Shown here: in pieces, positions 1-32,310 of the stretch | Numbering within the stretch: the stretch's first letter is position 1 | How the letters are laid out: the number at the start of each line of letters is the position of its first letter | Assembly (NCBI GenBank): GCA_026785975.1 | Contig: JAJAZB010000314.1 | Coordinates: forward strand, 1-32,310 | Source of the DNA: Cytophagaceae bacterium | GTDB lineage: Bacteria; Bacteroidota; Bacteroidia; Cytophagales; Spirosomataceae | Length of the DNA: 32,310 nt | Reading direction: 5' to 3' | Notes under the pieces: model-generated | The model's database searches: none | The model's input: only the letters and a program-made list of their open reading frames with translations | What the model was told of the DNA's origin: nothing | Program-made: the position numbers and the translations under genes

Positions 1-266
1 CCATTCACGAAGATGTAATTCGTTCGGGCGGGCCGATTTGTTTCGCGCAAATGATTATAAACGGGCAGACGTACCGGGCGTATCGGTTGGTTGTTGAATA
101 ATTCCGGCAGCAGTTCAAAAGTCGCTTTAGTCCCATAAGGAATGGCATCCTGATTGCTGTACGTGGGGCGCCAGTCAAGAGGTTTTGGCCGGTAATATTC
201 CACCATTACGAAGGCCAACGTCGTTAGGCCGAGCAGAATGTGGTATTTAGTTGACGAATTTTTCAA
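1..266 (-). CDS. DUF4350-like protein, N-terminal part (cut by left window edge); probable TTG start at 266
   Basis: Reverse-strand frame reads LKNSSTKYHILLGLTTLAFVMVEYYRPKPLDWRPTYSNQDAIPYGTKATFELLPELFNNQPIRPVRLPVYNHLRETNRPARTNYIFVNG, open to the edge; directly downstream of the DUF4129-type gene. Missing from the ORF track (partial, non-ATG). Confidence 0.65.
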   Translation of the reverse strand, partial: MKNSSTKYHILLGLTTLAFVMVEYYRPKPLDWRPTYSNQDAIPYGTKATFELLPELFNNQPIRPVRLPVYNHLRETNRPARTNYIFVN

Positions 267-276
267 CGTAAAAAAG

Positions 277-996
277 TTAACGTCGTACCGCCGACAAGGT
301 TTGTTCAAAGGCTTCAAAACCCCGGCGTATTCCCTCAAACTGGGCCGATTCGAGCGGAAAGCCACCATACCAAACGTACTCGAATTGGGCCGTAATGCGC
401 TCAAAATCGGGGCGGAGCGTCTTGGGTTTTAACTCATCGACGTACGCACGATTGGTCTTATTCGGCTGCCAGTCAATCAAAGCCTGATCCGTCAGGGTTT
501 TCAGGGTTTTCAAATAATAAAGCCGCACGGCCAGTCGAAACTGTTCACGTGAACGTGCCGTGGCGATTTCTTCGTCAAAAGCAATGGCGTGAATGTTATC
601 GGTTTCAAGTGAATAAGGCACCTGAGATTCAGCCGCGCCGCGCCGCCATAGGCCCATTTTATCCATACCCAGCAATTTAAACGCAACAAATACGGCCACC
701 CCAACGACAAGGGCGATTGTCAACCAATCCCGGGTCGTTTCAAACTCCGGGTTGTACAACCAATCCTTAATCCAGCGCAGAAAACGCATTAACAACTGGC
801 CCAGGAAGCTATCCGCCGGTTGAATGTCCTGTCCGTATTGGTAAGCCCGGTCGTTGTACAGGCGCTCCCAAGTCGCCGCATCGGGACGGCGCACCATAAT
901 CGGGGAGCGGTCTGACGGCAGGGGTGGCACCGTAGCCTCACCACCCGTCACGACGAACAACAGCAGGATAAATAGTTTAATAATCGGCTTCATCAT
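277..996 (-). CDS. DUF4129 domain-containing membrane protein
   Basis: 239 aa ORF with signal/TM segments and a C-terminal YYLKTLKTLTDQALIDWQPNKTNRAYVDEL motif typical of DUF4129; neighbours a SpoIIM-like gene. Confidence 0.75.
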   Translation of the reverse strand: MMKPIIKLFILLLFVVTGGEATVPPLPSDRSPIMVRRPDAATWERLYNDRAYQYGQDIQPADSFLGQLLMRFLRWIKDWLYNPEFETTRDWLTIALVVGVAVFVAFKLLGMDKMGLWRRGAAESQVPYSLETDNIHAIAFDEEIATARSREQFRLAVRLYYLKTLKTLTDQALIDWQPNKTNRAYVDELKPKTLRPDFERITAQFEYVWYGGFPLESAQFEGIRRGFEAFEQTLSAVRR

Positions 997-1002
997 GGAA
1001 TA

Positions 1003-1211
1003 GCTAAGAATAGTGGATAGAGGAAAGAGGTTAGATTTTTATTTTACTCTATCCTCTATCTGTATTGGGTCACGAGGTTGTACCCGAAACTTTGCCAAAG
1101 TTTTAGAACCGGGGCGCGTAGCCTTTGGCAAAGTTGGCGCAATCTAACCAGTGTATAACCTCGTGAACCAATACATCTATCCTCTATTCTCTAACCTCTG
1201 TCCTCTCCCCT
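1003..1211. repeat. Composite nested inverted repeat made of CTCTATC/CTCTAAC words around an inner palindrome
   Basis: gaatagtggatagaggaaagaggttaga vs tctaacctctgtcctctcccctctattctc; inner gtattgggtcacgaggttgtac vs gtataacctcgtgaaccaatac. Confidence 0.8.
1080..1140. repeat. GAAACTTTGCCAAAG dyad repeat, copy 1
   Basis: tacccgaaactttgccaaagttttagaaccggggcgcgtagcctttggcaaagttggcgc; related to 3988-4034. Confidence 0.7.
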
Positions 1212-2117
1212 CTATTCTCTATTTTCTTCTTCGTCATGGGTTGTCGTTAAACGTTGGGGAGCCTGGCCAATCTGCCCGATGTCATTTAAAAGCCCTACCC
1301 CTTCTTTTTTCTCGACCAAATTGTAGTACTGAAAAGCAACAGCGAGCACGACCAGCGATTGTAACAACACGGTACCCACGGTTGAAATCATGGTTGTGAT
1401 AATAAAGCCAATCGTCAAATCGCCGGGTAAGACCTGGAACATTTTCAACATCGAGAGAATACCCGCTGGCAACTGAAAAACGTAGCCGACGATGGCCGCA
1501 ATGAAATACGTGACAATCAGTATCCCAAACGTGGACCACCATTTTCCCGAGATCAAATTGAAGGGCCGACTGAGCGCGGTGCCCAAAGACGCATTTTCCT
1601 GAACAAGCACCATGAAACTTAAGGAAAGCACGACGCTGATGTAGATACCTGGGAAAAACAAGAGAAACAACCCGATCACAGTCAGGCATAAAGACACGAG
1701 GGCCAGACCAAAGCCAGACAGGAGATGCTGACGAACCCGCTGCCAAACCTGGGCTACCGCCGGGGGGCGATTACCGGCCACCTCGTATTCAACCAGAAAG
1801 GCGCAAACCGTCAGCGTCATCATAATTCCCGACAGCGCCGTTAAGCCCAGCAATACCCAATAATCGGGCGAGAAGAATTGACTGTAAATTTGGGACATTG
1901 GGTTTGTACGCTGGCCCGAACTGGGATTGGGCCCCAGCAAGGAAAACAGTTTGGATTGGTACAAACCACCAACCACGCCCGCGACCAGGGCAATCGGAAC
2001 GACCAGATAAACCAGGCACGTAATCAGGGGTTTGGCGTTCTGAACGGCAAACTGAAACGTCGCGTTAATTTTTTGGCCGAAATCTCGTTCCCGGCGTAGT
2101 TCAATGGGGGGATTCAT
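1212..2117 (-). CDS. Polytopic membrane protein of the SpoIIM/DUF4129 cluster
   Basis: Starts MNPPIELRRERDFGQKINATFQFAVQNAKPLITCLVYLVVPIALVAG; several hydrophobic helices. The longer ORF-track start (2291) overlaps the upstream gene heavily and is unlikely. Confidence 0.7.
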   Translation of the reverse strand: MNPPIELRRERDFGQKINATFQFAVQNAKPLITCLVYLVVPIALVAGVVGGLYQSKLFSLLGPNPSSGQRTNPMSQIYSQFFSPDYWVLLGLTALSGIMMTLTVCAFLVEYEVAGNRPPAVAQVWQRVRQHLLSGFGLALVSLCLTVIGLFLLFFPGIYISVVLSLSFMVLVQENASLGTALSRPFNLISGKWWSTFGILIVTYFIAAIVGYVFQLPAGILSMLKMFQVLPGDLTIGFIITTMISTVGTVLLQSLVVLAVAFQYYNLVEKKEGVGLLNDIGQIGQAPQRLTTTHDEEENRE

Positions 2118-3066
2118 GGGATGGTGGGGAGGAATGGTTGAGTTGAATGGGGTAAAGCACAAAATACCAGACAATAAACAGCGCCGATGCGGCAATAATA
2201 CTGCCGCTGACGGCCCAATGCAGCGGCAAACGCGTAACAAAACTCTCCAGAAAACCCGCCGTGATAAAAATGGGCACCAGGCCAACGGCAATTTTCATCC
2301 CCTGTTTAGCTCCTTTTTGAAACGAATATAGCCGGGGGTACGTACCGGGAAACAACAAGCTGTTGCCCATCACCAACCCGGCGCAACCCGCGATGACGAT
2401 GGCCGAAATTTCGAGGGTACCATGAATCCATATTGTGAGGGCCGAGGTGAGGAGTAGCCCTTTTTGGTAGAAAAAAGCCTGAAAAGCGCCCAACATCACA
2501 CCGTTCTGAAACAACACCCAGACCGTTCCGACCGAGAAAAGGGCACCCAGCACGAAGGCGATAAAGGCCACCCGGATGTTGTTGAACGTAATGGCCAGAA
2601 ACATCAGCGAGGCGTTATTGCTTTTATAAACGGCCATCGGGTCGCCCCGTTCAATGTTTTCCAACGTTTGGTTGACGTAGGCATCACCCAAAATCAGGCG
2701 CACAAACGTGTCGTCGTGCAAAGCAGACACGGCACCCAGCGCGGTGGCCGCCAAAAAAATCAGGAACGAAATCAGGAGCTGCCGGTGGGAGGATTGAAAT
2801 AATCGGGGAAGTTCTTCCCGCCAAAACCGGGCAAAGCGCCCCCGCTCTTCGCGACGGTTCCGGTAGATTTGCTGATGAAAACGGGCGGTCAGGGTGTTGA
2901 GGTACCGCGTGACGGGCGCACCGGGGTAAAACGTCCGCGCGTAGGCCAAATCATCGGTCAGTTCCACGAAACGCTCCGACAGCACGTTGGGGTCCGTCGC
3001 CCGCGCATCCTGCTCGATGGTTTTCCACTTGTCGGCATTCTGACGAATAAAAACAGCTTCACGCAT
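2101..3066 (-). CDS. Stage II sporulation protein M (SpoIIM) family membrane protein
   Basis: MREAVFIRQNADKWKTIEQDA...NNIRVAFIAFVLGALFSVGTVWVLFQNGVMLGAF...IHGTLEISAIVIAGCAG; pattern typical of the SpoIIM family. Confidence 0.85.
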   Translation of the reverse strand: MREAVFIRQNADKWKTIEQDARATDPNVLSERFVELTDDLAYARTFYPGAPVTRYLNTLTARFHQQIYRNRREERGRFARFWREELPRLFQSSHRQLLISFLIFLAATALGAVSALHDDTFVRLILGDAYVNQTLENIERGDPMAVYKSNNASLMFLAITFNNIRVAFIAFVLGALFSVGTVWVLFQNGVMLGAFQAFFYQKGLLLTSALTIWIHGTLEISAIVIAGCAGLVMGNSLLFPGTYPRLYSFQKGAKQGMKIAVGLVPIFITAGFLESFVTRLPLHWAVSGSIIAASALFIVWYFVLYPIQLNHSSPPSHESPH

Positions 3067-3197
3067 GGAGGAGAAAACAACTTTTGGTAGTGGAATCAAA
3101 AAGTTGATACTGAAGCAGGATCAACTTGGATAGACAGTTTTTAACTACAAAGATGCGAATCAACTATTTGTTTTCCAGAGTCCTGAACAACGCTCAA

Positions 3198-3902
3198 TCA
3201 TTCCCTCGTCGGCACATCCCCGTAGGCATGAATCTTCCCGCAAATTAAGCGTAGCGAACTTTCCAGGTCGCCACCGGCCGTCCTAAACGAATCGGCATCG
3301 ATGGTCAGCGGCGCACCGAGTACCACGAGCGGAGCGCCATATTCCGGGCAGCGAATGGCCTGCTCCAGGCTTAGCCCACCAACCGCCTGCACCGGAACGC
3401 GCACGGCCTGAACCACTTCGCGGAGCTGGTCGAGCGGGCTGGGCATCCGGTGGCCCCGGGCCGCAATTCCCCGGCGCTCGTCGTAGCCGATGTGGTGAAT
3501 CACGAAATCACAACCCAGGTCTTCGAGCCATTTGGCCCCTTCGATCATGTCGGGGCAAACCATGTTGTCGCCCATGACCTGAACCCCGAAATCACGACCA
3601 GCCTTCACAACGCATTTGATGGTTTCGGCGTGGGCGCGGGCCATGACCACCACGTGCGTGGCCCCGGCTTTGGCCATCATCTCGACCTCCAGATACCCAC
3701 CATCCATGGTTTTGAGGTCGGCCACGATGGGCACGTTCGGGAAGGCTTCCCGCAGTTTCCGAACGCCGTGCAACCCTTCGGCGAGAATCAGCGGTGTGCC
3801 CGCTTCCAGCCAATCGACCCCCGCCCGCATAGCCATCGCGGCGGTTTCGAGGGCTTCGTCGATGCTGGTTAGGTCCAGTGAAATTTGAACGATGGGTTTC
3901 AT
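3198..3902 (-). CDS. Orotidine-5'-phosphate decarboxylase/HUMPS superfamily protein (3-hexulose-6-phosphate synthase or 3-keto-L-gulonate-6-P decarboxylase-like)
   Basis: MKPIVQISLDLTSIDEALETAAMAMRAGVDWLEAGTPLILAEG...VADLKTMDGGYLEVEMMAKAGA; DxKxxD-type motif. The ORF-track start at 4025 is a TTG inside the intergenic repeat; ATG at 3902 preferred. Confidence 0.8.
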   Translation of the reverse strand: MKPIVQISLDLTSIDEALETAAMAMRAGVDWLEAGTPLILAEGLHGVRKLREAFPNVPIVADLKTMDGGYLEVEMMAKAGATHVVVMARAHAETIKCVVKAGRDFGVQVMGDNMVCPDMIEGAKWLEDLGCDFVIHHIGYDERRGIAARGHRMPSPLDQLREVVQAVRVPVQAVGGLSLEQAIRCPEYGAPLVVLGAPLTIDADSFRTAGGDLESSLRLICGKIHAYGDVPTRE

Positions 3903-3987
3903 GAAAACAGAGGGTATGGTTTTCGGAAAATCGACTCCGGGCCGACTGATGCGCAACGGTCTCCGATTTACTACTCTTTTTTGTAAT

Positions 3988-4034
3988 CGTACCTGAAACT
4001 TTGGTAAAGTTTTGAACTTTGCCAAAGTTGACGC
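3988..4034. repeat. GAAACTTTGGTAAAG dyad repeat, copy 2
   Basis: cgtacctgaaactttggtaaagttttgaactttgccaaagttgacgc; compact version of 1080-1140. Confidence 0.7.
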
Positions 4035-4059
4035 GTCATAGTTTTTAAAAAACTATTTT

Positions 4060-5454
4060 ATGAACCTTCTATTTAAGCACACCGCCTGGTTTTCCTGTAT
4101 TTTCTTTACGTTGCTTATCCCGGCCGGAGCCCAACACAAAGAATATCCGGCCTCGGCCTACCCCGACCGGTTGATCCTGGGCTGGCAGGAATCACCCGCC
4201 GTTTCGCAATCGGTCAATTGGCGAACGGATTCGACCGTCGTGAACGCCGTTGGGGCCATTGCCGAAGCCGATCCTTCCCCCGATTTTGTCAAAACGGCCA
4301 CGCTCGTACCCGCCACAACGGAGTCCGTTTTGATTGAAGGCAAGCGGGTGCAGTACCATGCCGTGCATTTCAAAAACCTGAAACCAGGAACGCAGTACGG
4401 CTACCGCGTGGGCGACGGTACGCACTGGAGCGAGTGGTTTCATTTTAAAACCGCCCGGAATCGCCCGGCTCCGTTCTCGTTTTTGTACTTCGGCGACGCC
4501 CAGAACGACATTCGCTCGCTGTGGTCGCGGGCCATTCGGGGGGCGTATTCCGCCTTGCCCAACGTACAGTTTATGCTTCACGCCGGTGACCTCATCAACA
4601 ACGCCAACGCCGACTGGCAGTGGGGCGAGTGGTTTGAGGCCGGTGGCTGGATCAACGGCATGGTGCCGACCCTGGCCACGCCCGGCAATCACGAGTATTT
4701 TGCGGATAAAAGCGGGCAGCGTCGCGTTTCTCAGCACTGGCGGCCTTCGTTTGTGCTCCCGGAAAATGGCCCCGACCGCTTGAAGGAAACGGCCTATTTC
4801 TTTGATTATCAGGGCGTTCGTTTTATATCCTTGGATTCGCAGGCCGCTCTGCTCGATTCGACCACCCTGAATCAGCAAGCCGATTGGTTGCTGCGGGTGC
4901 TGGCCGCGAATCCCGCCCGCTGGACGGTTGTCATGCACCACCACCCCATTTTTTCGACGGCTAGCGGGCGGGATAACGACGAATGGCGGAATCGGATGGA
5001 GCCGATTTACCGAAAATACGGCGTCGATCTGGTCTTGCAGGGCCACGACCACACCTACGGCCGGGGCTTGAATATGCCACTGGGCACGAGCCGTAAAAAT
5101 CCCGACGGTCCCGTTTACGTGGTATCCGTAAGTGGCCCCAAAATGTACACCATCGACTTGCAGAACTGGATGGATCGGGCGGCTTCGAATACGCAACTGT
5201 ACCAGACTATTTCGGTGGATGGCGACAAACTTTCCTACCAGGCCTTTACCGTAACGGGCCAACGCTACGATGCGTTTGAACTGATTAAAAACCGGAATGG
5301 CCGCAACACCCTCAACGACCAGGCACCGACGCTGCCGCCCGAGCGGCTCGATTTGCCCGCTGACGCGCAGCGAACGTACAAACCGGCGCAGTTGCAGAAA
5401 TATAAAACCCGGTTTCAGGAATACAAAGCCCGGAAAGCAGCCGAAAAGAAGTAG
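4060..5454 (+). CDS. Purple acid phosphatase-like metallophosphoesterase, N-terminal FN3-like domain, secreted
   Basis: Signal peptide; FGDAQND, HAGDLINN, TPGNHE, MHHHPIF and QGHDHTYGR metallophosphatase motifs. Confidence 0.9.
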   Translation: MNLLFKHTAWFSCIFFTLLIPAGAQHKEYPASAYPDRLILGWQESPAVSQSVNWRTDSTVVNAVGAIAEADPSPDFVKTATLVPATTESVLIEGKRVQYHAVHFKNLKPGTQYGYRVGDGTHWSEWFHFKTARNRPAPFSFLYFGDAQNDIRSLWSRAIRGAYSALPNVQFMLHAGDLINNANADWQWGEWFEAGGWINGMVPTLATPGNHEYFADKSGQRRVSQHWRPSFVLPENGPDRLKETAYFFDYQGVRFISLDSQAALLDSTTLNQQADWLLRVLAANPARWTVVMHHHPIFSTASGRDNDEWRNRMEPIYRKYGVDLVLQGHDHTYGRGLNMPLGTSRKNPDGPVYVVSVSGPKMYTIDLQNWMDRAASNTQLYQTISVDGDKLSYQAFTVTGQRYDAFELIKNRNGRNTLNDQAPTLPPERLDLPADAQRTYKPAQLQKYKTRFQEYKARKAAEKK

Positions 5455-5608
5455 CGCCGCTCGGCCAACCTGACGATGGTCAGACGGAACGTCGGACCTG
5501 AAATCCCGGCCAGGAGAAGTAGTTTTTTTAGGGAAAATCCTAAACAGCCGCTCAGTAAATTAACGTTGCGGCTCCGCGATTTTTCTCTTTCTTCGTTACT
5601 TTGCGAAC

Positions 5609-7318
5609 ATGACCGAAAAACGCTGGCTCTACAAACCCCTCCCCCAATCGCCCGACGACCTGGCCTGCGTGGATAGCCTCTGCCTTTCACTCAACATTGA
5701 GGCCAGTCTGGCAACGATGCTCTGGCAGCGCGGAGTGACTTGTTTTGATGAAGCCCACTCGTTTTTTCGCCCCAGTCTCGACGGTCTGCACGACCCGTTT
5801 TTGATGCGCGACATGGACCGCGCCGTGGCCCGGCTCGAAGAGGCGTTTGGCAGTGGGGAGCGGATTTTGGTGTACGGCGATTACGACGTGGACGGCACGA
5901 CGTCGGTGGCGTTGTTTTACGGGTTTCTGAAAACCCTTTACGACGAGGTCGAATTTTACATTCCCGACCGCTACAAAGAAGGCTACGGCGTGCAACCGGC
6001 GGGCATCGAGTACGCCCGTGCCAATCGGTTTTCGCTCATCATCACGCTCGACTGCGGGATCAAATCGGTCGAGTTAATCGCTCTGGCGCAGGAGTACGGC
6101 ATTGACTTCATTATTTGCGACCACCACCGCCCCGGCTCCGACCTACCTCCCGCTGTGGCCGTGCTCGACCCCAAACGCGCCGACTGCGAATATCCCTACA
6201 AAGAACTGACGGGCTGCGGCGTAGGCTTCAAACTGCTCCAGGCGTTTTGCCAGAACAACAACATTCCGGCGACGCGGGCTTTTGAATACCTCGATCTGGT
6301 GGCCGTCAGTATTGCCGCCGACATCGTACCGATTACGGGCGAAAACCGGATTCTGGCGTTTTATGGCCTGAAACGGTTGAATGAAAGCCCCCGGCAGGGC
6401 TTGAAAGCCTTGATTAAAGTGGCGGGTTTCCAGAAAAATCTCGATATCTCGAATGTTGTCTTTGGCCTGGGACCCCGGATCAACGCGGCCGGGCGGGTCA
6501 AACACGCCAATGCTTCGGTGGAGTTGCTGCTCTGCGAGGATGAGGAAAAAGCCGATGGCTTTGCCCAGGTTATCAACGTCCACAACACCGACCGCCGCGA
6601 TTTCGACGTCCGCATCACCCAGGAAGCGCTGACGATGATCGAGTCGGACGGGTACATGAATTCGAAAAGTACGGTGTTGTACAAAAATGACTGGCACAAA
6701 GGCGTCATCGGAATTGTGGCCAGCCGCTGCATCGAAAAATACTACCGGCCCACCATCATCCTGACGGCCTCGCAGGATAAAGTCGCCGGTTCGGCGCGGT
6801 CGGTGGCCGGGTTCGACGTGTACGAGGCCATCGAAGAATGCGCCGATTTGCTGGAACAGTTCGGCGGACACATGTACGCCGCCGGGTTAACGCTGAAGGT
6901 CGAAAATGTTCCCGCGTTCCGGCAACGATTTGAAGAAGCCGTCACCCGCCGCCTTAAGCCCGACCAGCTTTTGCCGCTCATCGACGTGGATTTGCGCCTG
7001 CCGTTGGGGCAGATTTCCGAAAAGTTTTACCGGATTATGAATCAAATGGAGCCGTTTGGCCCACAAAATATGTCACCGGTATTCGTCGCCAAGCGGGTAA
7101 GGCTGCGCGGTTTGCCCCGGATTATGAAGGAAAAACACCTGCGCATCGACGTGGTTCAGGAGGGTTCACCGGTCTTTGCCGTGATTGGCTTCGGTATGGC
7201 GCATTTTTATGAATCATTATTGACCCATCCCACGTTTGATATTTGTTATCAACTCAGCATCAACGAATACAAAGGCCAGCGAACGCTGCAATTGATGCTG
7301 AGGGATATTAAATTTTAA
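5609..7318 (+). CDS. recJ: Single-stranded-DNA-specific exonuclease RecJ
   Basis: DYDVDGTTSVALFYGFL, ICDHHRPGSDLPPAVAVLDPKR, GPRINAAGR and GHMYAAGLTL motifs. Confidence 0.95.
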   Translation: MTEKRWLYKPLPQSPDDLACVDSLCLSLNIEASLATMLWQRGVTCFDEAHSFFRPSLDGLHDPFLMRDMDRAVARLEEAFGSGERILVYGDYDVDGTTSVALFYGFLKTLYDEVEFYIPDRYKEGYGVQPAGIEYARANRFSLIITLDCGIKSVELIALAQEYGIDFIICDHHRPGSDLPPAVAVLDPKRADCEYPYKELTGCGVGFKLLQAFCQNNNIPATRAFEYLDLVAVSIAADIVPITGENRILAFYGLKRLNESPRQGLKALIKVAGFQKNLDISNVVFGLGPRINAAGRVKHANASVELLLCEDEEKADGFAQVINVHNTDRRDFDVRITQEALTMIESDGYMNSKSTVLYKNDWHKGVIGIVASRCIEKYYRPTIILTASQDKVAGSARSVAGFDVYEAIEECADLLEQFGGHMYAAGLTLKVENVPAFRQRFEEAVTRRLKPDQLLPLIDVDLRLPLGQISEKFYRIMNQMEPFGPQNMSPVFVAKRVRLRGLPRIMKEKHLRIDVVQEGSPVFAVIGFGMAHFYESLLTHPTFDICYQLSINEYKGQRTLQLMLRDIKF

Positions 7319-7325
7319 GGAGTGC

Positions 7326-7394
7326 GGGGTCAGGAGCGAGGAGTGAATTTAGCAACCTCCTCACTCTTCGCTCCTGACTCCTCACTCCTGACCG
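7326..7394. repeat. Inverted repeat of GAGGAGTGA/TCACTCCTC words filling the recJ-lptB spacer
   Basis: ggggtcaggagcgaggagtga (7326-7346) vs tcactcttcgctcctgactcc (7361-7381), followed by a further tcactcctgacc unit. Confidence 0.85.
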
Positions 7395-7395
7395 A

Positions 7396-8127
7396 ATGAT
7401 TTTACGCACGGAAAACCTGGTTAAAAAATACGGCTCCCGCCTGGTGAACGACAACGTGAGTTATCAGGTGGCGCAGGGCGAAATCGTCGGCTTGCTTGGC
7501 CCGAACGGGGCGGGCAAAACTACGTCGTTTTACATGGCGACGGGCCTGATCAAACCCAACAGTGGCAAAGTGTACATCGATGACCTCGACGTGACCGATT
7601 TGCCCATGTACAAACGCGCCCGGCTGGGCATTGGCTATTTGGCGCAGGAGGCTTCGGTGTTTCGCTCGCTGACCGTCGAGGAAAATATTATGGCGGTGCT
7701 CGAATTCAGTAGTTTGTCCAAAGTGGCGCAACGCGAGAGAATGGAGTCGTTGCTGGAAGAATTTACGCTCACCCAAGTCCGAAAAAATAAAGGCATGGTG
7801 CTGTCGGGCGGCGAACGTCGCCGGACGGAGATTGCGCGGGCGCTGGCCGTTGACCCGAAATTTATCCTGCTCGATGAGCCTTTTGCGGGCGTGGATCCCA
7901 TCGCCGTCGAGGAGATTCAGAGCATCGTAGCCAAACTGAAATTCCGCAACATCGGCATCCTGATTACCGATCACAACGTCGACGAAACCCTTTCCATCAC
8001 CGACCGGGCCTACCTGCTTTTTGAAGGAAAAATCCTCCGCGCCGGTACGCCCCAGGAACTGGCCGAAGACCCCGTGGTGCGGCGGGTGTACCTGGGTAAG
8101 CACTTTGAGTTGAAACGGAAGATTTAG
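7396..8127 (+). CDS. lptB: LPS export ABC transporter ATP-binding protein LptB
   Basis: Walker [10 protein letters not shown], signature [15 protein letters not shown], Walker [30 protein letters not shown]. Confidence 0.93.
8104..8127 (+). repeat. Direct repeat copy A: 3' end of lptB (FELKRKI*)
   Basis: tttgagttgaaacggaagatttag; 20/24 identical to 8552-8575. Confidence 0.75.
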
Positions 8128-8189
8128 TATTGGCAGGCTGCCATTCAGCGATGTACTGCTTCATAACCTGTACACAGCTGATTTACACC

Positions 8190-8525
8190 ATGAAAACGCT
8201 ACGCAAAGTCAAAAGCAAGCGGCAGTCCCCCGAGTTTTGGAACGAACACAGGCTGAAGGTGGCCATTGAAGAAGTAGACCGCAGTGCGATGTCCGCCGAA
8301 AAGCGGCTGGCTTACGAGATGCTGATTGCTCAGAATGCAGTAGCGGTATACGGTGAGAAGAAGAAAATTGAGGATGCCAGGCAAGAAGAAAATTTAGCGG
8401 TAAAAATGGATGTTGTTAAGAAAGCGCTTTTGCGAGGAAAATTATCCATAGAAGAAATTGCTGAAGATAATGCTGTCTCCACCGACTTCGTTCTCGACGT
8501 TCAAAAGCAACTCAGGGAGAAGTAA
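8190..8525 (+). CDS. Small protein resembling the C-terminal tail of Rpn-family (PD-(D/E)XK) recombination-promoting nucleases; possible remnant
   Basis: MKTLRKVKSKRQSPEFWNEHRLKVAIEEVDRSAMSAEKRLAYEMLIAQNAVAVYGEKKKIEDARQEENLAVKMDVVKKALLRGKLSIEEIAEDNAVSTDFVLDVQKQLREK; the 'xxYExxxxxxxxxxxxxxAxxEG...LLxxGxSxEEIAexxgls' layout; no nuclease core. Confidence 0.5.
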   Translation: MKTLRKVKSKRQSPEFWNEHRLKVAIEEVDRSAMSAEKRLAYEMLIAQNAVAVYGEKKKIEDARQEENLAVKMDVVKKALLRGKLSIEEIAEDNAVSTDFVLDVQKQLREK

Positions 8526-8551
8526 CGAAAGGCATTATCAACACTCCGGCT

Positions 8552-8575
8552 TTTGAGTTGAAGCGGAAAATCTAT
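8552..8575 (+). repeat. Direct repeat copy B of the lptB 3' end (FELKRKIY...)
   Basis: tttgagttgaagcggaaaatctat; three of the four differences from copy A are at synonymous third codon positions, the fourth turns the stop into TAT. Confidence 0.7.
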
Positions 8576-8576
8576 G

Positions 8577-8662
8577 CGTTTGAAGGTTTGAAGCGGACGC
8601 CGCGCGGCTTGAGAAGGTTTAGAGCCTGATTGAATTACCTTCAAACCCTCAAACTTCAAACC
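8577..8662. repeat. Inverted repeat of TTTGAAG/CTTCAAA words between the Rpn-like ORF and recO
   Basis: cgtttgaaggtttgaagcgg vs ttaccttcaaaccctcaaacttcaaacc, abutting the recO stop. Confidence 0.75.
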
Positions 8663-8664
8663 TA

Positions 8665-9351
8665 CTACCGCATCACCTCCTGCACCACCGCCAGGGATTT
8701 GATTTCGCCGAGGCCGTCGGCGTGGAGTTCATAAAATTTCAACAGGACTTCAAGCAGGTAATTCCGCATGGAGCGGTCCATGCGCAGGGCTTGGTCGTAC
8801 TGGGCCGAAGTCAGTTCGTTGAGTAGCCGAATGGCTTCATCATCAAAAACCGGAAAACCCTGTTCGCTGAGTTGCTCGGCAATTTCCTCGCCGCGCTGGG
8901 GGGCAAAACCCAGGAAAAAAGCTAGTTGCATCAGGAAAATCAGGTGGAAATTTTCGTACTGACTTTTGGCTTCGTCCAGCCAGATGACGGACTGGTTCAG
9001 GAACTTGAATAACGCCGGATTGCCCGTCTCTTCCTTCAGCGTTTTGCTTAAAATTTCCGTTAAAAACAGCGCAATCACCGACTTGGCGATTTCAAACGGA
9101 ATGCTGCTGAACGGGTAGTTGCACTTCATTTCCGACAAGCGCTGAATACCCCCCGAATCTTTGTGGTACACGACCAAATCGAGTAAAGTCAGGGGTTGGA
9201 AAAGGGCGGCTTTATTGCGTCCTTTTGCCGAGCGGACGCCATTTTCGATGTACGATTGCAGGCCAAACTCTTCGGTGTAAATTCTAACGATGACGGACGT
9301 TTCGCGGTAGCGCAGGTTATTGAGTACAAGGCCACGGGTTTTTTGAAGCAT
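8665..9351 (-). CDS. recO: DNA repair protein RecO
   Basis: MLQKTRGLVLNNLRYRETSVIVRIYTEEFGLQSYIENGVR...LQPLTLLDLVVYHK-type N-terminal OB fold of RecO. Confidence 0.9.
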   Translation of the reverse strand: MLQKTRGLVLNNLRYRETSVIVRIYTEEFGLQSYIENGVRSAKGRNKAALFQPLTLLDLVVYHKDSGGIQRLSEMKCNYPFSSIPFEIAKSVIALFLTEILSKTLKEETGNPALFKFLNQSVIWLDEAKSQYENFHLIFLMQLAFFLGFAPQRGEEIAEQLSEQGFPVFDDEAIRLLNELTSAQYDQALRMDRSMRNYLLEVLLKFYELHADGLGEIKSLAVVQEVMR

Positions 9352-9418
9352 GAATCGGGGGTTATCTGAAACAGGAAGTTAAGGAAAAATAACAACTTTT
9401 CCGGATAATTTACAACAC

Positions 9419-9452
9419 AAAAGGCCCTCGCGAGTACTTGGGAGGGCCTTTT
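9419..9452 (-). terminator. Rho-independent-like terminator downstream of the DUF1800-DUF1501 operon (possibly bidirectional)
   Basis: aaaaggccctc...gagggcctttt stem, T-rich on both sides. Confidence 0.7.
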
Positions 9453-9483
9453 GCTTTATTTACTTCGCGCTGAGTGAGTCCGC

Positions 9484-10671
9484 TCAAACGGCCAGTTTCT
9501 CAAACTTCTTCCCCAAAATCACCTCCGACGGCGTACCGAGCCAGCCATCGAGCAGGCTGGCGTAGAGGCGACGAAAATCGACGCTGTATTTCAAATCTCC
9601 TTCGTCGAGGTTGGTCAGATCAGGCCCCGCGTTGTGGATACCCCTGCCTTCTTCGCTGATCAGAAAGGCGTTGTTGGCCGTGCCGTGGTCGGTGCCGTTG
9701 GAGGCGTTCTGCTTCACCCGACGCCCAAACTCACTAAATGTCAGCACTTTGATTCGCTTCATTTGCCCGTTTTGCTTCATGTCGCCGACAAACGCGTGCA
9801 TCGCTTCGGCGTACTGGCGCAGCAAGCGTTCCTGCTGATTGGCCTGGTTGACGTGCGTATCGAAGCCCGACAACGAGACGTAATACACGTTGGTCACCAC
9901 GCCCGAGCCGATGAGTTCGGCCACCGTTTTCATCCGCCGACCCAGTTCGCTCTCGGGGTAGCTGGCGCTGGTTTTGAAGACCTTTGATTTCTCGTAAATT
10001 GATTCCGCCGACGAAAGGGTTTCGGAAAGCGTTTTGTAGAGGTAATCCACTTCGGCAAATTCCGCGTGGTTGGTTTGGGCTAACTGCTGGTAAAAGCGGT
10101 TTTGGGTCTGGTTGTACAACTTCTGCGGATTTTGCACGGCCATACCCTTCACGCGTTCGCCCTTCATCGCCAGGCTCAGGGTATCGTCGACTTCGAGCGC
10201 GTCGTAGGGTGCGCAGGTGCCGTTGCAACGGGCATCGAGGTAGCGCCCCACCCAGCCGCTACTCAGGTACTGGTTGGACTCGGAGGCGGTATGCCAGATG
10301 TCCATCGAGCGGAAGTGACTGCGGTCGGGATTGGGGTAACCCACGTTGTTGATCACCGTCACGTGCCCGTCGTCGTACAGGGCCTTTAATTTTTCGAGGG
10401 CCGGGTTGAAGCCCAGTTCGTCGTTGAGCTTCAGCACGTTTTCGGACTGAATGGCCAGCCGGGGCCGTTCGCGGTAATAAATATCATTGCGAAACGGCAC
10501 CACGGTGTTTAGCCCATCATTGCCCCCCGACAGTTGCACGACGACGAGTACCTGATTCGTCAATGGTTTGACACCCAGTTGACTGCGCTCGTACGCCTTC
10601 AAAAAATCGGGAATAAGCAGGCTACCGACCGTGGCCAGCGCCGAGTTTTGGAGGAAGTTTCTACGGTTCAT
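9484..10671 (-). CDS. DUF1501 domain-containing protein (Tat-type signal)
   Basis: MNRRNFLQNSALATVGSLLIPDFLKA...VVVQLSGGNDGLNTVVPF...TFSEFGRRVKQNASNGTDHGTANNAFLI. Confidence 0.93.
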   Translation of the reverse strand: MNRRNFLQNSALATVGSLLIPDFLKAYERSQLGVKPLTNQVLVVVQLSGGNDGLNTVVPFRNDIYYRERPRLAIQSENVLKLNDELGFNPALEKLKALYDDGHVTVINNVGYPNPDRSHFRSMDIWHTASESNQYLSSGWVGRYLDARCNGTCAPYDALEVDDTLSLAMKGERVKGMAVQNPQKLYNQTQNRFYQQLAQTNHAEFAEVDYLYKTLSETLSSAESIYEKSKVFKTSASYPESELGRRMKTVAELIGSGVVTNVYYVSLSGFDTHVNQANQQERLLRQYAEAMHAFVGDMKQNGQMKRIKVLTFSEFGRRVKQNASNGTDHGTANNAFLISEEGRGIHNAGPDLTNLDEGDLKYSVDFRRLYASLLDGWLGTPSEVILGKKFEKLAV

Positions 10672-10684
10672 AATTTCAATGAGT

Positions 10685-10775
10685 GAATGCGGTCCGCCGC
10701 GCGGGTGAATGACCGAATGATAGAATAGGAAATGCCTTTTTATTCAATCATTCGGCCGCGCGGCGGAACGCATTC
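10685..10775. repeat. Inverted repeat between DUF1800 and DUF1501 genes; arms differ by one 8-bp unit
   Basis: GAATGCGGTCCGCCGCGCGG-GTGAATGA-CCGAATGATAGAATA vs (reverse complement) GAATGCGTTCCGCCGCGCGG-CCGAATGATTGAATA. Confidence 0.85.
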
Positions 10776-10784
10776 AGAATTAGT

Positions 10785-12221
10785 TTAACATAATTGATAT
10801 TCCGGCAACGTCATGATTGCCAGGGCCATGTCGCGCACGGGGTTTTCGTTGGCTTTTTTCAAAATCAAATCGCGCTGGGCCGGGGCCAGCGGGTGCTGGA
10901 GCAGATATCCGCTCAAGGCATCGAGGAGAGCCTGCCCGCGTAGGCCGTTGAAGGCCGTTTCAAAGGCGGGCCAGTCGACGGAGGCATTCATGATTTTTCC
11001 GTCTTTTTGCGACAGGTGTTCGGTATTCACATCCCCATCTTCTTTAGCCTTGAAATTCAACTGAGCACCTCGTAGAATAATCTCGGGAAGTTTCATGCGC
11101 AGCAGCAGGCTCGACGAGTCGATCCAGGCGCGGCCACCGGGCCAACCCGCGACGTTGGGTGGATAAAACAGCACCTGATCGAGGGCTTTTTGAATGACCA
11201 GTACCGACTGCTTACCGCCGTACTCCACGCCAAAACTCCGTTGTAACCCCGCCAGCAATTCAACCGGCGATTTGATTTTGACGCCGACGTTACGCGGTTC
11301 GTAAAACCAATCGGCGGTGAAAATCGTCCGCATCAGGTCGGTGATGTCGTAGTCGGTGCGGTGGAAACGTTGGGCTAAATCGCGGACGTGCGACTCGTGC
11401 GGGGTATCGTTGACGAAATAGCGGTAAATTTTCGTGACCAGAAACCGGCTGGTTTCGGGGCGGTCGAGAATCAGTTTAAGGATGTCTTCGCCTTTGAAAT
11501 TTCCCGTTTTACCAAAAACCGTTTTGACGCCTTCGTCGTGGTGAATTTGCCAAAAAACGGCCTCGCCCGTCAGCGGATTGAAGCCCCAACCCGTGAAGGC
11601 CCGCGCGGCTTCTTTGATGTCGCGCTCGGTGTAGTTGCTTCTTCCCAACGTGAACAACTCCATGACTTCCCGCGCGAAATTTTCGTTGGGGCTTTGCTTT
11701 TTATTTTGCTGATTGTTCAAAAACTGTAGCATCGCCGGGTCCCGCGACACGGCCAGCAGGAGGTCGCCAAACTTGCCCAGCGCGTGTTGCCGCAGCACGT
11801 TGTTTTGCTGCTGGACAAACGCCGGATTGAGTACCCGGCAGGCAAAATGCCCGTGCCAAAACAGCGTCATTTTCTCGCGTAGCGCACTTTCTCCCGCGCC
11901 CATCCGAGTCAACCACTGGTAGTTGAGATCACCGATTTTACCCCGGTTTTCCTTAATTAAATCCTTGAGCATTTCGCGTTTTTCGGCGGTGGGCATTTGG
12001 TCGCGTCGGCTCACCATGTCACGGAGGGCCTTCCGGTTGTAGCCCGGTTCCCCGGCCGTTTCGTGTTCCAGCGGCTGGAACTGCTGAGCATCCCGCACGA
12101 GTTGGCCGACGAGTTGGCCAATCGACTTTTTGCTGGCTGCCTGCACGTCCTGCGGCGTGGCTCCGAAGCCCGCCCGCCAGAACAAGTGCTGTATTTTCGT
12201 TTGTTGAGTCATTTCCCGCAT
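10785..12221 (-). CDS. DUF1800 domain-containing protein
   Basis: QHLFWRAGFGATPQDV...MTLFWHGHFACRV...NFAREVMELFTLGRSNYTERDIKEAARAFTGW...PPNVAGWPGGRAWIDSSSLL. Confidence 0.93.
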   Translation of the reverse strand: MREMTQQTKIQHLFWRAGFGATPQDVQAASKKSIGQLVGQLVRDAQQFQPLEHETAGEPGYNRKALRDMVSRRDQMPTAEKREMLKDLIKENRGKIGDLNYQWLTRMGAGESALREKMTLFWHGHFACRVLNPAFVQQQNNVLRQHALGKFGDLLLAVSRDPAMLQFLNNQQNKKQSPNENFAREVMELFTLGRSNYTERDIKEAARAFTGWGFNPLTGEAVFWQIHHDEGVKTVFGKTGNFKGEDILKLILDRPETSRFLVTKIYRYFVNDTPHESHVRDLAQRFHRTDYDITDLMRTIFTADWFYEPRNVGVKIKSPVELLAGLQRSFGVEYGGKQSVLVIQKALDQVLFYPPNVAGWPGGRAWIDSSSLLLRMKLPEIILRGAQLNFKAKEDGDVNTEHLSQKDGKIMNASVDWPAFETAFNGLRGQALLDALSGYLLQHPLAPAQRDLILKKANENPVRDMALAIMTLPEYQLC

Positions 12222-12327
12222 ATCCCGACAAAATATTTTTCTTCTAGGATGCGTTAACGGCTATTTCGTTTAACCTGAATTTTTATTAAAAGATGTTAAC
12301 TTGCCGTTCCTACAAACCGCTTTAATC

Positions 12328-13197
12328 ATGTTTTTACGAAGTATTATCGTACTGGCCACGCTCTGTTTGCTTTCGTTTTGCCAGAAAAAAGATAACCTGC
12401 CCCCCGCCCCCGGCCCGGCTACGGGTACCGTACCGGCTGCCCCGGCACCGACCTACTCATTCGACGAAAAGCCCATTTGGGCCGACGAGTTCGATGAGGC
12501 CGGCTTGCCCGACGCCAAACGCTGGGGTTACGACGTGGGTGGTAGCGGTTGGGGCAACAACGAGTTGCAATTTTACACGGAAAAAAAGTCGGAGAATGCC
12601 CGCGTCGAAAACGGAAATCTCGTCATCGAAGCGCGGAAGGAACCCGTCGGCAACCGCGCCTACTCCTCGGCCCGACTGGTGACGAAGGGCAAAGGCGATT
12701 TTACGTACGGGCGTTTTGAAGTGCGGGCCAAATTGCCCAAAGGCCGGGGTACCTGGCCCGCCATCTGGACGCTCGCCAGCCAGAGCAGCTACGGCAGCAA
12801 TTACTGGCCCGACAACGGCGAAATCGACATCATGGAGCACGTGGGTTTCGACCCCGGTCGTGTACACGTTAATGTGCATACGAAGGCGTTCAACCACGCC
12901 ATCAAAACCAATAAAGGCAGTAATACCCTCGTGCCGGATTTCGCGGAAACTTTCCACGTGTACCGCGTGGACTGGACGCCCAGCGACATGAATTTTTTCG
13001 TGGATGACAAAGCGATTTTCCGCTTCGAAAATTCGGGCAAGGGTTGGGCGGAATGGCCCTACGACAAGCCGCAACACCTACTGCTCAACATCGCCGTGGG
13101 TGGCAATTGGGGCGGGCAGCAAGGTGTAGACGATAGTATTTTTCCGCAACGCATGGAAGTGGATTACGTGCGGGTGTATAAGTTGGTGACGAAGTAA
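12328..13197 (+). CDS. Glycoside hydrolase family 16 beta-glucanase (laminarinase-like), lipoprotein
   Basis: Lipobox LLSFC; catalytic signature GEIDIMEHVG; WPAIWTLASQ; NIAVGGNWGG. Confidence 0.92.
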   Translation: MFLRSIIVLATLCLLSFCQKKDNLPPAPGPATGTVPAAPAPTYSFDEKPIWADEFDEAGLPDAKRWGYDVGGSGWGNNELQFYTEKKSENARVENGNLVIEARKEPVGNRAYSSARLVTKGKGDFTYGRFEVRAKLPKGRGTWPAIWTLASQSSYGSNYWPDNGEIDIMEHVGFDPGRVHVNVHTKAFNHAIKTNKGSNTLVPDFAETFHVYRVDWTPSDMNFFVDDKAIFRFENSGKGWAEWPYDKPQHLLLNIAVGGNWGGQQGVDDSIFPQRMEVDYVRVYKLVTK

Positions 13198-13198
13198 T

Positions 13199-13335
13199 TT
13201 TTTTGTCTGAACCAGGATTGGCCGGGATTTAAGGATTTACGGGATGGTCGATTCTTCAGGATAATTGACTCCTAAATTCTGAATTTATATCCTGTAAATC
13301 CTTAAATCCCGGCCAATCCTGGTTCAGACAAAAAA
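13199..13335. repeat. 47-bp-arm inverted repeat between convergent GH16 and ileS genes; may act as a bidirectional terminator
   Basis: ttttttgtctgaaccaggattggccgggatttaaggatttacgggat (13199-13245) vs 13289-13335, one mismatch. Confidence 0.9.
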
Positions 13336-13352
13336 GACAATCCAGACAATGA

Positions 13353-16300
13353 TCAAACAACCTCTACTCTCACTTCCAATTGGTACTCATCCATGTCGAC
13401 GACTACGGCATCGTGGAGTTCGGGGAGGAAATTGAGGCTCAACGCCTGGGTTTCAGTGCAGATGTATTCGCGGTTGGCTTCGAGGGCGGTTTTCACTAAT
13501 TCTGCGGGCGTTTTTACCGAAATAGTAATTCGGTCGGTCACGTCAAAACCCTGATCCTTACGCACATTCTGAATCCGGTTGACGAAATCGCGGGCGATGC
13601 CTTCGTGGCGCAAATCGTCAGTGAGGGTTACGTCGAGGGCAACCGTCAATCCAGCTTCCTGGGCGGTTAAAAAACCGGGCAAATCCTCGCTCTGGATTTC
13701 AACGTCTTCAAGGTTAATTAGAAATTGGAAATTGGAAATTAGAAATTGACCATTCTTCTCCAATTCCGCAATGTCCGTGGCGGTCATGGCCTGAATGCCA
13801 TTGGCGACTTCCTTCATTTTCGGCCCGAATTTTGGCCCCAGGGTTTTAAAATTCGGCTTTACCTTTTTGTTCAAAATTCCCGAGGCGTCGTCCAGGTACT
13901 CAACGGCTTTTACGTTGACTTCGGCTTTAATCAGGTCTTCAACGCGAGCCAATTGGCGCTTCACATCAGCGTTGAGTACCGGAATCAGTACCCGCGAAAG
14001 TGGCTGCCGCACCTTGAGCCGGTTCACTTTACGGATCGAATGCACGAGCGACGAAACCCGTTGGGCTAAATCCATCGAAGCCTCCAGTTCGGGGTCGATG
14101 TGTTCGCTTTCGGCCGGGTGCAGGGTCGTTAGGTGGACGGACTCGTGGCGCAACGGCGAGCGCATGGCTTTGGCCTTGCCCCGAATGTGATTAGTCATGT
14201 TGCGGTACAGCCAATCGGCGTAAAACGGCGCAATGGGCGACATCAACTGGGAAACCGTCACCAGGCAATGTTGCAGGGTTTCGTACCCGGCGCGTTTGTC
14301 TTCCGTCAGGCCGCCCCGCCAGAAACGCCGCCTCGACAAGCGCAAATACCAGTTGGAAAGCTGATCGGTCACAAAATCCTGAATGGCCCGGCCCGCTTTG
14401 GTCACGTCGTAATCTGCGTAAAACGCATCGACATCTTTAATCAGCGAGTTCAATTTCGACAAAATCCAGCGGTCGAGTTCGGGGAGTTTTTCGTGGGGGA
14501 GGCGGTCAAACTCATTGAGTTCGTAACCGTCGACGTTGGCATAGAGCGCAAAAAACGCGTAGGTGTTGGTGAGGGTACCAAAAAACTTATTGCGCACTTC
14601 CGTCACGCCGTCGAGGTTAAACCGCAGGTTGTCCCAGGGGTTGGCGTTGGTGGCCATGTACCAGCGCACCGGGTCGGCCCCGTACTGATCCAGGGTTTTA
14701 AACGGGTCGGCCGCGTTGCCCAGGCGCTTCGACATTTTGTTGCCGTTTTTGTCGAGTACCAAGCCCGTCGACAACACGTTTTTAAACGCAACCGAATCAT
14801 TTAACAACGTGGAAAGGGCGTGGAGGGTAAAGAACCAACCCCGGGTTTGATCGACGCCCTCCGAGATGAAATCGGCGGGGTAGCTTTTTTCAAAAATCTC
14901 CTTGTTTTCAAACGGGTAGTGCCATTGCGCGTACGGCATCGCGCCCGAATCGAACCAAACGTCAATGAGGTCGAGTTCGCGAGTCATGACTTTCCCGGAG
15001 GGTGAAACCAGATAGATTTCATCGACGTAGGGGCGGTGGAGGTCAAGGGCCTCACCCCCCGGCCCCCTCTCCGATGGAGAGGGGGTGCGCTGATGGAGGA
15101 GTTTTTCGGCTTCGGCCTGGATGCTGTTTTTTACCCGTTCCGTTTCATTCAGGACTTCTTCGTTTGTAAACCGAATGACGTCAAACCCGGCTTCTTTCAA
15201 ATACTCGGTTCGAGCCTGATCGTACTGCGGATAATCTGCCGTTTGATGAATTTCTCCATCCACTTCCACAACTAGACGAGCGGGTATCGAAACAAAATCG
15301 GCGATGTATACGCCAATGGCGTACTGACGCCGGAATTTCACCCCTAAGTTGTTATTGCGTACGACCTGCCATAGCGTATCTTCAGCTTTAGTCGGTGCTT
15401 TCCGATTCGAGCGTCCATATTCCTTCAGAATCCGCCAAGCATCTTCGTTAGCCGTAAACACATTATCCACCAAGGCATTACCCCCCTCTCCATCGGAGAA
15501 GGGCCGGGGGTGAGGCTTTGTGCGGCTACCCACGATTTTCGCCAGAAACATCTCATTCGCCGCCCGTTGCTCCTCGCTCAGTGCGTCGTCTTTCAGCGCG
15601 TGTTTGATGCTGCTTTCCAGTTCAGCAATCGAGCCGATGCACACTTCCTCGCCATCCTCACTGCGCCAGATGGGTAGTGGCGTTCCCCAGTAGCGACTCC
15701 GGCTCAGGTTCCAGTCTACGAGGTTTTCGAGCCAGTTGCCAAACCGCCCCGTACCCGTGCTTTCGGGCTTCCAGTTGATGGTTTTGTTGAGCGCAATCAG
15801 CTTGTCCTTTACCGCCGTGGTGCGGATAAACCAACTGTCGAGCGGGTAGTAGAGCACCGGCTTGTCGGTGCGCCAGCAGTGCGGGTACGGGTGATCGAAT
15901 TTTTGGACGTTAAACGCCTTATTTTCCGTCTTCAATTTGATGCCGATGCGCTCATCGACCGAGAGGTATTTCTCCCGCGCCTGCTTTACCCGTTCGGCTT
16001 CTTTTTCCTCGTCCGACAGGTATTGTTCTTTCACAAATTCCCCGGCGAAGTCGGTGATCTCCGCCACAAACCGGCCCCGCTTGTCCACGATGGGCACCTC
16101 CTTACCAGTTTCGTCCTTCACCATGATCGACGGAATGCCGGTTTGCCGGGCCACCCGGAAGTCATCCGCCCCGAAGGTGGGCGAGGTGTGAACGACGCCG
16201 GTACCGTCCTCGGTCGTGACAAAATCGCCGGAAATCACCCGGAAAGCAGGCAGAGTGCCCGGCCGGATTTCGGGCGTGACGTAAGGCAATAACTGCTCGT

Positions 16301-17264
16301 ACTCGACGCCTTCGAGGTGTGCGCCTTTGATATTCATCACTACGGTCCAGGGAATGAGTTTGTCGCCGTCGTGGTAGGTTGTGAAATCGGCGTCCTGGCC
16401 TTTTTCGCTGAAATACGCCAACACGCGGTCTTTGGCCAGCACCACGTTGACGGGCAGGTAGGTGTAGGGGTTCAGGGTTTTGACCAACGCGTAGTCAATG
16501 TTTTTGCCCACGGTCAGGGCCGAGTTGGCGGGTAACGTCCAGGGCGTGGTCGTCCAGGCCAGGATATACACGTAATTGGTGCTGGCGGCGTCGAAGAGGT
16601 AGGCCGATTTGCCGGTGAGTTTCACCTTAAACTGCGCCACGATGCTCACGTCCTTGATTTCCTTGTACGTGCCGGGCATATTCAACTCGTGGGAACTCAA
16701 GCCCGTACCCGCCGCCGGAGAGTACGGCTGAATGGTGTAACCCTTGTAAAGTAAACCCTTGTTGTACAGTTCCTTGAGCAGGTACCACAGCGTTTCGATG
16801 TACTCGTTTTCATAGGTGACGTACGGGTGCTCAAGGTCCACCCAGTAGCCCATACGCTCGGTCAGGGTGTTCCACTGGTCGGTAAATTTCATGACCGCTT
16901 CCCGGCACTTCTGGTTGTAGTCGGCGATCGAAATAGTTTTGCCAATATCTTCCTTCGTGATGCCCAACTCCTTTTCCACCTGCAATTCGATGGGCAGGCC
17001 GTGGGTATCCCAACCGCCTTTGCGCTTCACCTGATTGCCTTTGAGGGTTTGATAGCGGCAAAAAACGTCCTTGATGGTCCGGGCCATGACGTGGTGAATC
17101 CCCGGCGAGCCATTGGCCGAAGGCGGGCCTTCGTAAAACGTAAAGCTGGGCTGGCCCTCCCGCTGGCTAACCGACGCTTCAAAAATGCCATTCTCTTGCC
17201 AAAACGCGAGAATTTCATCGGCCACGGCGGCGTAATCGAGGGCTTTGTATTCGTTAAAGTTCAT
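13353..17264 (-). CDS. ileS: Isoleucyl-tRNA synthetase, interrupted in frame by a DUF559 nuclease-domain insert
   Basis: MNFNEYKALDYAAVADEILAFWQENGIFEASVSQREGQPSFTFYEGPPSANGSPGIHHVMARTIKDVFCRYQTLKG; NKMSKRLGN; LDLIDVWFDSGAMPYAQ; uninterrupted 1303-codon ORF. Confidence 0.96.
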   Translation of the reverse strand: MNFNEYKALDYAAVADEILAFWQENGIFEASVSQREGQPSFTFYEGPPSANGSPGIHHVMARTIKDVFCRYQTLKGNQVKRKGGWDTHGLPIELQVEKELGITKEDIGKTISIADYNQKCREAVMKFTDQWNTLTERMGYWVDLEHPYVTYENEYIETLWYLLKELYNKGLLYKGYTIQPYSPAAGTGLSSHELNMPGTYKEIKDVSIVAQFKVKLTGKSAYLFDAASTNYVYILAWTTTPWTLPANSALTVGKNIDYALVKTLNPYTYLPVNVVLAKDRVLAYFSEKGQDADFTTYHDGDKLIPWTVVMNIKGAHLEGVEYEQLLPYVTPEIRPGTLPAFRVISGDFVTTEDGTGVVHTSPTFGADDFRVARQTGIPSIMVKDETGKEVPIVDKRGRFVAEITDFAGEFVKEQYLSDEEKEAERVKQAREKYLSVDERIGIKLKTENKAFNVQKFDHPYPHCWRTDKPVLYYPLDSWFIRTTAVKDKLIALNKTINWKPESTGTGRFGNWLENLVDWNLSRSRYWGTPLPIWRSEDGEEVCIGSIAELESSIKHALKDDALSEEQRAANEMFLAKIVGSRTKPHPRPFSDGEGGNALVDNVFTANEDAWRILKEYGRSNRKAPTKAEDTLWQVVRNNNLGVKFRRQYAIGVYIADFVSIPARLVVEVDGEIHQTADYPQYDQARTEYLKEAGFDVIRFTNEEVLNETERVKNSIQAEAEKLLHQRTPSPSERGPGGEALDLHRPYVDEIYLVSPSGKVMTRELDLIDVWFDSGAMPYAQWHYPFENKEIFEKSYPADFISEGVDQTRGWFFTLHALSTLLNDSVAFKNVLSTGLVLDKNGNKMSKRLGNAADPFKTLDQYGADPVRWYMATNANPWDNLRFNLDGVTEVRNKFFGTLTNTYAFFALYANVDGYELNEFDRLPHEKLPELDRWILSKLNSLIKDVDAFYADYDVTKAGRAIQDFVTDQLSNWYLRLSRRRFWRGGLTEDKRAGYETLQHCLVTVSQLMSPIAPFYADWLYRNMTNHIRGKAKAMRSPLRHESVHLTTLHPAESEHIDPELEASMDLAQRVSSLVHSIRKVNRLKVRQPLSRVLIPVLNADVKRQLARVEDLIKAEVNVKAVEYLDDASGILNKKVKPNFKTLGPKFGPKMKEVANGIQAMTATDIAELEKNGQFLISNFQFLINLEDVEIQSEDLPGFLTAQEAGLTVALDVTLTDDLRHEGIARDFVNRIQNVRKDQGFDVTDRITISVKTPAELVKTALEANREYICTETQALSLNFLPELHDAVVVDMDEYQLEVRVEVV
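13716..13749 (-). repeat. In-frame AT-rich 7-8-bp word array inside ileS (encodes QFLISNFQFLIN)
   Basis: aattagaaattggaaattggaaattagaaattga. Confidence 0.8.
15049..15516 (-). mobile_element. 468-bp palindrome-ended insert in ileS encoding a DUF559/Vsr-like endonuclease domain
   Basis: Inverted ends gcctcaccccccggccccctctccgatggagaggggg / cccccctctccatcggagaagggccgggggtgaggc; encoded KAPTKAEDTLWQVVRNNNLGVKFRRQYAIGVYIADFVSIPARLVVEVDGEIHQTADYPQYDQARTEYLKEAGFDVIRFTNEEVL. Confidence 0.85.
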
Positions 17265-17277
17265 GGGAATTGCCTGT

Positions 17278-17311
17278 AAAAAAGAGGACGGATTTCTGGT
17301 GAAACCCGTCC
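17278..17311 (-). terminator. Terminator-like hairpin plus T-run in the 5' leader of ileS (candidate attenuator)
   Basis: Minus strand GGACGGGTTTC-ACCA-GAAATCCGTCC-TCTTTTTT; 11-bp stem with one G-U in RNA. Confidence 0.55.
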
Positions 17312-17329
17312 GCTTCGGACTTAGTGGCA

Positions 17330-17337
17330 CAAAGTTA
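17330..17337 (-). promoter_or_regulatory. Putative Bacteroidota -7 box (TAACTTTG) for ileS
   Basis: Matches TAnnTTTG; about 60-70 nt upstream of ATG 17264; no convincing -33 TTTG seen. Confidence 0.4.
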
Positions 17338-17477
17338 CGCGATTTGAAGCGGTTTTAGAATGGTGCTTTTTTCGCCCCTCCCGTTTCGTTCGGATCGCTT
17401 TCGCTTTCGCTGTACGCATCAACCGGTTAAGCCCACGTCGCTATGTCCTTTTTTCTGCTTTTTTTTGTAAAACTTCG

Positions 17478-18065
17478 TTGAACCCCTCGTCTCTGAGAAG
17501 ACAAGCCATAAATACTTCGCATCTTCTGCTCTTCGTTGCCGCCGGACTTGTCCTAATTGAAATTCAACCTCGTTCAATTTGGAACAACCGGCCCTCCACT
17601 CATCGCCAATTTATAGCCCGCCAAGATTCTCTTCCGGGTTCAACCAAGGGTGAAGAACGCGAAATTGGTGGCGTCAGGCTATGTTGATGCCCGCCGGGAC
17701 AATTCCAGATGGGTAGCCCGTCCAACGAACCAGTGCGGCGGTACGATGAAACCCAGGTTGCAGTGACGCTCACCCGAGGGTTTTGGATGGGTAAATATGA
17801 GGTGCCGCAGGGACAATGGAAACGAGTGATTGGCGAGTACCCGGATACGCTTCGGGTAGGGATCGGGGATGACTTTCCCATGCACACAGTTAGTTACATC
17901 GAGGCGGAAGGCTTCTGTCGAAAGCTAACGAGCAAGCCCGCGCGTCGGGGCGGGGCCTGGATCGAGGAGGGATGTACCTGCCGATCGGCCTACCGAATCC
18001 GGTACGAACCCGAGCGGCGGTCCGATCACATTGGCTTTCGCATTGCCATTGCCCGGACTCGTTAG
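17478..18065 (+). pseudogene. SUMF1/formylglycine-generating-enzyme-like protein: in-frame stop plus internal deletion
   Basis: One frame reads PGSTKGEEREIGGVRLC*CPPGQFQMGSPSNEPVRRYDETQVAVTLTRGFWMGKYEVPQGQWKRVIGE...AEGFCRKLTSKPARRGGAWIEEGCTCRSAYRIRYEPERRSDHIGFRIA; stop TGA at 17685-17687; central domain region missing. Confidence 0.75.
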
Positions 18066-18112
18066 CCAAAATTCACTTTCCAGGCAACCCAATCGCTGCT
18101 GAGCGATTATTC

Positions 18113-18658
18113 TTACTTCAACGGCACCGAAACCCGGGTTGCATCCCAGGCCAGTACCATCGCCGGGACGCTTTCGTCGAAGGAGATGGTGAATTGTTCC
18201 AGCGGCGGGTTTTGCACCTCGACGGGCACCTGGATTTGTAGCACGTCGGCCTCGGCTTCGCGGCTGGCCACTTGATCGAAGTTTACACCCCAGGAGTATT
18301 GCTTGCCGTTGAAAATCACCGTCCAGGTGTCTTTTTCGGGAATCGTCCAGAGCGTGTATTTTCCGGCGGGCAGGGGTTTGCCACCAATCGTTAGGTCTTT
18401 GTTGGTGGTGAAGGTAGTCGCTTCGTTGGCACCCGTCCGCCACACCTTACCGTAAGGCTCAAGACCGCCGAAAATCACCCGGCCCTTTTTGGAGGGACGA
18501 TTGTAAAACACCGAGATTTCAGCGCCGTTCTGCTTGTACTCGACGGTGGCTTCGGGGCTGGCCTTCTTGGTGTTGGCCTGAATGACTTTAAACGCAACGA
18601 ACAGCAACACGACCAGAACACCAACGACGATGCCGGTCAATTTTAAGGCTTTTTTCAT
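18113..18658 (-). CDS. DUF2911 domain-containing protein
   Basis: EISVFYNRPSKKGRVIFGGLEPYGKVWRTGANEATTFTTNKDLTIGGKPLPAGKYTLWTIP. Confidence 0.93.
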   Translation of the reverse strand: MKKALKLTGIVVGVLVVLLFVAFKVIQANTKKASPEATVEYKQNGAEISVFYNRPSKKGRVIFGGLEPYGKVWRTGANEATTFTTNKDLTIGGKPLPAGKYTLWTIPEKDTWTVIFNGKQYSWGVNFDQVASREAEADVLQIQVPVEVQNPPLEQFTISFDESVPAMVLAWDATRVSVPLK

Positions 18659-18773
18659 GAAAACGGGTGGGTTAAAAAAAGTTGTGGGTAAATGCGTTTG
18701 CTAAGAAACCAAAATTTTTACTGTTCCGCAAGTGCGCTTCGGCTGTCCGTCCGACTTTTTCCAAGTATCCCTC

Positions 18774-18803
18774 TTGCCTTCCGTAAAAATTTTTCTACCT
18801 TTG
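18774..18803 (+). promoter_or_regulatory. Bacteroidota-type promoter for rpmH (TTG-N19-TACCTTTG)
   Basis: TTG at 18774-18776 and TACCTTTG at 18796-18803, 19-nt spacer, upstream of rpmH. Confidence 0.65.
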
Positions 18804-18848
18804 CCAGCCCAAATTGACACTACACGCCGACACTAATTCGATACGTTC

Positions 18849-19007
18849 ATGAAAAGGACTTTTCAACCTTCCAACCGCAAGCGTCGCAACAAACATGGCT
18901 TTCGCGAGCGCATGAGCACCGCCAATGGTCGCCGGGTTATTACTGCCCGCCGCGCCAAAGGCCGCTGGAAACTCACCGTTGCCGACGAGAAACGCCACAA
19001 GCAGTAG
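18849..19007 (+). CDS. rpmH: 50S ribosomal protein L34
   Basis: [52 protein letters not shown], 52 aa; canonical rpmH-rnpA order; below ORF-track size cutoff. Confidence 0.97.
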
Positions 19008-19086
19008 TAAAAAGATAAAAGTGAAGAGTGAAAAGTTAATTGTGGAAATTCTAACTTTTCACTCTTCACTTTTATCTTTTTACTAC
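19004..19086. repeat. Perfect 35-bp inverted repeat filling the rpmH-rnpA spacer and including the rpmH stop codon
   Basis: GTAGTAAAAAGATAAAAGTGAAGAGTGAAAAGTTA (19004-19038) vs its exact reverse complement at 19052-19086. Confidence 0.93.
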
Positions 19087-19096
19087 TTTTTATTTG

Positions 19097-19504
19097 ATGC
19101 GCGAAACATTTAAGAAGGCCGAACGGCTTTCGAGCAAAAAGATTATTGAACGGCTTTTTGCGAAGGGTAGCGCGGAAACCATCTCGGTTTTCGGCTACCC
19201 TTTTCGTGTTTTGTACCTTTCCGGGGCAACGCCGCCCGATGCTGCCCCGGTTGAACCCCAACCGCCCGCCATCCTGATTTCAGTGTCGAAGCGGTATTTT
19301 AAGAAAGCCGTCGATCGTAATCTCATCAAACGCCGCATCCGCGAGGCTTACCGCCGCAACAAAGGGCTGCTTTTTGAAGGAACCGCCGCCCATCCAGCTA
19401 CCGACATCGCCCTGATTTACGTGGCCAAAGAAAAAATATCGTTTGATGCGTTAGAAAAAAAGCTGAAATTCGTTCTAAAACAGATTGCCAAAGCGACCGT
19501 GTGA
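19097..19504 (+). CDS. rnpA: Ribonuclease P protein component
   Basis: MRETFKKAERLSSKKIIERLFAKG...VSKRYFKKAVDRNLIKRRIREAYRRNKG. Confidence 0.95.
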   Translation: MRETFKKAERLSSKKIIERLFAKGSAETISVFGYPFRVLYLSGATPPDAAPVEPQPPAILISVSKRYFKKAVDRNLIKRRIREAYRRNKGLLFEGTAAHPATDIALIYVAKEKISFDALEKKLKFVLKQIAKATV

Positions 19505-19535
19505 TTTTGTGAATGATTTTTGCAGCAACTCTGTT

Positions 19536-19665
19536 AGGACTATCGCTCACGGGGCCTGGAGCCTCCCCCCCGGCCCCTCTCCGGTGGAGAGGGGTGACTC
19601 AGAAACCTGGATTACCTCCCCTCTCCACCGGAGAGGGGCCGGGGGTGAGGCTAAGCGAAAGTCCT
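19536..19665. repeat. ORF-less palindromic element sharing its ends with the ileS DUF559 insert
   Basis: Core 19561-19651 (91 bp): gcctcccccccggcccctctccggtggagagggg ... cccctctccaccggagaggggccgggggtgaggc; outer AGGACTATCGCT / AGCGAAAGTCCT. Confidence 0.85.
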
Positions 19666-19720
19666 ATCTGTACGATTCCTGTTCTCTTTTTTTAGAAATC
19701 TTGTTTTGACCGACATTTCC

Positions 19721-21379
19721 ATGAAACGCCGTTCCCTCAAACTCCTCCTGCTGACCGGCCTGACCGGAATCGGCCTCACGTTCGCTTCGTTCACCGATCC
19801 TGGTGATCGCTTTTTTGAGATTGCCAAAAACCTGGACATTTTCGCTACCCTGTTTAAGGAACTCAATACGTACTACGTCGACGAGATCAACCCCAACAAA
19901 ACGATGCGCGCCAGCATTGAGGCCATGCTCAAATCGCTCGATCCGTACACCAACTACTTCCCGGAAGACGACATTGAGGATTACATGACCATGACCACTG
20001 GCAAGTACAACGGCATCGGGGCGCTCATTGGCACCCGGCAGGGGCAGCACCTGGTCATGATGGTGTACGAGGAAACGCCCGCCGAAAAAGCGGGTCTGAA
20101 AATTGGCGACGAAATTCTGAAAATCGACGGGGTGGATTTGAAAAGTCGGCCCGGCCTCGACATTGGCAAACTGCTGAAGGGCCAAACGGGTACGTCGGTA
20201 AAACTGACCGTAAAACGCTACGGTCAGCAATCCAGTGAAGAACTATCGGTGGGCCGCGACGTGGTCAAAATGACCAACGTGCCCTACTACGGCATGGTTT
20301 CGGACGAAGTGGGCTACATCGACTTGAAGGATTTTACCAACACGGCTTCGCGGGAAGTACGGGCGGCATTCCAGGATTTGAAGGGCAAGGGCATGAAGAA
20401 ACTCATCCTCGACCTGCGCGACAACCCCGGCGGATTGCTCAACATGGCGGTGGATATTTCCAACGTGTTTATTCCAAAAGATGCCGAAGTCGTGAGTACC
20501 AAAGGCAAAGTGACGGAGTGGAACAAAACCTACACGGCACTCAATCCGGCGATGGACGCCGAAATGCCCTTGGTCGTCCTGACCAACAGCCGCAGCGCCT
20601 CAGCCGCTGAAATCGTGGCCGGTGTGATCCAGGATTACGACCGGGGCGTATTGGTCGGACAGCGCAGTTTTGGCAAAGGATTGGTACAGGTTACCCGCGA
20701 TTTATCGTACAATTCCAAGTTGAAAGTGACCACGGCCAAGTACTACATCCCGTCGGGGCGTTGCATTCAGGCCATTGATTACAGCCACCGCAACCCGGAT
20801 GGTTCCGTGGGCAAAATTGCGGATTCGTTGAAGGCCGCCTTCAAGACCAAAAACGGGCGGGCGGTGTACGACGGGGGCGGCATTGCGCCCGACGTGGACG
20901 TTGAAAAGATGGTCCCCGCAGCGGTCACGGCCAGCCTGATGCAAAAAGGGCTGCTTTTCGACTACGCCAACAAGTACCACCACGACCATCCGACCGTTAA
21001 GCCTGCCCGCGAGTTCTTTTTATCCGACACCGACTATCAGGGTTTCACCAAGTGGCTGGCCGACAAGGAGTACGATTACACGACGCAGGTCGAGCGGGAG
21101 TTTGACGAATTAGAGGCCTCGGCTAAAAAGGAAAAATACTACGACGGCGTCCAGGAGCAATTGAAGTCGCTCCGTACAAAGTTATCGCACAGCAAAGAAA
21201 CCGATTTGCAAAAGTTCAAGGACGAAATCAAGTACCAATTGGAGCAGGAGATTGTGGTGCATTATTATTTGCAAAAAGGCGTTCGTGAGCTTTCTTTCGC
21301 CAAAGACCCGGAAATCCAAACTGCCGTTAAACTCTTCGCCGATATGCCCCGGTATCAAGCGATCTTGAAAGGAAAGTAG
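19721..21379 (+). CDS. S41 family C-terminal processing peptidase with PDZ domain
   Basis: MVYEETPAEKAGLKIGDEILKIDG (PDZ); LILDLRDNPGGLL; SASAAEIVAGVIQDYDRGVLVGQRSFGKGLVQ (Ser/Lys active site). Confidence 0.93.
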   Translation: MKRRSLKLLLLTGLTGIGLTFASFTDPGDRFFEIAKNLDIFATLFKELNTYYVDEINPNKTMRASIEAMLKSLDPYTNYFPEDDIEDYMTMTTGKYNGIGALIGTRQGQHLVMMVYEETPAEKAGLKIGDEILKIDGVDLKSRPGLDIGKLLKGQTGTSVKLTVKRYGQQSSEELSVGRDVVKMTNVPYYGMVSDEVGYIDLKDFTNTASREVRAAFQDLKGKGMKKLILDLRDNPGGLLNMAVDISNVFIPKDAEVVSTKGKVTEWNKTYTALNPAMDAEMPLVVLTNSRSASAAEIVAGVIQDYDRGVLVGQRSFGKGLVQVTRDLSYNSKLKVTTAKYYIPSGRCIQAIDYSHRNPDGSVGKIADSLKAAFKTKNGRAVYDGGGIAPDVDVEKMVPAAVTASLMQKGLLFDYANKYHHDHPTVKPAREFFLSDTDYQGFTKWLADKEYDYTTQVEREFDELEASAKKEKYYDGVQEQLKSLRTKLSHSKETDLQKFKDEIKYQLEQEIVVHYYLQKGVRELSFAKDPEIQTAVKLFADMPRYQAILKGK

Positions 21380-21475
21380 GGCAATTTAGGGCATAGAGCA
21401 TAGGGCAGAGGGCATAGTTGGCTTACGCAAATTTAACTATGCCCTCTGCCCTATGCTCTATGCCCTAAATTGCCC
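21379..21475. repeat. Perfect 41-bp inverted repeat filling the S41 protease-tsaB spacer
   Basis: GGGCAATTTAGGGCATAGAGCATAGGGCAGAGGGCATAGTT (21379-21419) vs exact reverse complement 21435-21475; left arm starts in the stop codon, right arm ends 1 nt before ATG. Confidence 0.95.
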
Positions 21476-21476
21476 C

Positions 21477-22160
21477 ATGCCCTTACTTCTTTCCCTCGAA
21501 ACCTCCACCCGCGTCTGTTCCGTAGCCTTGCACCAGCATGGCGTTTTGCTGGCCTGCTACGAGTTGCTGACTGAAAAATCGCATTCGGGAATGCTGACAA
21601 CGTTGGTGCAACAGGTCGTTGAACACGCCGGGGTTTCGTTGAATCAGCTTGACGCCATCGCGGTCGCCAAAGGCCCGGGTTCGTACACGGGTTTGCGCAT
21701 CGGGGTTTCAACCGCCAAAGGACTTTGTTACGCCCTTGAAAAGCCCTTGATTTCGGTCAATACCCTCGAAGCGATGGCCTCACAAATCCGCGATTTTATG
21801 CCGGTTGAAGCGCTGCTTTGTCCCTTGCTCGACGCCAGACGCATGGAAGTGTACTGTGGTTTGTTCGACACGCAGTTGAATATCGTTGAACCCACGCAGG
21901 CCAAAATTATGGATGAATCGGCCTTTGCCAGTTATCTTTCTGACCGACCTATTTTCTTCTTCGGCGAAGGCGCGGCTAAATGTCAGCCGCTGTTGAGCCA
22001 ACACCGCAACGCCCACTTTCCCACCACGCTGGTTTATCCCAGTGCCCGCACTATTGGCCTATTGGCTACGCGAGCCTACCAAAACGGCCTGTTTGAAGAC
22101 GTAGTGACCTTCGAACCTTTTTACCTGAAAGAATTTCTTGTTGCCAAAAAGAATACGTAA
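21477..22160 (+). CDS. tsaB: tRNA (adenosine(37)-N6)-threonylcarbamoyltransferase complex subunit TsaB
   Basis: LLSLETSTRVCSVALHQHGVLLACYE...AVAKGPGSYTGLRIGVSTAKGLCYAL...PLLDARRMEVY. Confidence 0.95.
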   Translation: MPLLLSLETSTRVCSVALHQHGVLLACYELLTEKSHSGMLTTLVQQVVEHAGVSLNQLDAIAVAKGPGSYTGLRIGVSTAKGLCYALEKPLISVNTLEAMASQIRDFMPVEALLCPLLDARRMEVYCGLFDTQLNIVEPTQAKIMDESAFASYLSDRPIFFFGEGAAKCQPLLSQHRNAHFPTTLVYPSARTIGLLATRAYQNGLFEDVVTFEPFYLKEFLVAKKNT

Positions 22161-22178
22161 GCGGGGGAAGAGGGCATG

Positions 22179-22206
22179 AAAAAGCGCCGAGGCAAAGCCC
22201 CGGCGC
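22179..22206 (-). terminator. GC-rich terminator, T-run on minus strand
   Basis: aaaaa-gcgccgaggcaaagccccggcgc; minus strand GCGCCGGGG..CCTCGGCGC-TTTTT; flanked by the palindrome TGAAGAATCAGATTCTTCA (22209-22227). Confidence 0.65.
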
Positions 22207-22450
22207 AATGAAGAATCAGATTCTTCAGAACTTGTTTTATAAAATTGATAGGGTACCTAAAAGAAGCAAGCCGCGCCGCCGCGCTGGTATCTCCCTCAGT
22301 GGCTTATGGTTGACACCAATTGCATGGTGTAAAAGTAAGGAAATTTGGTTGATTGTTTGAACAGTGATTAAATATTCAATGCACTTTGGATAAAAATCAA
22401 CACAAAAAAGCGCCGAAGTAAAACTCCGGCGCTTTGGTACCCTATCAGAT
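22180..22450 (-). ncRNA. Candidate structured minus-strand noncoding transcript(s) between two similar terminators
   Basis: Two GCGCCGRRG hairpins with minus-strand T-runs plus an exact 12-bp inverted pair TGATAGGGTACC (22246-22257) / GGTACCCTATCA (22436-22447); no convincing ORF. Confidence 0.3.
22404..22435 (-). terminator. Second GC-rich terminator, symmetric, stronger T-run on minus strand
   Basis: aaaaaagcgccgaagtaaaactccggcgcttt. Confidence 0.65.
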
Positions 22451-22878
22451 AACTTTGGTGAAAATCCGACCTACCACAGTCAGAATTAAACCAAGGGGTA
22501 TAAATTAATCCGGCCAGGCCGGGTTCATTTCTCAGAAACAACCTCAACGCGGGGTCAAGATCATCCTATAATTTATGGCGGTATGCACTAAATTAATGGT
22601 ATCCCTGAATAGCAGAATCCCATTTCAAGGGTATATCAAAGCTGATACCCTAAATGTAACCTACCCGAGCAAAAAAAATTTTAAAAGGCCAGGCGATTGG
22701 GTTAAAATTGAGCACCTGGTCGGACGGTGAAGTGAGTGATTTTGGTTGGAATTTCAACCAAATTGGTTTGGGAAGATGAAAGAGCGGTTCCTGAAAAGGC
22801 CCCTTTTAACTCTAGAAACGACAGTTTTAACGCGCGTATCAAGGTTTCCGTGCTAAACTGACTCATCGCGAAAGTCCT

Positions 22879-23619
22879 TTACGTTCCGGGTAATCGTTGG
22901 GAAATCGCTTCGGCGGCTTTTCGCAGGGCAACCACGATTTCTTTTTTGCGTTGGGTGCTACAGCGAATTTCGGGCAGAAAAATGCTCAGAGCGGCCACGA
23001 CCTGCGGCCCGTTGCGAATCGGCACGGCGAGGCCGATGATATGGCTCCGGGAATGAGTCGGTGCGAATTCGTCGGTGCGAATTTTTTGCAAAGCCACTTC
23101 CAGCCCGGCGGCACTGCTGGCTTCGGGCCAGATTTCTTCCGCTGGAAATCCGTTCGTTTGCAAAAAAGCCTCCCGCTCTTTGTCCGGCAGGTAGGCTAAC
23201 AGCAGTCGCCCGGTGGCCGTTTCGTACACGCTACGCTCGGTGCGGCTGCGTACCTGCAAATCCTGGTCGGAGTTGACCAGGTGCAGGATGTACCGCTTCT
23301 GGTTGCGGAGTACGCCCAACAATGAAGTTTCGTTGAGGTTCGCCGTGAGGTTTTCCATCGCGTCTTTGGCCGCCACCACCAGGTTTTGCCCGTAGGCCTG
23401 GCTACCCGTCAGGTTGTAGGCCATCGGCCCGAGGCGGTAGCCTTTTTTCCGCCCTACGTGTTCGAGGTAATTCTTCTCAACCAGCGTTCGCAAAATGTTG
23501 GCGCAGGTAGCTTGATTCAATTGAAGCGCCTCAGCGATTTCAGTTAGTGTGAACGCCCGCGACTGGTCGCGGGCCACAAACTCCAAAATGTCGAAGGCTT
23601 TGACGATGACGAGAACCAT
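22879..23619 (-). CDS. IclR family transcriptional regulator (KdgR-like by context)
   Basis: IVKAFDILEFVARDQSRAFTLTEIAEALQLNQATCANILRTLVEKNYLEHVGRKKGYRLG (HTH); effector domain ...ETATGRLLLAYLP...GLAVPIRNGPQVVAALSIFLP. Confidence 0.9.
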   Translation of the reverse strand: MVLVIVKAFDILEFVARDQSRAFTLTEIAEALQLNQATCANILRTLVEKNYLEHVGRKKGYRLGPMAYNLTGSQAYGQNLVVAAKDAMENLTANLNETSLLGVLRNQKRYILHLVNSDQDLQVRSRTERSVYETATGRLLLAYLPDKEREAFLQTNGFPAEEIWPEASSAAGLEVALQKIRTDEFAPTHSRSHIIGLAVPIRNGPQVVAALSIFLPEIRCSTQRKKEIVVALRKAAEAISQRLPGT

Positions 23620-23620
23620 A

Positions 23621-23716
23621 TTTTTTAGGAGTGCCGCGTGCGAAGTGCTTGGTGCAGAGTTAAAAAACAAAGGCTTCGCGCTCTGCACCAAGTACTGCGC
23701 ACGAAGCACTAAAAAA
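23621..23716. repeat. Inverted repeat (GTGCTTGGTGC/GTACTTGGTGC words) filling the kduD-IclR spacer
   Basis: GTGCGAAGTGCTTGGTGCAGAG (23638-23659) vs CTCTGCACCAAGTACTGCGCAC (23681-23702), outer TTTTTTAG / CTAAAAAA. Confidence 0.87.
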
Positions 23717-24487
23717 TTACCTTCCCATCCACCCGCCGTCCACCGTCAGGATGGTGCCGTGGACGTAATCGGAGGCGGCAGAAGCCAGAAAAACCGTTGG
23801 GCCAGCAAAATCTTCGGGCTGGCCCCAACGGCCCGCCGGGATGCGGGCGAGAATGGACTGGCTGCGCTCGGCGTCGGCTTGCAGGGCGGCGGTGTTGTCG
23901 GTGGCGATGTAGCCGGGCGCGATGGCGTTCACGTTCACGCCTTTTCCGGCCCATTCATTGGCCAGCGCTTTCACTAGGCTGCCAATGGCCCCCTTGCTGG
24001 CGGCGTAACCCGGCACGTTGATGCCGCCCTGAAAGGTGAGCAACGAGGCGGTGAAAATGATTTTCCCCGCCCCCCTCGCCACCATTTCTTTCCCAATTTC
24101 CCGGCTTAATACGAACTGCGCATTGAGGTTGGTTTCGATCACCGCATCCCAAAACTCGTCGGGGTGTTCCGCAGCGGGTTTGCGCATGATCGTGCCGGCA
24201 TTATTGACGAGGATGTCGATTTTCGGGAAATCCTGCTTCACCTGGCTGATGAAACCGTGCAGGGCGGCGCGGTCAGCAAAATCACAGGCGTAGCCTCGAA
24301 ACTGCCGACCCAAGGCGGTGACTTCCTTTTCTACAGCACTGCCGCTCGCTTCGAGCGTGGCCGACACGCCGATGATGTCGGCTCCGGCTTCGGCCAGGGC
24401 CAGGGCCATCGCTTTGCCGATGCCGCGTTTGCAGCCCGTCACGAGGGCCGTCTTTCCAGTCAGGCCGAATTGGGATTGAAAGCTCAT
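23717..24487 (-). CDS. kduD: SDR oxidoreductase, probable 2-dehydro-3-deoxy-D-gluconate 5-dehydrogenase
   Basis: FGLTGKTALVTGCKRGIGKAMALALAEAGADIIGVS...NNAGTIMRKPAAEHPDEFWDAVIETNLNAQF...PGYAASKGAIGSL...NVNAIAPGYIATDNT. Confidence 0.87.
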   Translation of the reverse strand: MSFQSQFGLTGKTALVTGCKRGIGKAMALALAEAGADIIGVSATLEASGSAVEKEVTALGRQFRGYACDFADRAALHGFISQVKQDFPKIDILVNNAGTIMRKPAAEHPDEFWDAVIETNLNAQFVLSREIGKEMVARGAGKIIFTASLLTFQGGINVPGYAASKGAIGSLVKALANEWAGKGVNVNAIAPGYIATDNTAALQADAERSQSILARIPAGRWGQPEDFAGPTVFLASAASDYVHGTILTVDGGWMGR

Positions 24488-24784
24488 ACTTGATTATTGT
24501 GATTGTAAAAGTAAAAGGAAAACTGCAGAATCAGCTACCCGTTCCCGATGGGAAATTTCAGAGCTAATTTTTCTGTATTTGTAATTATTCCTTGACTTAT
24601 TGGGCATTATGTCTTGGAAAAGATAGGGCCGTTGCAAAATTCCAAGCAGGCCGCTGCATCGGATAGTCTCACAAAAAATATTTATCGTCCAAGTCTTGGC
24701 AAAGATAAAAATTACAAATACTATTGCAATGTGAAACAATATATTCACAATGATAAAGCATTTCTAAACCTACTGAAGCCAAAC

Positions 24785-27700
24785 ATGAAAAGTACAGCTA
24801 CTTTTTTCGGCCAGGCACTACGGGGAGCGTTGCTCGTATTGGTGAGCCTGGGGCACCTGCTGGCGCAATCAGGAACGGCGGTGACCGTCACATCGGTGAC
24901 CGGGAGGGTTTCCGACGAAACTGGTAAAGGTTTACCGGGTGTAAACGTAAAGGTGAAAGCCTCGACCGTCGGGGCGACGACCAACGGGGAGGGCACCTAC
25001 CGGCTGGCGCTGCCCGCCGGGGCAAACACGCTCGTGTTTTCGTTCGTGGGCTACCAGACGCAGGAAATGGCCATCGGCAACCGGGCCACGCTCGACTTGG
25101 CGATGGTGCCCGAGGCCAATTCGCTCAGCGAAGTGGTGGTAGTGGGCTACGGCACTCAGCAGCGAAAGGATTTGACGGGGGCTATCGCGTCGGCCGACTT
25201 AGTGGCCTTTAAAGAAGCCCCTAACGTGAGTATCCTTCAATCGTTGAAGGGGTCACTGCCGGGGCTGACCATCGGCCAAACCAACCGAGCGGGCGACGAA
25301 GCCTCGATCAACATTCGGGGTACGTCAACACTTAATGGCAATACGGCCCCCTTAATAATCGTGGACGGGATTATCTTCAACGGTCGCCTTTCCGACATCA
25401 ACCCCGCTGATGTAGCCAGTGTCGATGTCCTGAAAGACCCCAGCAGTAAGGCGGTGTACGGCTCGCAGGCGGCCAACGGCGTTGTCCTGATCACCACCAA
25501 AACAGGCCGAGCCGCTACAAAACCATCCATCACGTATTCAGGGAGTTACGCCATTTCGTCGCCAACCATTAATGCTAAATTATTGCGTCGGGACGCGTTT
25601 CTGGAAAAAATCAGGGACATCAATTACTTGACGGCCTTCACCAAAGAATCGGGCTATACGGCCCCAAACCCGGCCTGGACGTTTGCCAACTCGGAGTTGT
25701 TTCCCATCTCGCTGGCGGGTGCCAACTCAACCAACGACTACGACTGGTACGGCGAACTAACGCAGGATGCTTCGATTCAGAGCCATAACCTCAGCATTTC
25801 GGGCGGGTCTGACAAGACCAACTACTTTATGTCGGGCGGCTATACGAACGAGAAAGGACTGATCAAAAATGATGATTACGCCCGCTACACGGTCCGTATC
25901 AACTTAGACACCGAAGTGACCAAGTGGCTGACGCTGGGAGCCAATACGTCGGGGTCGTTTACGAATTTTTTTAAAGATGCGCCCGACATGAACTCCATCG
26001 TGGGAACAAACCCGCTGGTGCTGCCACGAGATGCCAACGGTAATTTCATCATCAATCCCATTGGCGATTTTAATGTAAATCCGTTTCTGGCGGCTGAAAA
26101 CGACCGCTACGAAGTGCAGAGCCGCTTAGTGGGTAATTTTTACGGCATCGTGCGGATTCCGAGTGTTCCGGGTTTTAGCTACCGGCTGAACTTCGGCAAC
26201 AACCTCAAGTACTTCAAAAACTACACGTCGAGCATTTATGGGGCGGGCCTGACGGGTTCGGCAGCTAAAAACGACGCGACGCAGTATGAGCAAACGCTCG
26301 ACAATATTCTAAACTACACCCGCAGTTTTGGCAAGCACAATATCAACGCGACGGCGGTGTACGGCTATAATACGGCCAATTTTAACCGCACGGTGGCCTC
26401 AGGTACGGGTTTCTCCGACCTGAACCTGTCGTACAACAGTTTGCAACAGGCTGAAGTACAGAAAATTTCGTCAGAAGCGTGGGAAGAGGCCCTACTGTAC
26501 CAAATGGGTAGTATAGCCTATAACTATGGCAGTAAATACCTCATCAAAGCCACCGTTCGGCGAGATGGGTTCAGCGGTTTCTCGCAGAATAATAAAACGG
26601 GTATTTTTCCGTCTATTGGGCTTGGCTGGGTTATTTCGGAGGAAAAGTTCTTTAAAATACCCGCCATTAACTTCCTGAAAATCAGAGGTAGTTACGGCGA
26701 AAACGGCAACAAAGTGGGCCGCTACAGCTCGCTGGCGCGGGTGTCGGCCACCGATGACTCGAAATACGTCTTTGGTGACGGCGGACTGACGGCCATTGGG
26801 CGGTCGGTGTCGTCGCTGGCCAACAGCGACCTGAGATGGGAACGTACCCGGGGTATCAACATCGGCCTTGACTTTGCCCTGTTGAATAGCCGCATCGACG
26901 GGAACGTGGAGTTTTACAACTCGAATACCAACGATCTGTTGTGGCAACAAACGCTGCCCCAAACGTCGGGCTTCTCTAATGTGTTCACTAACCTGGGGCA
27001 AATCAACAACACCGGCTTTGAGTTCATGCTGCACGGTCAGCCCGTGCGAAGCAAAGATTTTGTCTGGGACGTAACGCTCAACTTTACCCAAAACCGCAAT
27101 AAGGTGGTCAGGATTCTGGGCGAAGACAAAAACAACGACGGCGTAGAAGACGACCTCATAGCGAGCGGCCTGTTTATTGGCCGGCCAATCGGTACTATTT
27201 ACGACTATAGAACACAAGGAATTTACCAGTTGGCCGACGAAAAACTGGCTGGATTTCAAGCGGGTACGTACCGCATCGAAGACGTCAATAAAGATGGAAA
27301 AATTACGCCCGCCGACGACCGGCAGATTCTGGGTAACACAGAGCCTGGGTATTCGTTCGGGATTCAGAATACCGTCTCCTACAAGCAGTTTACGCTGCGG
27401 GCGTTTATTAACTCCATTCAGGGCGGCAATAACAGCTACCTGAGTCCCAATTTTCCCTACGCCTATAACGGTACGCCCGGGCAGGCTACCAATGCAAACT
27501 GGTTCGATTTCTCCGATTACTGGTCGCCCCGCAACCCCAGCGGCATTCACCCCAACGCGTGGGTGCCAACGCCCGCCGGTGGGCGCGAGTACGTACAGCG
27601 CAATTTTGTGCGGTTGCAGGACATTTCCCTGTCATATACCCTGACGGACCAGATTGCGAAAAAAATTGGCGCGGCCAACTGCAAACTGTTCGTAAGCGGC

Positions 27701-27871
27701 AAAAACCTCCTGACGTTCACGAACTGGAAAGGCTGGGACCCCGAAACCAACACCACACTGTTTCCGGTGGGGGGCCCGGCGGGGGGCGTCAGCACCGCCC
27801 TGGGCGTTACGTCGATCAATGCTTTCCCCGTCCTAAAATCGTATTCGTTTGGTCTTGACATCACGTTTTAA
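24785..27871 (+). CDS. SusC/RagA family TonB-linked outer membrane protein
   Basis: Carboxypeptidase-like domain TGRVSDETGKGLPGVNVKVK, plug VVVVGYGTQQRKDLTGAIASADL, NIRGTSTLNGNTAPLIIVDGI, C-terminal beta-barrel ending LKSYSFGLDITF. Confidence 0.95.
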   Translation: MKSTATFFGQALRGALLVLVSLGHLLAQSGTAVTVTSVTGRVSDETGKGLPGVNVKVKASTVGATTNGEGTYRLALPAGANTLVFSFVGYQTQEMAIGNRATLDLAMVPEANSLSEVVVVGYGTQQRKDLTGAIASADLVAFKEAPNVSILQSLKGSLPGLTIGQTNRAGDEASINIRGTSTLNGNTAPLIIVDGIIFNGRLSDINPADVASVDVLKDPSSKAVYGSQAANGVVLITTKTGRAATKPSITYSGSYAISSPTINAKLLRRDAFLEKIRDINYLTAFTKESGYTAPNPAWTFANSELFPISLAGANSTNDYDWYGELTQDASIQSHNLSISGGSDKTNYFMSGGYTNEKGLIKNDDYARYTVRINLDTEVTKWLTLGANTSGSFTNFFKDAPDMNSIVGTNPLVLPRDANGNFIINPIGDFNVNPFLAAENDRYEVQSRLVGNFYGIVRIPSVPGFSYRLNFGNNLKYFKNYTSSIYGAGLTGSAAKNDATQYEQTLDNILNYTRSFGKHNINATAVYGYNTANFNRTVASGTGFSDLNLSYNSLQQAEVQKISSEAWEEALLYQMGSIAYNYGSKYLIKATVRRDGFSGFSQNNKTGIFPSIGLGWVISEEKFFKIPAINFLKIRGSYGENGNKVGRYSSLARVSATDDSKYVFGDGGLTAIGRSVSSLANSDLRWERTRGINIGLDFALLNSRIDGNVEFYNSNTNDLLWQQTLPQTSGFSNVFTNLGQINNTGFEFMLHGQPVRSKDFVWDVTLNFTQNRNKVVRILGEDKNNDGVEDDLIASGLFIGRPIGTIYDYRTQGIYQLADEKLAGFQAGTYRIEDVNKDGKITPADDRQILGNTEPGYSFGIQNTVSYKQFTLRAFINSIQGGNNSYLSPNFPYAYNGTPGQATNANWFDFSDYWSPRNPSGIHPNAWVPTPAGGREYVQRNFVRLQDISLSYTLTDQIAKKIGAANCKLFVSGKNLLTFTNWKGWDPETNTTLFPVGGPAGGVSTALGVTSINAFPVLKSYSFGLDITF

Positions 27872-27885
27872 GTCCTGCTACACAG

Positions 27886-29592
27886 ATGAAAAACTACTTT
27901 ATTAACATAGCCCTACTGGCCGGTGCGCTGCTGGTCAGCGCCGGTTGCAAGGAAGACGCATTTCTGGAAGAAGTGCCGCTGGATTTTTACAGCCCCGAAA
28001 ACTCGTTTATCACCGAAGGCAACTTCAACGCGGCCCTCACCGATTTATACACCCGGGTTCGGGCTATTCAAAGCGTCGATGGCGGGGCTAATCTTTATTC
28101 GGAAGTGTTAGGTACGGATATTGCCTTCAACGCCCGGTTAGACCAGGCTCGCTTAGGGAGTTATGCGGTATCGCTGACACCTCAGGGGGATATACCGAGA
28201 CAGCACTGGGTTCGGTGGTACAAAATTATCTCGAACGCCAACACCATTATTTCGCGGCTGGGTACGTCAAACCTGACCGAAGCCCAGAAGAAGGTGATTG
28301 GTGCCGAAGCGCGGTTGTTCAGAGCCTACGCTTACCATAAACTGGTGCATTTGTATGGCGGTGTGCCCCTGATTACGGAAGAGGTAACGAGCCCTAAAAG
28401 TAATTTCACCCGGGCCCCGAAAGACGAAGTGCTGAAGCAAATCATTGCCGATGCCACTGATGCCGCTGCCAATCTGCCCGCCATTGATGCCGTGCGGGAT
28501 GGTAAGCTGAGTAAGGCGGTAGCCAACCACCTACTGGCAGAGACCTATATCGTGTTGAAAGATTACGATAAAGCGATTGCGGCTGCTACGGAAGTAATTG
28601 AGAAGTCGAGCCTGAGACTCATGACCGAGCGGTTTGGTAGCCTCAGAACGCAGCCCGGCGACGTGTTCTACGATTTATTCCGGGTGGGCAACCAAAACCG
28701 TAAGTCGGGCAATATGGAAGCTATCTGGGTGATCCAGTACGAGTTAGACGTAATCGGGGGCGGGCTGACCTCATCGGGCAGCCCCTTGAATAACCTCGAA
28801 CGGGTGGTTTCGCCAGCGGTTTTCTCGATCTCTGATCCCAGTGGCCGGGCTGCCCTGCTCGACAATGCGTCGGCATCTACGCTCAACAGCGGAGGACGGG
28901 GCGTGTCGTTCGTTCGCCCATCCGATTATTACCTGTACGACGTATGGGGCTTGGACCCTAAAAAAGACAATCGCAAGCTCGATGCGTCTGTGACCGATCT
29001 CCGTACCTCGCCGTTCAACATCGTGCGCGATTTTGTTTATACCAACCCGGCTTCGCCCAATTTCGTGGGCAAAAGCCTGATCGATTTCCCGGCCCCCAAC
29101 TGGGTGTCGGCTACTTGGCGCTGGTATCCGTACCCCTCGAAAGTGACAACCCCCGGTCAGCATCCAGCGGGCCTTATTGCCGACGCGACCAAACAGACGC
29201 TGCGGAACACGGCTGGGGCCACGTTCCGGGATATGTACCAGATTCGGCTGCCCGAAACCATCCTGCTTCGGGCCGAAGCGCATCTGCTGAAAGGCAATAC
29301 CACGCAGGCCGCTGCCGACATCAATCTGATTCGCAACCGGGCCAAAGCCAAGCCCGTATCCCCCGCTGAGGTAACGCTCGACTATATTCTGGACGAACGG
29401 GCGCGGGAGCTGATTTTTGAGGAAGACCGGCGGGTAACGTTGTCAAGAATGGGCAAATTGGTGGAACGAGTGAAAAAATACAACCCGCTCAATTCTCCCA
29501 ATATCCAACCTTTCCACTCCCTGTTCCCAATACCGTTCTCCGAAATCGAAGCGAACAAAGACGCGAAACTGGAACAGAATCCGGGCTATTAA
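27886..29592 (+). CDS. RagB/SusD family nutrient-uptake lipoprotein
   Basis: Lipobox LLVSAGC; EARLFRAYAYHKLVHLYGGVPLITEEV; LPETILLRAEAHLLKGNTTQAAADINLIRNRA; ERARELIFEEDRRVTLSRMG. Confidence 0.95.
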   Translation: MKNYFINIALLAGALLVSAGCKEDAFLEEVPLDFYSPENSFITEGNFNAALTDLYTRVRAIQSVDGGANLYSEVLGTDIAFNARLDQARLGSYAVSLTPQGDIPRQHWVRWYKIISNANTIISRLGTSNLTEAQKKVIGAEARLFRAYAYHKLVHLYGGVPLITEEVTSPKSNFTRAPKDEVLKQIIADATDAAANLPAIDAVRDGKLSKAVANHLLAETYIVLKDYDKAIAAATEVIEKSSLRLMTERFGSLRTQPGDVFYDLFRVGNQNRKSGNMEAIWVIQYELDVIGGGLTSSGSPLNNLERVVSPAVFSISDPSGRAALLDNASASTLNSGGRGVSFVRPSDYYLYDVWGLDPKKDNRKLDASVTDLRTSPFNIVRDFVYTNPASPNFVGKSLIDFPAPNWVSATWRWYPYPSKVTTPGQHPAGLIADATKQTLRNTAGATFRDMYQIRLPETILLRAEAHLLKGNTTQAAADINLIRNRAKAKPVSPAEVTLDYILDERARELIFEEDRRVTLSRMGKLVERVKKYNPLNSPNIQPFHSLFPIPFSEIEANKDAKLEQNPGY

Positions 29593-29670
29593 TTCATTCG
29601 TAGGTTGGTGTCGATGGAACGGCCCGGCTTTGTGGCCGCTCCATTTTTTCACTCTCTATTTTCGCTACCC

Positions 29671-30981
29671 ATGAACTGCAGTCTGCTTTGTCAATTTATT
29701 TTGGTGCTGCTGTTTTCACCGGGCATGATGGCGCAATCAGCACATGAGTTTCCCGCCTATTCGGGGCAGGCACTCGTGCCCGTCGTGAAAGTCAGTTCGG
29801 GGCGCACCATCCACCGGTTTTTCGATACCTCGCCGTTGAGTCCGTCGGGACGGTATTTGGCCCTGTTTCGCTTTCCGCAGGAAACCCGCTCGCCCCAACC
29901 CGGCGAGGTGGGCGAGGTGATTTTGGTGGATCGGCAAACCGGGCAGGAACGCGTCGTGGCTCAATCGCGGGGTTGGGAAATGCAACTCGGGGCCAACGTG
30001 CAGTGGGGCCGTACCGACGAAGAACTCTATTTCAACGACGTGGACACAACCACCTGGCAGGCCTTCGCCCTGCAACTGAACCCGCTGACCGGCCAAGCCC
30101 GGCGCATGGGCGGTACCGTGTTCATGGCCTCACCGGACGGGACGAAACTCGCCACCTACAACCTTATTTCTTCCCGCCGGGCGCAGGCGGGTTACGGGGT
30201 GGTCGTGCCAAAAGACCGGGTGGTTCGGAACGTCGGGCCGGTCGAAGCGGACGGCATCGACGTGGTGAATACCGCAACGGGTCAGGCGCAACGGGTAGTG
30301 ACGATTCGCCGGATTTACGAAAAAACGGTTCCGAGCATCGCCATCGCCAACCCTCAGGAGTTTGAATACTACTGTTTTCAGGTGAAGTGGAATCCGCAGG
30401 GCACCCGTTTACTCACCACCATGCAGTGGGCACCGCTGACGGGTGGGCCGCGCCGCCGGGCTGTCATTACGATGCGCCCCGACGGTTCCGACCTCCGCAC
30501 CGCCATCACGCCCGACCAGTGGGCGAAGGGCGGGCACCACATCAACTGGACACCCGACGGCGAACACCTGTCGATGAACCTGAACGTGGACGGAAAACCG
30601 GGTCTGGAAATCATCACCGTCCGGTACGACGGCAGCGACTTGAAAACGGTCTTTTCGCCCGGTTCCGGCCATCCGTCGTTTCAGACCGGCGGCTTGCCGT
30701 TTATGGTCACGGACGCGTATCCGGGCGAGTTGGGTCTGACCGAAGGCTCCGTGCCCATCCGGCTGATGAACGTGCAGACCGGCACCGAGCAAACCCTCGT
30801 GAGCATTTTTCTCTCGAAAGCCGAGGGTGAATTCCGCATCGACGCCCACCCTGCCTGGGACCGGTCGGGACGCTACGTGATTTTCAACGGCTTCACGGAC
30901 GGTACTCGGGGGGTGTTCCTGGCGGATGTGACGAAACTACTGGGCTTGCCTGCGCCGAAGGCGGTTTCGGGTGGCCGGTAA
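29671..30981 (+). CDS. Secreted TolB/PD40-type beta-propeller protein, possibly oligogalacturonate lyase-like (PL22)
   Basis: SPSGRYLALFRF, ASPDGTKLATYN, WNPQGTRLLTTMQW, HHINWTPDGEHLSMNLN, AHPAWDRSGRYVIFNGFTDGTRGVFLADV. Confidence 0.7.
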   Translation: MNCSLLCQFILVLLFSPGMMAQSAHEFPAYSGQALVPVVKVSSGRTIHRFFDTSPLSPSGRYLALFRFPQETRSPQPGEVGEVILVDRQTGQERVVAQSRGWEMQLGANVQWGRTDEELYFNDVDTTTWQAFALQLNPLTGQARRMGGTVFMASPDGTKLATYNLISSRRAQAGYGVVVPKDRVVRNVGPVEADGIDVVNTATGQAQRVVTIRRIYEKTVPSIAIANPQEFEYYCFQVKWNPQGTRLLTTMQWAPLTGGPRRRAVITMRPDGSDLRTAITPDQWAKGGHHINWTPDGEHLSMNLNVDGKPGLEIITVRYDGSDLKTVFSPGSGHPSFQTGGLPFMVTDAYPGELGLTEGSVPIRLMNVQTGTEQTLVSIFLSKAEGEFRIDAHPAWDRSGRYVIFNGFTDGTRGVFLADVTKLLGLPAPKAVSGGR

Positions 30982-31065
30982 ATGAAAGTAGGTTATAAAT
31001 AAGTGTGTGTTTTTAGACTGTCTTTCTGGTTAACTTTTCTGATTTTTTTGCAAAAAAGTACTCCC

Positions 31066-32310
31066 GTGAAAAATAATTTTTTTGTAGTTACATCACTTTC
31101 ACTGCTGCTCCTCAGTTTTTACGCTTGTAAAAAAGAGGATAATGCGGGCGTGGTTCCGCCCGTAGTTCCGCCAGCGGGAGTCGTAAAAACATTTTATGTT
31201 TCTACCGCCACGGGGGACGACAGCCGAACCGCTGAACAGACGAAGAAGGCCAGTACGCCCTGGAAGACGATTCAAAAAGCGGCCAATTCCGTACCCGGAG
31301 GTTCCACAGTGATTATTGCCGGAGGAACGTATGTCGAAAAAGTATCCATTCCAACCTCCTGCAACGGCACCCCGACGGAGCGTACTGTTTTTAGAAATAA
31401 AGAAAATGAATCGGTTGTTTTGGACGGGAAAAATACCGGTAGTCAATACGAGGGATTGTTTAAATTAGTGGGGAATGAATACGTGGTGGTGAAGGGAATC
31501 ACCGTGCAAAATGGCTATTGGTACGGCTTCTCCGGCGAAGGCTCGAAAAACATCACCCTCGATAGTTGCAGCACTTTCAACACGCGGGCTTCGGGCATTT
31601 ACGTCAAGACTAGTTCGGAGGTAACCATCACCCGGAACAACATCCGAAAGGCCTGTCAGGAACTAACCCGCGACAGCTTTGGCAATGGTTCGCAGGAATG
31701 CATCAGCGTGGTGATGGTCGACGGGTTTAAAATAGCCAACAACGAAGTGTGGGACACGTCGCAGGTAGGCGATGCCGGAGGCGAGGGAATCGATGCCAAA
31801 AGCGGTTCGAACAACGGCGAAATAGCGAACAACTACGTACACGACATCGCCCGGCTGGGTATTTACGTGGATGCCGGCAGCAAAGACCAGTTCAACGTCC
31901 GGGTGCATTCAAACCGGGTTTTCAACACGGGAGGTATGAGCGTCGCCGGTGAAATCGGAGGCCATGTCCACGAGATCTATTTCTACAACAATGTCGTGAA
32001 AGACAGCAAAAGCTCCGGCTTGACGTTCCAGGCGATTGGCAACGGGAAATACACCAACGTGTACGTGGTCAACAACACGTTTTACAACAACGCCCTGAAT
32101 GGTTTTGCGGGGGATGTTGGCAACTACAGCAAGAATACCGGCAACAGCAATCTCGTAATCCGAAACAATATTTTTTACAACAAAATAAGCAATTCCCGCT
32201 TCTCGATTTGGCACGACCTCGCCCAGCCGCACGTCATCAGTAACAATTTGTATTTCGATTTCAAACCGAGCAACAACAGCAGCAATAGTTTCAACGCCGC
32301 TAAACTAACC
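31066..32310 (+). CDS. Right-handed parallel beta-helix repeat lipoprotein (pectate-lyase/PL-like fold), cut by right edge; GTG start
   Basis: GTG frame reads MKNNFFVVTSLSLLLLSFYACKKEDNAGVVPPVVPPAGVVKTFYVSTATGDDSRTAEQTKKASTPWKTIQKAANSVPGGSTVIIAGGTYVEKV...NNEVWDTSQVGDAGGEGIDAKSGSNNGEIANNYVHDI...IRNNIFYNKI, open to window end; absent from ORF track. Confidence 0.88.
   Translation, partial: MKNNFFVVTSLSLLLLSFYACKKEDNAGVVPPVVPPAGVVKTFYVSTATGDDSRTAEQTKKASTPWKTIQKAANSVPGGSTVIIAGGTYVEKVSIPTSCNGTPTERTVFRNKENESVVLDGKNTGSQYEGLFKLVGNEYVVVKGITVQNGYWYGFSGEGSKNITLDSCSTFNTRASGIYVKTSSEVTITRNNIRKACQELTRDSFGNGSQECISVVMVDGFKIANNEVWDTSQVGDAGGEGIDAKSGSNNGEIANNYVHDIARLGIYVDAGSKDQFNVRVHSNRVFNTGGMSVAGEIGGHVHEIYFYNNVVKDSKSSGLTFQAIGNGKYTNVYVVNNTFYNNALNGFAGDVGNYSKNTGNSNLVIRNNIFYNKISNSRFSIWHDLAQPHVISNNLYFDFKPSNNSSNSFNAAKLT

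Follow-up and report, generated by a model that had tools for sequence, protein, structure and literature searches.

An in-frame DUF559 nuclease element with hairpin ends in ileS of a Cytophagaceae bacterium, with recurrent counterparts in other conserved genes

The ileS gene of a Cytophagaceae bacterium contains, in frame, a block that encodes a DUF559 nuclease domain and carries hairpin ends, and similar blocks occupy fixed, recurrent sites in more than 20 unrelated housekeeping proteins. The in-frame position, the hairpin ends and the recurrence of the sites are shown directly. The block is probably a selfish, homing-type element that does not splice and resides in an always-expressed essential gene; cleavage, homing and the unspliced protein are inferred.

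The window analyzed here is the whole stretch of 32,310 nucleotides. Its isoleucyl-tRNA synthetase gene (ileS, 13353 to 17264, minus strand, 1303 amino acids, identified by TIGR00392) is present as a single copy in the assembly and reads from 17264 to 13353 without a stop codon over its whole length. The inserted element lies at 15049 to 15516 (minus strand), between ...FLAKIVGSRTK and LDLHRPYVDE. An earlier note, made from the sequence alone, had claimed an uninterrupted ileS frame, a 468-bp in-frame block with inverted palindromic ends at this position, a complete-looking DUF559 domain and the absence of an evident self-splicing domain. All four claims held, and the only families that Pfam and NCBIfam detect in the insert are nucleases. 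Its length of exactly 156 codons held as well with a small correction, namely that the frame is offset from the element ends and the in-frame codons run from 15515 to 15051. When exactly 468 nt are excised in silico, the ileS flanks join in frame as ...FLAKIVGSRTNLDLHRPYVDE..., and comparison with the IleRS of relatives places the conserved motif DLHRPYVDE (15018 to 15044, minus strand) directly downstream of the insertion point.

The arms of the insert, at 15057 to 15085 and 15482 to 15510, are inverted, 29 nt long and 90% complementary, and they extend outward to 15049 and 15516; fold analysis showed that each end is able to form its own hairpin. The left terminal inverted repeat with its hairpin (15482 to 15516, minus strand) is translated as PHPRPFSDGEGG and the right one (15049 to 15085, minus strand), defined by inverted-repeat and fold analysis, as TPSPSERGPGGEA. 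The hairpin motif occurs seven times in the window if up to three mismatches are allowed, compared to 0.01 expected occurrences. A REPIN-like doublet, in which the same hairpin ends are inverted around a short spacer without DUF559, is located in an intergenic region at 19562 to 19652 (plus strand), and its DNA fold has a z score of −9.3. Within the insert, the DUF559 domain (15111 to 15425, minus strand) is detected by Pfam with E = 3.4e-32 for the insert alone and 1.1e-30 for the whole protein; with 111 bits it passes the curated DUF559 (PF04480) cut-off of 20.6, and the catalytic residues are present (invariant E45, D73, E84, D86, G87, H90 and D99, insert numbering). The host protein is still a clear IleRS (TIGR00392, 964 bits), and no second IleRS was found in the assembly of this organism. 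The presence of a DUF559 block with hairpin ends in frame inside the essential ileS gene is confirmed; that the insert-bearing IleRS is produced unspliced is inferred, without protein data.

The DUF559 domain is under strong purifying selection, with dN/dS values of 0.04-0.13 in resolvable pairs, similar to those of the hosts, while protein-level constraint on the ends and linkers is looser. The residues E, D, ExDG, H and D are invariant over 56 DUF559 sequences. An AlphaFold2 model calculated with a 56-sequence alignment is confident (pLDDT 85), with the first 13 residues flexible; it was used instead of a single-sequence model, which was discarded (pLDDT 44). Foldseek returned as best solved structures 3hrl, a DUF559 protein, and I-Bth0305I (PDB 3r3p; E 2e-4, TM 0.80-0.82 by target length), with Vsr lower in the list, and the DUF559 profile alone matches I-Bth0305I at E 1.5e-5. 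By profile and predicted fold, the nearest characterized relative of the domain is this homing endonuclease, the type member of the EDxHD homing endonucleases (PMC3943268), and the criterion of EDxHD homology and fold is met. DUF559 is without the extra DNA-binding modules of I-Bth0305I, leaving its specificity unaccounted for, and this counts against the homing reading. A DUF559 protein of Caulobacter, VsrA, triggers a DNA damage response in vivo (PMC12907096).

The distribution of such inserts was determined in several samples. With only the insert as query, a search of 223 genomes from the family gave many matches inside open frames of 500-1,650 amino acids. A profile (A1) built from 23 embedded DUF559 domains was used on a class sample of 395 genomes and found matches at E ≤ 1e-22 in 147 of them, the best ones mostly in long frames. 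Similar DUF559 inserts are also present in other classes of the phylum, and a scan of a contig collection with one protein as query had an insert in a Prevotella UDP-glucose dehydrogenase as its sole find. After removal of duplicates, the locus set contained 143 distinct DUF559 loci, 124 of which lie in ORFs of at least 240 amino acids and are termed fused. Altogether, 109 of the 124 fused loci are embedded in-frame inserts with host sequence on both sides (88 genomes, 32 families, 21 host groups). The hosts include LeuRS, MetH, IleRS, acetyl-CoA synthetase (Acs), MnmE, RecG, SiaA-like phosphatases, methylmalonyl-CoA mutase (MCM) and IcmF, 3-oxoacid CoA-transferase (between the A and B halves), UvrA, an AddB-like protein, RecJ, MutS, TsaB, TsaD, HsdR, UDP-glucose dehydrogenase and others. 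Reading of the translations is the only basis for some of these names, among them UvrA, AddB, UDP-glucose dehydrogenase and CoA-transferase, and for that of a ValRS with a DUF559 insert on one contig of a viral collection. Several carriers of equivalent inserts are single-contig genomes (G193, G332, G356, G535 and G803); therefore, the inserts are not an assembly effect.

Individual loci show further arrangements. At four loci (L052, L053, L054 and L060) the element is located between the A and B halves of 3-oxoacid CoA-transferase, which are thereby read as one chain. A DUF559 element is located immediately upstream of the HisF N-terminus, in frame, in three genomes (L197, L198 and L199), and these cases may represent either a fusion or a separate ORF that is read through. 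One MetH (L111, G124 C65:83000-89000) has a single 1,645-aa frame with two DUF559 elements that differ in subfamily and end type.

Within each host, inserts repeatedly occupy the same place, and a conserved motif usually follows within a few codons. IleRS is entered before DLHRPYVDE, the site of the window's insert, and at a second site before YPADFIAEGVDQTRGW; LeuRS is entered before FTTRPDTIFG and before MPGWAGSSWY. The position of the ValRS insert, ahead of TTRPxTIFG, is homologous to that of the first LeuRS site. In MetH, sites are located before ILLATVKGDVHDIGKN, before GAFALTTGIG and before MVSGTITDASGRTLSG, and a MetH site before ATVKGDVHDIGKN is in use across classes. The sites in Acs, SiaA-like proteins and RecJ precede YWCTADIGWITGH, ADCTGHGVPGAFMS and IDYYIPDRYKEGYG, respectively. 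Conserved downstream DNA is what a homing nuclease would need and a variable linker is what the host protein would tolerate, and either may set this pattern. Target-site duplication was not resolved, since global alignments of filled and empty linkers broke up; no insert junction was readable because the linker is too variable. At the usual leuS site of one genome, the leuS frame is broken after the DUF559 element (L218, G279 C1:373900-376400). Another IleRS carries a different insertion of ~100 residues, unrelated to DUF559, near the linker that holds the window's insert (L097, G161 C10:23500-28500).

Most relatives have an IleRS linker without the insert, and in an IleRS tree of 46 relatives the filled and empty states require at least six changes. 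The IleRS proteins, as far as sampled, differ by ~1% between G041 (filled) and G123 (empty) and by ~2% between G143 (filled) and G151 (empty). Filled and empty alleles of one site coexist in close relatives, which meets a criterion for homing endonucleases, and these empty sister alleles are shown directly. In a DUF559 tree of 142 rows, the domains cluster by host gene (45 changes compared to 102.6 when shuffled; the minimum possible is 30). IleRS accounts for four changes, two of them forced by starred branches, and LeuRS for 13, four of them forced, supporting several separate entries of the element into IleRS and LeuRS. The large starred clade of this tree comprises 109 rows, 105 of them in long host frames; among its other four rows is the leuS locus L218 mentioned above, which is out of frame downstream. 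Several clades match a taxonomic family (the f5, f11 and f42 LeuRS clades), showing that vertical inheritance of many same-site inserts within a family is real.

Movement is indicated by pairs selected from many. The synonymous divergence of the insert is 0.13 [0.04-0.21] compared to 0.37 [0.33-0.43] for the host in a UvrA pair, and 0.31 [0.18-0.46] compared to 0.63 [0.56-0.70] in a RecJ pair; in most other pairs, the insert is not more conserved than the host. Furthermore, two SiaA-like paralogues of G229 with ~35% identity carry same-site inserts that are 94% identical in nucleotide sequence, so that near-identical copies in paralogues are shown as well. Horizontal or intragenomic movement is supported by the UvrA, RecJ and SiaA pairs and by the separate entries noted above; for many other pairs, the pattern is one of vertical inheritance.

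Terminal inverted repeats scoring at least 14 and above shuffles were detected at 96 of the 124 fused loci, and the inverted ends of the remaining 28 are weak or unrecognized. As a control, DUF559 domains from the viral-contig search were scored with slightly shorter flanks than the fused loci, and 4 of 78 reached a score of 14. Typically, an end has a CCYCACCCC-like foot and, after it, CCCCTCTCC-N-GGAGAGGGG or some variant of this. The end sequence CCCCCGGCCCCTCTCC is found 47 times in the genome of the window with at most one mismatch, compared to 0 for the reversed control, and these copies are mostly arranged in ~92-bp doublets. That doublets and inserts have their ends in common is shown directly, and in 30 genomes of the family the doublet type tracks the insert end type: CTCTCC matches number 42 in the window's genome and 199 in G041, with 0 and 1 CTCCCC matches, respectively; in G193, where the insert ends are of the CTCCCC type, there are 49 CTCCCC and 29 CTCTCC matches. 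Where such inserts are absent, most genomes contain 0-2 end matches, an exception being G040, which has doublets and no listed insert. Several carriers have scarcely more end copies than those of the insert itself, and some have few or no dispersed doublets. The doublets meet the REPIN criterion of a dispersed, inverted pair of REP hairpins.

The left end of the window's copy has zero stop codons across the three forward frames, and all three frames of the left end are used among the loci (27, 16 and 5). It encodes Pro/Ser/Gly-rich peptides such as that of the window's insert or LTPGPSPMERG. Of 88 embedded elements, 67 have an in-frame ATG, GTG or TTG (ATG in 33) after the left end and ahead of the domain core; internal initiation of the nuclease may be feasible, although not as a general rule.

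The element was compared with known systems. It shares with the EDxHD homing endonucleases the order of the conserved E, D, H and D residues and, by inference, the homing of a nuclease gene into a conserved gene of the host. I-Bth0305I has been described as a phage enzyme that is encoded in an intron and has long additional DNA-binding regions, whereas the insert is a compact in-frame domain of a host protein with palindromic ends and without a detected intron or intein. Like Rickettsia palindromic elements (PMC10969869), it is palindromic, keeps the reading frame of the many unrelated protein genes in which it lies and is presumably translated there. Those elements are ~150 bp in length (PMC10969869) and are not known to carry a nuclease, whereas the window's insert has 468 bp and contains DUF559; DUF559 elements in general measure ~410-700 bp, with a conserved nuclease and recurrent sites. 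The comparison with Rickettsia palindromic elements rests on size and content alone. REPINs of the REP-RAYT system likewise have two inverted REP-like hairpins around a spacer and are dispersed in the genome. However, REPINs typically lie outside genes and are associated with a Y1 transposase, whereas in this genome the ends are missing from the examined flanks of the Y1 loci, and the gene enclosed by the insert is DUF559. Inteins with homing endonucleases are also in frame, site-recurrent, patchy in distribution and nuclease-encoding, and they reside in essential conserved proteins; in contrast to them, the insert has no splicing domain and is found in variable linkers beside conserved motifs, inteins being located within motifs. 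The closest published parallel found is the ShiLan domain of phage methylases, which is actively homing, open in the host frame and without a detectable intein or intron (PMC11855218). ShiLan differs in having an HNH nuclease out of frame and in occurring in phages, whereas the insert has DUF559 in the host frame, bacterial housekeeping genes as hosts and hairpin ends. The element resembles a homing endonuclease in its inferred working and a Rickettsia palindromic element in its look. The defining feature of each of four systems is unmet: it falls outside inteins, introns, Rickettsia palindromic elements and RAYT-REP because it has no splicing domain, no catalytic RNA, neither the size nor the nuclease-free make-up of the Rickettsia elements, and no Y1-flanking ends.

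The element consists of two inverted, REP-like hairpin ends around a Vsr/EDxHD-like DUF559 gene, placed in a variable linker of the host. We propose that the host ribosome makes the nuclease within the host protein and perhaps, in addition, through internal initiation. The nuclease would then nick or cut empty alleles near the DNA coding for the conserved motif, and repair would copy the element, ends included, into the cut allele. Because the ends are stop-free in three frames and rich in Pro, Ser and Gly, they are proposed to act as flexible protein linkers that keep the frame open, so that the insert would loop out and the host enzyme would stay active. Short doublets without the nuclease may be reduced, non-autonomous derivatives. 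Cutting, copying, host tolerance and the origin of the doublets are inferred, and there are no cleavage, homing or protein data. The earlier note had suggested that the block is a palindromic mobile element which encodes a nuclease and is maintained unspliced in a translated gene, to be checked against empty sites in related IleRS genes, the same ends elsewhere and an assembly error. The suggestion is supported, the unspliced IleRS remaining an inference: empty sites are present in close relatives, the ends recur throughout the genome and also flank other DUF559 inserts, and like inserts in single-contig genomes exclude an assembly error as a general explanation. The fixed sites in more than 20 proteins, the fold similarity to a homing endonuclease and the REPIN-like relatives went beyond that note.

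Other explanations were considered. The hairpin ends could be the true mobile unit, REPINs moved by RAYT/Y1 or another transposase, with DUF559 as a passenger or accessory. The dispersal of the same ends as ~92-bp doublets and the presence of RAYT-like Y1 genes in the window's genome speak for this; however, these ends flank none of the genome's Y1 loci, purifying selection on DUF559 is strong, repeated sites in the same gene are not expected of REPIN transposition, and several insert-bearing genomes are almost without doublets, making this explanation unlikely. Movement driven by RAYT was rejected, as the Y1_Tnp loci of the genome had no palindromes in the flanks examined (up to 1.5 kb). Even less credible is a stably inherited, functional accessory of the host enzymes, for example a tethered repair nuclease, which would not be a parasite. 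Purifying selection on DUF559 and vertical clades at the family level would fit such a role, but not the more than 20 unrelated hosts, the palindromic ends, sister species that differ in having the insert, inserts less diverged than their host and near-identical copies in two paralogues.

Removal of the element with the help of its inverted ends, whether through splicing of the RNA or of the protein or through ribosome bypassing, is also very unlikely. The ends could pair, and a review of homing endonucleases links invasion of conserved sites to self-splicing hosts (PMC3943268). However, the insert has no Hint or intein domain, and all embedded cases keep the host frame without stops, which removal would not demand. 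A search for introns in Rfam gave no intron match at E ≤ 1, the sole match being a chance-level IRES (E 0.76), and intron or intein identity was rejected in the absence of a signature in Rfam, Pfam or NCBIfam. An assembly or binning artefact could be suspected, since the window comes from an assembly of 523 contigs that often end at these repeats; equivalents in single-contig genomes and many independent assemblies, together with selection on the coding sequence, all but exclude it.

Returning to the homing-type reading, we regard the element as a new variant of homing elements, which would deserve a class of its own if the mode without splicing is confirmed. A bolder reading describes a hitherto undescribed selfish class: splicing-free homing nucleases that colonize essential genes as permanently translated loop-outs, with hairpin DNA ends that serve as protein linkers in any frame, and that also give rise to the REPIN-like repeats of the host. 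Taken jointly, these statements are as likely to fail as to hold. The open-access literature searched yielded no description that links DUF559 to palindromes, in-frame insertion or homing, which is not proof of novelty. Homing nucleases are generally viewed as needing introns or inteins for entry into conserved genes; the element appears to enter them by linker insertion instead, which would leave many tRNA synthetases, methionine synthases and DNA-repair enzymes of the phylum as nuclease fusions. This reading offers a function for DUF559, a source for one class of REP-like repeats and a list of positions at which essential enzymes naturally tolerate an insertion, and it may yield compact new site-specific nucleases.

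The genome of the window also contains a stand-alone DUF559 ORF (L002, G000 C404, DUF559 at 703-1020), which has a palindrome of the class AACCCCCAACCCCCTAAAGGGGG, unlike the ends of the window's insert, on both sides. Inside ileS, near its 3' end, a short tandem AATTTC/TAATTTCC-like stretch (QFLISNFQFLIN) is located at 13695-13754, in a region that is variable among relatives.

Follow-up and report, generated by a model that had tools for sequence, protein, structure and literature searches.

The 132-bp element at positions 19535-19666 of the window, i.e. the whole stretch of 32,310 nucleotides that was analysed, is an IS701-type MITE, since its ends are shared with insertion sequences, 5-bp duplications border its copies and the corresponding spacers of relatives are free of it. 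The element likely represents a nested mobile pair, in which the MITE forms the shell and a double-hairpin repeat with DUF559 as cognate gene forms the core, and whose palindromic copies decay. As this copy is an IS701-type MITE, DUF559 is not needed as its mover.

Structure and setting of the element

The window corresponds to contig C314 of a fragmented genome of 4.93 Mb (523 contigs, 88% complete). Copy numbers obtained from this assembly are lower bounds, since many contigs stop inside elements; contigs breaking off in this way are C64, C85, C87, C91, C140, C154, C179, C285, C286, C372 and C498.

The MITE is located in the spacer between rnpA upstream (19094-19504, + strand, putative start codon) and the gene of an S41 (C-terminal processing) peptidase downstream (19706-21379, + strand, start probably at 19721), and the spacer insertion has no ORF of its own. 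Its terminal inverted repeats follow TAGGACT(A/T)TCGCT and are TAGGACTATCGCT at 19535-19547 (+ strand), of the type of the IS701-family ends in relatives, and AGCGAAAGTCCTA at 19654-19666 (- strand). An earlier reading of the letters alone (sequence-only reading) had noticed this outer pair, which is real and slightly longer than given there. Immediately outside the outer repeats, two identical copies of TCTGT (19530-19534 and 19667-19671), missed by that reading, were assigned as target-site duplication from sequence and statistics. The double-hairpin core spans 19560-19652. Its arms (left, 19560-19594, + strand; right, 19618-19652, - strand) are 35 nt each and 97% complementary, and each is itself a hairpin, as the sequence-only reading had described together with the short, ORF-less centre. 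This centre, TGACTCAGAAACCTGGATTACCT at 19595-19617, has 23 nt and is similar in most copies of the source genome. Folded as a single strand, the element reaches z = -10.6 as DNA and z = -11.2 as RNA compared to shuffles. The genome-wide search for the end sequence, which had been proposed as a check, gave 41 matches of the arm pattern in the 4.93-Mb assembly, whereas the reversed control gave none.

Five more long inverted repeats are present in the window (13199-13335, 19003-19087, 21379-21475, 10684-10776 and 23630-23710), with arms of 30-47 nt which are 86-100% complementary and unrelated in sequence. A hairpin-like direct repeat with an A-run, AAAAAGCGCCGAGGCAAAGCCCCGGCGC, occurs at 22179-22206 and 22405-22432, 226 bp apart.

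Outer shell

Allowing up to one mismatch, TAGGACTWTCGCT was found 77 times in the genome, compared to 12 matches for the reversed control. Among 21 two-ended copies, 15 are bordered by a 5-bp target duplication with at least 4 of 5 matches (null 4.9%); length 5 carries the signal, and a few cases have length 6. A genome of the same family (G053) encodes an intact IS701-family transposase of 334 AA (NF049921, E 1e-108, above the cut-off). The ends of this insertion sequence (L184), TAGGACTTTCGCTTAG, have 16 nt identical to a MITE end, and the duplication is TTCGT. Duplications were seen around two of the IS copies (TTCGT and CTTAT), the remaining ones being imperfect, and further IS copies in other genomes have ends of the same type as the G053 element. 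In the source genome, contig C118 carries an insertion sequence of 1.1 kb whose transposase is broken; the end of this IS, TAGGACTTACGCTCAAAGGGCTTGAAG, agrees with a MITE end in 23 of 27 positions. The 88%-complete source assembly yielded no intact IS701 copy, and no plasmid record matched the element.

Of 29 relatives examined, 24 yielded the rnpA-S41 gene pair, and their spacers measure 6-169 bp. The element is absent from all 24. The spacer in the window has 216 bp; subtracting 137 bp for the element and one duplication leaves 79 bp. Terminal repeats shared with an IS, a duplication of fixed length, small size without a transposase gene and the presence of several copies, which are features of an IS701-type MITE, are all found here, and the terminal repeats and 5-bp duplications bear out the MITE-like nature assumed in the sequence-only reading. 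As the ends agree with those of the IS and the duplication has the matching length, we infer that an IS701-type DDE transposase mobilised the element in trans.

The core as a separate module

The core belongs to a high-copy, genome-specific family. An IS701-type end was found on 25 of 35 readable core flanks in the source genome (chance 1.7%) and is absent on 10, the DUF559 insert in ileS being among the latter. The sister genera G051, G064 and G028 harbour an unrelated MITE that has CGGAAGTATATACTTA at its ends and is bordered by 8-bp duplications (exact in four cases, 7 of 8 in one). Its interior is a double hairpin of ca. 87 bp, whose arms are of the same type and enclose a centre of ca. 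21 nt; elsewhere in these genera the core is free of both outer ends. A search for the IS behind this sister MITE returned only MITE-sized pairs as outstanding.

Within single elements, both arms have mirror-identical loops in 15 of 19 cores from the sister genera (12% expected) and in 8 of 9 cores of the source genome (38% expected), pointing to a correction of one arm from the other.

A second hairpin family, ACCCCCAACCCCCTNAAGGGGGC, has 93 matches in the source genome, and one of its copies (C72) also lies within an IS701-type MITE. Stand-alone cores of this family are placed in extended flanking palindromes in 3 of 15 cases (null 0.4%), compared to 0 of 13 in G016, which is only suggestive of a targeting rule for stand-alone cores. 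At L313, L319 and L334 (G000), stand-alone doublets of the second family are found within longer unique inverted repeats, a layout as if the doublets had entered the loop of a pre-existing hairpin.

Decay of copies

Shortened copies of 38-96 bp have kept the outer ends and mostly the duplication and have lost the middle. The deletion junction lies in a direct repeat of 3-8 nt in 15 of 16 cases, whereas random central deletions average 0.8; junction repeats include CACC, GGAC, GCT and CCGCGCGG. Slipped mispairing across the palindrome predicts such junctions and would be a suitable explanation. In Tn10 and Tn5, deletion of a palindrome by slipped mispairing is known as nearly precise excision. 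A palindromic form of 39 bp occurs at four loci (L143, L145, L163 and L164), with two exact 5-bp duplications and two of 4 of 5; it may be the minimal deletion product, or perhaps the smallest mobile form.

DUF559 inserts in host genes

A hairpin-flanked DUF559 insert, without the outer MITE ends, is located in frame inside ileS (15050-15515, - strand), with the DUF559 domain at 15111-15425 (- strand, E 7e-32). The right arm of the 132-bp element and the right end of this insert share 94% identity, which substantiates the inverted ends that had been proposed as common to both. The insertion site is directly before the conserved segment (D/E)LH(R/K)PYVD; bacterial IleRS of known structure have no insert at that point.

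DUF559 is in frame with the flanking coding sequence at 27 loci. ileS is the host in five genera, i.e. that of the window and four others. Further hosts are mnmE, the gene of a succinyl-CoA:3-ketoacid transferase, uvrA, metH, the gene of a methylmalonyl-CoA mutase and others, whereby all host names except ileS are readings of the flanking sequence. In Flavobacteriia (Arenibacter, Aequorivita, Cellulophaga and Capnocytophaga) the domain is in frame in putative leuS (L276, L279, L283-L285, L287, L289-L291, L295 and L309; some of these loci retain inverted hairpin flanks), and in an Anaerolineaceae MAG in putative priA. Palindromic repeats in frame within protein genes are also known as Rickettsia palindromic elements; unlike the DUF559 elements, these are not known to contain a nuclease gene.

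The DUF559 tree sorts by host gene and not by genome (ileS 95/95, mnmE 98/94), and 10 host-gene changes are required for all groups, compared to 25.6 in shuffles. In this clustering by host gene, the in-frame copies resemble homing endonucleases. The DUF559 domain in the window retains every invariant alignment column, including E34, D62, E73, D75, H79 and D88. For the structural model, the top hit overall is 3hrl, a putative endonuclease-like protein, and among characterised proteins the homing endonuclease I-Bth0305I (3r3p) matches best. DUF559 is predicted to be a nuclease of Vsr-like type, related to the EDxHD homing endonucleases.

DUF559 and hairpin repeats across genomes

PF04480 was found in 57 of 121 genomes of the host family. 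Using as cut-off a flank score reached by none of 28 control loci, inverted hairpin flanks were detected at 46 of 68 DUF559 genes; about half of the free-standing DUF559 genes have no clear flanking inverted repeat. Hairpin-flanked DUF559 occurs across phyla, with free genes carrying hairpins in Hymenobacter, Chloroflexi and others. The only DUF559 gene of G016 is surrounded by an arm family with 91 matches in this genome and at most 2 in any of the 120 other genomes. The source genome contains two hairpin families with one DUF559 gene in each; that of the second family (G000 C404:703-1020, L077) lies between complete doublets at 561-638 and 1054-1123. The arms of the element belong to the same genome-specific family as those of the local DUF559 gene, and the same holds for G016 and the second family. 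Arms are, as the sequence-only reading had assumed, common to DUF559-bearing and ORF-less copies, and its analogy to REP/RAYT pairs is sustained by genome-specific hairpin doublets accompanied by one flanked gene. At G111:C3:135663-136643, three consecutive DUF559 matches were observed, the second and third being 333 bp apart.

Frequent arms in genomes lacking DUF559, or a lack of correlation between both, had been named beforehand as counter-evidence. This was found in part: the arm type of the window element is present without a DUF559 match in several genomes (G035, G073, G076 and G096), and the presence of arm and of DUF559 was not significantly correlated among the 121 genomes (13/22 vs. 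44/99, p = 0.24). The local association was very strong, with flanks at 46/68 DUF559 genes vs. 0/28 controls. If DUF559 were lost more readily than the repeats, orphan hairpin families should arise, which is an argument and not a result.

Alternative explanations

According to the sequence-only reading, the DUF559 protein moves the short copy as a non-autonomous relative, and the outer pair merely extends the dyad. The arms common to the element and the ileS insert, the existence of stand-alone cores without outer ends and the match between genome-specific arm families and local DUF559 arms are in line with this. DUF559 as mover of this copy is nevertheless disfavoured because the 5-bp duplications lie outside the outer repeats and not at the arms; furthermore, the outer repeats equal IS701-family ends, and the ileS insert is devoid of them. 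A DDE transposase is indicated instead by the outer repeats, by duplications of exactly 5 bp and by an IS701-family insertion sequence that matches, and we regard movement of this copy by DUF559 as improbable. Movement of the core as a REP/REPIN by a RAYT (Y1 HUH) transposase, with DUF559 as a passenger, is quite improbable as well: the doublet anatomy resembles REPINs (PMC3116915) and Y1 genes are present in 9 of 9 genomes tested, but these arms are missing within 1.5 kb of all 26 Y1 loci, they have no GTAG tag, and several Y1 loci carry different repeats of their own. A host function of the element as structured RNA or as terminator, located between rnpA and the S41 gene, would agree with the very stable fold and the intergenic position. 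Such a function is very improbable, as no Rfam family matched anywhere in the window, the same spacer of relatives is without the element, the same sequence occurs at dozens of unrelated sites, and no T-run directly follows the stem; the element may still have been co-opted later as a terminator.

For the core, a serious rival remains, namely that the hairpin families spread passively by replication slippage, gene conversion and hitch-hiking on MITEs, with DUF559 as captured cargo without a role. Arms in genomes without DUF559 fit this, and the excess of mirror-identical arm loops (15/19 vs. 12% expected) points to template-switch correction. DUF559 is, however, flanked far more often than the controls, in many phyla, and the gene-specific DUF559 clades and invariant catalytic-type residues indicate selection for activity. 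Passive spread is considered a possible but rather doubtful account.

Comparison with known systems

IS-derived MITEs such as MITEAba12 with ISAba12 (PMC6382973) are likewise short and ORF-less, with inverted ends shared with the IS, a duplication of fixed length and many copies. In contrast to these, the element described here holds a second, independently repeated double hairpin and has many deletion derivatives, down to 38-39 bp. REPINs or BIMEs with RAYT (PMC3116915, PMC2817692, PMC3733652) are similar to the core in that short hairpins form inverted doublets around a short spacer, with tens of copies per genome, genome-specific and with one flanked cognate gene. REPs are defined by a GTAG (or CGTC) tag at the foot of the hairpin (PMC3733652), whereas the arm here, CCTCACCCCCGGCCCCTCTCC..., lacks GTAG; no RAYT is nearby, the candidate cognate gene being the Vsr/EDxHD-type nuclease DUF559, and the repeats are often inside genes or MITEs. 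EDxHD homing endonucleases (I-Bth0305I, PDB 3r3p) share with DUF559 the closest characterised fold to its model and the grouping of copies from one host gene into one clade across genera; DUF559, in contrast, is hairpin-flanked without a surrounding intron or intein and remains part of the host protein, inserted in frame. With respect to the proposed DUF559 hairpin class, the element shows the arm family but, being ORF-less, has no internal DUF559 gene. The hairpins are a candidate substrate of the DUF559 protein.

Proposed explanation and implications

In the nested-pair explanation, an IS701-type DDE transposase would act in trans on the ends of the shell (19535-19666), and insertion of the MITE into the rnpA-S41 spacer duplicated 5 bp of the target. 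The core (19560-19652), as a member of a high-copy double-hairpin family with DUF559 as putative cognate gene, would have entered a MITE and then have been amplified along with it. DUF559 most likely would promote the spread of its own hairpin family, candidate routes being nicking of the hairpin, or homing-type cleavage and repair at uninserted gene sites. Palindromic copies decay afterwards, as strand slippage deletes the sequence between short direct repeats and scars of 38-96 bp result.

Whether DUF559, as a homing-endonuclease-type protein, is the cognate enzyme of widespread double-hairpin repeats, parallel to RAYT for REPINs, appears evenly balanced to us. These repeats would exist in three forms, i.e. 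accompanied by DUF559 in frame in housekeeping genes, as doublets standing alone, and within unrelated MITEs which amplify them. In the open-licence PMC literature searched, no description of a relation between DUF559 and inverted repeats was found, and the titles and abstracts of the 14 papers on DUF559 do not touch on the topic. The data hint at a second kind of partnership between hairpin repeats and a nuclease in bacteria.

The nesting in two MITE families means that one repeat can ride on the transposase of another. The enzymes to which bacterial hairpin repeats are generally linked are the RAYTs; if DUF559 is a second such class, a candidate enzyme would become available for the many G+C-rich hairpin repeats that have no known mover, and DUF559, a domain of unknown function, would obtain a biological setting. 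The in-frame copies in ileS, mnmE, uvrA and putative leuS would be inserts tolerated unspliced in essential proteins.
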